A stretch of DNA of 64,000 bases from Ruegeria sp. THAF33 (GTDB lineage Bacteria > Pseudomonadota > Alphaproteobacteria > Rhodobacterales > Rhodobacteraceae): assembly GCF_009363615.1 (NCBI RefSeq), contig NZ_CP045384.1, positions 1 through 64,000 on the forward strand. Reading direction: 5' to 3'. How positions within the stretch are numbered: position 1 is the stretch's first letter; each line of letters begins with the position of its first letter. This document shows, piece after piece, positions 1 through 64,000 of the stretch. The translations under genes were made by a program, and so were the position numbers. The notes beneath the pieces were generated by a model. That model had not been told where the DNA came from. It searched no databases and worked only from the letters and a program-made list of their open reading frames with translations.

Positions 1-1386
1 ATGACACAAGAGAAATGGGGACTACTGCGTAACAAGTTGCTGAAGGCCATCGGTCGGAACAATTATACGACCTGGATCGAGCCTTTGGAATTCAAGGAGC
101 TTCAGGACGGCGTGGCGGTTTTCTCGGTGCCGACTAATTTCATGGGCAATTACGTCAGCCAGAATTTTGCGGACCTCATTTTATACGAGCTGAACACCGC
201 AGGTGAAACTGTGCAGCGTCTGGATTTCCGCGTCGCCGCAAACTCGCCTGCCCGGCCCAAGCCAGCTGTCGATACGCCGCCGGTGGCAAAGCCTGAACCT
301 GTCGCCGCGCCGAGCGAGGATCCGGCGCAGGATACATTGGAATCGCTTCAGGCCGCCCCGTTGGATTCCCGCTTTACCTTTGACAGTTTTGTCGTCGGCA
401 AGCCCAATGAACTGGCCCATGCGGCTGCGCGTCGGGTATCCGAGGGCGGGCCGGTGACCTTCAATCCGCTGGTTCTGTACGGCGGCGTAGGGCTGGGTAA
501 GACCCACTTGATGCATGCCATCGCATGGGAGCTGAAAACCAAACATCCGGAACTGAACGTTCTGTACCTGTCGGCGGAACAGTTCATGTACCGGTTCGTG
601 CAGGCCCTGCGCGAGCGTCGGATGATGGATTTCAAACACCTGTTCCGTTCGGTTGACGTTTTGATGGTTGATGACGTGCAGTTCATCGCCGGCAAGGATT
701 CCACTCAGGAAGAGTTTTTCCACACGTTCAACGCGCTGGTGGACCAGAACAAGCAGATCATCATCTCGGCCGACCGCGCCCCGGGCGAGATCAAGGATCT
801 GGAAGATCGGGTGAAATCCCGCCTGCAATGTGGTCTGGTGGTTGACCTGCACCCGACCGATTATGAACTGCGTCTGGGCATTTTGCAGAACAAGGTGCAG
901 CAATACAGCTCATCCTATCCGGACCTGACGATTGCCGATGGCGTTCTGGAATTCCTGGCGCATCGCATCTCGACCAATGTTCGGGTGCTGGAAGGTGCCC
1001 TGACCCGTCTGTTCGCCTTTGCCTCGCTGGTTGGTCGCGAGATCGACATGGAACTGACGCAGGATTGTCTGGCGGATGTGCTGCGCGCCTCGGAACGTAA
1101 GATCACCGTTGAAGAGATCCAGCGGAAGGTGTCCGAGTACTACAACATCCGGCTCTCTGACATCATCGGCCCGAAGCGCCTGCGTTCTTACGCGCGTCCG
1201 CGTCAGGTGGCGATGTATCTGTGCAAGCAGTTGACCAGCCGGTCGCTGCCCGAGATCGGCCGCCGTTTTGGCGGGCGCGATCACACGACGGTCATGCATG
1301 GCGTCAAGCGCATTGAAGAGTTGAAGCTGACCGATGGTCAGATCGCTGAAGATGTGGAAATGCTGCGCCGGTCGCTTGAAGCCTGA
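1..1386 (+). CDS. dnaA: Chromosomal replication initiator DnaA
   Basis: Initiator ATPase that binds DnaA boxes at oriC and melts the origin; cytoplasmic. The 461-residue protein has the expected domain order: an N-terminal helicase-loading domain, a variable proline-rich linker (about residues 80-115), an AAA+ domain with Walker A GGVGLGKT (161-168) and Walker B around DDVQF (223-227), and a C-terminal DNA-binding domain with the signature GRDHTTVMHG near residue 425. Length is normal for the family. The ATG is the first base of the window, so its upstream region and any adjacent oriC are not visible. A strong hairpin terminator follows, which separates it from dnaN. Confidence 0.98.
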   Translation: MTQEKWGLLRNKLLKAIGRNNYTTWIEPLEFKELQDGVAVFSVPTNFMGNYVSQNFADLILYELNTAGETVQRLDFRVAANSPARPKPAVDTPPVAKPEPVAAPSEDPAQDTLESLQAAPLDSRFTFDSFVVGKPNELAHAAARRVSEGGPVTFNPLVLYGGVGLGKTHLMHAIAWELKTKHPELNVLYLSAEQFMYRFVQALRERRMMDFKHLFRSVDVLMVDDVQFIAGKDSTQEEFFHTFNALVDQNKQIIISADRAPGEIKDLEDRVKSRLQCGLVVDLHPTDYELRLGILQNKVQQYSSSYPDLTIADGVLEFLAHRISTNVRVLEGALTRLFAFASLVGREIDMELTQDCLADVLRASERKITVEEIQRKVSEYYNIRLSDIIGPKRLRSYARPRQVAMYLCKQLTSRSLPEIGRRFGGRDHTTVMHGVKRIEELKLTDGQIAEDVEMLRRSLEA

Positions 1387-1404
1387 TCCGCGCCTCTAAT
1401 GCAG

Positions 1405-1441
1405 GAAACCGCCCCGGTTCCTCGGACCCGGGGCGTTTCTT
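1405..1441 (+). terminator. Rho-independent terminator after dnaA
   Basis: The arms cgccccgg (1410-1417) and ccggggcg (1428-1435) pair perfectly, extended by gaaac/gtttc flanks, with a loop of about 10 nt and a T-rich tail. It lies 19 nt after the dnaA stop. Confidence 0.85.
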
Positions 1442-1457
1442 GTGCGCATTAGTCCAC

Positions 1458-1518
1458 GGTTGGATCAGAACTGGTGCCTGTCAGGCACGCTGCCCTTGAC
1501 GCTGGACGCAATCCAACC
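1458..1518 (+). promoter_or_regulatory. Nested inverted repeats in the dnaN leader
   Basis: The outer arms ggttggat (1458-1465) and atccaacc (1511-1518) enclose an inner hairpin gtgcct-gtc-aggcac (1474-1488). A TTGACG hexamer (1496-1501) lies inside, without a clear -10 box at normal spacing. This could be a structured leader or part of the dnaN promoter. No DnaA box of the TTATCCACA type was seen in this gap. Confidence 0.35.
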
Positions 1519-1611
1519 CAGAAATCCGTAAAAAATCCTTGTGCCTCAGGGTGGAACCGCTAACGTGCCAGTCCCGCCCATGTCGGTACGCAAGTCAGAG
1601 GAATTGAGGGT

Positions 1612-2733
1612 ATGAAGATCAGCATCGAACGCGGCACCCTTCTCAAGGCCGTTTCGCAGGCCCAATCCGTTGTGGAACGTCGCAACACCATACCCATACT
1701 TGCGAATGTGTTGATCGAGGCGGAAGGTGATCAGGCGCTGTTTCGCGCGACCGATCTGGATATCGAAGTGGTCGACAAAGCCCCGGCGCAGGTCGAGAAA
1801 GCCGGTTCCACTACCGTGGCCGCGACCACCTTGCACGAGATCGTGCGAAAACTGCCCGACGGAGCGTTGGTCACGCTGACCGCCGACAGCGCGGCAGGGC
1901 GTCTGACGGTTGAGGCCGGTCGGTCAAATTTCTCGTTGGCGACGCTGCCGAAAGAGGATTTCCCGGTCATGGCGTCGTCGGAGTATCAATCAAATTTCAC
2001 GGCTTCGGCTGCCTTGCTGCGTCGGTTGTTCGACAAGTCGAAATTCGCAATCTCAACAGAAGAGACACGGTATTATCTGAATGGTGTCTACATGCATGTG
2101 GCCGCCGGATCCGATGGCGGCAAGGTGCTGCGCTGCGTGGCCACCGACGGCCACCGGCTTGCTCGGATCGATGCCGATTTGCCGGATGGTGCAGAGGGCA
2201 TGCCGGGCGTTATCGTCCCGCGGAAAACCGTGGGCGAACTGCGCAAGCTGCTGGACGATGATGAAATGGATATCGCGGTTTCGGTCAGCGAAACCAAGGT
2301 GCGTTTCGCCACGCCGGATATCACGCTGACCTCGAAGGTCATTGACGGAACCTTTCCCGACTACACGCGCGTTATCCCGCAAGGAAATACGCGCAAGCTG
2401 GAAGTGGATGCTGCCGAGTTCGCACAGGCCGTGGACCGGGTGGCAACGGTGTCTTCCGAGCGTTCGCGTGCGGTAAAGCTGCAACTGGATGGCGACAAGC
2501 TGGTCCTGTCGGTGAACGCTCCAGACAGTGGCGCGGCCGAGGAAGAACTGGCCGTCGCCTATGGTGATGAGCGTCTGGAGATCGGGTTCAATGCCAAATA
2601 TCTGCTGGAGATCGCGTCTCAGGTGGATCGAGAGAATGCGGTGTTCATGTTCAATTCAGCTGGCGACCCGACCCTGATGCGCGAAGGCAATGATCAGAGC
2701 GCGGTTTACGTCGTCATGCCAATGCGCGTCTGA
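1612..2733 (+). CDS. dnaN: DNA polymerase III beta sliding clamp
   Basis: Ring-shaped processivity clamp of the replicative polymerase. The 373-residue protein has the length and start (MKISIERGTLLKAVSQAQSV) typical of alphaproteobacterial DnaN, and ends with the conserved VYVVMPMRV tail that forms part of the clamp-binding pocket. The upstream gaggg before the ATG fits a ribosome site. recF follows after a short gap, which suggests joint transcription. Confidence 0.98.
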   Translation: MKISIERGTLLKAVSQAQSVVERRNTIPILANVLIEAEGDQALFRATDLDIEVVDKAPAQVEKAGSTTVAATTLHEIVRKLPDGALVTLTADSAAGRLTVEAGRSNFSLATLPKEDFPVMASSEYQSNFTASAALLRRLFDKSKFAISTEETRYYLNGVYMHVAAGSDGGKVLRCVATDGHRLARIDADLPDGAEGMPGVIVPRKTVGELRKLLDDDEMDIAVSVSETKVRFATPDITLTSKVIDGTFPDYTRVIPQGNTRKLEVDAAEFAQAVDRVATVSSERSRAVKLQLDGDKLVLSVNAPDSGAAEEELAVAYGDERLEIGFNAKYLLEIASQVDRENAVFMFNSAGDPTLMREGNDQSAVYVVMPMRV

Positions 2734-2792
2734 TCGCGCGGACGCGCGATGCCTACGGCGGGAGTATTTTTGAAAAGATGAAGGGAGGGGTC

Positions 2793-3890
2793 ATGGGATT
2801 GGCCCTGACCGAGCTTACGGTCTCGCATTTTCGGTCTCACAAGCTGGCGCGGTTGTCTCTGGACGGGCGACCGGTGGCGATTCACGGGCCGAACGGGGCG
2901 GGCAAGACCAATATTCTGGAAGCGGTATCCTTGTTTTCACCCGGTCGCGGAATGCGGCGGGCAAGCGCGGCCGAGATGACGCGGCGGCCCGAGGCGTTGG
3001 GCTGGAAACTGTCGGGACTGTTGCAATCGCAGGGTCAGAATTTCGAAATCGAAACCTGGTCTGAGGGTGGTGCAGCACGGCAGGTGAGGATTGATGGAAA
3101 ATCCGCCACCCAGATTGATCTGGGTAAACTTGCGCGGGTGGTCTGGCTGGTTCCATCCATGGACCGCCTGTGGATTGAAGGGGCCGAAGGCCGGCGCCGG
3201 TTTCTTGATCGCATTGCGCTCAGTTTTGATCCGTCTCATGCAGAGGCCTCGCTGACGTACGAAAAAGCAATGCGCGAACGGAACCGTTTGCTGAAAGAGC
3301 AGGTTCGGGACGAGCATTGGTATGCTGCGCTTGAGGGTCAGCTGGCAGAGATGGGGCATCGTATCCACGCAGCGCGATTGGCGGCGTTGAGTCATCTGCG
3401 GGTGGCGCAGGACCAGGCGGAAACGGCTTTTCCGTCTGCCGAGTTGGAATTGGTGCAAACCGAAGGCGCGATGCCGGAAACGGCTGAGGATTTGCGCGAG
3501 ACTTTGAATGAAAGCCGGTTCAGGGATCTGGCTGCGGGTCGGACTTTGGTTGGGCCGCATCGGTCAGACTTGTATGGCGTCTTTGCTGCCAAGGGTGTTC
3601 CCGCCAAGGATTGTTCGACCGGTGAGCAGAAGGCGCTGCTGGTTTCATTGATTCTGTCCAATGCCCGAGCTTTGGCCGCAATGGTGGGTGCGCCACCGAT
3701 CGTGTTGCTGGATGAGGTGGCTGCTCATCTGGACGCGGGTCGGCGCGCTTCACTTTATGACGAGATTTGTGCGTTGGGTGCTCAGGCCTGGATGACGGGC
3801 ACCGGGCCTGAACTGTTTGAGGAGTTGGGTGACCGGGCCCAGACGCTGATCGTGACCGAAGGCGATGAGGGGTCGGTCGTGGCGGCTTAG
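2793..3890 (+). CDS. recF: DNA replication and repair protein RecF
   Basis: SMC-like ATPase that helps load RecA at gapped DNA through RecOR. Walker A GPNGAGKT lies at residues 32-39, the ABC-type signature STGEQKALL and Walker B VLLDEVAAHLD in the C-terminal half; 365 residues is normal. An in-frame ATG exists at 2778, but aagggagg lies between it and 2793 and serves as the ribosome site for the later ATG, so 2793 is preferred. Its stop overlaps by 3 nt with the stop of the convergent AhpD-like gene. Confidence 0.95.
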   Translation: MGLALTELTVSHFRSHKLARLSLDGRPVAIHGPNGAGKTNILEAVSLFSPGRGMRRASAAEMTRRPEALGWKLSGLLQSQGQNFEIETWSEGGAARQVRIDGKSATQIDLGKLARVVWLVPSMDRLWIEGAEGRRRFLDRIALSFDPSHAEASLTYEKAMRERNRLLKEQVRDEHWYAALEGQLAEMGHRIHAARLAALSHLRVAQDQAETAFPSAELELVQTEGAMPETAEDLRETLNESRFRDLAAGRTLVGPHRSDLYGVFAAKGVPAKDCSTGEQKALLVSLILSNARALAAMVGAPPIVLLDEVAAHLDAGRRASLYDEICALGAQAWMTGTGPELFEELGDRAQTLIVTEGDEGSVVAA

Positions 3891-4453
3891 GCCGGTTCGT
3901 TGACTTTGCGCTCCCACAGGAAACCGCGCATGACTTCATCGACCGGTGTTTTGGCCATGTGGTTGACGTAGTTTGACATGGTTTTTTGTGCCAGGCCCAG
4001 CACCACGTCCAGAACCGCACGATGCGAATAGCCCGCGTCGAAGAACGCCTGAAGCTGTTCCTCGGTCGGGTTGCCACGGGTTTCCATCACTTGCAGGGTG
4101 AAGGTGCGCAGCGCTTCGAGCTTGGGCGAAGGCAGTGGGGTTTCATTGCGCAAAGCCTCAGTTATCTCGTCTGATACCTTCATCATCTTTGCGATGCCGG
4201 TGTGCGCGGGCACGCAGTAATGGCATTCGTTTTCCACATTGATGGTCTGCCAGACGACGGTCTTCTCATCGTTGTCAAAATCGGTCTGCAAGAACAGGCT
4301 GTGCAGAACTTGATAGCCTTCAAGGTGCTGTGGGCTTTCTGCCATTACCTTGTGCAGGCCCGGCAAACGGCCAAAGGCGGCCTGGGACTTTTCCAGCAGT
4401 GGTTTGGATGCTTCGGGTGCGGATTCGATATCATGAGACGGGAAAGTGGCCAT
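3887..4453 (-). CDS. AhpD-like carboxymuconolactone decarboxylase family protein
   Basis: Probable alkylhydroperoxidase-like oxidoreductase of 188 residues. It carries ECHYCVPAH, matching the E-C-x2-C-x3-H redox motif of AhpD-type proteins, in which the CxxC pair reduces peroxides and the His relays protons. An upstream in-frame start exists at 4510, but it lies inside the operator region; the ATG at 4453 has caggag just upstream on this strand. Divergently transcribed from a TetR regulator across a palindromic operator, so it is probably that regulator's target. The substrate is not known from sequence; some relatives act on quinone or organic peroxide stress. Confidence 0.85.
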   Translation of the reverse strand: MATFPSHDIESAPEASKPLLEKSQAAFGRLPGLHKVMAESPQHLEGYQVLHSLFLQTDFDNDEKTVVWQTINVENECHYCVPAHTGIAKMMKVSDEITEALRNETPLPSPKLEALRTFTLQVMETRGNPTEEQLQAFFDAGYSHRAVLDVVLGLAQKTMSNYVNHMAKTPVDEVMRGFLWERKVNEPA

Positions 4454-4497
4454 GTCGGAACTCCTGTTTTTGGCGCGATGGGTAGTATTTAGGGTTT

Positions 4498-4538
4498 CTT
4501 GAGTGATCACTCAAGTATATATTTGAGTAAACGTTCAA
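4498..4538. promoter_or_regulatory. TetR operator pair between divergent genes
   Basis: A perfect 18-bp palindrome, cttgagtgatcactcaag (4498-4515), is followed by a second imperfect copy, ttgagtaaacgttcaa (4523-4538). Both carry the half-site TTGAGT/ACTCAA or a close variant. The pair sits between the AhpD-like gene and the TetR gene, as expected for an autoregulated divergent operator. No footprint is available, so assignment to the adjacent regulator is an inference. Confidence 0.7.
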
Positions 4539-4547
4539 GAATTGGTG

Positions 4548-5126
4548 ATGCCGATGCCCCGAAAACCCGCATATGATCGCGACGCGTTGATCGAGAAGGC
4601 CCGTGACATCTTTTGGCGTCAGGGCTGGGCTGGTACGTCGCTGAAGGACCTTGAGCGGGAATTGAAGCTGAAACCTGGCAGTTTCTACGCGGCTTTCGGG
4701 TCGAAGGATGCGCTCTATGCGTTGACGCTGGAAAGCTACACGCAAGAAGGCGTGGCGCGCCTGAACGCCCTTGCTGAAAGACTGGGGCCGAAGGAAGCGC
4801 TCAAGGCGCAACCTCGTTTGGTCATCGAAGCGGTCGAGAACCCGGCAAAGGCTTGCATGTTGGCAAAGACATATGCCGAGTTGCAGGCGAAGGATCATGC
4901 GCTTGCGGATCAGGCCGCGCTTCACATGGCGGAAATGAAGGCGTGTTTCGCCGACCTGTTTCGCAGCGCCCAGGCTGCCGGTGAAATCCGGCCTGAACAT
5001 GACCCAGATCGGCTGGCGGCCCGGTATCAGTCGGACATTCTGGGGCTTCGGTTATCGGCCGAACGCAAGGATGTCGATGCGCTGGAAATCGCGGCGGATA
5101 TCGCTTCTGACATCGACCGGTTATGA
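4548..5126 (+). CDS. TetR/AcrR family transcriptional regulator
   Basis: Repressor of about 192 residues. The N-terminal helix-turn-helix domain (about residues 10-55) holds WAGTSLKDLERELKLKPGSF and the FYAAFGSKDALY recognition-helix region typical of TetR proteins; the C-terminal ligand domain is divergent. Start choice is uncertain: TTG 4542, GTG 4545, ATG 4548 and ATG 4554 are all in frame with no strong ribosome site, and the two ATGs are favoured. It probably represses itself and the divergent AhpD-like gene through the palindromes at 4498-4538. Ligand unknown; an oxidant or quinone-like compound would fit the target. Confidence 0.88.
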   Translation: MPMPRKPAYDRDALIEKARDIFWRQGWAGTSLKDLERELKLKPGSFYAAFGSKDALYALTLESYTQEGVARLNALAERLGPKEALKAQPRLVIEAVENPAKACMLAKTYAELQAKDHALADQAALHMAEMKACFADLFRSAQAAGEIRPEHDPDRLAARYQSDILGLRLSAERKDVDALEIAADIASDIDRL

Positions 5127-5183
5127 GGTGGATTCGGATGGGCAGAAAACGACCCGAGTACACACAAAATATTGGGGGATCGC

Positions 5184-5212
5184 GTGACAATCCCCACCAG
5201 AAAACGTATAAG
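5184..5212 (+). promoter_or_regulatory. Probable sigma-70 promoter of gyrB
   Basis: A -35-like GTGACA (5184-5189) and a -10-like TATAAG (5207-5212) are separated by exactly 17 nt, 28 nt before the gyrB ATG. This is a near-consensus housekeeping promoter. Start site not verified. Confidence 0.55.
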
Positions 5213-5240
5213 GTACCAAAATAATATAGGTACTGACTGA

Positions 5241-7658
<2,418 letters not shown>

Positions 7659-7768
7659 TCATGTTGTAGCAAGTTCCTTTGCCGAACAGACCTGCGAATG
7701 AAGTCGGATGAACAGCTTTATCTGACTGGTCCCTTGAAATTCTGGACTGATCATTCCACATCTATGCC

Positions 7769-8365
7769 ATGAACAAAGAAACCCTTCCAATTGCCGACAT
7801 CAAGTCGCCCGTAGGCCCGGGTAGGCCTCGTGCCTTTGACGAAGCCGATGCTTTGGAAAAAGCCTTGTGCGTATTTTGGCACAAGGGCTACGAGGCCGCG
7901 TCGGTGGACGATCTGACCAAGGCCATGGGTTTGAGCCGTTCCAGCTTCTATGGAACCTTCGGAAACAAGCAGGCATTGTTTCGCAAAGCCCTCAGCCACT
8001 ATTCAAGACGTGGTTTGAAAGCTTTGCACGACGTCGCGGACGCGGGCGGAGATGACCCCGTCGGCGCGATAATGGAAGCCTTGGCGAACCCGCAAGGAGG
8101 TCGTGACGGCTGCATGCTGATCAACTGCCTTACCGAGCTTGCCCCGCATGATGATGAAGTGGCCGATCTCGGACGCCACCATTTGGAGAGCATTGACAAA
8201 ATTATTGCGGAAGCGCTTGAGCCTTCAGATCCAAGTCTGGCGCTCGACAGGGCGCGCGCCTATGCCTCCCTTGCCATTGGCACACTAGCCTTGCGTAAGG
8301 CGGGCGTTCCCGCTGAGCAGATATCGCAAACCCTGAAACAAGCCCGGTTGGTGATTTCACCATAA
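7769..8365 (+). CDS. TetR/AcrR regulator upstream of an Old Yellow Enzyme
   Basis: A 198-residue TetR-type repressor. After an N-terminal leader, GRPRAFDEADALEKALCVFW starts the helix-turn-helix domain, with MGLSRSSFYGTFGNKQALF as the recognition region (about residues 20-70). The C-terminal domain holds cysteines around GCMLINCL, which could sense electrophiles as in NemR-type regulators; that role is inference. It is co-oriented with an OYE-type reductase gene 122 nt downstream, and a palindrome before that gene is the likely operator. A weaker tgga/tcca pair at 7743-7758 just before this gene may be an autoregulatory site. Confidence 0.88.
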   Translation: MNKETLPIADIKSPVGPGRPRAFDEADALEKALCVFWHKGYEAASVDDLTKAMGLSRSSFYGTFGNKQALFRKALSHYSRRGLKALHDVADAGGDDPVGAIMEALANPQGGRDGCMLINCLTELAPHDDEVADLGRHHLESIDKIIAEALEPSDPSLALDRARAYASLAIGTLALRKAGVPAEQISQTLKQARLVISP

Positions 8366-8430
8366 GGTCTCCCGCCACCATTACGAAATGAAACCTAACA
8401 CAAACTCAAACAAGAGACAGTGAGCACAAT

Positions 8431-8450
8431 ATTGGACTAGTTGGTCCAAT
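8431..8450. promoter_or_regulatory. Palindromic operator before the OYE reductase gene
   Basis: The arms attggac (8431-8437) and gtccaat (8444-8450) are perfect inverted repeats with a 6-nt spacer, 38 nt before the reductase start. Size and position fit a TetR-family operator; binding by the upstream regulator is inferred. Confidence 0.65.
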
Positions 8451-8487
8451 AATATCTGAACGAAGTTTACCAAAGAAGGAAGCAGCA

Positions 8488-9594
8488 ATGGCTGATGAAA
8501 AACTGTTCTCGGGCATCAAAGCTGGCGCAATCGAGCTGAAGAACCGCATTGTCATGGCGCCACTTACCCGTAACCGGGCAAGAGCTGAGGATGACAGTGT
8601 CCATGAATTGCAGGCCGAGTACTACGCGCAGAGGGCAGCTGCTGGTCTGATCATCACGGAAGCATCGCAAATCTCGCCCCAAGGCAAAGGCTATGCCTGG
8701 ACGCCCGGCATTTATTCCAAAGCACAAATCGACGGCTGGAAAAAAGTGACTGAGGCCGTCCATGCCAAAGACGGGAAGATCGTGATCCAGCTTTGGCATG
8801 TCGGACGGATTTCGCATTACAGCTTGCAGGAGGGTGGTGAAGCCCCTGTTGCGCCATCCGCAATTGGCGCTAAGGCCAAGACGTTTGATGGTGAGCAGTT
8901 TGTTGAAACTTCCGAACCGCGGGCTCTGGCCATCGAAGAAATTGCTGACATCGTTGCGGACTACCGGAGGGCCGCGGAAAACGCCAAAGAGGCTGGTTTC
9001 GACGGTGTAGAGGTCCATGCAGCCAACGGATACCTTATCGATCAGTTCCTGCGCGACGGGTCGAACAAGCGTGAAGACGAATACGGTGGTCCTGTTGAGA
9101 ATAGAGCGCGATTCTTGAAAAAGGTGATGGACGCTGTTGTCGACGTGTGGGGCGCCGACCGCGTCGGTGTCCGCCTCAGCCCGTTCTCGGACGCTAACAA
9201 CATTTTCGACAGCGATCCACAGGCGACATTCTCGCATGCGATCAAATTGTTGAATAGCTATGGGTTGGCCTATCTCCATCTCGTAGAAGGGCAGACCGGC
9301 GGCCCGCGCGATATTCCTGAAGGTGGTGACCTAAAGGCGCTCTATGAATTGTTTGACGGAGTTAAAATGGGCAACAACGCTTATGACCGAGACATGGCGA
9401 TTGAAGCGGTCGAGACCGGCGCCGTCGATCTGGTGGCCTTTGGTCGGCCGTTTATTTCCAACCCGGATCTTGTGAACCGGCTGGAGAAAGACGCCGCACT
9501 GAATGAGCTCGATCCAACCACTCTCTACGGCGGCAATGAAAAAGGGTATAACGATTATCCGGCACTGGAAGAGGAAGCAGTCGCCGCAGAGTGA
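8488..9594 (+). CDS. Old Yellow Enzyme family alkene reductase (NemA-like)
   Basis: FMN-dependent NAD(P)H enoate or electrophile reductase of 368 residues, cytoplasmic. The TIM-barrel motifs are clear: GLIITEASQISPQG, VIQLWHVGRIS, then HAANGYLIDQFLRDGSN, whose His and Asn bind the substrate carbonyl and whose Tyr donates the proton, followed by the FMN-phosphate region VDLVAFGRPFISNPDL. The gene has aaggaag before the ATG. Regulation by the TetR protein encoded upstream is likely. Related enzymes reduce N-ethylmaleimide, nitrate esters or alpha,beta-unsaturated carbonyls; the native substrate here cannot be told. Confidence 0.93.
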   Translation: MADEKLFSGIKAGAIELKNRIVMAPLTRNRARAEDDSVHELQAEYYAQRAAAGLIITEASQISPQGKGYAWTPGIYSKAQIDGWKKVTEAVHAKDGKIVIQLWHVGRISHYSLQEGGEAPVAPSAIGAKAKTFDGEQFVETSEPRALAIEEIADIVADYRRAAENAKEAGFDGVEVHAANGYLIDQFLRDGSNKREDEYGGPVENRARFLKKVMDAVVDVWGADRVGVRLSPFSDANNIFDSDPQATFSHAIKLLNSYGLAYLHLVEGQTGGPRDIPEGGDLKALYELFDGVKMGNNAYDRDMAIEAVETGAVDLVAFGRPFISNPDLVNRLEKDAALNELDPTTLYGGNEKGYNDYPALEEEAVAAE

Positions 9595-10193
9595 TACATC
9601 GCTCTTAACCCCTTAGCGACGGGCTATACCAAGCAAAGTGAGCGCGCCGGGTTGGACGCGCTCACCCAGCAACTACGGAGATCTCTATTCTTAAGGCGAG
9701 GGCCTATCACAAGCCTGAAAATGAACTGCTGCCATATGATCAAGTTGGAATTTATCCTATCAGGATGCATCCTTGTTTGAGAGGCGCCCGGTTTTAGTTG
9801 AGGGAGACGTGCAGTGGCTACAATCAATTGAACGCGTTTCTCGAGCCGCGCAGTGTCGTCAGTAAAACGTGCAAAATAATTCAGTCTTTTGGCGTAGTCT
9901 TTGCGGTTACGGCCCCTTGCGTTGCTGAATCCCGCAAAGGTCCTCCTTAGGAACCTTGGGTTCTATGCAGCCTTTCTTGCTTGGACTTTCGCAAATGTCT
10001 GCGATGCGCAGAAAGCGGGCTGTGCAAAGTCGTCCGGATTCGTCAATTCTTGCAATCTTCAATGGCTTTCAACGCTGTAAAGCTTTCGGACCAAGTCCAA
10101 TCATTCGAGTTCAACGTCGCTTTGTACCTCTGAATGTGACATCAAGGATTGACCCTAGAACACTTTGCATCGGCTGCGATACGACGTGTTTGA
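9595..10193. other. Intergenic region without a recognised gene
   Basis: 599 nt. It holds the hairpin at 9638-9665 near its left end. On the minus strand one reading frame stays open from about 9950 to 9624 without a clear start, preceded by a good ribosome-site-like aaggagg (complement of 9942-9948). No family was recognised in it and no gene is called. Confidence 0.4.
9638..9665 (+). terminator. Stem-loop after the OYE gene
   Basis: The arms gtgagcgcg (9638-9646) and cgcgctcac (9657-9665) pair over 9 bp with a 10-nt loop, 44 nt after the reductase stop. There is no T-run, so it may be an imperfect terminator or an mRNA-stabilising hairpin. Confidence 0.5.
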
Positions 10194-11528
10194 TCAGTAT
10201 CTAGTCAGAGTATCAAGTATCGCTTGCCGCGTTGCGTCATCATTGTGGAAGATCCTGCCGGCGAGAAACTCCGATGGAAACTCAGGCCACGTTTTGCGCA
10301 TTTCAGTGACCAGTCGTTGTGCTTCTTGCGAATGTCCCAGCTGATCCTGCGCAACGGCCTGAAATAGGAGCGACGGAGCACTCACGGGCGCACCGGCAGC
10401 GGGCGCGCCTTGAAATGCTTCGACAACCTTTTCGTAATTCCCGAGCATAAGCTGCGATACACCCCAAATATTACGTGCGCCAAAGCGGCCCGATCCTGAC
10501 CTTAGTCTTTCGGGATTGCTAACCTCGGCAGCAAGTTCCGGTGCGTTAGCCAGGATGGCTGTGATGCCGACAAGATCCAGGATATGACCATCATTCGGAG
10601 CAAGTTCGACGGACATTCTTGCATATTTTTTAGCCTCGACTGGATTATTTTGGGCAGCCAATACCCAACCATTTGCGCCGTTTGCCCAGGCATCTGTCGG
10701 AGACAGATCAAGCGCCCTTCCCGACATCTCCGAAGCCTTGCTGATAAGGTCATCTCTTTGCGCTGTGTCCGGGGACAAAATAGCCAAAGTCGCCAGAACT
10801 TGTGCCGATCCGGCGTAGCCATCGGAAAGTGCCGGGTCCAACTCCGTGGCATGCTGGAACATTCCTAATGCTATTTGCTGTCGTTTGACATCGAAAACAG
10901 GAAAAAACATTCCTCTGGCTTGATCCGCAAGGTTAGCCGCCTGAAGTCTCGTCAAAGACTGCTCACCAAGGGCTGCTCTTTCAGCCTGTCCTAGGGATTG
11001 GGTTGGGGGCAAAACCACATTGCTATCTTGAACCAGCCAAAAGCCAAGTCCAGTAATCAGTACAAGGCCACCCAGTCCAAACGGCAGCATTTTTTTCAAA
11101 CGCGGATGTTCTGCAAGCACATCGCTACTCGGTACCTCTGAAGTGTCGTATGCTGTCGTATTTTTTTGCGAAAACCGTGGCTTGTATCCACCCGGATCAA
11201 CAAAAATGCGAACCCCTTTGCCGTTCCATTGATCTTCGTAAAACTCATGAAGCAGTCGACGCAGCCGTCTGGCTTCAACGCGAACGAGATTTCGGCCACC
11301 GGTGCCATCAATACTTCGACCGTAAACTTCGACTGCGATTGCTTTGCCACGGATTTGGGCGCCGCGACCAGCGAGAGTTTCTTCGACCACGTAAGTAATA
11401 AATTGCTGGAGTCGCGGCGAAGCCTGGAACGCGACGCTTGAAACAACGCTCTGAAGTGCTTGTCGGACAAGCTCCGGCGATGGCGGTGCAATATCTTGAT
11501 CTATCGGCAATTCATTAGCTTGGTTCAA
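10194..11528 (-). CDS. Membrane-anchored protein with DNA-binding-like N-terminus and TPR-like C-terminus
   Basis: A 444-residue protein of unknown specific role. The N-terminal part (about residues 15-115) has the conserved block found at the front of some alphaproteobacterial cyclase- and TolB-like regulators: SPRLQQFITYVVEETLAGRG, then AVEVYGRSID, LVRVEARRLRRLLHEFYE and VDPGGYKPRF. I take this as a winged-helix-like DNA- or partner-binding domain. One membrane span follows (about 148-168, FGLGGLVLITGLGFWLV), then helical repeats resembling TPRs in the periplasmic or distal half. The start is a TTG with gggtgag upstream; no ATG is available in this part of the frame. It may be a transmembrane signalling regulator; no target is evident. 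Confidence 0.7.
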   Translation of the reverse strand: MNQANELPIDQDIAPPSPELVRQALQSVVSSVAFQASPRLQQFITYVVEETLAGRGAQIRGKAIAVEVYGRSIDGTGGRNLVRVEARRLRRLLHEFYEDQWNGKGVRIFVDPGGYKPRFSQKNTTAYDTSEVPSSDVLAEHPRLKKMLPFGLGGLVLITGLGFWLVQDSNVVLPPTQSLGQAERAALGEQSLTRLQAANLADQARGMFFPVFDVKRQQIALGMFQHATELDPALSDGYAGSAQVLATLAILSPDTAQRDDLISKASEMSGRALDLSPTDAWANGANGWVLAAQNNPVEAKKYARMSVELAPNDGHILDLVGITAILANAPELAAEVSNPERLRSGSGRFGARNIWGVSQLMLGNYEKVVEAFQGAPAAGAPVSAPSLLFQAVAQDQLGHSQEAQRLVTEMRKTWPEFPSEFLAGRIFHNDDATRQAILDTLTRY

Positions 11529-11615
11529 AGCAAACTCACCCCCAACTCACGGTGACTCACTTGGCCTGCATCGTCAACCGCACTCATCTTGATCTGAGAA
11601 TAGATAGTGGGAACC

Positions 11616-11861
11616 ATGGATAATCCAGTGACTTGGGAACTGAGTGACGAGCTTCCAGAGCTTTCCGATGCGCTCTCAGGGTTTAACGAAACGGATGCGT
11701 TGCTCAGCGAGGCAATCGAAGACCTGAAGAAAGTATCGGCACTGTTGGATGACACATCAATACCAGCCCCAGAGCGCGCGGAATGGACCCACATCAAATC
11801 TGAGCTGATCAACGAGCTTCGCCGGATGGTGAAGCGAAGCCTTCGCAACACTTCTAACTGA
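11616..11861 (+). CDS. Small acidic helical protein, function unknown
   Basis: About 81 residues, predicted largely helical and acidic (many Asp/Glu/Leu, for example WELSDELPELSDAL), with a basic C-terminal end. A GTG is in frame at 11607, but the ATG at 11616 with gtggga upstream is preferred. It stands 10 nt before the Tat-exported hydrolase gene and in the same direction, so it is probably the first gene of that operon. No family recognised. Confidence 0.6.
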   Translation: MDNPVTWELSDELPELSDALSGFNETDALLSEAIEDLKKVSALLDDTSIPAPERAEWTHIKSELINELRRMVKRSLRNTSN

Positions 11862-11871
11862 GGACTGGTCC

Positions 11872-13338
11872 ATGACTAAGGAAGACACTGGGAAAGACCT
11901 GGACAACAAACAGGGGCAACCAACAGAGCAAATCGAAGACCCGTCGCGGCGGAGTGTTCTAAAGGGCTTGGCCACTGGAGCGGCCGCGACAGGGGCAGCT
12001 GGGTTTGCGGCAGGAAGTGCCGAGGCCCACGAAGGAGACGGCCCCCTGGGAGAAACACTCAAGAACCCATATGGCGGTCGACCCGCAGGCGGCATATCAT
12101 TGCCAGAGTACTTCCGCCCGACGAAGTACATGACCGGTTCAAACGCGAACTATTTTCCACTGAGTGAGGAGTTGGGGCCAGATGAGATGCGCATCTCATT
12201 CTGTGGTTCAACACCGTATCCACCGCGCGAAGATCAGGCGGGTACTTGTATCATGGTGGAGTTGGGGAATGGAAAGCGGTTCTTCTTCGATTTTGGCTCC
12301 GGTTGTGTCCGCAACATCGTTGCCATGCAAGTACCGGGGCAACTGATCAACGACATCTTCATCTCTCACCTACATGTCGACCACTATGCCGACATTCCGT
12401 ATATTTACCCGTTCCGTGCCTGGTCGGGTGGCTACACGCCATTGCGCATTCACGGTCCCTCTGGTCGGACACCGGAACTTGGGACCGCCGGAATGGTCAA
12501 AGGCATGCAACAGATGCTCAAATGGCATCTAGAGGCCTTTGATGTGTTCCCGATTGGGGACGGCTACGAGATCGAAGTCAATGAATTCGATTTCCGTCAG
12601 GAAGGCGGCATCGTTTATGACGAAGATGGCGTGACTGTCCGGTCCTGGCCACGAAGCCATGCCAAGGACGGTGCGGTTGGCTATCGACTCGATTGGAACG
12701 GGCTGAGCTTTGTATGGACCGGCGATGGTCGCCCGGATGAGCTTTCACGAAAATACGGCGAAGGTGTTGATGTCTTTGTAACCGAAATGTCGGGACAGGA
12801 TATTGGTCAGCTGATGACCTACAAATATGGTATCCCACAAGATCTCTTTAACTACACTATCGATACGCATCACACCTCCCACTATGCCGTGGGTAAGCTC
12901 TTTGCTGACACAAGGCCGCGTTTGGGAATGGTGACACACTATACCCAGGACGAAGACATCGATGCAGAAATGCTGGCTGGTATTCGCGCCCACTACGACG
13001 GTCTGTTCCAATGGGGTCTCGATGTAGCCGTTGTGAACGTGACCAAGGATGCAATCTGGTACAGGAAAGCTGCACTGCCCGGAAAATCCGGTACTGTTCC
13101 GCCATTCCGCGAACTGGCTGCGGCAGCCGAGGCCGGACGTATCGAGCTTCCAGATGAAATCACACTACCGAACCCGAGGCTCACCCGAGCAGATCAGCAA
13201 GATCAGAAGTACAGAGATATGGAGATTGATCCACGCGAGTACTACCCAACTGACGTTTTCCGAGCACCCGGCGGGGACTGGCCGCAGGACTTTACCATCA
13301 AAGTTTCGGATGTAATCGGCACGCGTGATGAAGACTGA
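11872..13338 (+). CDS. Tat-exported metallo-beta-lactamase-fold hydrolase (GntH-like?)
   Basis: A 488-residue exported zinc hydrolase. The N-terminus carries a twin-arginine signal (SRRSVLKGLATGAAATGAAG, about residues 24-43), so the folded, metal-loaded enzyme would be exported. The MBL-fold metal motif ISHLHVDHYAD gives the HxHxDH ligands, RSHAKDGAVGY, TGDGRPDE and DTHHTSHYAVGK supply further ligands, and FCGSTPYPP near residue 105 resembles the start of RNase Z-like domains. From memory the overall arrangement resembles proteins annotated as guanitoxin-type MBL hydrolase GntH; no search was done and no such pathway is apparent here. A CobW-type GTPase follows after 14 nt and may supply its metal. 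Confidence 0.8.
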   Translation: MTKEDTGKDLDNKQGQPTEQIEDPSRRSVLKGLATGAAATGAAGFAAGSAEAHEGDGPLGETLKNPYGGRPAGGISLPEYFRPTKYMTGSNANYFPLSEELGPDEMRISFCGSTPYPPREDQAGTCIMVELGNGKRFFFDFGSGCVRNIVAMQVPGQLINDIFISHLHVDHYADIPYIYPFRAWSGGYTPLRIHGPSGRTPELGTAGMVKGMQQMLKWHLEAFDVFPIGDGYEIEVNEFDFRQEGGIVYDEDGVTVRSWPRSHAKDGAVGYRLDWNGLSFVWTGDGRPDELSRKYGEGVDVFVTEMSGQDIGQLMTYKYGIPQDLFNYTIDTHHTSHYAVGKLFADTRPRLGMVTHYTQDEDIDAEMLAGIRAHYDGLFQWGLDVAVVNVTKDAIWYRKAALPGKSGTVPPFRELAAAAEAGRIELPDEITLPNPRLTRADQQDQKYRDMEIDPREYYPTDVFRAPGGDWPQDFTIKVSDVIGTRDED

Positions 13339-13352
13339 GAGGAGATCGAACG

Positions 13353-14333
13353 ATGATTGAATTTGGTTCGACTTCTGCGATCCCCGTGACGATCCTTACC
13401 GGCTTTCTAGGAGCCGGTAAGACAACACTTTTGAACCGCATCCTGACAGGCAATCACGGGTTGCGGGTTGCGGTTCTGGTAAATGACTTTGGATCCATCA
13501 ATGTCGATGCCGATCTTGTAGTCGGCCTCGAAGATGATGTGATGAGCCTGGCTAATGGTTGCGTTTGTTGCTCGATACGAGATGACCTGATCGAAACGGT
13601 GGAAGCCGTACTTGCCCGGCCTGAGAAGCCGGAATACATCGTCCTTGAGGCAAGTGGTGTGTCCGACCCGTCGTCTATCGCGATGACATTTACCGATCAG
13701 AAGTTTCGGGACATGATCCGCTTGGACAGCCTAATGTGTCTTGTCGATGCGGAACAGCTATTTGCTGCGCCGGAACAAATGGAACTGAAGCTCCGTCAAA
13801 TCGCGTTCTCGGACATGGTTATTTTAAACAAGGTCGATCTCGTCGACAGGGCAGCTGTTCAGAAGGTGCACGATTGGCTTGGGTCTCGCTTCCGTCGATA
13901 TCGCCTGGTCGAAGCTGTCAATGCCGACGTCCCACTGGATATACTTCTTTCCGTTGGTCGCTTTGCCGCCGAACAGCTCGAAACAACAATACCCGATCAT
14001 CACGAACATGGACCAGATTGTGGTTGCCGCCACTCTGATCACTCGGACAGTTTTTCAACAACCATGATGAAAGCTGAACGCCCGATAAGCCTATCTTCTC
14101 TCCGGAACGCAATTCGGAAGCTTCCAGGCGATGTCTATCGCCTCAAGGGTTTTGTTTTTAGCGAGGAGGACCCGGATCATCGCATTCTCGTTCAGGTCGT
14201 TGGAAAACGTATGGACATCGCAAGGGATGGGGTATGGGGCCACCGAAAACGCGAAACAAGGCTTGTTGCAATAGGTGCACCGGGTGCCCTGTCAGAATGC
14301 GAGCTTTCCGATGCGTTGTTGGCGACCGTATAG
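13353..14333 (+). CDS. CobW/P47K family GTPase, putative metallochaperone
   Basis: G3E-family GTPase of 326 residues. Walker A GFLGAGKTTLLN lies near residue 17, the family metal motif GCVCCSI (CxCC) near residue 70, and the NKVD base-recognition motif in the centre. A His/Asp/Cys-rich stretch HHEHGPDCGCRHSDHSD (about residues 213-229) is a likely metal-binding loop, and a CobW C-terminal domain follows. Family members insert or sense Zn, Co or Fe. Placement directly after a Tat-exported metallohydrolase suggests it helps metallate that enzyme in the cytoplasm before export; this is inference. Confidence 0.9.
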   Translation: MIEFGSTSAIPVTILTGFLGAGKTTLLNRILTGNHGLRVAVLVNDFGSINVDADLVVGLEDDVMSLANGCVCCSIRDDLIETVEAVLARPEKPEYIVLEASGVSDPSSIAMTFTDQKFRDMIRLDSLMCLVDAEQLFAAPEQMELKLRQIAFSDMVILNKVDLVDRAAVQKVHDWLGSRFRRYRLVEAVNADVPLDILLSVGRFAAEQLETTIPDHHEHGPDCGCRHSDHSDSFSTTMMKAERPISLSSLRNAIRKLPGDVYRLKGFVFSEEDPDHRILVQVVGKRMDIARDGVWGHRKRETRLVAIGAPGALSECELSDALLATV

Positions 14334-14335
14334 CG

Positions 14336-14355
14336 GCAAGTTCGACCAAACTTGC
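14336..14355 (+). terminator. Stem-loop after the CobW gene
   Basis: The arms gcaagtt (14336-14342) and aacttgc (14349-14355) pair over 7 bp with a 6-nt loop, directly after the stop codon. No strong T-run; weak terminator candidate. Confidence 0.45.
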
Positions 14356-14435
14356 TTGCGTGTGATTCTTAAATTCCAACTCGTAACCGCTCGAAAACCC
14401 GCAGCGCCAAGGACCAAATAAGGAGAAACACCTGA

Positions 14436-14970
14436 TTGCTGAAACAGATTGGGAAATTGGTTCAAGCGATCACATGACCCGCACCTGCCACTGCGTTTGT
14501 ATTATCGGGCACGGCTGTATGCGCGCAGGACCTCTCAGGTCCAGAACTTGAAGATGCCGCCCCAGAACCCGGATTGCCGTGTTCAGCCGGAGGACAAGAT
14601 GCCGAGTTGTTTTCTGCTTTCTACGGGCCCGGGGCGTTACCTCGGGTTTCAAATCTCCTTTTCTGGGGTTCTAGGGGCAAATTCAGGATGCCTATATTTT
14701 TTCAACCGAGGAAAATCTGGAAGCCATGCAGCGGGTGACGTCAGTGTTTTAACAAAGTCAGGCGAGGTCGGAACAATGCGCTGCGCGTCAGTGTTGCACG
14801 CCAATGTTCCCGGTGAATTGCGTGCGACGCTTCTCATCAGGGACTTTGGGAACGATTCCGACGATCCACCCGTGGCAGTCTAAGTTATTGGCTACCTGCA
14901 TTTCATCGAGGCCGCACTTGATCTCCGAGGCGCGATTGTAGCCGTAACTTCGAAAGCAATTATTGGCTGA
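14436..14970 (+). pseudogene. Decayed gene for a small secreted protein
   Basis: Read in frame from a TTG at 14436 after aaggag, the translation begins LLKQIGKLVQAIT, hits a stop at 14475-14477, then continues as a signal-peptide-like TAFVLSGTAVCAQDLSGPEL and a body with GQDAELFSAFYGPGALPRV and MPIFF. The homologous reading then moves to the +1 frame (DVSVLTKSGEVGTMRC, then ELRATLLIRDFGN), meets a TAA at 14881-14883 and carries on in that frame as VIGYLHFIEAALDLRG to 14970. The layout (DGMP..F, a V..G segment, a C.TL-like segment, RTVLLIG-like, then a V.G.L end) matches, from memory, a family of small exported proteins in Rhodobacterales. Two stops and one frameshift indicate a broken gene. 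Sequencing error cannot explain all three lesions easily. Confidence 0.65.
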
Positions 14971-15054
14971 ACCACGATAGGCAAAAGGTATTAATCTGAT
15001 CCAAGACACCCGCCGAGGCGTATTTATCAAGTACCTCTTAACAAGGAGAAAAGA

Positions 15055-15558
15055 ATGCTTCCACCCAGCATTATCGCTGCGACCCTTGGATTTTTCGCAG
15101 CCACTTCGCTTCAAGCTGGTGTTCAAATTCGCTTCGTAGAGGGCGCACCAAAGGATCGTTTTGTTCTGACAAATGTCGGAACGTGCGACGTCGTAGCCTC
15201 GACCGTCAAAATTGACTTGTCGCAATCTGCCGGAAGCTTGATTTTCGACGTTACCGAAAAAGGCGCTGGCGTGGAGGTTTTTCAACCTCTCGAATTCGTT
15301 GAAGGTGCTGACGCACTGCGTCAGCTTCCGTCGGTCGTGGACGGGCAAAATACAATTGAACTTGAGATCGCCTCCCTCGCGGCAGGGGAACAACTCGCTT
15401 TTACCATCGATGTAGATGACACCATTGGGCAACGCGAAATCACTGTTTCTGGGTCGGAGATCGAGGGCGCCATGGTGTCATATACTGCCTCGGATGAGAC
15501 CAATACTGCGACCTTCTCTTCCGAAGCGTTCGTCAACGTGATGACCAAGGATTGCTGA
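15055..15558 (+). CDS. Secreted protein, aggregation-factor-core-like
   Basis: A 167-residue exported protein. An N-terminal signal peptide is visible (PSIIAATLGFFAATSLQAG), with aaggag before the ATG. The mature part is beta-rich: VQIRFVEGAPKDRFVLTN, a GTCDV cysteine, repeated D/T/V-rich strands and a C-terminal cysteine (MTKDC) that could pair with the first. From memory it resembles proteins named 'aggregation factor core'; the label is tentative. tspO starts 13 nt later, so the two are probably cotranscribed. Confidence 0.65.
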   Translation: MLPPSIIAATLGFFAATSLQAGVQIRFVEGAPKDRFVLTNVGTCDVVASTVKIDLSQSAGSLIFDVTEKGAGVEVFQPLEFVEGADALRQLPSVVDGQNTIELEIASLAAGEQLAFTIDVDDTIGQREITVSGSEIEGAMVSYTASDETNTATFSSEAFVNVMTKDC

Positions 15559-15571
15559 GAGCTGCCCGGCA

Positions 15572-16024
15572 ATGTCGGACTGGTTGATCCGCATAGCATT
15601 TCTTGTGCTCATGCTCGGAGGCGGCATCCTGATCGGGATACTAACCGCACCCGGTGATTGGTATGCGCAACTTTCTAAACCTGCTTTCAATCCACCAAAT
15701 TGGATTTTTGGCCCGGTTTGGACGGCGCTTTATGTATTGATCGCGATGGCGGGCTGGCGCCAGTTCGAAGCAGACCGGAGCTCGGCCGCCATGAAGTTGT
15801 GGTGGGCGCAGATGGGGCTGAACTTTTTGTGGTCACCAACCTTTTTCGTACTGCAAATGCCGTGGGTTGCCTTTGTGGTCATTGTTGCGTTGCTGGCTGT
15901 CATCTTCGTGTTCATCGCTCGGGTGAGGAACTCGGATCCAGTCTCCGCGCTGGCCTTCCTGCCGTATTGTGCATGGGTCGCATTTGCCACGGCGCTTAAT
16001 CTTTCTATTGCGATACTGAACTGA
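15572..16024 (+). CDS. tspO: TspO/MBR family protein
   Basis: Five-span membrane protein of 150 residues, the bacterial homologue of the mitochondrial translocator protein; family members bind porphyrins and modulate tetrapyrrole or photosynthesis gene expression. Family motifs are intact: GDWYAQLSKPAFNPPNWIFG, FGPVWTALYVLIAMAGW, LNFLWSPTFF and LPYCAWVAFATALN, including the tryptophan-rich porphyrin pocket. It sits between two genes for exported proteins in one apparent transcription unit. Confidence 0.93.
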   Translation: MSDWLIRIAFLVLMLGGGILIGILTAPGDWYAQLSKPAFNPPNWIFGPVWTALYVLIAMAGWRQFEADRSSAAMKLWWAQMGLNFLWSPTFFVLQMPWVAFVVIVALLAVIFVFIARVRNSDPVSALAFLPYCAWVAFATALNLSIAILN

Positions 16025-16035
16025 GAAGGAACAAC

Positions 16036-16590
16036 ATGCGTGCCAACTTCTTTGGGCTTTTTTCGGGGCTTGTTATGCTCGGATCTACAATGGCACAGGC
16101 TGATGAAAACCTTGCTGAGGACTTTTCCAAGTCTCCCGAGACGCGTTGGGACTATGTTGCGGACACAGTCATGGGAGGCGTCTCTTCAGGGAAAGTGCAG
16201 TTTCGTACGGAAGGTGATGTCGCATTCGCGCATCTGACCGGAACCGTCAGTACAAAAAACAACGGTGGCTTCATCCAGTTCCGACGCAAGTTGCCTGATC
16301 GGCCCGATGTTGGCGTATCGGGCGTAAGGCTGTTGGTCCGGGGTAACGGCGAGCAATATTTTGTTCACCTCAGGACACGTGGCACCGTGCTTCCTTGGCA
16401 ATACTATCAGGCCGAGTTTCCAACTTCAGAAGACTGGACCGAAGTCTCTTTGCCTTTGTCAGCCTTCAAGGCTTCAGGTGCTATGTTGCGCGCTATTCCC
16501 GTCGCTGACGAAATCACCTCGGTTGGAGTTGTAGCCTATGGGCGCGATCACGAGGCCCGTGTGGATGTCAGCGAGATTGGGTTTTACTGA
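16036..16590 (+). CDS. Exported CIA30-family protein
   Basis: A 184-residue protein with a signal peptide (FFGLFSGLVMLGSTMAQA) followed by a CIA30-type domain: WDYVADTVMGGVSSGKVQF, FAHLTGTVSTKNNGGFIQFR, VRLLVRGNGEQYFVHLRT and IPVADEITSVGVVAYG. The mitochondrial relative (NDUFAF1) assists complex I assembly; bacterial homologues have a galactose-binding-like jelly-roll fold and no proven role. It starts 11 nt after tspO with agaaggaac as ribosome site, so it is probably in the same operon. Confidence 0.85.
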   Translation: MRANFFGLFSGLVMLGSTMAQADENLAEDFSKSPETRWDYVADTVMGGVSSGKVQFRTEGDVAFAHLTGTVSTKNNGGFIQFRRKLPDRPDVGVSGVRLLVRGNGEQYFVHLRTRGTVLPWQYYQAEFPTSEDWTEVSLPLSAFKASGAMLRAIPVADEITSVGVVAYGRDHEARVDVSEIGFY

Positions 16591-16694
16591 AGGTCGCCCG
16601 GGCGATGGCCAGAAATACGTCTGGGCGTCCCCCTTTCGGTGTAGCCGCGCCCCCAAAAAGGGCGACATGCCATCAGATTATTTGTCAAAAAGAC

Positions 16695-18227
16695 CTAAAG
16701 CTGCGACCCAATTGGCAAAATACTCAGGAAACCGGAAACTATGTGATCCCAGGCTGATCCAGTCGGCTCGGATTCATATTCAAGGACGTTGCCATCATCA
16801 TCTCTTGTCGTCCATCTAAGCTGGCCAGCTTGCTCGAGTGTGACGTGATATGTGTATGCGGGCAGCGCATCGTCTAGGGCACCCATCGTCTGTGCAGTCA
16901 ATGCTGGCGAGTCAATCAGAATTCCCATCTCGGTGTTGATGTTGACAGACCGGGGGTCCCAGTTGAACGACCCTACGAACAAGTATCGGTCATCAACCGC
17001 AAATGCCTTGGAGTGTAGGCCTGATCGCGATTGAGCCCAGTTAATCCCGCGGCGTTGAACTTGATAAGCGTCGGGTCGCAGTTCGTACAGTTCTACTCCA
17101 CCGCGTAAAAGTGCTCGGCGTTTTTTAGCGTAGTGTGCGTAAACGGGTGCGACGTCGTTAGACGCAAGTGAATTGGTTACGACCTTTACGTCGACCCCGC
17201 GCCTCTCGAGTTCGGTCAACCATTTCACGCCGTTGTTGCGCGGCACGAAATAGGCGGACACGATATTCACCTCACTGCGGGCATTCTCAAAATACGGAAG
17301 CAATTGAGATGCCAGAACGGGGTCTGAACTATCCAGACCCGCCGCTTTTGAAGGTGGATCAGCATATAGTTTCGCAGGCTGCCAATCCAGTGACAGGGCT
17401 CCATCTGCGAAGTTCTCTTGTGCTGACTTTCTGAGGGCGGCGCCGTACTGCGTTTGCTTCGCTTCTTCGACCAGTTCCTTCAACCTGCTTCGTGCATCGC
17501 TAAGGTCAAATTCTTCGGGTTCCCCAACGACCGCACGTGCCGGAACGGCGAACTCGCTGTTCCAGTAAGAGTCAAAGCTACGCGACACTTCGCGTACAAC
17601 GGGGCCTGCGGCCAGCACATCCAGATCAGCGTAGTTCATTTCTTCCCGTGCCAGAAAGTACTCGGCACCGATGTTTCTTCCACCCACAATCGTGAACACA
17701 TTGTCTGCCGTCATGGACTTGTTGTGCATTCTTCGATTGATGCGTTTGAAATCTGTGATACCCGCAATCAAAAGGCTCTGATCTCGCCAAAATGGATTGA
17801 ATAGCCTGATCTCAATATTTTTGTGATTGTCCAACGCGGCCGTCATCGCGTCATAGCTGGACGTGTCCATGTCATCCAGCAACAATCGGACACGAACACC
17901 CCGATCTGCTGCCTGCAAAAGACTGGCTGCAAAAAGGTGACCTGTTGGGTCGTTGTGTAGAAGGTAGTATTGCGCGTCTATCGTTCGCTCGGCAGCAGCC
18001 GCCAACAGCAGCCGTGAAACAAACGCTTCTTCTCCATCACTGATCAGCTTGATGCCTGACCGACCGTCTTTGGGGTCCCCAAGGCGATCGGCCGCCTGGC
18101 CCAGAGCCGTGCCCGAATTCGCCGGCAGCGCAGCCGATGCTGTCTTTTCATATGTACGGGATTTTGGAGCGCAAGCGACAAGAAACAGCGCGCAACAAAC
18201 CCCAATCACGAACTTCCATTGCGCCAT
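16695..18227 (-). CDS. Phospholipase D-family lipoprotein (cardiolipin synthase C-like)
   Basis: A 510-residue exported phosphatidyltransferase or phospholipase. The N-terminus is a lipoprotein signal (IGVCCALFLVACAP, lipobox LVAC), so it would be anchored to a membrane facing the periplasm. Two HKD motifs are complete: HNKSMTAD in the first half (near residue 167) and HSKAFAVDDRYLFVGSFNWD in the second. The architecture matches ClsC-like PLD proteins, which join phosphatidylglycerol and phosphatidylethanolamine. Convergent with the CIA30 gene. Hydrolase versus synthase activity cannot be told apart here. Confidence 0.88.
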   Translation of the reverse strand: MAQWKFVIGVCCALFLVACAPKSRTYEKTASAALPANSGTALGQAADRLGDPKDGRSGIKLISDGEEAFVSRLLLAAAAERTIDAQYYLLHNDPTGHLFAASLLQAADRGVRVRLLLDDMDTSSYDAMTAALDNHKNIEIRLFNPFWRDQSLLIAGITDFKRINRRMHNKSMTADNVFTIVGGRNIGAEYFLAREEMNYADLDVLAAGPVVREVSRSFDSYWNSEFAVPARAVVGEPEEFDLSDARSRLKELVEEAKQTQYGAALRKSAQENFADGALSLDWQPAKLYADPPSKAAGLDSSDPVLASQLLPYFENARSEVNIVSAYFVPRNNGVKWLTELERRGVDVKVVTNSLASNDVAPVYAHYAKKRRALLRGGVELYELRPDAYQVQRRGINWAQSRSGLHSKAFAVDDRYLFVGSFNWDPRSVNINTEMGILIDSPALTAQTMGALDDALPAYTYHVTLEQAGQLRWTTRDDDGNVLEYESEPTGSAWDHIVSGFLSILPIGSQL

Positions 18228-18318
18228 AGGTTTCCTCCAACCGTATGCCCTAAGTGACTACGCCGGACCATGCGATGGCAAGTTTGTTCTATGACGCCTG
18301 AGGTTGTTTCGTTTGTAA

Positions 18319-18762
18319 GTGTTGATTTCGCATACCAGCAATGGCGGAATTGTCAGTCTGATGCCGGGCGACGGTTTGATGGCTCTTTTTGGAGTTCCGC
18401 AGCCACCGCCGAACTTTGCGCAAAGCTCAGTGTAGGAAGGACATCAAATGCATAACATGATTGAGATGTAAGTTCACGAGCGGCGCTCAGAAGGGAAAAG
18501 TGACCTGAAAATCAGCATCGGAATAGCGACTGGCGAAGTCGTCGCGGGCTATGCCGGTACAGATAATCGGGCGACGTATACTTGTATCGGATCGACCGTA
18601 AACCTTGCTGCTTACCTTGGGACAGAGACGCAGAAAACCAGAAGCCTTTAATTGATTGATCAAGAAGTCTTCGATCTGTCGGTGGCGGCATATGTGTTGG
18701 ACACATTTGGTGGAACCATGATCAAGGGTTTCTCCGATCCATTCGGCATCCATGCGCTATGA
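18319..18762 (+). pseudogene. Remnant of a class III adenylate/guanylate cyclase
   Basis: One reading frame gives a continuous cyclase catalytic-domain match interrupted by stops: NGGIVSLMPGDGLMALFGVP with the metal-binding GDG motif, then HERRSEGKSDLKISIGIATG, EVVAGYAGTDNRATYTCIGS, TVNLAAYLGTETQK, LIDQEVFDLS and MIKGFSDPFGIHAL to the TGA at 18760. Stops fall in frame at 18433, 18469 and 18649, all without frame change. This is the C-terminal part of a cyclase of the type with a CHASE or adenylate-cyclase N-terminus; the N-terminal part is missing. It lies between the PLD gene and the DUF3604 gene. Confidence 0.8.
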
Positions 18763-18860
18763 CCAATCGAGCGACCTCAAAAAATGGCTGAAACACTTGA
18801 AGTATTCGACGCAGTTTATGAGGGCTTAGAGCGTAAAGCAGAACAGTCAGCAAGTTCGGA

Positions 18861-20798
18861 CTATCGGTCAGGGGCGTACCAAATTGGCGAAGTGTATGCG
18901 CGTTCCTGCGCTGTCAATGGGACATTGTCTGGCATTTGTATTCCAAACTTAACGGCATCATACGCCGTCCAGCGGGGTGTCGGAATTTCGATCACTCGGG
19001 CGTAGTAAAACGCGCTTTCTGACGGATCAAAGTCGGGATCCTGCCACACGGTTCCTAACTCAGAAGCACCTATCGTGTTGGTCCACGAGGGGATTGAAAG
19101 GTTAACTGTGGTGCCTACGGATGGCAGCTTACCAGCGGCATCTGGTTCGCGGGAACCGGACCAGGCCACATCGTAGACTTTTTCCCGTTGCTCTCCATCT
19201 CCATCTAACCAACCCTTTATGATCTGGATTCGATCCAAGTTTGCTCCCATCGGATCACGAAGCGCGTATACCAGAAAAGTAGGAGAGCCTTCCCCACGGC
19301 CAAGATCGCCACCCATCGGCACACCTTTGGTGTATCCCACAAGCGCCAAGTCCCGCCGCAAGGCATCCTCTTCGGTAAAAGTATATCCACCGAACATACG
19401 GACGCGCATTCGGGGACCTGTTGTTGCGTAAGTTTCACGCCGATGCATCGCATCCCAGATGGCTGTGCGGGAATTCTCCTCGGCCCATACTGCTGTCAGA
19501 CCGCCGGTAATATATTGCGACGACCGCAGCGCAACCGTCCCGTCAGCATACGTCTTGCTGACATGTTGGCTCCGTTCTTCGCTGGGCTCGTAGCCGGTAA
19601 ATTTTCCGAAGAAATTGTCGTTGTCAGGGGCGGTCAAACCTGTGTGCGTGTCACTGGCCCCACCCAAACCAAACTTGAAAGGGTTCACCCCTAAAATTTT
19701 TTGAAGCGACAGGCCGCGAAGCAACCCGGATCGGGCATATTCGCCGGGCAGCATATCCGTCTCTTTTCGAACCGAAGCATCAAGGTTACCGAAGTCCCAC
19801 GTTTCGAAGTCAGCAAATTCATCGTCAGGTGAAAGGAACGGGTGAGCCTCACCGTCCCCCTTTATCTGGGTTGGTTCATATAGCCTTTCCCATTTGTTTC
19901 GCGCTTCTGCGTATGCGGGATCTAACGGTACCCCGTCTGCAAAATCGTCAACGAGCGGGAACATCCAGCCGTTCGATAAGTTTCCATTGTGCGGAATAGC
20001 AAGCACACGCCCGCCGGTTGTTTGCTCATAGTTTTCCAACCACTTCCAAAGATCACGAGGGTTTGGTGAGCCGACCGGGGGCGTCGTTGTATAAGGCAGT
20101 ATCTGCCTTGTGAGCTCAGGGCCGTCGCGAAATATCACGTTTCGGTGCAAATTGTTCCCTGCAACGAGAGATGTCCATTCATAGGCTATGAAGGTGCTGA
20201 ACACGCCGGGGTCATTGTACTCCTCCGCGGCATCAATAATGTCGTCCCAAACACGGGCGTAAGCGGGATTGCCGGGTTGATAGTTCAGCGCAGGGGAAAC
20301 CTGTCCTTGAGCAAATGCCGCGGTAAGCTCAAGCGCAGCTGCCAAGGCGGCTTCCCCACCTTTGTTGAATTCCTCGTGGAAATATCTGCCTTGCTCATCC
20401 GCCAGGATGTTGGGTGCACCCCCAATTATGTCGGTGATTGCTCCCATCGCATCCGAATGGTCTGTAATCATGAAGAAATCGAGAGGTATCGAAAGTTTTA
20501 CTGGTTGACCCGTATTAGAGATTACCTCTTCGCCACGCGCAAACCGATAAGCATCTCGCGGCATCAGGCGTGTCCCGCCGCCGCCAGCGTCCCCGGAAAG
20601 ACCGGTATGAACGTGGGTGTCTCCAAAATAGACTTGAGTTGGATACGCACGCTCAGCGTAAGGTGAATAAGGGCGACCAGAAGGTCCAGAAAGCCCAGAC
20701 GGGTTTATTGCATCCTGAGCAAGGATTGGGTTCCCCAAAATGAGAGCGAGGGGTAAAACATAGCGAAACAACTTTTCCTCCATAATTGGAGGCATCAT
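18861..20798 (-). CDS. Exported DUF3604 domain protein
   Basis: A 645-residue protein of the DUF3604 family, whose members are exported and of unproven function; the family has PHP-like metal motifs. An N-terminal signal peptide (FRYVLPLALILGNPILAQ) is followed by VYFGDTHVHTGLSGDAGGGG and DFFMITDHSDAMGAI, which supply putative metal-binding His/Asp residues, and by FGLGGASDTHTGLTAPD further on. The open frame extends to 20909, but the ATG at 20798 has ggag on this strand and precedes the signal peptide. The 3' end faces the decayed cyclase. Substrate unknown. Confidence 0.85.
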   Translation of the reverse strand: MMPPIMEEKLFRYVLPLALILGNPILAQDAINPSGLSGPSGRPYSPYAERAYPTQVYFGDTHVHTGLSGDAGGGGTRLMPRDAYRFARGEEVISNTGQPVKLSIPLDFFMITDHSDAMGAITDIIGGAPNILADEQGRYFHEEFNKGGEAALAAALELTAAFAQGQVSPALNYQPGNPAYARVWDDIIDAAEEYNDPGVFSTFIAYEWTSLVAGNNLHRNVIFRDGPELTRQILPYTTTPPVGSPNPRDLWKWLENYEQTTGGRVLAIPHNGNLSNGWMFPLVDDFADGVPLDPAYAEARNKWERLYEPTQIKGDGEAHPFLSPDDEFADFETWDFGNLDASVRKETDMLPGEYARSGLLRGLSLQKILGVNPFKFGLGGASDTHTGLTAPDNDNFFGKFTGYEPSEERSQHVSKTYADGTVALRSSQYITGGLTAVWAEENSRTAIWDAMHRRETYATTGPRMRVRMFGGYTFTEEDALRRDLALVGYTKGVPMGGDLGRGEGSPTFLVYALRDPMGANLDRIQIIKGWLDGDGEQREKVYDVAWSGSREPDAAGKLPSVGTTVNLSIPSWTNTIGASELGTVWQDPDFDPSESAFYYARVIEIPTPRWTAYDAVKFGIQMPDNVPLTAQERAYTSPIWYAPDR

Positions 20799-20963
20799 AA
20801 CACAACTCCGGTACGGAGTATTTCCGGCCGAGAATAAATGTCTTCTGCACTTGAGGAGTAGACCCTCGGTGAACTTCACCAAATGGCTGCAACGAGCCGG
20901 GCGCAGCAAATTATCCCGTGGTCCTAGCGGTTTAATGAACTTTCGAAGAGCCGTCCAAGTGGT

Positions 20964-21641
20964 TCAAAGGCTGTTGAGCCGATGCTTCTCGAGTATCCCA
21001 CAAAGCATAGTCTTGGCTTGGAGCCTGTGTTCTCGATGGCGTTCACGCGCCACATCCGGCCGACCTTCACTTATCGCTTGGAAAACAACACGATGATCCT
21101 CATTGGATTTGACTGGTAGCGGCCTGATAAACAGTGTCGTTGCGCGTGCGCGACGAACCTGGTCGCTCATCATGGCCACAATCGCTTCGACCCGTTTGTT
21201 GCCACCTAAACGCACGAGTTCCTGATGAAACAGCTCATCGGCCTCGGCCCAGGCTTCCAGGTCTTCGGCGTCGATGGCTTGGTCCATCTTTGCAATCGAT
21301 CCAGCAAGTACCGACAGTTCATCATCTGAATAACCTGCTTCGGCTGCGCGCTGTGCTGCGAGACTCTCGAGTTCCGTCAATATGTCGTAAATTTCACGCA
21401 TATCATCGGATGAAACAGGCAGTATCCGCACGCCCTTTCGGGGCCGCATTTCCAGCAAACCCTTACTTTCCAACATCAGTGCAGCTTCCCGTATCGGGGT
21501 GCGGGACATGCCAAGGGTCTCGGCGAGTTCAGATTCCAGATGGTCAGTTCCGGCCGCAAGTTCGCCGGATAGGATCATCCGCCGCAAATCCCTTACAGCG
21601 CGTTGTGTATTGGAAAGAGTTTTTGCTTCCTGATCCTTCAC
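20964..21641 (-). CDS. GntR family regulator (FCD/FadR type)
   Basis: A 225-residue regulator. The N-terminal winged helix (about residues 10-75) has the GntR signature LRRMILSGELAAGTDHLESE, then LAETLGMSRTPIREAALML and LLEMRPRKGVRI; the C-terminal FCD all-helical domain has the metal/ligand His/Asp pattern (ADELFHQELVRLGGN, REHRLQAK). FCD regulators usually respond to a sugar acid or carboxylic acid from the pathway they control. It overlaps the Gfo/Idh/MocA gene by 4 nt and is the last gene of the leftward arm of the sugar-acid locus, so it is the likely regulator of both arms. Confidence 0.9.
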   Translation of the reverse strand: MKDQEAKTLSNTQRAVRDLRRMILSGELAAGTDHLESELAETLGMSRTPIREAALMLESKGLLEMRPRKGVRILPVSSDDMREIYDILTELESLAAQRAAEAGYSDDELSVLAGSIAKMDQAIDAEDLEAWAEADELFHQELVRLGGNKRVEAIVAMMSDQVRRARATTLFIRPLPVKSNEDHRVVFQAISEGRPDVARERHREHRLQAKTMLCGILEKHRLNSL

Positions 21642-22669
21642 GGCGTCTCCAGGTTGATCTTTCGTCCCTCCGCAGCCGAGAGATAGATTTTCTCTTCTAT
21701 GCGGATCACATCCAAATATTCTCGGGCCGTGTTTTCCAACAGCGTGCCCCGTAGAAGGCCCGAAATGACGTGACTTTGCAAGGCGTGGACACAGTCTCCT
21801 CCAAATCCTTCGTGATCGCTCGGAGGTAGAATCTGCTGTCGCTTCTGTTTTCCAAAAGCGCGGAATTCCACTGAACCGTCGCCGTTAAGAACCAGCGATC
21901 CTTTCGTTCCTTCAATAAGCGCTTCGCCCATGGTTTGGCGCAGGTTTTCGGCACTGTGATCAAGGCACCTGTTCCCGTCGAACAGAGCTTTCAAACCGTT
22001 TGGATGATCAAATAAGATGTAACCTGAGTCCTCGCCTGCGATAACGGGGTTCACTCGACGCAGGTCGGCATAAACCGCGCTGGGCGCCCCGAACAGAAAC
22101 CGGAACGTGTCTACCCAGTGAACCGCTGTTTCATGAACGAGGAAACGCGGCATGTCCTGAAAGTAGGGCTGCCGGTCAAGATAGGCGCGTGGTCCCTGTC
22201 CGTCGCCGGGCCGAAGCCGGAAAGTCGCTTGAAGAGGCGTTCCAATTCGACCTTCAGCCATCGCTTCTTTGATTGCGCGGTACCAAGGCTGGAAGCGAAA
22301 GTTCTCGTGTACGACAATCGTTGCGCCAACCTCATCTGCTTCGGAAACAACCTCCTCCGCTTCACCCAGAGACAAGCAAAATGGCTTTTGGCAGATCAGC
22401 CACTTGATACCAAACCGCAGTGCCGTGCGGATGGCCTCGGCCTGCGCCACAGGAGGAAGGATGATGTCCACGAGATCTGGTTCTTCTGCCTCCAACATTT
22501 TCGACAGATCATCATAAGCCGCCAGCCCTGTTTCCCTCGCTTTTTTGATATCACGGTTGCAGGATGCAACTGGAACAGCGCCAGGCATTCTTGACCAGCT
22601 TTCGTAGTGGAACTTGCTGAAGTATCCCGCACCTACACACGCGACCCGAATGGCTTCTTTAGTACTCAT
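21638..22669 (-). CDS. Gfo/Idh/MocA family NAD(P)-dependent oxidoreductase
   Basis: A 343-residue dehydrogenase. The N-terminal Rossmann fold shows VACVGAGYFSKFHYESW (GxGxx(S)), the central block CQKPFCLSLGEAEEVV provides the family Lys-Pro motif, and DTFRFLFG carries the substrate-side residues. Members oxidise sugars, inositols or lactols to lactones or ketones. The gene overlaps by 4 nt with both the IPMDH-like gene upstream and the GntR gene downstream, so all three are translationally coupled. The likely role is an oxidation step of a sugar in the pathway served by the divergent TctCBA-kinase-aldolase operon; the substrate is not known. Confidence 0.9.
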   Translation of the reverse strand: MSTKEAIRVACVGAGYFSKFHYESWSRMPGAVPVASCNRDIKKARETGLAAYDDLSKMLEAEEPDLVDIILPPVAQAEAIRTALRFGIKWLICQKPFCLSLGEAEEVVSEADEVGATIVVHENFRFQPWYRAIKEAMAEGRIGTPLQATFRLRPGDGQGPRAYLDRQPYFQDMPRFLVHETAVHWVDTFRFLFGAPSAVYADLRRVNPVIAGEDSGYILFDHPNGLKALFDGNRCLDHSAENLRQTMGEALIEGTKGSLVLNGDGSVEFRAFGKQKRQQILPPSDHEGFGGDCVHALQSHVISGLLRGTLLENTAREYLDVIRIEEKIYLSAAEGRKINLETP

Positions 22670-23754
22670 GCCGGCAATGCTTCCAATACCGCTGAGGCTG
22701 CTTCCTGAGTTCCAGCTTTGCCGCCCAAGTCTCGCGTCAGGCTTTGACCGTTCGCCACTACCTTTTCCACGGCCTCGCGCAATCGAGCGCCGTCGCTGGA
22801 CAGTTCCGGGTGATCATGGGTCAAACCCAACCATTCGAGCATCATTGCCGCAGATAGGAACATTGCAAAAGGGTTGGCAACACCCTGTCCCGCAATGTCC
22901 GGAGCGGAGCCGTGGCAGGGTTGGAACACGGCGTGGTTCAATCCGATATCTGCTGAAGGAGCCAGTCCAAGACCGCCCATAAGACCTGCACCAAGGTCAG
23001 AGAGGATATCTCCGAACATGTTCTCAGTTACCAAAACATCGAATTCCCAAGGCTTCTGGACCATCCAGAGGGCGGTCGCATCAACATAAGCATGGTCTGC
23101 TTGTAAATCGGGATGGCGTGCGGCCTCGGCGTCAAAGATTGATCTGAAGAATGCAAAGGCGCGGAATACATTGGCTTTGTCGACACAGGTTACTCGTCCC
23201 GGGCCGCGACCGGACGCCTTGCGGTTGTTGGCGAGGTCAAACGCGAAACGGAATAGCTTTTCGGATACCTCGCGGGTGATCAGCAGGGTTTCACGCGCCT
23301 CATCTTCCGTGACTTCGCCCGTTCCTTGGGTGAAGAACAACCCTTCGGTGCTTTCACGAATCAAAACAAAGTCGATCTCTTTTCCGGGAGGCAACGCCAA
23401 GGGTGTCATTTGTCCGCTGCTTACCTTTACCGGACGCACGCCAGCAAAAAGGCCAAGCTGCTTTCGCAGGTCTATCTGTGGAGAAATCTCGGTTCCGTCA
23501 GGATATCGAACATCCGGTAAACCCATTGCTGACAGCAGAATCGCGTCGGCCTTGCGTGCAGTTTCGAGTGATCCTGTTGGGAAAGATTCTCCAGTTTTGG
23601 CGTAGTGGCCTGCGCCTGCTGGTGCGTCTGTAAACGCCAACTCGTAGGTCGGATTACCGCGCGAGAGATGGCGCAAAATTTCAAGCGTAGGCGCCATAAT
23701 TTCCGGGCCGATCCCGTCCCCGTGGAAAACCGCGATATCGTAAGTCTTTTTCAT
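22666..23754 (-). CDS. Isopropylmalate/isocitrate/tartrate dehydrogenase family enzyme
   Basis: A 362-residue metal- and NAD(P)-dependent beta-decarboxylating-type dehydrogenase. The family motifs are clear: HGDGIGPEIM near the start, LIRESTEGLFF for substrate binding, VDKANVFRAFAFF, VTENMFGDILSDLGAGLMGG and FQPCHGSAPDIAGQGVANP. True LeuB context is absent, so it is not expected to be the leucine-pathway enzyme. Its linkage to OtnK- and OtnC-like genes across the divergent promoter suggests it oxidises a hydroxyl of a short sugar acid, as tartrate dehydrogenases do. Whether it also decarboxylates is open. Confidence 0.88.
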   Translation of the reverse strand: MKKTYDIAVFHGDGIGPEIMAPTLEILRHLSRGNPTYELAFTDAPAGAGHYAKTGESFPTGSLETARKADAILLSAMGLPDVRYPDGTEISPQIDLRKQLGLFAGVRPVKVSSGQMTPLALPPGKEIDFVLIRESTEGLFFTQGTGEVTEDEARETLLITREVSEKLFRFAFDLANNRKASGRGPGRVTCVDKANVFRAFAFFRSIFDAEAARHPDLQADHAYVDATALWMVQKPWEFDVLVTENMFGDILSDLGAGLMGGLGLAPSADIGLNHAVFQPCHGSAPDIAGQGVANPFAMFLSAAMMLEWLGLTHDHPELSSDGARLREAVEKVVANGQSLTRDLGGKAGTQEAASAVLEALPA

Positions 23755-23890
23755 TTTGGCCCGCTTCCTTCCCGTTTTGCATTCATAGCGCGATAGCAGC
23801 TTCCACTACAGTCCGTTGACAATGCATTCTTTAATGTATACGCAAATAAATGCAACAATAAACGCGAAGTTGTTTTGGGAGGACTTGGAA
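23755..23890. promoter_or_regulatory. Divergent promoter region of the sugar-acid locus
   Basis: 136 nt between the IPMDH-like gene and tctC. It holds a perfect -35-like TTGACA (23816-23821) directed toward tctC and an imperfect inverted repeat TGCATT-cttt-AATGTA (23823-23838) just behind it. The sequence TGTATAC at 23835-23841 fits the T-GT-AC-A pattern bound by many FCD-type GntR regulators. It is the most likely binding region of the GntR protein encoded at 20964-21641. Confidence 0.5.
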
Positions 23891-24898
23891 ATGAAACTAA
23901 AGCTAGGGCGGTTAGCGGCCGCAGCCGTGATGGCGACCGGGATCGCAGGGGCAACTGCCGCGCAGGATTATCCCTATCGTGATATCACCACAGCTGTGGT
24001 CTGGGGGGCCGGTGGCGGCACGGACACGATTAACCGAATGATCATGGCCGAGATGGAAAAACACCTTCCGGTCTCGATCAATGTGATCAATCAAACAGGT
24101 GGGGTCGCAGGCTCCAACGGCATGGTCTATGTCATGAACCAACCAGACGATGGTTATACATTGGTCGGGCTGTCAGAATCGAATGTCACGGCCGCTGTGC
24201 AGGGGGGGTGGGACAAGAAATTTGATTTTTGGTACCCGTTCATTGTTGGCGGATCACCTGATCTGATCTCGGTTCCAGCGGACAGCCCTTACAATACGCT
24301 GGAAGAACTGGTCGACGCTGCCAAAGCTGCTCCGGGTACTATTCCAGCAGCGGCTTCCGGTGCAGGTTCGATCCACCACTTGAACCTTCTGGCCATCGAA
24401 AAAGGGTCCGGTGCAGAATTCAAATTTGTTCCATACAAAGGCTCAGCACCCGGGCAGGAAGCGGCGATAGCGGGTGAAGTTGCGTTGGTTGTGACTTCAC
24501 TGGCTGAACAGGCCCCATTGATCGAGGGTGGCCAATTGAAACCGCTTGCGATGTTGACGCCCGAAGATGCGCAGATTGCGGGCACAACAGTGCCATCTGC
24601 CTTTGGCATCTATGACGGGCTCGACCAGTATCTGCCGCTCAAACAGGCCATCGGGTTTGCAGTTCACAGTTCAGCCGGAGATGACGTAAAGGCTGCGCTT
24701 GGCGATGCGTTCGAGCAGGCGATTGCGTCCGACACCGTCGCTGAATGGGCTGCGGCAAACAACTACGATGTCGGCGGTCAGCACGGCGAAGAAGCTCAAG
24801 AATTGTTTGCGAACCTTGAGGCTACCTTTGCCTATACCTTGCAGGACCTTGGTGCTGCCACTGTCGATCCGGCCTCGCTGGGTATCGAGAAGCCCTAA
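23891..24898 (+). CDS. tctC: Tripartite tricarboxylate transporter substrate-binding protein
   Basis: A 335-residue periplasmic binding protein of the TTT (Bug) family. An N-terminal signal peptide with AAAAVMATGIAGATAAQ ends before DYPYRDIT; WGAGGGTDTINRMI is the ligand-loop region and VINQTGGVAGSNGMVYV the second family motif. The frame opens earlier (TTG 23816), but that codon is the promoter -35 box; the ATG at 23891 has gggagga upstream. It delivers a carboxylate to TctBA. Bug-type ligands include tricarboxylates, dicarboxylates and sugar acids, and here a sugar acid is suggested by the downstream enzymes. Confidence 0.9.
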   Translation: MKLKLGRLAAAAVMATGIAGATAAQDYPYRDITTAVVWGAGGGTDTINRMIMAEMEKHLPVSINVINQTGGVAGSNGMVYVMNQPDDGYTLVGLSESNVTAAVQGGWDKKFDFWYPFIVGGSPDLISVPADSPYNTLEELVDAAKAAPGTIPAAASGAGSIHHLNLLAIEKGSGAEFKFVPYKGSAPGQEAAIAGEVALVVTSLAEQAPLIEGGQLKPLAMLTPEDAQIAGTTVPSAFGIYDGLDQYLPLKQAIGFAVHSSAGDDVKAALGDAFEQAIASDTVAEWAAANNYDVGGQHGEEAQELFANLEATFAYTLQDLGAATVDPASLGIEKP

Positions 24899-24915
24899 TC
24901 CGATCAATTTTGAAA

Positions 24916-24935
24916 GGGCGCGTTCGATCGCGCCC
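24916..24935 (+). promoter_or_regulatory. Intra-operon hairpin between tctC and tctB
   Basis: The arms gggcgcg (24916-24922) and cgcgccc (24929-24935) form a 7-bp GC-rich stem with a 6-nt loop in the 57-nt gap. Such hairpins often stabilise the binding-protein mRNA and lower expression of the membrane subunits. Confidence 0.5.
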
Positions 24936-24955
24936 CTTCCTGAAGGAGGCAGGCC

Positions 24956-25705
24956 ATGGACAAACCTGACGAAACACTGATCCTGCGGACGCGCGATTTT
25001 TGGGCATCGATTGTTCTTATCACAGTGTCCCTCTTTTTCCTTTGGAAGACATTGGACATTCCACTTTGGGGTGAAAACCGCGCCGGTGTAAGTGGATCGG
25101 ATTGGTACAACTCGGCTGCAATTGTACCGTTATTCATCTTCGGCGGGATACTTGTTCTTTCCTTCGTTTTGCTGGCTATTTCGGTCCGTTCGGGCGGAGC
25201 TCAAAACGCGTTCAGTGCCTTGGGGATTGGATGGGAAAAGTCGGAAGCCTATCGAGCTTCAACAATAGGCCTGATCCTTCTTGCATATGTCGTCGGACTG
25301 GTTCCCAGAGTGGACTTCATTCTGTGCTCTGGGTTGCTGATCACGGCTTTGACTTACGGCTATTACGGGGGTCATGCGCGGCGTGCTTTGGTGGCCTGTG
25401 TCGCAGTTGTCGCTGCCGGTTTGTTTGCGTTCGCCGTGTTTCCTGCTCAGGCGGATTGGAATGAACACGGTGATGATTGGTTTACTTTGGCCGTTTGGGT
25501 CACGCTTACACTTGTGGTGTTGACCAAAGCGGTTACTGAACGCGTTTTGCGGTTCGTTCCAGTGGTGGCGATACTTGCCCCGCTCATCCTTGTAAGCGCG
25601 ATGGCCTTTGTTTTCCGGCAGAACGTTCCCGCGCGCGGGGGGCTGATCTTTAAGCAAATCGAATACCAATACTACGTGACGCTTCGTCCGCTTTGGAAAG
25701 ACTGA
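24956..25705 (+). CDS. tctB: Tripartite tricarboxylate transporter small membrane subunit
   Basis: A 249-residue membrane protein, the small TctB-type subunit of the TTT transporter. Hydrophobic segments are visible at FWASIVLITVSLFFLW (about residues 15-30), FIFGGILVLSFVLLAIS, AYVVGLVPRVDFILCSGLLI and further toward the C-terminus. It is longer than the usual four-span TctB (about 150 residues), with extra hydrophobic segments at the end (VLRFVPVVAILAPLILVSAM). aaggaggc precedes the ATG; tctA starts 4 nt after its stop. Confidence 0.82.
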   Translation: MDKPDETLILRTRDFWASIVLITVSLFFLWKTLDIPLWGENRAGVSGSDWYNSAAIVPLFIFGGILVLSFVLLAISVRSGGAQNAFSALGIGWEKSEAYRASTIGLILLAYVVGLVPRVDFILCSGLLITALTYGYYGGHARRALVACVAVVAAGLFAFAVFPAQADWNEHGDDWFTLAVWVTLTLVVLTKAVTERVLRFVPVVAILAPLILVSAMAFVFRQNVPARGGLIFKQIEYQYYVTLRPLWKD

Positions 25706-25709
25706 CCGG

Positions 25710-27221
25710 ATGGACTTTATCCTATCGCAACTGGCTGGATTTGGGACTGCATTCCTGGGCCTGGCAGCGGACCCGCAAACCTATCTGTATTTGATTGCAT
25801 CCGTATTCCTGGGCATCGCATTCGGAGCATTGCCCGGACTTACGGCAACCCTGGCAGTGACGATCCTGACGGGATTTTTTGGCAACAAGATCCCATTGGA
25901 CTATTCACTCATCGCATTGCTCGGCGCCTATGTTGGCGCGATTTACGGCGGCTCTTACCCCTCAATTCTATTGAACATTCCGGGCACAGCAGCCAGCGCG
26001 GCGACGGCAATGGATGGCTACCCTCTGGCCAAAGCGGGTCGAGGGGGCGAAGCACTAGGGCTCACCACGACGGCCAGTTTCATCGGCACAGTAATCGGGA
26101 CCATCACGCTTTTGATTTTCGTCTGGGCGCTGCTTTTGGTTTCAAAGAACATCGCAAGCCCGGAGAAAGCATTGTTGGCCCTGTTCGGCATTCTGCTTTC
26201 TGGCACTTTGATGAGCGAAGACCTGGTGATCAAGGGATGGATCGCTGGTCTGATCGGGCTTGCGATGTCCATGGTGGGGCTTGACCCTCTGTTGTCTGAA
26301 CCACGCTATACTTTCGGCTGGTCTTACCTGATGAGCGGATTTCAGGTCGTGCCAGTTTTGATGGGGGCCTTTGCCATTCCCCAAATCATTGACGGTTTGA
26401 GGCACGTTGAGGCCGGGAAAGTTCTGGCCCTGAAAGGCCGTATTGTTCCAAACCTTCGCTCTATTCGGCGCTACCTACCGACCATTGGCCGGTCAGGAGT
26501 GATCGGAACCGGGGTAGGAGCACTTCCCGGAGTGGGCGAAGACGTCGCCGGTTGGGTCAGCTACGGTGTTGGCAAGACCGTATCTGCCGAGGGCGACAAA
26601 TACGGAAAAGGCTCTTTGGAAGGTCTGTTGTGCTCTGAGACTGCAAACAATGCCTGTATTGGTGGTGCTCTGATCCCGCTTTTGGTGTTGGGCATTCCCG
26701 GTTCGCCACCGGCCGCCGCTTTGATGGGCGCTTTCAAAATCAACAACGTGATCCCAGGCCCGACGATAGACCCCGAGATCATTCTGCGCGTGGTTGCAAT
26801 TTTAGTGCTGGCGTCACTGACGATGTTCCTTATGGGGCTTTTCACCGCTCGGGTCTTTATCAAAATACTCGCCATCCCGCAGACCATCTTCTTGCCCGTC
26901 GTTATGGTTTTGACAACAATTGGGTCTTTCAGCGTTGGTGGGGGCATCAATGATCTCTATCTGATGCTTGGTGTGGGTGCCGTTGCCTATTTCATGAACC
27001 TGATGAAATACCCAATCGCCCCGTTGGTGATTGGTGTTATTCTGGGCGGCCTGTTTGACGAAACCTTCCGCCGGTCGCTGTTTCTGTCGGATGGGGATCT
27101 TTCGGTCTTCTTTTCACGACCCGGTGCGGCCATTCTTCTGGTACTCAATATTGGTCTGATCCTCAGCCAACTGCCTGTCGCAAAGCGCGCTTTCTCACGC
27201 CTAAAAGGAATTTCTGTCTGA
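25710..27221 (+). CDS. tctA: Tripartite tricarboxylate transporter large membrane subunit
   Basis: A 503-residue, about 12-span permease subunit that couples carboxylate uptake to the ion gradient. Family signatures are present: FGALPGLTATLAVTILTGFF near the start, GAYVGAIYGGSYPSILLNIP and TAASAATAMDGYPLAKAG, and GVGEDVAGWVSYGVGK in the middle. The stop overlaps the start of the next gene by 1 nt (TGATG), indicating translational coupling into the catabolic genes. Confidence 0.95.
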   Translation: MDFILSQLAGFGTAFLGLAADPQTYLYLIASVFLGIAFGALPGLTATLAVTILTGFFGNKIPLDYSLIALLGAYVGAIYGGSYPSILLNIPGTAASAATAMDGYPLAKAGRGGEALGLTTTASFIGTVIGTITLLIFVWALLLVSKNIASPEKALLALFGILLSGTLMSEDLVIKGWIAGLIGLAMSMVGLDPLLSEPRYTFGWSYLMSGFQVVPVLMGAFAIPQIIDGLRHVEAGKVLALKGRIVPNLRSIRRYLPTIGRSGVIGTGVGALPGVGEDVAGWVSYGVGKTVSAEGDKYGKGSLEGLLCSETANNACIGGALIPLLVLGIPGSPPAAALMGAFKINNVIPGPTIDPEIILRVVAILVLASLTMFLMGLFTARVFIKILAIPQTIFLPVVMVLTTIGSFSVGGGINDLYLMLGVGAVAYFMNLMKYPIAPLVIGVILGGLFDETFRRSLFLSDGDLSVFFSRPGAAILLVLNIGLILSQLPVAKRAFSRLKGISV

Positions 27222-27508
27222 TGTTTGCGGTTACTGTCACCTTCACTCTCAAGCCCGGTACGAGAGACACCTTTTTACCGCTGATGGTCGAAAACGCTTC
27301 AACCTCTCTGCGTGAAGAACCCGGATGCCATCAGTTTGACGTTTGCCTCGGTGACGATCCCGAGACGGTGTTCCTCTACGAGGTTTATGAGGACGCTGCC
27401 GCGTTCGGCGTTCACCTCGAAAGCCCGCATTTCAAGTCCTTCGATGCTGCGGTGGCTGATATGATAGAAGCCAAAGCTGTTCACCAGTATTCCGAGGTCA
27501 TCCGATGA
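27221..27508 (+). CDS. ABM-domain (antibiotic biosynthesis monooxygenase fold) protein
   Basis: A 95-residue dimeric alpha/beta ferredoxin-like protein. It shows FAVTVTFTLKPGTRDTFLPL, EEPGCHQFDVCLGDDPETV, FLYEVYEDAAAFGVHLESP and HFKSFDAAVADM, the usual ABM layout. Such small proteins occur beside sugar catabolic genes (for example LsrG- or L-rhamnose-mutarotase-like roles) and may isomerise or process an intermediate. It is coupled by overlaps of 1 nt upstream and 4 nt downstream. Exact reaction unknown. Confidence 0.82.
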   Translation: MFAVTVTFTLKPGTRDTFLPLMVENASTSLREEPGCHQFDVCLGDDPETVFLYEVYEDAAAFGVHLESPHFKSFDAAVADMIEAKAVHQYSEVIR

Positions 27509-28302
27509 ACGATTGGGAAATCCACGCCGTCAAATATGCAGATCGCAATGCCCGCACTCGGCGCGATAGCTTCATCTTGGATGACAATCACGACGCGCCT
27601 CATGCGATGGATTATTTCGTTTGGGTGCTCAAACGCGGCGACAAAGTCATTCTGGTCGATACTGGTTACGATAGCGGCGAGGCCACTGCCCGGGGTCGTC
27701 CCATCGCGATGGACCCTCGCGAGGCTTTGCGGCCCTTAGGTATTTCGCCCGAAGCGGTGACCGATGTCATCGTGACCCATCTTCATTATGACCACGCGGG
27801 GGGGCTGCATATGTTCCCTAACGCGAAGTTGCATATGCAATCGGCGGAAATGGCCTTCGCCACGGGCCCCTGTATGTGCCACGATCATCTGCGTGCGCCT
27901 TTCTCGGCGGGCCATATTTGCGAGGTCGTAAAGCGTCTCTATTCAGGCCACGTCATATTCTACGACGGAGAAGCCGAGATAGCTGATGGGGTCACGGTGC
28001 ACTGCATCGGGGGGCATTCGCGCGGGTTGCAATGCGTTCGGGTAAGGACGTCAGGCGGGTGGATGGTTCTGGCCTCGGACGCCTCGCATTACTACGAGAA
28101 TTTCATGGCGCGCAAAGCTTTTCCCATCGTCGTCGACCTGCAGGACATGATGGATGGTTTCGAGACGCTCGAGAGGTTGGCTTCGCATCCTCGACTCATA
28201 GTGCCCGGCCATGATCCACTTGTGCGCGAGGTTTATCCCATCGGAGCAGCACCGCATATCCATAGGTTGGATCCAGGGCCGACGAGGGACATCAAATTAT
28301 GA
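27505..28302 (+). CDS. Metallo-beta-lactamase-fold hydrolase, lactonase-like
   Basis: A 265-residue zinc hydrolase of the N-acyl-homoserine-lactonase-like group. The dinuclear metal ligands are intact: THLHYDHAGGL (HxHxDH), GGHSRGLQ, LASDASHYY and VPGHDPLV. In this operon context the simplest role is opening a sugar lactone made by the Gfo/Idh/MocA oxidoreductase, rather than quorum quenching. It overlaps by 4 nt with the ABM gene and with the kinase gene. The N-terminal part is compact with no signal peptide, so it is cytoplasmic. Confidence 0.85.
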   Translation: MNDWEIHAVKYADRNARTRRDSFILDDNHDAPHAMDYFVWVLKRGDKVILVDTGYDSGEATARGRPIAMDPREALRPLGISPEAVTDVIVTHLHYDHAGGLHMFPNAKLHMQSAEMAFATGPCMCHDHLRAPFSAGHICEVVKRLYSGHVIFYDGEAEIADGVTVHCIGGHSRGLQCVRVRTSGGWMVLASDASHYYENFMARKAFPIVVDLQDMMDGFETLERLASHPRLIVPGHDPLVREVYPIGAAPHIHRLDPGPTRDIKL

Positions 28303-29576
28303 AGATCGGCGTCATAGCGGACGACTTCACTGGTGCGAGTGATATTGCGAACACCTTGGCAAAGGGCGTTGAGCCGGAAGGTGGGTTACGAACGGCTCAG
28401 TTTACAGGCATTCCAACTACCCCGGCGGACGAGGCGATCGAAGCGGGTGTGATCTCTCTCAAAAGCCGCACTGCACCCGTCGATGAAGCCATTGCAGATA
28501 GCGTGCGCGCCCTGCGCTGGCTCGCGGATCAAGGATGCGGTCAGTTCATTTTCAAGTATTGCTCGACCTTCGATTCCACGTTGGCGGGAAACATCGGCCC
28601 CGTTGCGGAAGCGTTGGCCAATGAACTGAGTGCGCAAAAGGTGGTTTTCTGTCCGGCCTTTCCCACCACGGGGCGTACCGTCTATCAGGGACATCTTTTT
28701 GTGCACGGCAAGCTGTTGCACGAGTCTGGGATGGAAAATCACCCTCTTACTCCGATGACGGATGCAAACATCCGGCGATGGTTGCAGCGTCAGACCGAAG
28801 AAGCGGTCGGGTTGGTGCCCATTGACGCCGTGAAGCAAGGATCCGAGGCGATTGCTGCTGCTTTGAAGAGCGCCGACGAACGATTTGTGATTGGCGATGC
28901 GATTTCGGATGAAGATTTGTTGGCCTGGGGCGAAACTCTAAAGGATGCCAAGCTCATTACTGGGGGATCGGGTATAGCACTGGGGTTACCAAGAAACTTC
29001 TTGAGAGGGGCTTCACCCAATAGTGCTGGCAGTGTGTTCCCTGGTTTCACGGGGCCCGAGGCGATCCTTGCGGGGTCTTGCTCAGGCGCTACTCGTGAGC
29101 AGATCGATGTTCATGCGAGTTCCCATCCGACCTTCGCAATTGATGTTCCGGGCGTCATTTGCGGAGATGTGACCACGCAAACGCTTTTGGAATTCTTTGA
29201 AACGCACTTGGGTCAGGCGCCGCTCGCATATTCGTCGGGAAACCCGGAAGATGTGCGCGCGATCCAAAACCAATTTGGTCAGGAAGAAGTAGCAGAAAAG
29301 CTGGACAATCTCTTTGCAGATACCGCGCGAGAACTTGTCCTGACGGGGTACAAGCGATTGGTGGTGGCAGGAGGGGAGACGTCGGGCGCTGTCGCCAAAG
29401 CCGTGTCTGCGGCACTGGGGTCTCCTGCCATGTCGGTTGGGCCAGAGATTGACCCGGGCGTGCCGGTCCTGAGCGTTGGAAAAACCGAACCCATCGCGCT
29501 GGCGTTGAAGTCTGGAAACTTTGGCGCTCCGAACTTCTTTTTGAAGGCTCTCAGAATGATGGAGGCAGGCACATGA
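28299..29576 (+). CDS. otnK: Four-carbon acid sugar kinase (DUF1537), OtnK-like
   Basis: A 425-residue kinase. The N-terminal sugar-acid domain starts GVIADDFTGASDIANTL and includes FIFKYCSTFDSTLAGNIGPV, YQGHLFVHGKLLHESGM and NHPLTPMTDANIRRWLQRQ, all typical of 3-oxo-tetronate kinase OtnK; the C-terminal nucleotide domain has RLVVAGGETSGAV. OtnK phosphorylates 3-oxo-tetronate at O4. Immediately followed, with a 4-nt overlap, by an OtnC-like aldolase, which matches the known OtnK-OtnC pairing. No OtnI isomerase is seen nearby. Confidence 0.9.
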   Translation: MKIGVIADDFTGASDIANTLAKGVEPEGGLRTAQFTGIPTTPADEAIEAGVISLKSRTAPVDEAIADSVRALRWLADQGCGQFIFKYCSTFDSTLAGNIGPVAEALANELSAQKVVFCPAFPTTGRTVYQGHLFVHGKLLHESGMENHPLTPMTDANIRRWLQRQTEEAVGLVPIDAVKQGSEAIAAALKSADERFVIGDAISDEDLLAWGETLKDAKLITGGSGIALGLPRNFLRGASPNSAGSVFPGFTGPEAILAGSCSGATREQIDVHASSHPTFAIDVPGVICGDVTTQTLLEFFETHLGQAPLAYSSGNPEDVRAIQNQFGQEEVAEKLDNLFADTARELVLTGYKRLVVAGGETSGAVAKAVSAALGSPAMSVGPEIDPGVPVLSVGKTEPIALALKSGNFGAPNFFLKALRMMEAGT

Positions 29577-30214
29577 AATCTGAAGAATTGGTATTGCGGC
29601 AGCAGATGTCGGAGTTATGTGCCTCGCTGTTTGAGCGTGGATTTTCCGTCGGCACTGCGGGCAATGTCTCCGCTCGTCTACACGACGGTATCCTGATGAC
29701 GCCAACCAACTCAACTTTAGGAAATATCAAACCCGAGCGCATCGCCAAGATTGATTTGGATGGAAACCACGTCTCTGGCGACAAGCCGACCAAAGAGGTT
29801 TTTCTGCATCAGGCCTTTTATGAGACTCGACCAGAAGCGGGCGCGGTGGTTCATTTGCACTCGACCTGGGCCACCGCCCTGTCGTGTCTGGAAGACACCA
29901 ATCCAGATGATTGTATTCCTCCGCTGACGCCGTACGTGGTGATGCGCGTCGGCACGGTCAAACTTGTTCCATACGTCAAGCCGGGTGATCCGAAATCTGG
30001 TGACCTGATCCGCGAACTGAGCGGTAAATACAGTGCTGTACTGTTGGCCAACCACGGACCCGTCGTCTCGGGAAAGGATCTTTTCTCAGCGGTCTGTGCA
30101 GCAGAAGAGTTGGAAGAAACGGCCAAGTTGCTCGTGGCACTGCGGGGGATGCCAACCCGAACGTTGGATGCAGAACAAGTCGCAGAACTCAAAGAGACAT
30201 TCGGAGGGATTTAA
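29573..30214 (+). CDS. otnC: Class II aldolase/adducin family decarboxylase, OtnC-like
   Basis: A 213-residue zinc-dependent enzyme. Family motifs: GTAGNVSARLHDGILMTPTN near the start, GAVVHLHSTWATALSC with two zinc-ligand histidines, and VLLANHGPVVSGKDL with the third, followed by AAEELEETAKL. In tetronate pathways OtnC decarboxylates 3-oxo-tetronate 4-phosphate to dihydroxyacetone phosphate plus CO2. It is the last gene of the tctCBA operon and follows otnK with a 4-nt overlap. A fuculose-phosphate-type aldolase role is the alternative but fits the kinase less well. Confidence 0.9.
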   Translation: MKSEELVLRQQMSELCASLFERGFSVGTAGNVSARLHDGILMTPTNSTLGNIKPERIAKIDLDGNHVSGDKPTKEVFLHQAFYETRPEAGAVVHLHSTWATALSCLEDTNPDDCIPPLTPYVVMRVGTVKLVPYVKPGDPKSGDLIRELSGKYSAVLLANHGPVVSGKDLFSAVCAAEELEETAKLLVALRGMPTRTLDAEQVAELKETFGGI

Positions 30215-30300
30215 TCCGACGCCAAATACTGACTGTGCAGACTTTTGGGCAAATCGTGCAGGGCTATGGGCGTTAAACTTGAGTTTAATGAACGGAATCT

Positions 30301-30471
30301 ATGGCAAGAAAGCCGCGTTTTGAGGCACCTAAGCCCGGTGTGGCTTATCAATTGCGGGCGTTCTTTGCTGGCCGAATGCAAATACTGCACCGGTCTCCGA
30401 CTAACGCTTATGCTCTCAATGTCTCATTTCTCACGGGTGACCGGGACTTCAGTTTAGATGACAAAAATTAG
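30301..30471 (+). CDS. Possible small protein, unrecognised
   Basis: A 56-codon frame beginning MARKPRFEAPKPGVAYQL and rich in Arg/Lys/Phe. It ends at the edge of an IS3 remnant and may be a fragment of a larger gene. No ribosome site of note and no family recognised, so it is offered only as a possibility. Confidence 0.2.
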   Translation: MARKPRFEAPKPGVAYQLRAFFAGRMQILHRSPTNAYALNVSFLTGDRDFSLDDKN

Positions 30472-30770
30472 ATTTCGGCGGAGCGTGCGGTTCAAATACA
30501 GGGGTGTTTTTGATGAACTGTGGGCGGAACTTGCGGCCTAGCTGCTTCTTCAGCCACCGGATCTCGGAATCCAAAGCACGCAGCTTCTCGTCAGACAGTT
30601 CCATGCCGCCATACTTCGATTTGTATTTGTGGAAGGTGCTCTGGCTGATCCCAAAGTGCTTGTAAACATCCCCGTCTTCTCGCAGGCTTCTTGTTCGTTG
30701 ATCATCTGAATGATCTGTTCGCCGATGAATCCCACGTGCACTTGTCCGTCCTTTAGTTGACCAGACTCTA
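30472..30770 (-). pseudogene. IS3-family transposase OrfA remnant
   Basis: Read on the minus strand, one frame gives VGFIGEQIIQMINEQEACEK and the next gives GDVYKHFGISQSTFHKYKSK, YGGMELSDEKLRALDSEI and RWLKKQLG. Together these are a typical IS3 OrfA helix-turn-helix and leucine-zipper region, split by a single frameshift near 30680. The usual C-terminal part of OrfA and all of OrfB are absent, replaced by unrelated codons. No intact terminal inverted repeats were found. A dead insertion-sequence fragment. Confidence 0.75.
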
Positions 30771-30796
30771 CGCAAAACTGGAGGAGATTTACGGGC

Positions 30797-30930
30797 TCAG
30801 GTCATGTCCTGAAGAAACACAAAAGTCTTGATCTGACCAAATCCCGGCGGCAGCATTGACCTGCGTTGTTCGAAAAATGGGGATACCGTTTGCAAGGCCT
30901 TCTTAGTTTCTTCCCATGTAGAGTCTCGGG
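30797..30930 (-). pseudogene. 3' fragment of an unknown gene
   Basis: The minus strand gives ATRDSTWEETKKALQTV, then FFEQRRSMLPPGFGQIKTF and VFLQDMT before a TGA at 30799-30797. The composition looks like real coding sequence, but no start is available and the 5' side runs into the cyclase gene. It may be the tail of a gene destroyed by the neighbouring insertion-sequence event. No family assigned. Confidence 0.3.
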
Positions 30931-30939
30931 TTGCTTGCG

Positions 30940-31914
30940 ATGATACATTCCTCACCTGAACTGCTGGCAGTTTCCAGGCGTTGGTACGAGATTCTCAGAA
31001 CCAAAAAGAATACTGAGGAATTGCGGAACTTTCTGTCGAAAGCAGAAGAACTTCGGTTCGTTGGAACCGGCGAAGGCGAGTATTGGAGCGGGCAAGCCGT
31101 TCGTGATGGGGTTAGCGGCTTTTTTGCGGAAATCCCGGCACCGGTCGTTTTCGAAGAAATTGAAGCGGAAGCCTTCGAAAACGGAGAAACGGGATGGTCA
31201 TCCTTTGTCCATAAGATTCAGTTTGTCGGCTTTGATGAAGCCGTCTTCTATCGCACCGTCCTGATTTTTGTCCTGGAGGGAGCGGCCTGGAAGATCATCA
31301 ATCGCCACGCTTCAGTACCCACTCCGAATATTGAACTTGTGGGTAAGGAACAGCTGGCCATCCAAAAACTGATTGATGCCGCACGCGATGAAGGGCCCGA
31401 GCTGACCCAAACCGAAGGTTTAGCTTCGGTACTTTTCACTGATGTGGAGGGCAGTACGGCATTGGCAGAGGCGTTGGGTGATCAGCGTTGGTCGGTGCTG
31501 ATCGAAAACCATTTCCGGGTCTTGTCGGCGATCATTGAAAAGCATCATGGCCAGTTCGTAAAATCCCTTGGAGACGGAACGTTGTCCGTCTTTCCGTCTG
31601 CGAAAGAAGCATTAGCGGCTGCCATCAAAATTCAGAAGGCCATTGCGTCGGTATCCGAAGAGCCGTTTTTCGGTATTCGTATTGGAATTCACACTGGCGA
31701 TGTCGTGCAATCACGTGGAGATTTTTTCGGTACCGTGGTCAACAAAGCGTCACGCATTACAACGGCTGGTGTGGCAGGTGAAATACTCGTTTCAGATGTG
31801 ACCCGCGCCATGGTTGCCGGACAGACCGGTTTTTCGTTTTCCGGCCTAGAACCCAGACTGCTCAAAGGGCTCCGTGGACACCACGTACTGTATCGGCTCC
31901 AGTGGAATAATTGA
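30940..31914 (+). CDS. SnoaL-like domain fused to a class III adenylate/guanylate cyclase
   Basis: A 324-residue soluble protein. The N-terminal half (about residues 5-135) looks like a SnoaL/NTF2-type cone domain (SRRWYEILRTK, WSGQAVRDGVSGFFAEIP, WKIINRHASVP). The C-terminal half is a class III cyclase catalytic domain with LFTDVEGSTALAEALGD, FVKSLGDGTLSVFPSA and IRIGIHTGDVVQSRGDFFGT, including both metal-binding aspartates (D in FTDVEG and D in LGDG). TTG 30931 is in frame, but the ATG at 30940 is preferred. It would make cAMP or cGMP under control of a small ligand bound by the SnoaL domain; the ligand is unknown. Confidence 0.85.
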   Translation: MIHSSPELLAVSRRWYEILRTKKNTEELRNFLSKAEELRFVGTGEGEYWSGQAVRDGVSGFFAEIPAPVVFEEIEAEAFENGETGWSSFVHKIQFVGFDEAVFYRTVLIFVLEGAAWKIINRHASVPTPNIELVGKEQLAIQKLIDAARDEGPELTQTEGLASVLFTDVEGSTALAEALGDQRWSVLIENHFRVLSAIIEKHHGQFVKSLGDGTLSVFPSAKEALAAAIKIQKAIASVSEEPFFGIRIGIHTGDVVQSRGDFFGTVVNKASRITTAGVAGEILVSDVTRAMVAGQTGFSFSGLEPRLLKGLRGHHVLYRLQWNN

Positions 31915-31978
31915 GCGTTGACTTCACCTTAACTCGACAGGTCGAATGGTTCCCTCGCGAAGCAGGTGGGTACAAAGC

Positions 31979-31993
31979 ACTGTATTGCACAGT
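31979..31993. promoter_or_regulatory. Short palindrome actgt-attgc-acagt
   Basis: A perfect 5-bp inverted repeat with a 5-nt centre, between the cyclase gene and the ribbon-helix-helix gene. It could be a regulator site; no assignment is made. Confidence 0.25.
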
Positions 31994-32153
31994 ACAGAAA
32001 ATCGCCAAAATACTCCGGTGGATTGCGGCTATCGCCCTACTGTCACGTGTGCAGTATGCAACAAGATCAGCATACAATTTCTCGCGTGCCGGATGGTTCG
32101 GTTGGGTCAGTGTCACGTCCTTCCAAAGACGAGATGCGCTGTGGATGTTTCTA

Positions 32154-32378
32154 TCACTCGTCCACGACACGAAACTCACCGGATGGCGCGTCAGTAGGTG
32201 GTTCTTCGAACTCATTGGAAATCAGACCGCGACGGATAAGTTCACGAATGGCGGCCGCTCTGGATGGCAGTCTGTTCTCGAACCGCCAATCATCGATGGC
32301 CTTAAGCTCTTCGAGGTCGAGCATCAGTTGCAGTTTTTCAGTGCGCTTTGGTGGTCGATTTTGATCAGACACTGGCAT
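32154..32378 (-). CDS. Ribbon-helix-helix-like small protein
   Basis: A 74-residue protein. KLQLMLDLEELKAIDDWRFE followed by NRLPSRAAAIRELIRRGL is the classical beta-strand, helix, turn, helix pattern of RHH (MetJ/Arc) DNA-binding proteins, with a Pro-Ser-Arg turn at the second-helix start. The C-terminus is acidic. Overlapping frames on the other strand show no such signature. It may repress itself or a neighbour; no toxin gene is adjacent, so an antitoxin role is unsupported. Confidence 0.75.
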   Translation of the reverse strand: MPVSDQNRPPKRTEKLQLMLDLEELKAIDDWRFENRLPSRAAAIRELIRRGLISNEFEEPPTDAPSGEFRVVDE

Positions 32379-32583
32379 GACCTCAGTAGCTTACGTCAGT
32401 TACTCCAAGCATGTATGGCAATGGGCCTGTGTGTCTACATCAATGTTGGCATGTTGGGCTGGATACCCATGATCATGAAGCGCCCCATTATGCGTGGCAT
32501 ACCTATAATAAGTATATGATTTTATTTGAAATTTACCATTTTATCCCTAGTATCTACTCTGTAAGAAACGAAATGGAGTGAAA

Positions 32584-33084
32584 ATGATACAGCAAGTTTT
32601 GAAGTCTGAAGTTCAGGAAGAAACGAACGATACAGGCATCGACAAAAATGCGTGGATCGCCAACGCGGTGACGGAAATACTGGCCGATACAATGATCCTG
32701 ATGGTGAAAACGCAAGGCACACATTGGAACGTCGTCGGCCCGCTATTCCTGCCGATCCATGAGCTTACAGAGCGTCAGTATCGTGACCTGTTTGAGGCCG
32801 CTGATGAATTGGCCGAGCGCGTGCGCGCGTTGGGTCAGGTGGCACCGATTTCGTTCACTGACATGGTTAGCCAGGCAAAGTTGACCGAAGAAGAAACGTT
32901 CAAAGACGCAGAAGGTATGATCAAGCAGTTGGTTGCAGACCATGAAGCGATCGCCCGAAACCTGCGTGAGACTGCCGCGACCGCCGCCCGTTATGGCGAT
33001 GGAGCTACAGAGGATCTGATGAACGCCAGGATGGCCAAGCATGAAGAAGCAGTCTGGATGCTCAAGGCGATTGTTGCGGCCTAG
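32584..33084 (+). CDS. dps: Dps family DNA-protecting ferritin-like protein
   Basis: A 166-residue dodecameric mini-ferritin that oxidises Fe2+ with H2O2 and shields DNA. The ferroxidase signature is intact: TQGTHWNVVGPLFLPIHELT (His ligand) and RDLFEAADELAERVRALG (Asp/Glu ligands). A GTG at 32578 is in frame, but it overlaps the ribosome site ggag; the ATG at 32584 is preferred. A TATAAT box lies at 32504-32509 without a matching -35, as is common for activator-dependent stress promoters. Confidence 0.93.
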   Translation: MIQQVLKSEVQEETNDTGIDKNAWIANAVTEILADTMILMVKTQGTHWNVVGPLFLPIHELTERQYRDLFEAADELAERVRALGQVAPISFTDMVSQAKLTEEETFKDAEGMIKQLVADHEAIARNLRETAATAARYGDGATEDLMNARMAKHEEAVWMLKAIVAA

Positions 33085-33134
33085 TGGGCGGCTCCCGTCG
33101 ATCTGAACCACCGTTTGAGAAGAAAGGAAAACTC

Positions 33135-33419
33135 ATGACACGTGTTGGGTACGAGAAAAAGGCACAGCTGCAACTGGATAGTTGGAATGCCCAGATTGAT
33201 GTTCTTGAAGCCAAGCTGAAAGTGGCGGAAGCGGATGCCAAGATCGAGCTCGAGGAACAACTCAGCAAGCTCTACAAGGTAAGGTCTGACGCAGAAGCTC
33301 AGCTGAAAGAGTTGAAGTCGACCAGCGACGAGGCCTGGGAAGACGTCAAAGAGGGCTACGAGGCTGCATGGAATGACATGCAGAGTGCTTTGAAAAAAGC
33401 GGCCGACCGGTTCGCGTAA
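33135..33419 (+). CDS. Small coiled-coil protein
   Basis: A 94-residue highly charged, helical protein: YEKKAQLQLDSWNAQIDVLE, KLKVAEADAKIELEEQL, then DEAWEDVKEGYEAAWNDMQ. Heptad spacing suggests a coiled coil. The start is the ATG at 33135 with aaaggaaa upstream; the longer frame from 33084 has no ribosome site. Similar small coiled-coil genes are common next to stress genes such as dps; no defined function. Confidence 0.75.
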   Translation: MTRVGYEKKAQLQLDSWNAQIDVLEAKLKVAEADAKIELEEQLSKLYKVRSDAEAQLKELKSTSDEAWEDVKEGYEAAWNDMQSALKKAADRFA

Positions 33420-33463
33420 AGCAGGGTTCGTCAAGAAAGCGCGTGTTGGGAATGGGGACTGGA

Positions 33464-34729
33464 ATGCAAACACCCAGAGAATTAGTGAGGTATTTTCGCG
33501 GGTTCCTAACCATCCCTGCCGCCATAAGTCTTTCAGGTCTCGTGGTGGCTGGGATTGTCTTCAAGACCGAGCAAGCGCTTGTGACGTGGGGTTGGTCCGC
33601 TTCCGATTGGCTCAGCGTTTCGAATCGTACTGCGAGCGATGTACTGAGCGCAATCTCGGCAGCATCCATGTCCGCATTGGTCATGGTCTATTCCATTGTT
33701 CTTCTGGTCTACACCTTGGCAGCTGGATCTATTGGCCCCAGGCTCTTGCAGCGCTTTGGCGAAGACAGGGTAAATCAGATTGCAGTTGGTTCACTTGGAG
33801 CAACGTTTTTATACAGCTTGATGCTCTTGTGGTTGGTACGCGATGACACATCAGTGAACCTAGCCGTGGTGGTTGGCATAATCTATTCGATCGTCTCAGT
33901 TCTATTGCTGCTGCTCTTCGTCCATACAGTATCGACGCGCGTAACCATTGATCAGGAGGCGGCGCGGATTTCTGAAGCCTTGGATCGCCAAGTGAGCACC
34001 GCGATCGAAAACAGTGCAGATATTCCATCCTCAGAGGCAATCCCCGAGAAGGGAGACAAGCGCCCGGTCCCGGCTTCGGGAACTGGTTATGTGAACTCGA
34101 TCAACACCGAAGAACTGGTGCGTGCGGCCAAACAAGCAGGAGCAGTCGTCGTTTTTGATGTGCAGCCTGGTGACTTTATGGTTCCATCGGACATTTTGGC
34201 CAATGTTCATGGTGATATTGATGAGAGCCTCAATGATCTGGTGCAAGCGGCAGCTCCGTTGATCCCCGCGCGAGACCCTAACGGAGATATCCGTTTTTCT
34301 GTCCATCTTCTCGTTGAAATCGCACTTCGGGCATTATCGCCGGGTGTCAACGACACGTTCACCGCAATTGTCTGCATCGACCGTCTATCGGCCTCTCTGG
34401 CCCGTGCGTGGTCGTCCAAGCTCTGCACGGGTGTGTATCGAGATGACGACGGAGCCGTGCGGGTGGTTTACCCATCCATCACGGCACAGTCGTTGTTTCA
34501 CGACTCGATGCCAGCTCTAAGACGCGCCGCTCGGGGCAATGGCCTCGTGACGGCCGCCCTTATTCGAGCTTTGGTGCGCATTGCTGAAGCGGCTCCAGAA
34601 AAGGAAGCGTGGGCTGTTGTAGATGAACTAACCGCAGTCAGAGATGAGACCCGAGAAAGCGACATGCTGGAGCGCGATATTGATAAGTTTTGTGGTCAAA
34701 TCGAAACTGCAATGCGAGGGCTTAGTTAA
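33464..34729 (+). CDS. DUF2254 family membrane protein
   Basis: A 421-residue protein with four N-terminal hydrophobic spans (AAISLSGLVVAGIVF, ALVMVYSIVLLVYTLAAG, ATFLYSLMLLWLV, IIYSIVSVLLLLLFVH) and a large soluble C-terminal domain. Family landmarks are GPRLLQRFGEDRVNQIAVG after the second span and RALSPGVNDTFTAIVCIDRL in the soluble part. TTG 33443 is in frame, but the ATG at 33464 follows ggactgga. Function of the family is unknown. Confidence 0.85.
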   Translation: MQTPRELVRYFRGFLTIPAAISLSGLVVAGIVFKTEQALVTWGWSASDWLSVSNRTASDVLSAISAASMSALVMVYSIVLLVYTLAAGSIGPRLLQRFGEDRVNQIAVGSLGATFLYSLMLLWLVRDDTSVNLAVVVGIIYSIVSVLLLLLFVHTVSTRVTIDQEAARISEALDRQVSTAIENSADIPSSEAIPEKGDKRPVPASGTGYVNSINTEELVRAAKQAGAVVVFDVQPGDFMVPSDILANVHGDIDESLNDLVQAAAPLIPARDPNGDIRFSVHLLVEIALRALSPGVNDTFTAIVCIDRLSASLARAWSSKLCTGVYRDDDGAVRVVYPSITAQSLFHDSMPALRRAARGNGLVTAALIRALVRIAEAAPEKEAWAVVDELTAVRDETRESDMLERDIDKFCGQIETAMRGLS

Positions 34730-35007
34730 ACTTCCCTTACGCGCGTAGTCCCGTTCTGCGGGGGAGAAGTGCGTGGGCCATCCGCAGTGATATCGAGAAG
34801 AACTTGAGTGCCGGGCTTGCCTTCAAGTTAAAAAAGACGGCAAGCAGGTGATGAAAGCAGACAGCAGGGAATGATCGCATAAAGCCCAAAACGGGCGGGC
34901 ACTGAATTCAAGTAGAATTGACTTTCCCAGCTTTCAGATAAAAGGGTTGTGAGTTTCCTTCTTTAACTCGAAGTACCCCAATTCATGCCAAGGTGGGAGG
35001 AGTTGCT

Positions 35008-35736
35008 ATGAAAACAACGGTTGTGACTGGCGCCGCGGGAGGGATGGGGAAGTCCATCTGCCGCCAATTGCGGGCAGATGGGGTCCACGTCGTTGGACTG
35101 GACCTTAATGAAGGGGGTCTGGACGAACTGGCAACAGAATTGGGCCCAGATTTCACGCCGATCTCCGTTGACCTAACGGATTCCATGGCTATCGCTCAGA
35201 CGTTTGATGGCATTAAGTCAGCGCACGGCGGTCTGGATGCTTTGGTAAACAACGCGGGCACCTGCTTCATGTCCGACTTCCCGCACATTCCGCCCGAGGA
35301 ACTCGAAAAACAGATGGCAATCAACTTTAACTCTGCGTTCCATTGTTGCCAGCAGGCGGTTCAGTTGATGTTGGAACGCGAAGGCATCAAAAAGATTGTG
35401 AATATCTCTTCGAACGGAGCTTACAATTTCGATGTGTTCGACCCTCCGCACTACCGGGCGTCAAAGGCAGCAATGGATACCCTAACGAAAGACCTTGCCC
35501 GTCGATACGCAAATGAAAAAATCTGTGTGAATTCGCTGGCACCTGCCATGACCGAGACACCTTTGTTCAATGTCTTGACCGAGGAAGTCTTGGAGAAAGC
35601 CGTTAGTGCCATGCCGCATGGTCGCGCGATGCGGCCCGAGCAAATCGCCTCTTGGGTCAGTTTTCTCATTTCGCCGGCCGGTGATGTTTCCAGCGGGAAC
35701 GTGATTATTCTGAATCAAGGGCGCGACGTCAGATAA
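35008..35736 (+). CDS. Short-chain dehydrogenase/reductase
   Basis: A 242-residue SDR. Cofactor motif TGAAGGMGKSICRQL (TGxxxGxG), NNAGTCF, catalytic serine in NISSNGAYNF and YRASKAAM (YxxxK) are all present. GGSGxG-type classical SDR with NAD preference suggested by the Asp at the end of the second strand (VVGLDLNEGG). The ATG at 35008 follows gggagga; GTG 34993 is also in frame. Neighbouring genes encode a lactonase-like hydrolase and an aminotransferase, on mixed strands. Substrate unknown. Confidence 0.9.
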   Translation: MKTTVVTGAAGGMGKSICRQLRADGVHVVGLDLNEGGLDELATELGPDFTPISVDLTDSMAIAQTFDGIKSAHGGLDALVNNAGTCFMSDFPHIPPEELEKQMAINFNSAFHCCQQAVQLMLEREGIKKIVNISSNGAYNFDVFDPPHYRASKAAMDTLTKDLARRYANEKICVNSLAPAMTETPLFNVLTEEVLEKAVSAMPHGRAMRPEQIASWVSFLISPAGDVSSGNVIILNQGRDVR

Positions 35737-35785
35737 CTGGCAGGCGCGACATCACTTTTCGGGAAAAGTGAGCCACAGGTTGGGA

Positions 35786-36541
35786 TCAACGGTAGACTTC
35801 TGGTGCTTTCTTCAGAACGGGCCACTGCTTGGGACAATGCCCATAGATTACAAAGGCATCTCGTTCGGATGCTAGACGCATCAACCTGTCTGCGCTGGCA
35901 ATCGCGGCATCTTCGTCCCATGAGCCGGCAAACTTATCGTCGATTTCTGCCGGTCGGGAAATTGCATCACTCGTTAACAAAATTGCACCCGAAGGAAGAT
36001 CGACCATTACTGCGATCTGGCCAGGCGCATGACCGGGTGAGGCCAAAACGAAGATGCCCGGTCCAATCTCTGCGTCGCCTTCAACCAAGAGATAATCCTG
36101 ATCGGGCCATTCCAAAGGCCGTATATCGCCCCAATACAATGGGCGAGGCAAGGCTCGCTCCGCGGAAGAGATAAGAATTGGACTGCTTGGAAAGTCGCCC
36201 AATGCGCCGATATGGTCGATATGAGTGTGCGTACAAATCTGCAATGTGATGTCTGACGGAGTCAGTCCGAGTTTTGCCAGTTGTGCGCATGGCAGATTGT
36301 CTGGTTCACACTTCAGGACCTCGCCGAACTCGTCCAATCGATCTTCTTTGACTGCGGCGTCGGTATCGGTCGCGTATTTTTCAGGAAACCCAGTGTCGAT
36401 AAGTATTGCTTCTCCTAAGTCCGTCCGGACCAGAAACCCGCAGATCCCAATAATGCGGCCGGTGGAATGGACCTTGAACAGCCCGTAGTCCAGAACTGCC
36501 AAGTCACTCGGTCGCCCTTTGACAAATCCTTCTGCTTGCAC
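35786..36541 (-). CDS. Metallo-beta-lactamase-fold protein, AHL-lactonase-like
   Basis: A 251-residue zinc hydrolase. Metal ligands: CTHTHIDHIGAL (HxHxDH), SPGHAPGQIAV, LTSDAIS and YGHCPKQ. The N-terminal AVLDYGLFKVHST and ILIDTGFPEKYA strands match the N-acyl-homoserine-lactonase group. It is convergent with the SDR gene and divergent from the aminotransferase gene. A lactonase role is likely by fold, but the substrate could be any lactone; a second such protein lies at 27505-28302. Confidence 0.85.
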   Translation of the reverse strand: MQAEGFVKGRPSDLAVLDYGLFKVHSTGRIIGICGFLVRTDLGEAILIDTGFPEKYATDTDAAVKEDRLDEFGEVLKCEPDNLPCAQLAKLGLTPSDITLQICTHTHIDHIGALGDFPSSPILISSAERALPRPLYWGDIRPLEWPDQDYLLVEGDAEIGPGIFVLASPGHAPGQIAVMVDLPSGAILLTSDAISRPAEIDDKFAGSWDEDAAIASADRLMRLASERDAFVIYGHCPKQWPVLKKAPEVYR

Positions 36542-36582
36542 AGACTCTCTCCCTGATTGACTACAAGGATTTTGAGTACAGC

Positions 36583-37707
36583 ATGAAAGTCAAGATACAC
36601 ACACTTTTTCAGTACCTGCTGGATACCACCGAAGCGGATCCAGAAGCTTTCGTTGGGTTTTCCTTGTCAGAGTCGCCGCGTTTGGGTGAGTTCATGGATG
36701 CGTTGGACCCAGCACTGCCGCTGGATTGGAACCAAAAAAGCTTTCGGGGCCTGCCTGCTTTACGACGACATGTCTTGGACCGCGCAGGCTTGTCTGATGT
36801 TTGCAAACCAGACGATGTTCTGATCACCGCAGGCGCTGCGGAAGCCAATTATCTTGCATTCATGCAATTGGTCCAACCGGGCGACGAAGTCGTAACAGAA
36901 CGCCCAGGCTGGCCGCAAGTGGGCGTCTTGGCAGAGGCTGATGGCGCGACTCTCAAAGTTGTAGACCGAGAAGAGAGCGCTGGTTGGTTATTGCCGCTGG
37001 ACGAAGTTGAAGCCGCAGTAACAGCGCGCACGCGGCTCATCTTTGTCACCAACCCCAATAACCCAACCGGCCGCCTGATGACCCGGGCAGAGCTGGAAAG
37101 GCTTGTACAAATTGCAGACCGTGTCGGCGCATGGCTGGTTGTTGATGAAGTTTACGCAGGATTGGAATGGGACGGGTCCCGTGCCCCTTCGATTGCCGGT
37201 TTGTATCCGAGGGGTATCACGACGGGCAGCGTTTCCAAAGCATTGGGGCTCCAGGGGCTGCGCACCGGCTGGATGATTTGCCGTGATCCCGATCTGATTT
37301 GGGATGCCATAATTCTGCGAGAAAACTCTAGCGAGATTATGAATATACTCGGCGAAGTCATTGCCGAAATCGCTTTAAGGCCTGACCGATACAATCAGTC
37401 AATGAAAACTGTGCGCGCAGCTGGGATGAAAACACTGGAACGCCTTGATCGGTTTGTTGCCGAACAACCCCGCCTCGATTGGTTCAAACCTCAGGCTGGA
37501 TTGATTGGTTTGGCACGGCTTGACGGGATTGATGGCGATGTTTTCGCCAAACGCTTGCTCGCCGATCCGTACCGAACATTTCTTTTACCGGGCTCGTCTT
37601 ACGGGATGCAGAACCACGTCCGACTAGGCGTCGGAGGAGGTGCTGCTGCCAATCTCAACCTTGGCCTAGAGCGCATGGGCGAACTGTTGGCGAACTGGCA
37701 GACTTAG
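36583..37707 (+). CDS. PLP-dependent aminotransferase class I/II
   Basis: A 374-residue fold-type I enzyme. The PLP lysine lies in TGSVSKALGLQGLRTGW, with the cofactor aspartate in VVDEVYAGLEW and the Asn in TNPNNPTGRLM. The C-terminal LLPGSSYGMQNHVRLGVGGG binds the substrate carboxylate. From memory it is closer to capreomycidine-synthase-like and putative amino-acid aminotransferases than to AspC. It is divergent from the lactonase-like gene with 41 nt between them. Substrate unknown. Confidence 0.88.
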   Translation: MKVKIHTLFQYLLDTTEADPEAFVGFSLSESPRLGEFMDALDPALPLDWNQKSFRGLPALRRHVLDRAGLSDVCKPDDVLITAGAAEANYLAFMQLVQPGDEVVTERPGWPQVGVLAEADGATLKVVDREESAGWLLPLDEVEAAVTARTRLIFVTNPNNPTGRLMTRAELERLVQIADRVGAWLVVDEVYAGLEWDGSRAPSIAGLYPRGITTGSVSKALGLQGLRTGWMICRDPDLIWDAIILRENSSEIMNILGEVIAEIALRPDRYNQSMKTVRAAGMKTLERLDRFVAEQPRLDWFKPQAGLIGLARLDGIDGDVFAKRLLADPYRTFLLPGSSYGMQNHVRLGVGGGAAANLNLGLERMGELLANWQT

Positions 37708-37890
37708 GACATTTGTTTTGACGGTTCTGGCTGCAAAGTCGGTCTAACAGTGCAGCCCGATCAAAGCTGATACTAAGCCCAATTGTGGTTCAAGTTCGCC
37801 TACCTTGTGTTGAAAGTTCTTTCGCTAGAATAACGCTGTCGGCGCGCTATCTCGCAGAAGGAACAGCCTAATACACAATCCGGGTCCGCA

Positions 37891-38364
37891 ATGACAGCTT
37901 TGACGATTGAAGACGTGCAAGACTATCCGCGGCCACCTGCGCTGCGGGAGATGCCCCATAACGTGCGGATAGAGTTTGGCGGTCGAACAATCGTAGAAAC
38001 CGATCAGGCGTTTCAGGTTCTCGAAACCCACCACGCCCCAACGTACTACATCCCACCGCATGACATTGATGCCGTTCTGACAAAAACCTCGGTCAGGTCA
38101 TACTGCGAATGGAAGGGCGTTGCGAGTTACTGGGACGTTCAGAGCGGGGCGGCCAAGGCCACAAAAGCCGCATGGAGTTACGGGGAACCAACCACCAGGT
38201 TTGAACAGATAAAGGGCTATGTCGCCTTTTACGCCGGTCTTATGGACGGTTGTTTCGTTGGCAAGCATCGCGTGATCCCGCAACCCGGGGACTTTTATGG
38301 AGGTTGGGTCACCGAAAATTTGAAAGGTCGCATCAAAGGCTCTCCGGGCACGGAATTTTGGTGA
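37891..38364 (+). CDS. DUF427 domain protein
   Basis: A 157-residue protein of the DUF427 family (small beta-barrel). Recognised by NVRIEFGGRTIVETDQAF, APTYYIPPHDIDAVLTKTS and CEWKGVASYWDV, then AAWSYGEPTTRFEQIKGYV and FYAG. Family function unknown. It is followed after 6 nt by an AarF-type kinase gene and is probably cotranscribed. Confidence 0.9.
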   Translation: MTALTIEDVQDYPRPPALREMPHNVRIEFGGRTIVETDQAFQVLETHHAPTYYIPPHDIDAVLTKTSVRSYCEWKGVASYWDVQSGAAKATKAAWSYGEPTTRFEQIKGYVAFYAGLMDGCFVGKHRVIPQPGDFYGGWVTENLKGRIKGSPGTEFW

Positions 38365-38370
38365 GGATGT

Positions 38371-39690
38371 ATGACTGACCCTAAACCCTCACCAACCTCT
38401 TTGGCAGTTCCGACAAGCCGTTTGGTCCGTGTTGCCGGTTTAAGCAGCATGACGGCAGGCATTGCAGGAAACGTGGCAGTACGCGCCCTTCGAGAGATCG
38501 GTCGCGGTGCGCGACCCGATATGCGTGGTTTGTTGATGGCCCCAGTTAACGTGACACGGATCGCGGATCAGCTTTCACGCATGCGAGGGGCAGCGATGAA
38601 GGTGGGGCAGCTGATTTCGATGGATGCAGGCGAGGTCTTGCCACCTGAGCTGGCTGACATCATGGCACGTTTGCGGGATCAGGCGCATTTCATGCCACCG
38701 AAGCAATTGCGTGACGTCCTGAACCGAACCTGGGGTACAGATTGGCGCAAATCCTTCAAAACTTTCAATGTAAGGCCCATTGCGGCGGCGAGTATCGGGC
38801 AAGTACATCGTGCAACTTTGAAAGACGGGCGCGATGTGGCGATCAAAGTGCAATATCCCGGTATCGCTCGCAGTATTGACAGCGATATTGCCAATGTGGC
38901 CGCGTTGGTTCGAATGTCCGGTCTACTTCCCAAAAGCTTTGATCTGGGGCCGTATATCCAAGAGGCGCGCAGTCAATTACGTGAAGAAACGGATTATGAA
39001 CGCGAGGGGCGGCACATGCGCCACTTTGCTGACCTCTTGCAGGGTGATGAAGCCTTCGAAATTCCGGAGTTCTTTCCGGATTGGAGCACTCCCGAAGTTC
39101 TTACGATGTCCTTTCTGGAAAGTCGCCCTATCGAGACCGTGAGTGATGCGACCAGAGAGGAACGCAATCGAGTCTCAGAAGCCTTGGTCGATCTCACGCT
39201 GCGCGAGGTTTTCGAGTTCGGTATCATGCAAAGCGATCCAAATTTTGCCAATTACCGATACAACCCGTCAAATGGGAAGATCAGCCTCTTGGATTTTGGC
39301 GCGGCCCGAGCCCTGCAACCATCGGCAATTGATGGGTATATGCATCTGCTGCGTGCAGGCCTGCGGGAAGATGACGAAGAGCTTCGTAACGCTGCCATCC
39401 AATTGAAGCTTGTTGAAGGTGATGGCCCGTTCGACGACCGGATCCTCGGAATGATCCGCAGTGTCTTCGACGCAATCCTATCCGCGAATGAATATGATTT
39501 TTCTGACCGAACGCTCTCCAACCACCTGAACAAGGAAGGCATGGCCTTGGCCCGGGCCGGGTATATCCCGCCCCCAATGCGAATGGATATTCTTTACCTC
39601 CAGCGAAAGATTGGGGGGATATTCTTGTTGGCCACGCGATTGAGTGCCTCGCTGCCTGTAAAGGCGCTTCTTGCAAAGTATGTCATCTGA
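38371..39690 (+). CDS. ABC1/AarF (UbiB) family atypical kinase
   Basis: A 439-residue atypical kinase. The family-specific KxGQ motif is in RGAAMKVGQLISMDAGEVLP, the A-rich nucleotide loop in AAASIGQVHRATL, the catalytic region in MQSDPNFANYRY, and the DFG equivalent in SLLDFGAARAL. UbiB-type proteins act in coenzyme Q biosynthesis; other members regulate lipid or prenyl metabolism. Here no ubi gene is adjacent, so a ubiquinone role is not certain. Its 3' end overlaps a possible small gene on the other strand. Confidence 0.9.
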   Translation: MTDPKPSPTSLAVPTSRLVRVAGLSSMTAGIAGNVAVRALREIGRGARPDMRGLLMAPVNVTRIADQLSRMRGAAMKVGQLISMDAGEVLPPELADIMARLRDQAHFMPPKQLRDVLNRTWGTDWRKSFKTFNVRPIAAASIGQVHRATLKDGRDVAIKVQYPGIARSIDSDIANVAALVRMSGLLPKSFDLGPYIQEARSQLREETDYEREGRHMRHFADLLQGDEAFEIPEFFPDWSTPEVLTMSFLESRPIETVSDATREERNRVSEALVDLTLREVFEFGIMQSDPNFANYRYNPSNGKISLLDFGAARALQPSAIDGYMHLLRAGLREDDEELRNAAIQLKLVEGDGPFDDRILGMIRSVFDAILSANEYDFSDRTLSNHLNKEGMALARAGYIPPPMRMDILYLQRKIGGIFLLATRLSASLPVKALLAKYVI

Positions 39691-39869
39691 ACGACCTCCA
39701 TCCTTCCTAACCCAGCAAACCGAGCAATAGCAGAACCCGCGGCACCGATATGCGTGACCAACCCAAAACAAAGCGCGAGTACAATGCGAGCGTTGCCAAG
39801 TGCGGGTTCGAGCCCCCGTTTGACGAGCCAAACCAGCCCTTGAAAACGACCATCGTCCAGATTGATCAT
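39594..39869 (-). CDS. Possible small membrane protein coupled to the DUF393 gene
   Basis: A 91-residue frame whose ATG overlaps the DUF393 stop by 4 nt (ATGA), a sign of translational coupling. It has one hydrophobic segment (IVLALCFGLVTHIGAAGSAI). About 97 nt overlap the end of the AarF kinase gene on the opposite strand, so it could be spurious. No family recognised. Confidence 0.4.
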   Translation of the reverse strand: MINLDDGRFQGLVWLVKRGLEPALGNARIVLALCFGLVTHIGAAGSAIARFAGLGRMEVVQMTYFARSAFTGSEALNRVANKNIPPIFRWR

Positions 39870-40318
39870 GTCGACGAACCTGTCCCGTTAGCCGACTTCG
39901 CTCCGACCCAAGACGCGATCCTCGAAAGCATCGGTCTTAGGGGCAGGAAGCCCCGATATGCAAGCTCTAGCAAAGGCGTTATCCCCGGCAAGCTTGCCAC
40001 CCGTGCCAGCCAACGCCATTTAGGTAAAGTGCCCCACAGTTCCGTAAACGCGCGTGCACCGGATACTAGTTCTCCATCTGGTCGACGCACAGTGAAACGA
40101 TCCATAGCTTCTTGCCGCGTTAGATCTTCATCAATTCGAACATTGGGTTTTGAAACGTCGACAAACCTCAAGCGTTCAGCGCCCTCGCAGGAGGCATAGT
40201 GCTCGATCTCAACGGAGCAAAGCGGGCAAGATCCGTCGTAATAAACCGTAGCAAACGAATGATCAGTTGCGGCGTCATCAGATATGAGCGCAACCTCAGC
40301 TTTGTCCGTTTTGTCCAT
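39866..40318 (-). CDS. DCC-family thiol-disulfide oxidoreductase (DUF393)
   Basis: A 150-residue thioredoxin-fold protein. The family motif YYDGSCPLCSVEIEHY provides the CxxC redox centre and LRFVDVSKP follows. The start is taken at 40318, with cgagg upstream; the frame extends to 40405 without support. It is divergent from the photolyase block. Such proteins frequently lie next to photolyase genes in alphaproteobacteria, consistent with a light or oxidative-stress response, but the partner is unknown. Confidence 0.88.
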   Translation of the reverse strand: MDKTDKAEVALISDDAATDHSFATVYYDGSCPLCSVEIEHYASCEGAERLRFVDVSKPNVRIDEDLTRQEAMDRFTVRRPDGELVSGARAFTELWGTLPKWRWLARVASLPGITPLLELAYRGFLPLRPMLSRIASWVGAKSANGTGSST

Positions 40319-40581
40319 TTTGTTTGACCTCGTCTTGTGGGCTTCATCCGTCCCGTTGCAAGACTTAGCGCAGATACCGAAGAAACGAGGGTTCAGCAGT
40401 GACATACAGATGCGTTATGAGGCCGCAACTTGTGATGATGCTAGCCAAATTTTAGCGATTGCGTCGCCTGAATAGCAGGCGTGCGGGCAATTTTGTTGAA
40501 TAAGGTGAGGGGTTTGTAGGTACCTCGCTGTTTTTCGAAAGGCACTGAAAAGTTGCCCTACCGGAAAATGACTACTGCAAT

Positions 40582-40609
40582 CTCACAAGCTCAGCCTCAC
40601 AAGCTCAGC
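40582..40609. repeat. 14-bp tandem duplication
   Basis: Two adjacent copies of ctcacaagctcagc (40582-40595 and 40596-40609), identical at every base. Confidence 0.9.
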
Positions 40610-40795
40610 GGTCGGCGCAGCTCATGATCCACGGGGCTTGATACCGCATAAGTCAAGCTTACTGCCTTCGATGCGCAAACAAGATGGTCCCGTTTGAATA
40701 CCTCCCTCTTGCGTTTACAGAGCTTTCGGGGCGGATGCTCTGAGGTCCGTTGCAAACCGTGCCTGGTAGCGTTCAAATCGACGGGCTGGTCTCTT

Positions 40796-40845
40796 TATCC
40801 TTTACTCAGAAATCAGACATTATCCTTTACTCAGAAATCAGACAT
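40796..40845. repeat. 25-bp tandem duplication
   Basis: Two adjacent identical 25-nt units (40796-40820 and 40821-40845), beginning tatcctttac and ending atcagacat. Replication slippage or a recent duplication; it lies about 260 nt before the photolyase start. Confidence 0.92.
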
Positions 40846-41106
40846 TCAAATAAGACAGAGATGGGCTAACCCGCTCCTTTTTTGGTGGTTTAGGGCCCAG
40901 AGCGATCACTTACCAATGTCACCTTTGTCGGGGTCTTTTTCTCTTGGACACATGCCTTGGTTGGGTTCGCGAACGCTTCCGACATTCATGTACCGAAGGC
41001 CAATGGCTTCTCTGCAAAAAACCACGTCCTAGCGGAATGCGAGGAAGACTGGAACATAGATCCATTTCTAGTGGCCATGCGTACAAACCTTGAAAACGGA
41101 GGTATC

Positions 41107-42618
41107 GTGCAGGTCGTCTGGTTCAAACGGGATTTACGGGTAAATGATCATCAGGCACTGGCGCAAGCGTCTGAGGTCGGGCCAGTTCTGCCACTCTATG
41201 TGGTTGAACCTGAGCTTTGGCAGCAACCTGACGCGTCAACACGGCAGTGGAAGTTTGTTGCTGAGACAATCGCTGAGTTGCGTGATGACCTTGGGAAACT
41301 GGGACAACCACTCATTGTGCGCACGGGACAAATTTTGGCGGTCCTTTCCAAGTTAAAAGATCGTGGTCTGATAGACGTACTTTGGTCACATGAAGAAACA
41401 GGAAACAATTGGACTTATCAGCGGGACCGTCAGGTAGCTGCATGGTGCAGGGACCACGGCGTGCGGTGGCACGAAGTACAAAACCATGGCGTTCTTCGCA
41501 GGCTCAGGTCTCGCGATGGCTGGGCGGAACGTTGGGATCGGTTTATGGCTTTGCCCGTTGCTTCACCAGTTGCGCTTAAGCATATCGACGTAGAACCGGG
41601 CTATATTCCCACGGGGCGCGACCTTAGCTTGCGGGATGATACATGTGTTGGTCGTCAAGCCGGTGGACGAGCTGTGGGTTTGGAACGTCTGAGCAGTTTT
41701 CTGACCCACCGTGGCAAAAGATACCAACGCGAAATGTCCAGCCCCTTGGAGGGGGCCGTTGCGTGTTCGCGGCTGTCGCCCTATCTGGCTTGGGGTGCGC
41801 TTTCGATGCGCGAGGTGTCGCAAGCTACTGAAAATCAGAGACGCCGGTTGCCGCCGCAGGCAAAGGATTGGCGTAAATCGCTTCGCTCGTTTTCGGGGCG
41901 TTTGCATTGGCATTGCCATTTTATTCAGAAACTTGAGGATGAACCCCGGATTGAATTTGAAAATCTGCATCGGCTCTACGATGGTCTTCGACCGAAAGCG
42001 CCAGATGCCCAGCTCTTGACCGCATGGTCCAACGGAGAAACGGGATATCCATTTCTGGACGCATGCATGCGGTCATTGCAGGCAACGGGCTGGCTTAACT
42101 TTCGGATGCGCGCAATGGTGATGGCCACTGCAAGTTATCATCTTTGGCTGGATTGGCGGGCCCCGGGTGAGCATTTGGCGCGCATGTTTACCGACTATGA
42201 GCCGGGCATTCACTGGAGTCAGGTGCAGATGCAATCAGGCACCACTGGCATCAATACCGTGCGCATCTATAATCCGGTTAAGCAGGGCTATGATCAGGAT
42301 CCAGAAGGGTTGTTCATTCGGACATGGTTGCCGGAATTGTCCCAAATTGCGGATCAGCATATCCATGAACCCTGGAAAGCTCACAACGCGAAAGACATCA
42401 TTGGAACGCTTTATCCAGAGCGTGTTTTTGACCATCTAGCGGCAGCCAAGGCCGCGCGCGAGCGGGTTTGGGGCGTGCGCCGAAGTGCGGAGTTTCGTTC
42501 CGAAGCACACGCCATCGTGACAAAACACGCCAGCCGAAAGAATCGGCGGAATCCTCGCAAAGTCGCGCGGGCGTCTCAAAATCAAAAGCAACTCAGCCTG
42601 CCTCTGGAGGATCAGTGA
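41107..42618 (+). CDS. Deoxyribodipyrimidine photolyase/cryptochrome
   Basis: A 503-residue flavoprotein that would repair UV pyrimidine dimers with blue light. The N-terminal alpha/beta antenna domain starts [19 protein letters not shown]. The FAD-binding domain has [47 protein letters not shown] and [20 protein letters not shown], and the end has [18 protein letters not shown]. The GTG at 41107 with ggaggtatc before it is the best start; ATG 41077 is an alternative with no ribosome site. The basic tail ([14 protein letters not shown]) may add DNA contact. The stop overlaps the next ATG by 1 nt. Confidence 0.92.
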
Positions 42619-42755
42619 TGAAGATGCGCAAGAAAGCCGACTTACCCCAGAAGGTTTGCCCGGTCTGCCAGCGCCCGTTCACGTGGCGCAAGAAATGGGG
42701 AAACGTTTGGGATGAGGTGAAATACTGCTCGAAAAAATGCAGATCGGCTGCATGA
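42618..42755 (+). CDS. DUF2256 small zinc-ribbon-like protein
   Basis: A 45-residue protein: [16 protein letters not shown] and [12 protein letters not shown] give two C-x2-3-C pairs for one zinc. This is the DUF2256 pattern, and these proteins are typically encoded next to photolyase/cryptochrome genes. It overlaps the photolyase stop by 1 nt (TGATG) and the next start by 4 nt, so all are coupled. Role unknown. Confidence 0.93.
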
Positions 42756-43996
42756 CCGAGATGTTTTCAGAACTTGATGAAGCGAAAGAGACGTTCGATT
42801 TCAAACCCACACGGACCAACGGTCTTATAAGGCTGAAGCAGTTCGCGGGACGCACCGGGCGCCATTACGCAAGTACGCGAAACTACGATATTGGGACTGA
42901 GCGTCGCAGCAATGTATCGGGTTTGTCACCTTGGCTGCGCCACCGTTTGATAACAGAGAAAGAAGTACTGGCAACGGTTTTAGCGTCGCATAATTTCAAC
43001 GCGGCGGAGAAATTCGTGCAAGAAGTTTTTTGGCGCACGTACTTCAAGGGTTGGCTGGAACAAAGGCCCAGCGTCTGGTCACTGTATCAGCGGGATTTGC
43101 TGAGCGCTTGTGAGCGATTAAGGGATGATGAGGGCCTTAAGGCCCGTTTCAATGATGCAGTGAACGGCAATACCGGCATCGACTGTTTCGACCATTGGGC
43201 GCGGGAACTGGTGGCGACAGGCTACCTTCATAACCATGCGCGCATGTGGTTTGCATCAATCTGGATTTTTTCACTTCGCTTACCCTGGCAGCTTGGCGCG
43301 GATTTCTTTTTGCGACATTTGCTGGATGGCGATCCCGCATCGAACACGCTGAGCTGGCGCTGGGTTGGCGGATTGCACACGAAAGGCAAAATTTACCTCG
43401 CGCGCCCTGACAATATTGCCAAATACACTGAAGGACGGTTTCAACCGAAAGGCCTGGCCAAATTTGCAGAACCGCTGACCGAGCCGGTAGAACACCCGCT
43501 CGTTCCCCTTTCAAGTCCGCAAATGCACTCAGACAGCCCTTATCTGTTGCTGTTGACAGAGGATGATCTGTCAGCTCATCAATTGATGCCAACATCGCCT
43601 GTTGCCAAGATCGGACTTTTGGCGACGCATGGTCGATCCCCAAACCCGTTGGGAGACGTTGTACAGGATTTTGCCAAGGGCGCGATGAGCAGCGTCTTGG
43701 AAGCCCACGGAAAACTCGGGCAATCGACCGAGGACTGGTGTGGTACGTTGATCGAGGCAGCACGGAATGCAGGTGTTACGACCATTGCAACAGCCTATGC
43801 GCCTGTCGGTCCCACTCGGTCACGGCTGGATCGTGCAGAACCTGTATTGAGAGACGCAGGCCTTTCCTTGAACAGGATAATGCGGCCGTACGACGCTTTA
43901 ACATGGCCTCATGCGAAGGCCGGGTTCTTCGGCCTTCGAAAGAAGATCCCTTCGCTTCTACGCCAACTGAACTTGGCCACCCAACAAAGACCATAG
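42752..43996 (+). CDS. Cryptochrome/photolyase-like protein with FAD domain first
   Basis: A 414-residue protein. The N-terminal two thirds are a photolyase FAD-binding domain ([82 protein letters not shown]). The usual N-terminal antenna domain is absent at the front; instead, about residues 265-410 form an alpha/beta segment at the C-terminus ([44 protein letters not shown]). This looks like a domain order reversed relative to classical photolyases. The ATG at 42752 overlaps the DUF2256 stop by 4 nt. Function unknown; light sensing or an accessory repair role is possible. Confidence 0.85.
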
Positions 43997-43999
43997 CCC

Positions 44000-45493
44000 A
44001 TGTCCACTGCCGCCCTTTTACTTCCCAACCAATTGTTTGCCCAACACCCGGGCCTGGCCGCCCGGCCCGATACTGTTGTACTTTTCGAAGACCCGCTGTT
44101 CTTTGGCGACGCGTATTATCCCGCCACGATGCACAAGCAAAAGCTTTGGCTGCACCGCGCCTCAATGGCGCGCTATCGCGATGGCTTGGTCGCCAAGGGC
44201 TTTGATGCTGCGATCTGGCGCTTTGAGCGGCAGCCGGGTGCATGTCTGCGGCTTTTTCAGAACCTGCGTGATCGTGGTGTCAGCCGAGTGATCATGGCTG
44301 ATCCAGTAGACTTCATTGCAGAAAGACGTTTTCGGGCAGCGGCTGGCAATACCGACATCACGCTCGATATCCAGCCATCCCCCGGCTTTATGAATACGCG
44401 GGCCGACAATCTGGATTGGTCTGCCGGTCGAAAACGCTGGTTCATGGCGGAGTTCTACAAGGGCCAACGCCGCCGTTTGAACGTGTTGATGGACAGCGGC
44501 CAACCGGCCGGGGGACAATGGAGTTTTGACGAGGAAAACCGAAAAAAAGTGCCCAAGGCGCTGTTGGGCAGCCTGCCTTGGATCGACTGGCCTGCCCATG
44601 ACGCAGTTGATGAAGCTGCAAAAGCGAGCGTTATCGCTGAATTTCCAGATGCATTGGGTGGCCTGGATACGCTATTTTATCCGACGTCACACAAAGCTGC
44701 ATCCGACTGGCTGGCGCAGTTTCTGGAACGGCGGTTCGAACACTTTGGCGACTATGAAGATGCTATTGTCGAGGGGGAAAACTGGCTGTGGCATGCCGTT
44801 CTTACGCCTGCTTTGAACATTGGCTTGTTGACGCCGAAGCAAGTTTTGGACGCTGCCTTGGCGCATGCTGATCGCAAGGGAATTCCCCTGAACTCGGTAG
44901 AAGGATTCATCCGCCAGATCATTGGCTGGCGCGAGTTTATGCGTGCTACCTATGAGAACCTTGGTGTGCAGATGCGCACTACAAACCATTGGGGCCATCA
45001 TCGCCCTATGCATCGCTCTTTCTACAACGGAACCACTGGTATTGATCCGCTGGACGACACGATCAAAAGGGTGCTCGAAACCGGGTATTGCCACCACATT
45101 GAACGCCTTATGGTACTGGGAGGATTTATGTTTCTGTGTGAGATTGATCCAGACCATGTCTATCGCTGGTTCATGGAAATGTTCGTCGACAGCTATGATT
45201 GGGTGATGGTTCCCAATGCCTACGCGATGAGCCAGCATGCCGATGGCGGGTTGATCACCACCAAACCGTATTTTTCCGGCTCAAACTACATTCGAAAAAT
45301 GAGCCATTGGGGCAAAGGGCCCTGGGCAGATATCTGGGACGGGCTTTATTGGCGCTTTATCCTGAAACACACCGATAGACTTGCTGGCAATCCCCGTTGG
45401 GCGATGATGTGCCGTACGGCTGGGCGCATGTCGCCAGAGGTCAAAAACAAGCATGTCACGACGGCTGAAGCCTTTTTGCGACGTATGACGTGA
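44000..45493 (+). CDS. FeS-BCP-like cryptochrome/photolyase lacking the cysteine cluster
   Basis: A 497-residue member of the prokaryotic (6-4) photolyase / FeS-BCP group. The N-terminal domain starts AALLLPNQLFAQHP and holds FFGDAYYPATMHKQKLWLHR; the FAD domain has IRQIIGWREFMRATYENLG, ETGYCHHIERLMVLGGFMF, MVPNAYAMSQHADGGLITTK and PYFSGSNYIRKMS. In classical members a C-x2-C pair and a further Cys lie between this point and LYWxF and bind a 4Fe-4S cluster. Here the segment reads HWGKGPWADIWDGLYWRF (about residues 433-450) with no cysteine, so the cluster should be absent. It starts 3 nt after the previous stop. Confidence 0.9.
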   Translation: MSTAALLLPNQLFAQHPGLAARPDTVVLFEDPLFFGDAYYPATMHKQKLWLHRASMARYRDGLVAKGFDAAIWRFERQPGACLRLFQNLRDRGVSRVIMADPVDFIAERRFRAAAGNTDITLDIQPSPGFMNTRADNLDWSAGRKRWFMAEFYKGQRRRLNVLMDSGQPAGGQWSFDEENRKKVPKALLGSLPWIDWPAHDAVDEAAKASVIAEFPDALGGLDTLFYPTSHKAASDWLAQFLERRFEHFGDYEDAIVEGENWLWHAVLTPALNIGLLTPKQVLDAALAHADRKGIPLNSVEGFIRQIIGWREFMRATYENLGVQMRTTNHWGHHRPMHRSFYNGTTGIDPLDDTIKRVLETGYCHHIERLMVLGGFMFLCEIDPDHVYRWFMEMFVDSYDWVMVPNAYAMSQHADGGLITTKPYFSGSNYIRKMSHWGKGPWADIWDGLYWRFILKHTDRLAGNPRWAMMCRTAGRMSPEVKNKHVTTAEAFLRRMT

Positions 45494-45659
45494 ACATGAA
45501 ATTTACCCGCGCAATGTCCTACGCTGGATTAAGGTCGCCTAGTCCCAGCCACACTACAACGGAGGTTCTGATTGAGGCGGACCAAGGTAGATGCTTACAA
45601 AGCAAGCTGCAGCAACTTGCGGAAGCCATTATGGCGGTGTGAGCTTCGTTTTCTAGCTA

Positions 45660-46538
45660 TCAAAATTCGGGAATATCAAAAACATACAGTCGCGATTTCT
45701 CGGCATCATCTGTCAGGATGTAGAGAAGTCCATTGGGCTCATCCAGGGCGATCCCTTCTGGATGCTTTACAACCTTACGGTCGCCGTCTGTCATATAAGT
45801 TAGTTCTATTGTCTCTGCCGTTCTCGTCTCGGGATTGTACAAAAAGATCTGGCGCCCTTTGTCGCTCAGAATCCACAGTACACCTGAGGACGCAGACCAA
45901 GCCAATCCGCTTACATCCAGCTCATCGTCATTTACGCGATCGGACATAAAACCAGATTTGCGATCCAATGGGGTGATTTCCTCGATCTCCGTCAGCTCTG
46001 GGGACAATACCAGCAACAACCGCGGTTTCCCTTCGATGACCACGAATACTCGCCCAGTGTCCGGATCGACTGTGATGCCCTCAGGCCCTTTGTTCAATGG
46101 ATTACCGACGAGCATTTCAGCTGCATCCGAATAACCCTTGAGAGTAGCAAGTGGAACCGTTGTAAGTTGAATGGGGTCGGTTGGGTGAACGACTAGAATT
46201 GACCGGTCAGTTTCCTGAAGCACCAAAACAGATCCATCTTTTCGCCAAGCGACACCCTCGAGGTCTGATCCCTTCAGTGATGGCAACTTGAAAGAGTTTC
46301 CCAATGCCCCGTCGATTCCAAGGAGATGCAGTTTAGGTTCGGCATCGCTGACAGACCACAAGAAGCCTTCAGCGCTGGAAAGCGACAGACCTGAAGGCTC
46401 TGAAAACCCTTCTGATTTGTCTGCGACCTTGAACCTATCGACCAGAACCAGATCAGCACTTTCGGCGCATGCAGGATCAGCCCACAGCGGGAAGGCTGCC
46501 GCCACTAACCCGGGCGCAAAAGCGAGCCGTCTAAGCAT
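45660..46538 (-). CDS. SdiA-regulated-domain exported beta-propeller protein
   Basis: A 292-residue exported protein. After a signal peptide (LAFAPGLVAAAFPLWADPA) come repeated beta-propeller-like blades: EPSGLSLSSAEGFLWSVSDA, DLEGVAWRKDGSVLVLQETD, GPEGITVDPDTGRVFVVIEG and HPEGIALDEPNGLLYILTDD. This matches the SdiA-regulated / esterase-like family. The ATG at 46538 has ggag on this strand; the frame extends to 46592. Convergent with the FeS-BCP-like gene side and transcribed away from the DUF4956-like gene. Function unknown. Confidence 0.85.
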   Translation of the reverse strand: MLRRLAFAPGLVAAAFPLWADPACAESADLVLVDRFKVADKSEGFSEPSGLSLSSAEGFLWSVSDAEPKLHLLGIDGALGNSFKLPSLKGSDLEGVAWRKDGSVLVLQETDRSILVVHPTDPIQLTTVPLATLKGYSDAAEMLVGNPLNKGPEGITVDPDTGRVFVVIEGKPRLLLVLSPELTEIEEITPLDRKSGFMSDRVNDDELDVSGLAWSASSGVLWILSDKGRQIFLYNPETRTAETIELTYMTDGDRKVVKHPEGIALDEPNGLLYILTDDAEKSRLYVFDIPEF

Positions 46539-46803
46539 AAAGAAGCTCCGTGAAATTTCAGGTTTTGACGGAAACACTTTGTTTTCTGCCATTCAGTTTT
46601 CTCGCCCGTGGATCACATCCCTTTATCGCGTTCTTATCACAACTCAGATGCGATGTCGGAAGAATGCTCATTGAACTCTTTACCTGATCCCGATTGTTGC
46701 GATTGAATTGAATGGGGCATGATGTGCCTGTGGTGAAGCCTAAGCCCTTGGCCTGAGCAGGAAGGAAGAAAAGCTGAATACGACATTCCCGTTTAAAACC
46801 GCG

Positions 46804-47532
46804 TTGTTGATGCTGCTGTTGCCAGGCGCTGCGGTGTCGCAAATCGATCCTGCAACGATGCTGGCCGGAGCTTCGGAATCAGAAATTCTGATCGAACGCC
46901 AATGGACTCAGTTTCGCGGCAAACAGGAACTGTATTTCTTTACTCTCGATGTGGTGGTCACGATCATTCTGGCTGGCTTGATCGTCTATCATCCGGTGAG
47001 ACGCAAAGCCCGTAGAAGCATCGGCGACTTGGTCATGCCGAGGCTTTTCTTCCTTTATGCGCTTATCGGCATGGCTGTTGGATTCCTGGTTGTTCAACAT
47101 GGGTCAATGATCGGATTCGTTATCTTTGGCATCGGCGCGTTGCTCAGGTTCCGATCCAATCTTGATGATCCGGTAGACACCGTTGAAATGATAGTCGTAA
47201 CTGTTCTTGGTCTTGCGGTCGGTTTGGGCTTGCCACTGATGGCCACACTGGTAGCGATTGTGTGTTGGTGCTTCATTTGGCTCGGAGGGCGAAACAAGGG
47301 CGTGGAAGTTTCGCTCAAGGCTTCAGATGAAGAACACTCATTGAACGTCAGCGGAGACATTGAAGCCATGGCCGCAGACGCTGGCTGGAAGCTTGTCAGA
47401 AAACACCACGTCCCCGGCAAGTCTCGCGTTTCATTGCTTTTCATTACTTCGGGTGGACTTTCAGAAGCCCGGATCGAAGAGATGATAAACGATCTGGTCC
47501 CCGAAAAAGTCGAGTTGAAACTCAACCTCTAG
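46804..47532 (+). CDS. DUF4956-like membrane protein
   Basis: About 242 residues with a likely N-terminal signal or span, then four hydrophobic spans (YFFTLDVVVTIILAGLIVYH, LFFLYALIGMAVGFLVV, VIFGIGALLRFRSNLDDPVD, MIVVTVLGLAVGLGLPLM) and a soluble C-terminal alpha/beta domain. GIGALLRFRSNLDDPVDTVE fits the DUF4956 signature; such proteins are often encoded beside polyphosphate- or CotH-type kinase genes. Start uncertain: TTG 46804, ATG 46810, or a CTG at 46774 that follows ggaaggaag and would give a better signal peptide. It abuts the convergent metallophosphoesterase gene with no gap. Confidence 0.72.
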   Translation: MLMLLLPGAAVSQIDPATMLAGASESEILIERQWTQFRGKQELYFFTLDVVVTIILAGLIVYHPVRRKARRSIGDLVMPRLFFLYALIGMAVGFLVVQHGSMIGFVIFGIGALLRFRSNLDDPVDTVEMIVVTVLGLAVGLGLPLMATLVAIVCWCFIWLGGRNKGVEVSLKASDEEHSLNVSGDIEAMAADAGWKLVRKHHVPGKSRVSLLFITSGGLSEARIEEMINDLVPEKVELKLNL

Positions 47533-48474
47533 TTATTTCACAAGGTCCAATCGTTTCAACACCGCATTCGGGGATCTGATCTCTTTCGGTAGTGACTTGA
47601 AGTTTACAGACCTTTCGAAATTGGGCCCTCGATATACTGCTATCCCAAACTCTCCGTTCGGCTGGAACGTAACATGAGTGAAGCTGTGTGGTGATCTGGC
47701 TTTTGAGCCGATAAGCCGTCGTGGACCACCGCCCAAACAAGCTTGGGAAACATAGGCCACACCGTCTTTCCAGCCTGGGTAGAAGGCATGATGGTGGCCG
47801 GACAGATGCAGAACGACCCCGCTTTGCAGGTAGATTTTCTCAAGTGTCGGGTCACCGATGATTTCGCGTTCGCGCTGGATCGCGAAGGGCCAAAGCGGCA
47901 GGTGACTGAAAGTGACAATCGGGTTTCCATTCGCCCCCAGCTCCTCAAGTTGGTCCTTCTGATCGCCGGATAGCGGCCCAAGGGTCGTGGCATCCAAAGA
48001 CGCAAACGTGACGCCTTGCATCTCAAACGCGTAGAAGAACGGATAGTCATCCGAAACCAGGAAATCGACGTCTGGTTTTCTCGGCGCCCATTCCTCGGCG
48101 TAGATTTTTCTTTCACGTTCGAAACCACGGTAGGCAGAGGCATCATGGTTTCCCGGCGTGACCGCAAATGGAATTCCGGCAGCCTCCAGCGGGTCTGACA
48201 CCGCCTTGTGAAACGCCTTCCACATCTCTCTGACCTGTTTGTCTGACAAGTTGGGAATGCGCTGACCCGCAACCATATCTCCGGTCGAAACCACCAGATC
48301 GGGATCAATCTCGATTATCCGTTCAATTGCCTTGTCGACACGGGCATCGTATTTTATCGAGCCGTAGCTTCCGTTCAGATCCGATATGACGATTACATCC
48401 AAAGCCGCCGCTTTGCAGGCAAGCAGAGCGGACCAAATCAACACCGCCGCGGTGACGGAGCGCTTACGGGTCAT
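47533..48474 (-). CDS. Exported calcineurin-like metallophosphoesterase
   Basis: A 313-residue phosphoesterase with a signal peptide (SVTAAVLIWSALLACKAAA). Metal ligands: VIVISDLNGSYGS (the first motif has Asn where D-x-H is usual), VVSTGDMVAG (D), VTPGNHDASAYRG (N/H), FSHLPLWP (H) and LSGHHHAFYPG (GHxH). It should act in the periplasm or outside on a phosphoester. Its start overlaps the end of the kinase-like gene by 11 nt, so the two are coupled, third in the order phosphatase-like, kinase-like, phosphoesterase. Confidence 0.85.
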   Translation of the reverse strand: MTRKRSVTAAVLIWSALLACKAAALDVIVISDLNGSYGSIKYDARVDKAIERIIEIDPDLVVSTGDMVAGQRIPNLSDKQVREMWKAFHKAVSDPLEAAGIPFAVTPGNHDASAYRGFERERKIYAEEWAPRKPDVDFLVSDDYPFFYAFEMQGVTFASLDATTLGPLSGDQKDQLEELGANGNPIVTFSHLPLWPFAIQREREIIGDPTLEKIYLQSGVVLHLSGHHHAFYPGWKDGVAYVSQACLGGGPRRLIGSKARSPHSFTHVTFQPNGEFGIAVYRGPNFERSVNFKSLPKEIRSPNAVLKRLDLVK

Positions 48475-49897
48475 TACAGTCCACAGCCTTTACCTCGGTG
48501 TCGTTTTTCAAAAAGAATGCGACGGGGTCCAAGTCGAACATCAAAACACCTTTTGAACAATTGCTCTGGAGAATGGACGTTGCCAGCGCTGTATTTTTAA
48601 CGGCTTGCGCAATCTGCCTATCTGACAGGCCAAAGCTTTGCGACAACCAGTCATAAATCGGGCCTTGCGTTTGAAGGTCATTATTCAAAGCAAACAAGCG
48701 CTGGTAAGTGCTTGGAGAAAAGTGTCGCATTTTCTCCAACATCTGAGTGGATTTCGCGAAGTTGGCATATTCGACACGCCCACCAGCATCGTTGTCGTTT
48801 AGATTGCTGCGACGGATCAATAATGCGTCGGCTGGAACATCTCCATCGTTTGGCTTATGGTGCTTGGCCTTCTTGTGCTTCAGGTCTCCGTCTTCGACCC
48901 AATACCAATAGGGTGTGAAGTCTATGTTTCCTACGCGGTCCTGCTGGCTAAAGATGAAGTCGAGCAGAACAATCTCGGTAAGTTCTTGCATCCAAAATGC
49001 CATCTGTTGGTCGCTGACATCGGGGCCGAGATCCTTGTTGATCTGCCGATCCTTTCGACCTTCCCTGACACCCTCTACAATGGCCTCGGGCAAGGGTTTT
49101 GAAGACCGCAAGGCCAAGAAGGCGGGTGTTTCCTGAAAATCGCGGTTTTGGCCTTTGCCCCAACCGGATTTACGGGTGCCGTTGATTTCCGAGCCGTAGC
49201 GATGACCGGGGCTGTCAAGCAGGACACCGTATATCTGCGTTCGATCCGCGGTGAACAGATCATCGGTTGGCTGGTACGAGTTCGGACCGGCATCCGCAGC
49301 CACGAATACCCGCCAGCCTTCATGGTTCATGCGCCCGCCATGAGAGCCACCAGAAATCGCAAGGCCGGGCTCTGCGACCTCGGTGAGATGCGCCTGAGCG
49401 TCCATGCTACGCCAGACCGCCACCGGAACGTTCACCGTCGCGTCGAAATACCTGGAGAAATGGTAGTAGAGCAGCGAAGAGGTTGAAAACGTTCCGCTTG
49501 TACCCTTCTGGTTCATGGTGGATTTGAATTTAGCCACCCTGTCCTTTGCCAGATCTTTTGCCGCCTTCCCCTCTTTGCAAGCGTTTCTCTCGAATTCGGA
49601 ACGGTTCCCGGCGTAGGGTCCTTCCGAAATATCGTAGACGGCCATTCCTGGGCTGGTGCTCCAGGTTTTTGGGCAAACAGCAATTTCGGAGGCATAGAAA
49701 TCAATCTCGCAATAGGTTGTTTCTTCCTCAAGATCGCTTTTCTTATACTCGCCCGTTGGAACTTTTTCGATCCGAATACAGCGTTCAGTAACGCCGTTGG
49801 GACTATCAAATGTCGTGGCTTCACCGAGAACATCGTCGTTCGCACACAAGATGGTGGGTGCAATGAAAGCAAGAGACCCCAGAAGATGGAACTTCAT
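48464..49897 (-). CDS. Secreted protein with atypical-kinase-like motifs
   Basis: A 477-residue exported protein of unknown family. An N-terminal signal peptide (LLGSLAFIAPTILCA) is followed by several cysteines (40, 63, 75, 107) likely to form disulphides. In the C-terminal half LLDFIFSQQDRVGNIDF (311-327) resembles the catalytic D-R-x-G-N segment of PI4K-, HipA-, CotH- or Fam20-type kinases, and LNDNDAGGR (366-374) resembles the following metal-binding D-x-G. The segment SLLYYHFSRYFDATVNVPVA (141-160) fits the N-lobe helix that precedes VP in those families. No ATP lysine is identified with certainty. It would be a phosphotransferase acting in the periplasm or outside; alternatives include a pseudokinase. 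Confidence 0.62.
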   Translation of the reverse strand: MKFHLLGSLAFIAPTILCANDDVLGEATTFDSPNGVTERCIRIEKVPTGEYKKSDLEEETTYCEIDFYASEIAVCPKTWSTSPGMAVYDISEGPYAGNRSEFERNACKEGKAAKDLAKDRVAKFKSTMNQKGTSGTFSTSSLLYYHFSRYFDATVNVPVAVWRSMDAQAHLTEVAEPGLAISGGSHGGRMNHEGWRVFVAADAGPNSYQPTDDLFTADRTQIYGVLLDSPGHRYGSEINGTRKSGWGKGQNRDFQETPAFLALRSSKPLPEAIVEGVREGRKDRQINKDLGPDVSDQQMAFWMQELTEIVLLDFIFSQQDRVGNIDFTPYWYWVEDGDLKHKKAKHHKPNDGDVPADALLIRRSNLNDNDAGGRVEYANFAKSTQMLEKMRHFSPSTYQRLFALNNDLQTQGPIYDWLSQSFGLSDRQIAQAVKNTALATSILQSNCSKGVLMFDLDPVAFFLKNDTEVKAVDCNDP

Positions 49898-49916
49898 TTG
49901 AATAGTCCTCCGGATA

Positions 49917-50561
49917 TCATCTAGGGCAAATCGCAGCCCGTTGTTCGGCGGAAATCTTCAGGTTGGGGTCGACACTGAAGTTGGAGAATTTTGCGTCAAT
50001 CCACTTGTCGCATCCGCCTGAACATGGGGCACCGTTTCGGGCATCATTCCAATATTCCTTGGCCCTTTCTTCCGTCCAACCGCAAAACTGAACAAGCGCC
50101 ATTGCCGACAGTGCGCCAGAGGAATGAACGCCCCACATGCAGTGTACCAGGACAGGGCCCTTTCCAGGGTTTTCAATTACTTCGTGTATGGATGCCATGA
50201 CGGCACCGGGACGGGAGGATCTGGCGCTCTGATAGTCAAAGGATCCGTTCCCACAACTGGTGCGGCCGTACTGAGTGTTTTTGCCGAAGTCGGCATAAAA
50301 CCCGGTTGAAAACCCTTTTTCGCACAAGGTTTCGCGTTGAACGTCACTCAGACCCGTTCGATCCTTGTCGCCGCCCTTGAAACCGGATCGATACAACACA
50401 CCGCTTAAGACTGGGCGGAAGAAAGCGACGCCATCGACCCCTCCGTCGCCACTTTTTGAAAGCATTTGGCTGTTGCTAGGGCCACCGTTTCGGCTGGTGA
50501 CGCCAGAAGTCGCAGCGGTTGCCAGAACACCAATGAATATGAGTGACGTCAAAAACCGCAT
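49917..50561 (-). CDS. Secreted tyrosine-phosphatase-like protein with altered signature
   Basis: A 214-residue exported protein, signal peptide about residues 1-20. LYRSG (56-60), FYADFG (88-93) and VLVHCMWGVHSSGALSAMAL (137-156) follow the layout of the cysteine-dependent phosphatase fold (HCxxGxxR[S/T]), but the arginine position is Ser147 (HC-x-x-G-x-x-S-S). The nucleophile Cys141 and the preceding His are kept. Extra cysteines (CSGGCDKWI, AAICPR) suggest disulphides. It lies 19 nt upstream of the kinase-like gene in the same direction, probably one operon. It may be a pseudophosphatase or have a changed specificity. Confidence 0.65.
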   Translation of the reverse strand: MRFLTSLIFIGVLATAATSGVTSRNGGPSNSQMLSKSGDGGVDGVAFFRPVLSGVLYRSGFKGGDKDRTGLSDVQRETLCEKGFSTGFYADFGKNTQYGRTSCGNGSFDYQSARSSRPGAVMASIHEVIENPGKGPVLVHCMWGVHSSGALSAMALVQFCGWTEERAKEYWNDARNGAPCSGGCDKWIDAKFSNFSVDPNLKISAEQRAAICPR

Positions 50562-50678
50562 GCGTGTTCCTTTCTGTGTTCAGCCCGTGATGCTCACACT
50601 TTTCCAGCCGGCAATCTCTCGGAGAGACACATTCACCGTAAACATCTTTGGTGGCGGTTAGCGTCCCGCCGCGAAGCT

Positions 50679-50852
50679 TCAAATTGGCCACACCAGATTG
50701 ATGATAACGACGACCACGAAGTAGGCCAGAACAACTTTCCAATTCCACTGGTGTTTGTTTTCTTCGTTGATCACGCCGGCCGATTTCAATGCCAGGTTTG
50801 TGATAATCAAAGCGACAACGATGACCGCCGCATGTGCCAGATCGAAATGCAA
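50679..50852 (-). CDS. 57-residue two-span membrane protein
   Basis: A short gene missed by length-filtered searches. Starting at a TTG (50852-50850) with aaggag 7 nt upstream, it encodes HFDLAHAAVIVVALIITNLA as one span, a polar turn NEENKHQWNW, and VVLAYFVVVVIINLVWPI as a second span. It stops at 50679. Codon use and the clear span-turn-span design support a real small membrane protein. It is upstream of the phosphatase-like gene in the same direction. Function unknown. Confidence 0.68.
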   Translation of the reverse strand: MHFDLAHAAVIVVALIITNLALKSAGVINEENKHQWNWKVVLAYFVVVVIINLVWPI

Positions 50853-50893
50853 ACTAGAGCTCCTTTTTTCTGATTTGGGATTGTTGAAAATTG

Positions 50894-51199
50894 TCAGCAG
50901 TCGCCTGATGGCAGCATAGTTACATCTGAATACCTTCCTTCAGATGTCGTGATCCGCGCACATGCGCCGGTATCTTTGTTAAACCAGTAAGAGGTCAGCC
51001 CTTCGCTTCGGATAAGTTCAAACCCGAGACTTTGAATGCCCATTTCAGCCTGACCCGCTCTGGCCCCTTCAAATGACGAAAGATCGCTAGAGCTGCCCAC
51101 AGTTGGTGCACTCGCATCCACTGACCCGCCACTCTCGTCGCATGCTGAGAGTACAGAAATACACACTGTACCGATCACCAAAAAGACTTTGGATTTCAT
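50894..51199 (-). CDS. Small lipoprotein
   Basis: A 101-residue lipoprotein with signal FLVIGTVCISVLSAC (lipobox LSAC). The mature part GFELIRSEGLTSYWFNKDTG, then CARITTSEGRYSDVT looks like a small globular domain with two cysteines (CAR and GDC) that may pair. Function unknown; one of several exported small proteins in this stretch. Confidence 0.72.
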   Translation of the reverse strand: MKSKVFLVIGTVCISVLSACDESGGSVDASAPTVGSSSDLSSFEGARAGQAEMGIQSLGFELIRSEGLTSYWFNKDTGACARITTSEGRYSDVTMLPSGDC

Positions 51200-51252
51200 C
51201 TGTTTTTTCCTAGCTGATTTGAGTTGCCGTTCCAGGGTTTTCCGTCGATCAC

Positions 51253-51867
51253 CTATTCAATTCCGAAAATTACGTTGTAGCCGACGGAAGAGTTGCCGCG
51301 GTTGATGACCTCGACAACATGATCACCGGATTGCCACAGCTGCCCTCGATACTCCTTGTCCGCCGACATCAATCCCAACAGTTCAGAACCATCGGGGTTT
51401 CGAATAACGTAGTCCAAGGTGCCATTTCGCGGAGCAACGCGAACGTAAAGGAACTGTTCGTTTTTGGCGCCAAGGACGTATTGCTGGGACGCTCCGGGCG
51501 CGAGTTGGCCAACGAGTTCGGCGCCAGTTGAACCAGTATCAAATTTGACGCGTTGGCTTTCAGTAGATCCTTCGGCGCCGGCCATAGCTCCACCACCATC
51601 ATCCATCGCCTCGACAACCGACATCTCTCCGATGCTTCCATCCTTGTACGCGATGCATCGCCAGAGTGTCCCACCTGCGTCACGTAGCATGACCAACGTG
51701 CCAGCTTCGGAAAACTCTGAGCTTTCAATCGTACCGGATTGACCGTCTGGCCCACCAACTTGCCGTAAATGATCGATACACGCGTCATCGGCTTCCGACA
51801 TTGCAAGAGCAGCTGTGCCCGAAATTGCAAACATGGGTGTGAGGAGGTTCAGTAAACGGAGTTTCAT
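51253..51867 (-). CDS. Exported protein with a domain shared with 52587-52886
   Basis: A 204-residue exported protein. Signal peptide LTPMFAISGTAALA. The first mature part (ACIDHLRQVGGPDGQSG, SEFSEAGTLVMLRDAGGTLW, RCIAYKDGSIGEM) is clearly paralogous to the small lipoprotein at 52587-52886 (ACLRDV, SAFSEAGTQV, WNCIAYSDG). The second part (SQQYVLGAKNEQFLYVRVAP, LDYVIRNPDGSELLGLM) resembles a small beta-sandwich binding domain. Function unknown. Confidence 0.72.
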   Translation of the reverse strand: MKLRLLNLLTPMFAISGTAALAMSEADDACIDHLRQVGGPDGQSGTIESSEFSEAGTLVMLRDAGGTLWRCIAYKDGSIGEMSVVEAMDDGGGAMAGAEGSTESQRVKFDTGSTGAELVGQLAPGASQQYVLGAKNEQFLYVRVAPRNGTLDYVIRNPDGSELLGLMSADKEYRGQLWQSGDHVVEVINRGNSSVGYNVIFGIE

Positions 51868-51922
51868 CAGATTGTCCCCTGTTGGCTAATCCTTACAGTG
51901 TTCTTCTGTGCAAAGCGGAACA

Positions 51923-52222
51923 TCACTTCGCTTCCCGCAACTTGGACAGAAACTCATCGCATGCCTGTGCGCTTCCGACGATCTCGTCCGTCGTTTCAAT
52001 TCCTTGCAGGGATGCCATCTCGGAATTCACGCGATTGAGGATCTGATCCGCTTGCTCGGCGGTGATCAGATTCTCGGCTTGTGCGCCTTTCAATGTAGAG
52101 CAGACACCGGCGGACAAGCCTGTCGCAACGCCGACACCCATCGCGGCACCTCCACCCAAGGTCATCGCCCCAACCACGCCGAGGACGAGCCCGATCACGA
52201 TACCCAAGATCACTTTTCCCAT
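51923..52222 (-). CDS. Small glycine-zipper membrane protein
   Basis: About 99 residues: GKVILGIVIGLVLGVVGAM then TLGGGAAMGVGVATGLSAG form a glycine-zipper span, followed by a helical domain with AEQADQILNRVNSEM. The ATG at 52222 has gggagga upstream on this strand; the longer frame to 52342 runs into the next gene. Membrane-inserting; function unknown. Confidence 0.75.
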   Translation of the reverse strand: MGKVILGIVIGLVLGVVGAMTLGGGAAMGVGVATGLSAGVCSTLKGAQAENLITAEQADQILNRVNSEMASLQGIETTDEIVGSAQACDEFLSKLREAK

Positions 52223-52260
52223 GTTTTCCTCCCTTTTGGTGGGAATGCGTTCGGCGTTCA

Positions 52261-52533
52261 CTACTGCCGCAAACTGCGTACCCATTTGCAAATCAAGACC
52301 AGCGCTAGAAGATTGAAAACCGGTGCGAGCGCCGCGAACCACGGTTTGGTCGACTCCGAGAGCAAGTCCGCTACGAGTATCCAGGGCAACCCCAACGGCA
52401 AAAGGAACACCCCGGACAAAGGGTCTTTTTCTTGCCCCAACCAGCCAAATGTACCCGTCAAGAACGCAACCAACGCCAACAGGTAAAGGATCGCGAATAT
52501 GATAGTGGCTATTCTACAAACCAAGTCGAGCAT
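52261..52533 (-). CDS. Small three-span membrane protein
   Basis: A 90-residue membrane protein with three hydrophobic segments: IATIIFAILYLLALVAFLTG, GVFLLPLGLPWILVADLL and WFAALAPVFNLLALVLIC. Moderate ribosome site. No family recognised. Lies between two exported-protein genes on the same strand. Confidence 0.62.
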   Translation of the reverse strand: MLDLVCRIATIIFAILYLLALVAFLTGTFGWLGQEKDPLSGVFLLPLGLPWILVADLLSESTKPWFAALAPVFNLLALVLICKWVRSLRQ

Positions 52534-52586
52534 TCCGATGAGCGAGCCAGTGCTGCGCGGCCGTGTTCAGCCACGCACCAAACAGG

Positions 52587-52886
52587 TCACAATGCGCCTT
52601 CGTCGCCCAGGAACTCGATACCGGCTGTGGCGCCATCACTGTAAGCAATACAGTTCCATGGGGCACGATCCTCGCCAACGCCGACGGTGACCTGGGTTCC
52701 CGCCTCGCTGAACGCAGACGACAGAACAACGACTTGCGAATTGTTCGTTGTGTTGGCTACGTCTCGCAAACACGCTTGCTGAGCGGGCGTGAGCTCGGCA
52801 GACGCGCTTGACGTACCCGTATCGTCGCAGGCAGCAAGCAGTGCGAAACATGTCGTGCCTGCAACCATCACCATCTTGTTGGTCAT
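52587..52886 (-). CDS. Small lipoprotein, paralogue of the 51253-51867 domain
   Basis: A 99-residue lipoprotein; signal VMVAGTTCFALLAAC (lipobox LAAC). Mature part: LTPAQQACLRDVANTTNNSQ, VVLSSAFSEAGTQV, APWNCIAYSDG. The same AC...SEAGT...W.C.AY.DG layout occurs in the 204-residue protein at 51253-51867, so both belong to one small family. Likely a cysteine-bridged domain. Function unknown. Confidence 0.75.
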   Translation of the reverse strand: MTNKMVMVAGTTCFALLAACDDTGTSSASAELTPAQQACLRDVANTTNNSQVVVLSSAFSEAGTQVTVGVGEDRAPWNCIAYSDGATAGIEFLGDEGAL

Positions 52887-52952
52887 TTTCTTCTCCCTTT
52901 AGGTTCTTTGATCTCAATTGAATTAGAGGCGACGTTTTGAAGCTCCAGCGCC

Positions 52953-53132
52953 TCAGCGGCCAATAGTACATACTCCGAACTGGTGACTGCCGTTCCCAAA
53001 AGACTCGCCATTCAAGGTTTGGCCGGCAGAACAATATTGCGTTGATCGCATGCACTGCCAACAACGCGTGACCGCACTGGAAAAAGCTGGAGCGAATGTT
53101 GGAAGAAGAGCTAGTATTTTGAGTCTTGGCAT
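52953..53132 (-). CDS. Small cysteine-containing secreted protein
   Basis: A 59-residue protein. The ATG at 53132 has gggag 6 nt upstream on this strand. PRLKILALLPTFAPAFSSAV is a signal-peptide-like start; the mature part has four cysteines (RCWQC, YCSAGQ, VCTIGR), fit for two disulphides. A hairpin (53166-53201) lies just before it. Function unknown. Confidence 0.55.
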   Translation of the reverse strand: MPRLKILALLPTFAPAFSSAVTRCWQCMRSTQYCSAGQTLNGESFGNGSHQFGVCTIGR

Positions 53133-53442
53133 CGCGTTCTCCCAACGCTCGGTCATTGAAAACGCCTTCCGACTGCCAGCACTCACTCCGACAGTCGGAA
53201 GGGCCCGGTAAATCGGGCGACAGCGACAACAACGGAGGTAAAATAAAGTTGCGTCGAATTCTCATATTTGAATCTAATTTTTCATAAATCAATATTTTTT
53301 CCGCGCGTAAATTTCTCTAGGCTTTCGTGCGATAGGCTTTTGCTTTCAAACAAAAAGAATGTGGGGATTTTCGCAAAAGCGAGTGTTCCCTACGCGGCCA
53401 AGCGTTGTTGACGCCGCAAAGAAACGACGAAGGGACAAAAAC
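53133..53442. other. Divergent intergenic region
   Basis: 310 nt between the small secreted protein gene (minus) and the DUF805 gene (plus). It holds the 10-bp hairpin at 53166-53201 and an A/T-rich centre (53270-53310) suited for promoters. No gene seen. Confidence 0.45.
53166..53201 (-). promoter_or_regulatory. 10-bp inverted repeat in the leader of the small secreted protein gene
   Basis: The arms cttccgactg (53166-53175) and cagtcggaag (53192-53201) pair perfectly with a 16-nt loop. It is placed 34 nt upstream of the ATG on the minus strand; may be an operator or leader hairpin. Confidence 0.5.
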
Positions 53443-53958
53443 ATGGGATTCGTTGAAGCAGTAAAAACGTGTTTTTCGAAATACTACCAGTTCTCTGGTC
53501 GGGCTTTACGATCAGAATACTGGTGGTTCTTCTTGTTTGTGGTTCTCGTGAGTGCCGTATTAGCTTTGCTGGATACGATCATATTCGGGACCAATCCCGA
53601 AACGGGGCAGGGTTCTCGGGTTCTGTCCTCTGTTTTCCAACTGGCTGTTCTCATACCCATGCTGGCCGCCGGTTGGCGGAGGCTGCATGATACAGGACGA
53701 CCTGGCTGGTATTTGCTGCTGCCGATGGCGCTTAGCATTACAACGCTTTTTGTTATGCTGGGTGGGGTGGCGTTCTTCTCGGTATTGGAGCAAGGAACGG
53801 AAAACCCCGATTCACTACGAGGACCTGCGGCAGTCTTGGGCGCAACCGGCATTGTTGTTTTCTCAATTCTTCAATTGGTTCTGTCCATCCTGATGATCTG
53901 GTGGCTAACGCGCCCTTCTCAAGAAGGCGCAAACGAATACGGCGCACCTGTTTCCTGA
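53443..53958 (+). CDS. DUF805 family membrane protein
   Basis: A 171-residue membrane protein with the DUF805 layout: YYQFSGRALRSEYWWFFLF, RRLHDTGRPGWYLLLPMA and LTRPSQEGANEYG, with four spans. The ATG at 53443 follows aaggga; the frame is open from 53359. Function unknown; family members are widespread small inner-membrane proteins. Confidence 0.9.
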   Translation: MGFVEAVKTCFSKYYQFSGRALRSEYWWFFLFVVLVSAVLALLDTIIFGTNPETGQGSRVLSSVFQLAVLIPMLAAGWRRLHDTGRPGWYLLLPMALSITTLFVMLGGVAFFSVLEQGTENPDSLRGPAAVLGATGIVVFSILQLVLSILMIWWLTRPSQEGANEYGAPVS

Positions 53959-54033
53959 TCTGGTTACCCGGGCGGTGGGCCCGACGCTCTGCTGAAAGAA
54001 AGAGCCAAATGCAACGCCGTGGAGAGAGAAAGA

Positions 54034-54804
54034 ATGAATTTCAAGCCGATTTCCGTTGGAGCGCTGATGATGGCAATGGCAACCACAGCATCGGCGGAGT
54101 GGTCGTTCAGTTCCGGGCCTAGTCCCAATGCATTTATTCAGACCGGAAACATGACGCTGGAACTTCAGTGTAACCGTATCCGCTTTGCTCCGGCTGGATA
54201 TGAGGACAGCCAGGACATTGTGCAGAAGCAGGGGCTTTCCATTCGATTTTTGAAGAACGGCACCACCGAAGTTGGGGCATTTCAGGTTGGCGCAGAAAAC
54301 GCTGCCGTGCAGATCGTCGACAACTATCCCGTCGAAGTCAGTTTCAATAGTCAAGAGGACTATGGTTTTGTACTGGACCAGCTTGCGGCCAATGCATCGG
54401 TTAATCTGTCCATGATTGATCAAGATATCAGCTATGGAATCTTTGACTTGAAAGGTTCCAGCGCGGCAATTCAGTCCCTTCGTTCCGCCTGCGATTCAGG
54501 TGCTCGCCAGGGGGCCTCCTACGAAGCGCCCGAAGGCATCGCCTATTGTGGTGGCGGAGCGGTAGAGCGCGTGATCGAACCGGTAATTTTGGACACTCCG
54601 GACGGGGAGTGGGACGCGCGAGTATCGGTCAATGGCGAGTTGATCAGAGCCATGACCGCCTATAGTTATTTTGGAAACTCTAAGCCGCCGGCCGGATTTG
54701 TCGTCGCCCTGCTTGGGGAAGACAGGTCCGAGTTTCTGATTTTTAACGAAGGCGCGGAAAACTGGCTGGAATACGGGGACTTCAGATATGATCAATGCAA
54801 TTGA
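54034..54804 (+). CDS. Exported protein of unknown function
   Basis: A 256-residue exported protein. Signal peptide PISVGALMMAMATTASA before EWSFSSGP; mature part beta-rich (FIQTGNMTLELQCNRIRF, PVEVSFNSQEDYGFVL) with several cysteines. The ATG at 54034 follows ggagagaaag. It overlaps the next gene by 17 nt. No family recognised. Confidence 0.72.
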   Translation: MNFKPISVGALMMAMATTASAEWSFSSGPSPNAFIQTGNMTLELQCNRIRFAPAGYEDSQDIVQKQGLSIRFLKNGTTEVGAFQVGAENAAVQIVDNYPVEVSFNSQEDYGFVLDQLAANASVNLSMIDQDISYGIFDLKGSSAAIQSLRSACDSGARQGASYEAPEGIAYCGGGAVERVIEPVILDTPDGEWDARVSVNGELIRAMTAYSYFGNSKPPAGFVVALLGEDRSEFLIFNEGAENWLEYGDFRYDQCN

Positions 54805-55324
54805 CGCCGCCTTCCAATCAGTTTCCCCAATAGAGCACCAGCTGAAGTATTTGGTTTCCGGGATCGTACTTGTTTCGGGACTAGTTTGGACCTCACCAGC
54901 TGTCGCGGCTGATGTATCGCAACTTCCGCCCGGTTTGCAGGCGAAGGTTGATCTGGCGGCACGAGCCTGCGCGGAGTTCAACGGCGGTCAGTTTGACATA
55001 GCCTGGGGCGCGGTTGAAAGGGTCGATCTCGACGGAGATCTACAACGCGACTGGGTTCTGAATGAGTCTGGTTTTGCGTGTTCAAGCGCTGCATCCCTTT
55101 ACTGCGGTACCGGCGGATGCATGTCGCATTTTTGGGTTAGCGAAGAGGTGCATTCCCTGCTCAACCAAGGCTGGGCGGTCGTTGATTTTGGGAGCCAACG
55201 CATTGTCATCGCGGACGTGCATGGATCCGATTGCGAGGGAATCAATCCGACGCCATGCGTCAGCGCCAGTATTTGGGATGCCGAAGCCAAGACTTGGCGC
55301 TCGTCTGCTGGAAGCTGGGAGTAA
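54788..55324 (+). CDS. Exported protein with several cysteines
   Basis: A 178-residue protein; a signal-like span YLVSGIVLVSGLVWTSPAVA follows a polar N-terminus, then LPPGLQAKVDLAARACAEFN, DLDGDLQRDWVLNESGFAC, LYCGTGGCMSHFWV and a C-terminal half. The DLDGDLQRD segment resembles a calcium-loop. The translational start is uncertain; the ATG lies 17 nt inside the previous gene. No family recognised. Confidence 0.65.
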   Translation: MINAIDAAFQSVSPIEHQLKYLVSGIVLVSGLVWTSPAVAADVSQLPPGLQAKVDLAARACAEFNGGQFDIAWGAVERVDLDGDLQRDWVLNESGFACSSAASLYCGTGGCMSHFWVSEEVHSLLNQGWAVVDFGSQRIVIADVHGSDCEGINPTPCVSASIWDAEAKTWRSSAGSWE

Positions 55325-56127
55325 ACTGTTTTTTGTGTTTAGCAACTGTGCCAGAGGACCCTGTTTGTTCTTGGGATTCTCTGTGGCATGCAAATCTGTG
55401 GGATAGCTGTACAAAACTGTGACCGAATACCGCGCAGATTTATGGGTTAGGTTCTGCGGTTTTTCTTAAGTCACAGGGCGGCCTATACCCTTCAACCGCA
55501 GGTAAATCCCCACGACCTCAGACAAAAGAACAGATGACGAGGAGGCAACAGCGGCAGATCAGAGTGGTCGGCTCCTGCTGCATTTTGAAGCCTCGGCATG
55601 TGCTTCACCGCAAGTTCTTCGTCACGACACCTCAGGTGGTACCAGTATTAATCGAGCTGATCGGCAGCTCTTCTGGCTTTCATTTCAGCGATCATGGGCG
55701 ACTTTGTGCGAAGGGAAGGCACGCGAGCAGCAACCAGACCACAGCCATTGGCACATTGCCGATTTTTGGGAAGGACGGGAATGGATGTAGGCTCCACAAT
55801 GTTCAAAAACCAAGTTCCCGTTTTCGCAACACGTCGCGCCCCTGGAACAAGGGACGGCTGTTGGTACAGAAGCGGCCATGCGGCCAAAGCAGGCTTGGGT
55901 CATTCACCCCCGGCTTGAACTCGCAAAAACCTGAGAAAGCTTGCTCTGTTACATCGTGCTATCGACAGCAAGTTGCGTGGATGCCGTCGACAACACAGAT
56001 CGCGTAGGACAGCAGCGAAACATCCAAGCACGCGAAATACTCTATTCGAAACCCCCTATTTTCACAGATCTGCTGTGATCCAGTTGGGAGCTCGGCACCT
56101 GATCAGTGGCAGGCCAATTGCTCACGC
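55325..56127. other. Intergenic region without a recognised gene
   Basis: 803 nt. Open frames occur on both strands but without signal peptides, family motifs or ribosome sites; none is called. It may hold decayed coding sequence. Confidence 0.4.
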
Positions 56128-57087
56128 TTAGGGCTTGGCCTTTTGCACAGTTTGCCCGCAGGTAGGGCAGTGATCGGCCTGGGACATGGTCTCAGCGTGT
56201 ACGCGGTTTCGGATATGATCGGCAGCGCGACGCGAGAGACCCAATTGCTTGCGAACGGCTTCAATAACGGCCTCGTCCGCGTCGCAGATATCGCCGTCTT
56301 CCAAGGCCTTTCGAAATTCACGTTCCAGGCTGGCTCGTCGGCGGTGCAACTGGTCGTTCAGACCGCTGGCAATGATCCCTGCGGGCAATGCGGCCATCCC
56401 AATGCCAATCACCGTGATCGCAGCGCCGAAGATCTTACCGGCAACTGTCACGGGCGTTACGTCGCCATAACCAACGGTCGTAAGCGTTGCCATCGCCCAC
56501 CACATCGCCGCTGGGATCGATCCAAATGCCTCCGGTTGCGCCTCGTGCTCTGCCAGCCATGCACCGCTGGCAGCAAAGATCAGCATCACCATCAGGATGA
56601 AAAAACCTGCAAAAAAGGCGCCGGCCTCTTCCTCAAACACAGCGAGCAGCATTCCGAGTGCAGGCGAGTACCGAGTGAGTTTGAGGAGCCGCAACATGCG
56701 GAAGGTCCGCAACAGACGCAGATCAACCGGGAAGATCAAATAGAGCAGCGCAGGTAAAATCGCTAATAAATCGATGATGGCGATCGGGGAGACGGCCCAG
56801 GCAGCGCGCGTTTTGTAACTTGGATTTTCGGTGGCGACCCACAGTCTTGCCGCGTATTCGACAACGAATACGAATAGAGAAAAACCCTCAAAGAGGTTCA
56901 GCGCCAGGCCCCAACGAGTATATATGGAGTCGACCGTTTCCAGGATAACGGCGGCCACGTTCAGTGTGATGAGGGCAATTAGAGCTATTTCAAGCAACCA
57001 TGGACCGGTGGCCGCCCTGTCCGGGCGCTCGAGCCACCAATAGACTTTCCTTTTTAGATAGCCCGAATTTGTAACTGCCTCACTCAT
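56128..57087 (-). CDS. Voltage-gated K+ channel-like protein with zinc-ribbon tail
   Basis: A 319-residue channel of the six-span Kv-type. S4-like DLRLLRTFRMLRLLKLTRY carries spaced Arg/Lys charges, and the pore helix ends in the selectivity filter TTVGYGD. The C-terminal cytoplasmic part has a helical domain and a short CPTCGQTV tail, a single CxxC that might bind metal with a partner. It overlaps the start of the LtrA gene upstream by 8 nt and lies downstream of it, so both are probably cotranscribed. Confidence 0.88.
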   Translation of the reverse strand: MSEAVTNSGYLKRKVYWWLERPDRAATGPWLLEIALIALITLNVAAVILETVDSIYTRWGLALNLFEGFSLFVFVVEYAARLWVATENPSYKTRAAWAVSPIAIIDLLAILPALLYLIFPVDLRLLRTFRMLRLLKLTRYSPALGMLLAVFEEEAGAFFAGFFILMVMLIFAASGAWLAEHEAQPEAFGSIPAAMWWAMATLTTVGYGDVTPVTVAGKIFGAAITVIGIGMAALPAGIIASGLNDQLHRRRASLEREFRKALEDGDICDADEAVIEAVRKQLGLSRRAADHIRNRVHAETMSQADHCPTCGQTVQKAKP

Positions 57088-58270
57088 GTCGAAACTGCGT
57101 CCAGGCGCGCGTCAGGGGGATCGCGATTTGCGATAGCAAGGCTGTGCCCCAGATCAGATTGCCAACCAACGAGGGAACATGGGGGACGATAAAGAAACAG
57201 GCAATAGCCAGAACGATCCCAAATACCCGCACATCCCAGCGCCCAAAGTCCGATGCAAGACGGTGTTCAATAACGTTCTGGAGCACCCAAAGCATGGCGA
57301 TATATCCTGCAAGGCCGAAACAGCCAATGGCGGCATATTCGGTCGGGTATGGCTCCCAAAAACCGACTTTGACCTCGGCAGCTAAGGCCACGCCTACCAT
57401 GACGCCGCATAACATCAATATCAGATGCGCAAGCCACCAGATGACCAATGTCGACACCTTCTTGTCGTTGGGCTTGGCGTTGCCGACAAAGTCAAAATAA
57501 ATCCAGCACATGACGAACATCGAAACGCCACCGATGACGAAATTAACAAGCACATCAAGTGAGACTTTGTAGATGCCTTTCTCGGACAAAGTAACGACGA
57601 GTTTGAAGAACCCTTCGCCCAGAACGATCAGTGTCAGCAGAGCAAACCGTTCCGCCATATGGCCAAGGCGCGGGACGAAACGTTCGAAGCGCAATACAGT
57701 GAGGCCTGGGATCATATACATCGCCTGTGTGGCCGCCATTGCGGCAGCAAACACCCAATAGGCCAAGGGTGTTGGCAGAAATGCCGTGATGGCAAAGATC
57801 ACCGCAAAAACCGAAAAATTCCGGATCTGGGCCGTCGACATGGACTCGCCAGATGAATTGACCCGCCGGGCGCGATAGTACAGCGCCGCAAGCAGGACCC
57901 TGTTCGCGGCAAATCCTAACGCGAAGAAAACCCAACCCTTTCCGTCAATAGCCGGGATCGCCGCTGCCATGAACATTACCGTGCAGATCATCACGGCCAT
58001 AATCAGCCGGTGCCAGAAATCGGTGCTGACGAAGATCGAGTTGAATATGCTGAGTTCGCCCCACGCGTACCAGAGCGTGATGAAGACCCCAGCGAACACA
58101 AGAAACCCATGCAGATCGAGATGATGCGACAAGTAATTTCCCAGCAGAAAGATCGTCACGACATGGATCAGGTCGTAGAACAGCTCGGCCCAGTGGACAT
58201 GATCATGTGCATGGTCAAGGTCCTGGTGATGTTGGGGCTTTCGCCACATGGGGTGGTCATGCAATGCCAT
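57080..58270 (-). CDS. ltrA: LtrA family membrane protein (low-temperature requirement A-like)
   Basis: A 396-residue multi-span membrane protein: WAELFYDLIHVVTIFLLGNY near the start, FAGVFITLWYAWGELSIFNS, and about ten spans (GFFKLVVTLSEKGIYK, LVNFVIGGVSMFVMCWIYFD). The N-terminus is His-rich (HDHPMWRKPQHHQDLDHAHD), suggesting metal binding. The ATG at 58270 is chosen; the frame opens at a TTG 18 nt earlier. LtrA was linked to low-temperature growth in Listeria; the mechanism is unknown. The K+ channel gene follows with an 8-nt overlap. Confidence 0.88.
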   Translation of the reverse strand: MALHDHPMWRKPQHHQDLDHAHDHVHWAELFYDLIHVVTIFLLGNYLSHHLDLHGFLVFAGVFITLWYAWGELSIFNSIFVSTDFWHRLIMAVMICTVMFMAAAIPAIDGKGWVFFALGFAANRVLLAALYYRARRVNSSGESMSTAQIRNFSVFAVIFAITAFLPTPLAYWVFAAAMAATQAMYMIPGLTVLRFERFVPRLGHMAERFALLTLIVLGEGFFKLVVTLSEKGIYKVSLDVLVNFVIGGVSMFVMCWIYFDFVGNAKPNDKKVSTLVIWWLAHLILMLCGVMVGVALAAEVKVGFWEPYPTEYAAIGCFGLAGYIAMLWVLQNVIEHRLASDFGRWDVRVFGIVLAIACFFIVPHVPSLVGNLIWGTALLSQIAIPLTRAWTQFRHE

Positions 58271-58303
58271 AAAATGGGAACTCTTCAAGGTTGAAAGGCT
58301 GTG

Positions 58304-58322
58304 GTGGCCGACAAGCGGCCAC
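58304..58322 (-). promoter_or_regulatory. Hairpin between the DsbA-like gene and ltrA
   Basis: Arms gtggccg (58304-58310) and cggccac (58316-58322), loop acaag. No T-run on either side. May be a weak terminator for the DsbA-like unit. Confidence 0.4.
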
Positions 58323-58468
58323 CCAGATTGAGTTTCACTATAAGATGAAGGTTGTCGCGGAGACTTTCGTCATGCAACCCCCACAATGGTTGTTCAGCGA
58401 TGGCATGCCAGGCAATACCCGCCCGATCGTGGGTTTATTGCGCTGGCAGTGCCCGGTATTCACGGATG

Positions 58469-59122
58469 TCACGCGGCCCTGTCGTCTCGTAGATGCAGCA
58501 GGATGCGGGCGTAGTTTTCCTCGCCCTGCGCGCCGGTCACAAGGTGACGTTTGTCGAACACCATTGCGGGCACACCCTGAACTCCTCGGCTGATCCAAAA
58601 TTGCTCTTTCTGGCGCACGTGATTGGCCCGATCTTGGCTTTGCAACATGTCCAACGCATCCGCGCGGTTCAGCCCGATGCCAGCAGCCGCATCGGCCAGA
58701 ACCTGTATGTCCGAGACGTTTTCGCGGCGTGTAAAGAACGCCGAAAAAAGGGCCTGCTTCATTTCATGGCCGTTGCCTGGTTCGGCGGCCCAGTCAATCA
58801 ATTGATGCGCACGGAAGGTGTTATACATCCGCATGTCATCGGCGTAATTGAACGTGAACCCCAGTGCCGCGCCCATCTCTGTCAGGCGGGCTCGTGCCTT
58901 GATCGACCCTTCCAGCGTCGTCCCGTATTTCGATGCCAAGTGGTCGCGCAGGTTCTTACCACCCTCGGCCATCTGTGGATTCAACTCGAATGGATGCCAA
59001 TGGATATCCAGTTCGGTCTGAGTGTCGCGCGCGGCTTTGGCAAGTTGGTGATAGCCGATCACACACCAAGGACAAACAACGTCTGACACGATATCGACGC
59101 GAATAGGCAGAGCAGCTTGCAC
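58469..59122 (-). CDS. DsbA family oxidoreductase (FrnE-like)
   Basis: A 217-residue thioredoxin-fold protein without a signal peptide, with VCPWC (CPWC) near residue 17 and the FrnE-type segments HWHPFELNPQMAEGG, MYNTFRAHQLIDWA and GVQGVPAMVFDKRH (cis-Pro). Cytoplasmic disulphide or 2-hydroxychromene-type isomerase-like activity is typical. The GST gene begins 3 nt upstream in the same direction. Confidence 0.9.
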   Translation of the reverse strand: MQAALPIRVDIVSDVVCPWCVIGYHQLAKAARDTQTELDIHWHPFELNPQMAEGGKNLRDHLASKYGTTLEGSIKARARLTEMGAALGFTFNYADDMRMYNTFRAHQLIDWAAEPGNGHEMKQALFSAFFTRRENVSDIQVLADAAAGIGLNRADALDMLQSQDRANHVRQKEQFWISRGVQGVPAMVFDKRHLVTGAQGEENYARILLHLRDDRAA

Positions 59123-59125
59123 GGC

Positions 59126-59845
59126 TCAGGTTCCTCTCACGTCGCCGGAAAAACGCGCCGCGTTTTCCTTGGCAAAGGCGCTGGCATCTGCGTCAGCATC
59201 CCAGAACTGTGGGTTAGCCTTGGGGATGGTTAGCGCTCGCTGGACGGCAGGTCGCGCATCCATACGGTCGAACCAGGCGTTCAGATGCGGTAGGTCCGAC
59301 ACATCCACCCGTGCCCAGACATAAGCACGCGCCCACGGGTACAGCATCATGTCGGCAATGGTGTATTCGTCCGCTGCGATCCAGTCCCGCCCGTCCAGAC
59401 GCGTATTCATCACCTCCATCAACCGGCGGCTTTCTTCCACGTAGCGACGGATTGAAAAGGGCTCTTCATGGCCATTAGGCGCAGCGATGTGCTGGAAATA
59501 CATCGCTTGTCCCATCATCGGCCCGACGTGACCGACCTGAAAAAGCATCCACTGCATTACCTCGGACCGCTTGGCCGGGTCCGAAGGCAGGAATTTTCCG
59601 TATTTCTCGGCCAGATGCCACAGGATCGCGCCGGATTCGAAGATCGCGCGGCCTTCCGAACGGTCCTCAATCGTTGGGATCTTTCCGTTCGGATTAAGCG
59701 CTAAATAGTCTGGCGCCTTCTGCTCGTGTTTGGAAAAGTTGATATGGGTCAGGTCGTAGGCGATACCTGCCTCTTCCAGAAAAATGACCGGTTTGTAGCC
59801 GTTCATCGTGCCTGCGGTATACAGGTGAATATCAGGCTGGGACAT
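59126..59845 (-). CDS. Glutathione S-transferase family protein
   Basis: A 239-residue GST. The N-terminal thioredoxin-like domain has VIFLEEAGIAYDLTHINF and LALNPNGKIPTIED (cis-Pro), and FESGAILWHLAEKYG binds glutathione; the C-terminal helical domain has WIAADEYTIADMMLYPWARA. The ATG at 59845 follows gagg on this strand. It overlaps the end of the MdaB-like gene by 14 nt and is followed by the DsbA-like gene, forming a thiol/quinone-stress unit. Confidence 0.92.
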   Translation of the reverse strand: MSQPDIHLYTAGTMNGYKPVIFLEEAGIAYDLTHINFSKHEQKAPDYLALNPNGKIPTIEDRSEGRAIFESGAILWHLAEKYGKFLPSDPAKRSEVMQWMLFQVGHVGPMMGQAMYFQHIAAPNGHEEPFSIRRYVEESRRLMEVMNTRLDGRDWIAADEYTIADMMLYPWARAYVWARVDVSDLPHLNAWFDRMDARPAVQRALTIPKANPQFWDADADASAFAKENAARFSGDVRGT

Positions 59846-60452
59846 GTTCAACCTCGGCAAATGTGGTTTTCAGATGTGCGTCAAATCGAGCAAAATCGGC
59901 CTCGATTTCCGGGTTCTTCATAACATCGAATGCAGCAAAAGTCGTAAGGGGCTGCATGGCAAAGAACTTTGCGTTCAGGTGCATTGGCGCTAGCAGGTCG
60001 TCGACGCTGGCACCCGCAAAGAAAGGCTCGGACTCGTCATCGAATGCTTCTTTCGGGGCGTTGAAGGTAACTGACAGCATGTATTTCTTACCGTTTAGCG
60101 TGCCGCCGGTACCGTAATTGACTTTGGGCGCGTCGGTCGTTCGGCCGTCACCTGCACACAAGCGGCCGTCCATACCGGTCGTGTACACCTCATCGATGTA
60201 TTTCTTGAAAACCCAAGGAACGCCCATCCAGTTCACCGGGAACTGCATGATGACTGTATCGGCCCACAGGTGCGCGTCGACCTCTGCATTCGCGTCATAT
60301 CCATCAGCGACAGTGGTCACGCGCACGTCGTGCCCCATTGCTGCCAGCGTATTCCGCGCACGTTCAACGAGGCTTGCATTCAACTGTCCGGGGGCGAATT
60401 CGTAGGGCTGGGTGCCGTTCACGATCAGGATTTTGCTCATGTCCATATCCAT
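59832..60452 (-). CDS. NAD(P)H quinone reductase, MdaB-like
   Basis: A flavodoxin-fold quinone reductase of about 206 residues. KILIVNGTQPYEFAPGQLN starts the fold; MQFPVNWMGVPWVFKKYID and MLSVTFNAPKEAFDDESEPF are MdaB signatures. ATGs at 60452, 60446 and 60440 are all in frame; the last (ggatatgg upstream) is the most usual protein start. It is divergent from the HxlR regulator and followed by the GST and DsbA-like genes. Confidence 0.9.
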   Translation of the reverse strand: MDMDMSKILIVNGTQPYEFAPGQLNASLVERARNTLAAMGHDVRVTTVADGYDANAEVDAHLWADTVIMQFPVNWMGVPWVFKKYIDEVYTTGMDGRLCAGDGRTTDAPKVNYGTGGTLNGKKYMLSVTFNAPKEAFDDESEPFFAGASVDDLLAPMHLNAKFFAMQPLTTFAAFDVMKNPEIEADFARFDAHLKTTFAEVEHVPA

Positions 60453-60563
60453 ATGTGCAGTTTCTGAACCCTTGACTTTCGCCGGGTTCAGAAAGCATTT
60501 GAGAGTGTAGGTATGAGAAATCAACCAGTATACTTTTGGTAACCTGGCTATCTGAGCGGAAGG
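60453..60563. promoter_or_regulatory. Divergent promoter/operator region for HxlR and MdaB
   Basis: About 110 nt. At its centre accagtatacttttggt (near 60523-60540) contains the palindrome GTATAC flanked by acca/tggt. HxlR regulators usually bind such palindromes between themselves and a divergent quinone-reductase gene. Confidence 0.45.
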
Positions 60564-60932
60564 ATGACAATGCGAGCGCGGATTGAAGAGGACGCCAAAG
60601 GCCGTCGACAGGTCTCGGAGGCCTGTCTGGAGCCATGCGCAATCGAAAGAGGTATGCGGATCATTGGCGGAAAATGGACCGGATCGATTTTGTGGCACCT
60701 CAAAGATGGCCCCGTGCGTTTTAACGATCTATCGCGTATGATCGGTGGGGCTAGTAAGAAGATGATCGCTGAGAGATTACGCCAACTTGAGGAGCAGGGT
60801 TTGGTTGCAAGACAAGTGATGGATACTTCCCCTGTTTCGGTTCAATATTCCATCACCGAGTTTGGCAGCACAGCCCTTGGATTCCTCGATAAGCTAAGAA
60901 AGTGGAGTGAAGAGCTGCCTAACGATTTATAG
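60564..60932 (+). CDS. HxlR family transcriptional regulator
   Basis: A winged-helix regulator of 122 residues. EACLEPCAIERGMRIIGGKW, TGSILWHLKDGPVRFNDLS, RMIGGASKKMIAERLRQLEE and YSITEFGSTAL are all family-typical. The N-terminal cysteines (CLEPC) could sense electrophiles, as in YodB/HypR-type members; inferred. ATG 60570 is an alternative start with aagga at good spacing. It likely represses the divergent MdaB-like gene and its downstream GST. Confidence 0.9.
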   Translation: MTMRARIEEDAKGRRQVSEACLEPCAIERGMRIIGGKWTGSILWHLKDGPVRFNDLSRMIGGASKKMIAERLRQLEEQGLVARQVMDTSPVSVQYSITEFGSTALGFLDKLRKWSEELPNDL

Positions 60933-61111
60933 CGATGACTTTTATATGCTTGCTCTTACCTTAAAGCTTAAGTTTTTAATGACCCCGCAACAAACTTGTA
61001 ATTTCTTCAACACTGCAAATGAAGGGGCTTGGCGACGCAGAACAGAATTCCGCGAGACTGTTGTTTATGAAAGCTATTTGCGCGAGTTTTGACAAGAAAT
61101 GATCGAAATAT

Positions 61112-61130
61112 ACCAAAGCGAAGCTTTGGT
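61112..61130. terminator. Perfect 8-bp stem-loop
   Basis: Arms accaaagc (61112-61119) and gctttggt (61123-61130) with a 3-nt loop. About 180 nt after the HxlR stop; no T-run. Confidence 0.35.
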
Positions 61131-61409
61131 GCAGCAGTGTGTTTTGGAACGACTTTCTACGGGGCCGTTCAATGACATTTGAACTGACACGTGCCGTAAC
61201 AGCCGGCCCGCAGACTGCTAGTTCTGCCAAATCGAGTTCTCGCATCCGCAGCGAACGGCTGCTTTGTTCGCAAAGCTGTCATTCGAGGTATTGTGTCAAA
61301 CGTCCAAATCGAGCCCAAAGAGGCCACTCGCTCAAACTTGGCTGGGTGCCGATAATTGTCCCATAACCGTCTATTTGACTGATTGGTTGCCAGAATCGCA
61401 GTCTTAGGT

Positions 61410-61433
61410 GATCCTTCAAGAAATCGAAGGATC
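61410..61433 (+). promoter_or_regulatory. Hairpin covering the ribosome site of the DUF3300 gene
   Basis: Arms gatccttc (61410-61417) and gaaggatc (61426-61433) pair perfectly over 8 bp. The right arm contains the ribosome-binding sequence gaagg, ending 5 nt before the ATG at 61439, so folding would hide the start site. Confidence 0.55.
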
Positions 61434-61438
61434 GCAAT

Positions 61439-62734
61439 ATGTTCAGGTTTCTATTAATTGCATTCGGTATTTGCGTATCTACTTCCGCGTTAGCGCAAGA
61501 GTCGTCCGAAGATGTAGCGGCAAAAGATGATATCTCGGCGACCTCATCCAGCCTGCTAACTGGCGCTGAGTTGCAGACATTGGTCGCCCCGGTTGCTCTT
61601 TATCCCGACACGCTTCTCATACAGATATTTGTCGCGGCCACCCAGCCGTTGGAAATTGTTAAGGCTGAACGGTATCTGCTGGACAACGCCGATCGCGACC
61701 CTGCTGAGCTTGAGCTGGAAATCGAAGCAATGGGATGGGATCCTTCCGTCAGTGTGTTGGCGACGGCGTTCCCCGAAATTGTTGGTCAGATGGCCACCCA
61801 TATTGACTGGACCGAGACAGTCGGCACAGCCATGTTGGCCCAGTCCGATGATGTGATGGATGCGGTGCAGGTCATGCGGGATCAGGCAATTGACAGCGGC
61901 GCTCTTGTTTCAGGGCCCGAGCAAACTGTCGAAGTATCTGACGACGACACAGTGATAATTACACCGACGGAGCCCGAAACGGTATACGTCCCACAATACA
62001 ATCCCGAGACTGTTTATACTGGCCGGTCAACCGGGGATGTTGTGGGCGCCGCATTACTGACTTTTGGCACTGTTGCCCTGATCGACGAGATTTTTGACGA
62101 CGACGATGATTGGTACGACTATTGGGGGTGCCGAAATTGTGGTGGTTGGGGCGGCGGTCCAATTTACAGAAATCCAGACATCGATATTGACGTCGATGGC
62201 AACGTCAATATTGGCAATGATATAGATTTAGGTGACCGAACGAATATCGGATGGAATCCCGATCCTGACCGGCAACAGGAGGCCCGGAACAAAATAGCTG
62301 ACCACAAAAGACCTGAAGGTGGCCGTGGCGACTTGCCGGTTAACCGTCCTGACGGTCGCACCGATGAACTGCGTGCAAAGTTGAGCCGAGAATCTGGTGC
62401 TGCGGATATTAGCCTAGACCGCGGGGCGGCCGCGGCTGCGGTCGGTGCAGGGGCTGTAGCAGGCGGGGCTTTGGTGAACCGTGGCAACGCTAATCGGGAC
62501 AAGGTCGCCGCAAAGCAACAGGCTATTGATCGCACCAAACGTCCAGATGCTACGAAAAAGCCAGTCGCGCAAGGACCGCAGACTGCGAAGAAGCCGTTGG
62601 CGAAGAAGGCCGTATCGGCGCAGGGCAAGCCCAAGGCATCCAAAGGGCAAGCGATGAAGAAAAAAGCGTCCGGTAGCAGAACGCAAAGCGCGTCCAAGCG
62701 TGGACATGCAGCTAAAGGCAAGCGGAGACGGTAA
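61439..62734 (+). CDS. Exported DUF3300 protein
   Basis: A 431-residue exported protein. Signal peptide LLIAFGICVSTSALAQ; the DUF3300 core shows LVAPVALYPDTLLIQIFVAA, MGWDPSVSVLATAFPEIVGQ, AMLAQSDDVMDAVQVMRDQA and VYVPQYNPETVYTGRS. The middle is acidic and Asp/Asn/Gly-rich; the C-terminal 120 residues are a low-complexity Ala/Lys/Gly tail ending in a very basic stretch (AAKGKRRR). The tail may bind nucleic acid or the cell surface. It precedes a DUF2950 gene by 1 nt, a common pairing. Function unknown. Confidence 0.88.
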   Translation: MFRFLLIAFGICVSTSALAQESSEDVAAKDDISATSSSLLTGAELQTLVAPVALYPDTLLIQIFVAATQPLEIVKAERYLLDNADRDPAELELEIEAMGWDPSVSVLATAFPEIVGQMATHIDWTETVGTAMLAQSDDVMDAVQVMRDQAIDSGALVSGPEQTVEVSDDDTVIITPTEPETVYVPQYNPETVYTGRSTGDVVGAALLTFGTVALIDEIFDDDDDWYDYWGCRNCGGWGGGPIYRNPDIDIDVDGNVNIGNDIDLGDRTNIGWNPDPDRQQEARNKIADHKRPEGGRGDLPVNRPDGRTDELRAKLSRESGAADISLDRGAAAAAVGAGAVAGGALVNRGNANRDKVAAKQQAIDRTKRPDATKKPVAQGPQTAKKPLAKKAVSAQGKPKASKGQAMKKKASGSRTQSASKRGHAAKGKRRR

Positions 62735-62735
62735 G

Positions 62736-63626
62736 GTGCGTAGATCAGTATTTACAATTTTGTTGCTCGCCGGGAGTGCAAGCCCGGCCCTCTCTGGCGG
62801 GGCCAACTTCGATACCCCGCAATCCGCACTGGATGCTTTTGTTGGTGCGTTGAAGGCCAATGATCAGAGCAAGATGCTCGAAGTTTTTGGTCCTGAAGCC
62901 GAAGACTTGGTGGGAACGGGCGATCCGGCGGAAGACCAAGAAAGAAGGCAGGAAGTGCTAAGCATGTACGCTGAGGGGTATCGCTTTCAGCCTGAGGATG
63001 AAGGGGTTGTACTTCTCCTGGGTGAAGACAGTTGGCCTTTTCCAATTCCAATTCTGCGTACAGATGACGGTTGGCGCTTTGACCTGGAAGCAGGGATCGA
63101 AGAGCTTTCAGCCCGCGAAATAGGTTTGAATGAGTTGGAAGTGATCGAATTGCTTGAGGCCTATGTCGATCTGCAGGCAGCTTTCCGGCTTGTGGATCAT
63201 AACGGGAATGGCGTTATGGAATTCGCTCAGACGATCATTTCAGATCCGGAAGAGCAAAACGGACTCTTCTGGCCTGGAAAAGACAGCCTTGTCGGTGCAG
63301 CGCTTGCCCGCGCCGCAGCTTCGGGGTGGAGTGACGGTCAGGTTGACTATGAAGCCGAACCGTTTCTTGGCTATTATTACACAATCCTGCAAGAGCAGGG
63401 CCCTAACGCTCCGGGGGGTGCCTACTCTTATTTTGTCGGTGATCACTTTGTTGCAGGACATGCCTTGCTGGCAATACCGGCAGACTATGGAGAAACTGGC
63501 ATCCATTCCTTTCTGGTTGGCGAAAACGGCATAGTCTACGAGGCAGATTTTGGCCCGGAGACACTCAGTATTGCAGCTGAAATTTCTGCCTATGATCCAG
63601 GCACGAATTGGTCGCCGGTCGAATAG
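62736..63626 (+). CDS. Exported DUF2950 protein
   Basis: A 296-residue exported protein. Start at GTG 62736, one nt after the DUF3300 stop and 8 nt after ggag; the frame is also open from 62700 inside the previous gene. Signal SVFTILLLAGSASPALSG; then FDTPQSALDAFVGALKAND, GWRFDLEAGIEELSAREIG, AYVDLQAAFRLVDHNGNGVM, LGYYYTILQEQGPNAPGG and YFVGDHFVAGHALLAIPADY. These are DUF2950 features. Function unknown, but DUF3300 and DUF2950 genes are usually neighbours, so the two products probably work together. Confidence 0.9.
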   Translation: MRRSVFTILLLAGSASPALSGGANFDTPQSALDAFVGALKANDQSKMLEVFGPEAEDLVGTGDPAEDQERRQEVLSMYAEGYRFQPEDEGVVLLLGEDSWPFPIPILRTDDGWRFDLEAGIEELSAREIGLNELEVIELLEAYVDLQAAFRLVDHNGNGVMEFAQTIISDPEEQNGLFWPGKDSLVGAALARAAASGWSDGQVDYEAEPFLGYYYTILQEQGPNAPGGAYSYFVGDHFVAGHALLAIPADYGETGIHSFLVGENGIVYEADFGPETLSIAAEISAYDPGTNWSPVE

Positions 63627-63862
63627 TATTTGGATTGATAGTGGCGCTTAAGCTCTGCGCTTTGCTGCGACAGCCAGTTTTTGATTTCAAACTCCTTCAA
63701 GCGCATTTGGTTTTTTGCGCACCCACTAAATATGTCGGGATACTTGAACCGAAGAACTCGAACTTTCGAGTGCTTCTCACTGTGATCGGTTTCTCGGTGG
63801 CAAAAAGATTGCTATCAAATGAGAACGAATTATCGATTCCGATCATCTGAATGTGAGAATAA

Positions 63863-64000
63863 ATGCGCTTAGCTCTTTTCATTCTCTTTCCGATTATATT
63901 TGTCGGTTTGCTTGTTTTTCTGATCTTTGGCTTGAAGCCGCCCAACAGTATTAAGCTAGCTGCTGGCATAAACGGCGGGGGATATTGGCAAGTTGGACAA
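63863..64000 (+). CDS. Probable TAXI-family solute-binding protein, 5' end only
   Basis: The 46 codons visible run off the window. The N-terminus is a long hydrophobic signal or anchor (LALFILFPIIFVGLLVFLIF) followed by SIKLAAGINGGGYWQVGQ, which resembles the first strand and the G-x-Y/W-x-x-G ligand loop of TAXI-type binding proteins. No strong ribosome site. Identification is tentative because only the start is present. Confidence 0.45.
   Translation, partial: MRLALFILFPIIFVGLLVFLIFGLKPPNSIKLAAGINGGGYWQVGQ

Follow-up and report, generated by a model that had tools for sequence, protein, structure and literature searches.

An exported bacterial protein family with a predicted Fam20-like kinase fold, encoded beside phosphatase-like genes in Ruegeria and its relatives

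A 64,000-nucleotide stretch of Ruegeria sp. THAF33 DNA (contig NZ_CP045384.1, positions 1 to 64,000; hereafter the window) encodes a protein that is probably an active atypical kinase, exported and working outside the cytoplasm. On its predicted structure, it would belong to the PI4K/HipA/Fam20 branch of the kinase fold, as a new family by sequence whose fold comes nearest to that of animal Fam20. It would work like a Fam20 or CotH kinase, and is a member of neither family by profile or motif. Within the accessible text of PMC7948968 and PMC9758233, Fam20 is described from animals; its bacterial cousins are CotH and certain predicted families of Legionella. If our assignment is true, an exported Gram-negative family, undetected by the family libraries searched and linked to phosphatase-like proteins, widens the bacterial kinome. 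It would also provide a compact system for studying phosphorylation outside the cytoplasm, and make the source of the phosphate donor for an exported kinase a testable question.

Results

Position and motifs of the kinase-like gene

The gene lies exactly where the first-pass annotation had put it, on the minus strand, which had not been stated there (Table 1), and the residue numbers given for D320, N324 and D370 are correct in the translation. The signal peptide noticed at that stage corresponds to a hydrophobic, signal-peptide-like N-terminal segment read from the sequence (MKFHLLGSLAFIAPTILCA/NDD), and the many cysteines are six in the mature part, at positions 40, 63, 75, 107, 447 and 474. 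The candidate beta3 Lys, catalytic Asp and metal-binding Asn and Asp are invariant and follow one another in kinase order, and would be structurally equivalent to those residues. In the model, the K77-G84 loop appears to occupy the place of the glycine-rich loop, and the H146-R163 segment resembles HLDRIL..RRVPPVAGR of the Fam20C consensus when aligned by eye. PKA, PI4K and HipA place the Asn at D+5 relative to the catalytic Asp, whereas N324 stands at D+4 (D-x3-N), one residue shorter; the Asn proposed earlier for the active site is invariant, at this shorter spacing.

Table 1 Features of the kinase-like gene and its surroundings in the window
Feature	Position	Strand	Basis or remark
Photolyase-related protein	44000-45493	+	PF04244 E 4e-44; unrelated to the kinase-like gene
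Exported SdiA-regulated/phytase-like beta-propeller	45660..46592	-	PF06977 E 3e-22, PF13449 E 1.5e-12; linkage
DUF4956-like membrane protein	46804..47532	+	17.5 bits, below the Pfam cut-off of 30.6; linkage
Exported calcineurin-like metallophosphoesterase	47533..48474	-	PF00149 E 6e-16; start overlaps kinase stop by 11 nt
Exported Fam20-like predicted kinase-fold protein, 477 aa	48464..49897	-	ORF, motifs, predicted fold, conservation
Putative metal-binding motif D368-N369-D370, DFG/DNG-like	48788..48796	-	272/272; after strand 359-365
Putative catalytic loop Q318-N324 (QQDRVGN)	48926..48946	-	D320, R321, G323, N324 272/272; D320 candidate base
H146-R163 segment, H-x2-R...VP...R	49409..49462	-	H146, R149 272/272; R163 271/272
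K125, candidate beta3 (VAIK-type) lysine	49523..49525	-	strand 119-126; 272/272
K77-G84 loop (KTWSTSPG)	49646..49669	-	between strands 72-76 and 85-89; K77 272/272
Signal peptide, residues 1-19	49841..49897	-	sequence; cleavage site by eye; AF2 pLDDT < 50 for residues 1-18
Exported PTP/DSP-like protein	49917..50561	-	HCxxGxH[S/A]S loop lacks catalytic Arg; 19 nt between its end and the kinase start
Small ORF	50894-51199	-	signal-like N-terminus, no Pfam match
Small ORF o204	51253-51867	-	signal-like N-terminus, no Pfam match

Family, spread and conservation

The search for subfamily 1, to which the window protein belongs, gave 956 proteins at E ≤ 0.001 among 7996 scored. The seven top-ranking homologues share 90-93% identity with the window protein, the named ones being from Ruegeria, and names among the matches listed are mostly ‘hypothetical’ or ‘uncharacterized protein’, with one (P0002) reading ‘CotH protein’. 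A relative from the same class (L083), 27% identical to the window protein, was the entry point to subfamily 2, with 672 proteins among 7991 scored and Bradyrhizobium the best named among the matches listed. A scan of genome contigs confirmed 107 relatives, and 80 loci were kept. Many of these relatives are from Rhodobacterales by record title, others from MAGs labelled Gammaproteobacteria, Thermoanaerobaculia, Bdellovibrionales, Thiothrix and others. The spread is patchy: the gene is present in 2 of 398 Pseudomonadota genomes (own genome counted), in 19 of 54 genomes of the window’s own genus, and in 2 of 146 of the genus of L083, once as two weak pieces.

We compared 272 distinct sequences (the best 120 of the 956 and the best 120 of the 672 matches, the window protein and 31 loci), 151 from subfamily 1 and 121 from subfamily 2, a best-match sampling that is biased toward close relatives inside each subfamily; the subfamilies are only 24-28% identical. 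C75, K77, S80, K125, H146, R149, D313, Q318, Q319, D320, R321, G323, N324, D368, N369 and D370 are identical in 272/272. D320, N324 and D370, which might have turned out scattered and non-conserved among homologues, are therefore invariant, and on this alignment the D-R-x-G-N and Asp-Asn-Asp motifs are beyond chance. The subfamilies differ at D326, which is Asp in 150/151 of subfamily 1 and His in 120/121 of subfamily 2. Cysteines 40, 63, 75, 107, 447 and 474 are kept in 264, 267, 272, 271, 271 and 270 of the 272 sequences, respectively. Between K125 and D166 the alignment has no acidic column at 93% or above, and the acidic partner of the candidate beta3 lysine was not found on this expected segment; E38, D55 and E59 are conserved acids outside this interval, and judging by their conservation one of them might stand in.

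Comparison with known families

Neither the window protein nor its family members matched a kinase family in Pfam, Fam20C (PF06702) and CotH (PF08757) included, and Pfam, NCBIfam and PDB sequence and profile searches gave nothing usable, in keeping with the initial impression of an unrecognised family. Across the 398 Pseudomonadota genomes, PF06702 gave two weak matches and none above cut-off. CopK was matched by 13 of 23 family members (best E 0.0015). PDB profile matches to phosphorylase kinase (E 0.01, then 1.4), DAPK3 and two non-kinases were rejected as chance, those to phosphorylase kinase and DAPK3 because the C-terminal helices align to another part of the kinase.

Alignment of the family profile with a 16-sequence vertebrate Fam20C profile by hhalign scored 30.4 (P 0.007, probability 5%). 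The only segment aligned is the catalytic loop, where D320-R321 falls on the Asp-Arg of Fam20C (DRHHYE), and two other, overlapping alignments have the same register (P 0.11 and 0.018). Control scores were at most 22.6 for 20 column-shuffled Fam20C profiles, 18.6 for one reversed profile, and 21.6 and 16.9 for two unrelated families. When the alignment is enlarged to 272 sequences plus the reference, the Fam20C score drops from 30.4 to 27.2 (P 0.022). The alignment is uninformative on N324, because the unrealigned path has an 8-residue gap directly after Asp-Arg. This link is suggestive and falls short of proving homology; the kinase claim is carried by the predicted fold and not by sequence linkage to Fam20. 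No relation to CotH was found by hhalign (P 0.3), a test that is weak in general because Fam20C itself reaches only 17.7 against CotH.

Compared by eye, the Fam20C consensus (FKPMKQ ... HLDRILDFRRVPPVAGR ... FDFLMGNMDR ... HLDNG) and the window protein (FKSTMN ... HFSRYFDATVNVPVAVWR ... LDFIFSQQDR ... NLNDND) have the same order of elements, including an x-F-K strand and the H-x2-R ... VP ... R segment. Because of this shared order, D368 is the candidate metal Asp: by position (by eye), D368-N369 fits the Asp-Asn of Fam20 LDNG better than D370, the residue first proposed, does.

The Fam20 kinases (Fam20A/B/C, PF06702), which act in the animal secretory pathway, are likewise exported and cysteine-containing, give the best fold match, and share with the window protein the Asp-Arg of the catalytic loop and the Asp-Asn of the metal motif. 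They differ in the loop itself (DRHHYE, against DRVGN) and in the metal motif (Asp-Asn-Gly, against Asp-Asn-Asp). PI4K type II, CtkA, HipA/HipT and actin-fragmin kinase match the fold with lower Z than Fam20 and have no sequence match to the window protein; to our knowledge they are not exported. The FYF and CxYYC features of Fam20C, as given in excerpts of PMC5865150, are absent from the window protein. In Fam20 an acid pairs with the beta3 lysine, Asp152 on the following segment in the hydra protein (available parts of PMC5865150 and PMC7948968), whereas in the window family the interval from K125 to D166 lacks a conserved acid. Fam20 is also animal, classed in the text available from PMC9758233 as eukaryote- or Metazoa-specific, while the window protein is bacterial.

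CotH (PF08757), the spore-coat kinase, is bacterial and has an atypical kinase-like fold, as proposed for the window protein; the accessible portion of PMC7821199 calls it a distant relative of Fam20C. Its genes also adjoin DUF4956 genes (PMC7112168, in part), as at the window locus, but the polyphosphate polymerase (VTC) expected beside DUF4956 was not found in the window’s genome, and the PF08757 profile does not match the window family. Bacterial cousins of Fam20 have a precedent, since Legionella kinase-like families reported as novel and as potential effectors cluster near FAM20/CotH in the sections seen of PMC9758233; we set these beside the window family by description only. No bacterial family of this sort, other than CotH and those of Legionella, is described in the portions of the open-licence literature covered.

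Predicted fold

The AF2 model of the window protein has a pLDDT of 92.6 (90.0-92.6 over five models), from an alignment of only 39 sequences, and predicts a two-lobed kinase-like fold. A confident fold of another kind, which would have spoken against the first-pass annotation, was not obtained. The closest fold family is Fam20, with Hydra Fam20 the best structural match, and PI4K-II is the next; TM-scores, normalised by query, are moderate (0.35-0.43). No row named CotH is among the 50 fold matches listed, and a search of a viral structure library found nothing at E ≤ 0.001. The second subfamily, modelled from 24 sequences with P0122 as first row, gave a poor model (pLDDT 54.1) that neither supports nor opposes a kinase fold. 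Taken with the invariant motifs, the predicted fold of the window protein supports the original proposal, in which an exported atypical kinase resembling PI4K, HipA and Fam20 belongs to a family not recognised before.

A conserved gene block with phosphatase-like partners

Neighbours were counted within 4 kb of the kinase gene at the 80 loci, several of which are cut by contig ends, using locus groups of our own: ‘Ruegeria’ (L002-L017 and L055, where L016 is Tropicibacter), ‘other Rhodobacterales’ (40, assigned by record title or likeness) and ‘distant’ (23). The PTP-like protein and the metallophosphatase are encoded at all 17 Ruegeria-like loci, and the DUF4956-like protein and the propeller at 16 each; the corresponding counts at the 40 other Rhodobacterales loci are 39, 38, 33 and 26. 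Among the 23 distant loci, 11 have the metallophosphatase and 3 the PTP-like gene; the latter is present also at the subfamily 2 locus L083, where it overlaps. The order PTP-kinase-metallophosphatase, then DUF4956-like on the opposite strand, then propeller, is found at 19/80 loci, and the same order with DUF4956-like on the same strand at 13/80. DUF4956-like and propeller genes lie upstream at 8/80, the kinase is alone at 11/80, and the remainder are partial or in other orders. With the five block genes and o204 set aside, none of the gene families annotated, which are the more frequent ones, was seen to recur next to the kinase in most loci.

Within the window’s genus, kinase, PTP-like and metallophosphatase genes co-occur in the same 19 of 54 genomes, and the DUF4956-like gene is in 18 of those 19 and in no other of the 54, a pattern that inheritance of adjacent genes as one block would also give. 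No stable hairpin was found in the 41 nt at 47520-47560.

Asp-x-His is usual at the first metal motif of metallophosphatases; here it is Asp-x-Asn in 51/52 rows, the remaining row being a gap, and the GD, GNHD, H and GHxH motifs are kept. In the PTP-like protein (near-identical Ruegeria loci left out) HC, G and the His at C+5 are each conserved in 46/46, yet the HCx5R signature is lacking, as Ser (32) or Ala (14) replaces the PTP Arg in every case. An alignment spanning both kinase subfamilies shows H, C, G, H and S in each of its 21 sequences. Its profile gave 26 PDB matches at E ≤ 1 (best E 0.021), 24 of them named phosphatases, with 2m3v and 1lar having neutral names. In Pfam, DSPc (E 0.018) came behind PmbA_TldD_3rd (E 0.006), both below cut-off. 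From its sequence, the Arg-less protein may be a PTP variant so far unrecognised, or else a pseudophosphatase. The DUF4956 match in relatives is 21.2 bits in L028 and none in L025.

Export and the C40-C63 pair

Signal peptides were judged by a crude hydrophobicity test of our own, which 10/151 subfamily 1 sequences fail; C40 and C63 are both kept in 140/141 signal-bearing members. Five failures (P0090, P0120, L048, L052, L077) were set aside as fragments, cropped references or borderline, and have Cys at C40 and C63 throughout except for one gap. The other five (L073, L075, L076, L078, L080), from Thiotrichaceae, Thiothrix and an Aquificaceae-labelled MAG, apparently start without a signal peptide, judged from the first start codon; four lack both C40 and C63, and the fifth C63 only. 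Because loss of the signal peptide and of these cysteines coincides in these five natural exceptions, the sequences suggest a C40-C63 disulfide in the exported protein. In subfamily 2, both cysteines are kept in 107/108 members that pass the test and also in 12/13 that fail, mostly with short or borderline N-termini. No PTP-like or metallophosphatase relative was found within 4 kb of the five exceptions (for L073, only 410 nt were available downstream), and a different phosphoesterase-like ORF was seen by eye close to L076. The five are perhaps cytoplasmic versions of the kinase family.

Discussion

The predicted kinase fold, export and two phosphatase-like partners in a conserved block together indicate that the window protein may phosphorylate an extracytoplasmic target. 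We envisage that K125 and the K77-G84 loop would bind a nucleotide between the two lobes, that D320 would act as base, and that D368, with D370 or N324, would hold the metal. The phosphate acceptor would be an exported protein or a glycan in the envelope; the metallophosphatase could reverse or read the mark, and the PTP-like protein would perhaps assist in this, as enzyme or binding subunit. Taken as a whole, the block would then serve to phosphorylate the cell envelope in a switchable manner.

A more elaborate proposal is of self-contained reversible envelope phosphorylation, with a Fam20-fold kinase, the metallophosphatase as eraser, the Arg-less PTP-like protein as reader or as a phosphatase of new chemistry, and the DUF4956-like protein supplying the phosphate donor to an ATP-free compartment, as DUF4956 would likewise do beside CotH kinases and polyphosphate polymerases. 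In this full form we consider it decidedly unlikely.

Several points count against an active exported kinase: the absence of sequence-level significance, the TM-scores, the missing acid, the short D-x3-N, the poor subfamily 2 model, and the retention of C40 and C63 in subfamily 2 members that fail the signal test. ATP is not known to occur in the periplasm of Gram-negative bacteria, which also counts against it.

An active kinase might have as its substrate an envelope glycan or lipid, in the manner of Fam20B or PI4K, rather than proteins. This is a sub-case of the active-kinase reading, so our estimates for the two are not mutually exclusive, and it has a substantial chance of being right, though less than even. 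The best structural match, Hydra Fam20, has robust xylosylkinase activity and lacks protein kinase activity according to the available text of PMC7948968, and PI4K-II is the next fold family; but fold similarity does not tell the substrate, and among the annotated neighbours none but the five block genes and o204 was seen to recur in most loci.

It is unlikely that the protein is a pseudokinase, an exported nucleotide- or ligand-binding scaffold that keeps fold and nucleotide pocket and exerts on its phosphatase partners the kind of regulation that Fam20A exerts on Fam20C. The missing acid between K125 and D166 fits such a role, and Fam20A, with Gln at the acid position, is a pseudokinase (PMC7948968, PMC5865150, both in part). 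Since the PTP-like protein has lost its catalytic Arg in 46/46, another degenerate enzyme in the block would be no surprise. However, invariance of Lys, Asp, Asn and Asp-Asn-Asp in 272/272 across two divergent subfamilies is not expected of a pseudokinase, and E38, D55 or E59 could fill the missing role.

Use of the kinase fold for another transfer, such as AMPylation or glutamylation, seems improbable. Precedents exist (PMC7948968, in the passages available), and the unusual D-x3-N, the Asp-Asn-Asp, the K/S/T loop replacing a glycine-rich loop and the missing acid would suit it, but the phosphatase-like neighbours best fit phosphate marks. That the kinase-like match is a model artefact with an unrelated true fold is scarcely credible and largely refuted already: the 39-sequence alignment, TM-scores and poor second model would allow it, but model confidence is high in all five models, and fold, motif order and conservation agree.

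Additional copies and small ORFs

Two copies of the kinase gene are present in genomes G539 and G576, and G575 shows traces of a second block that is split. Each of the two copies in G539, and likewise in L010/L029, which are from one strain, is interrupted by a contig edge some 62-66 residues into the metallophosphatase, resembling what a collapsed repeat might give. The o204 ORF lies within 4 kb of the kinase in 14/17 Ruegeria-like, 13/40 other Rhodobacterales and 1/23 distant loci.
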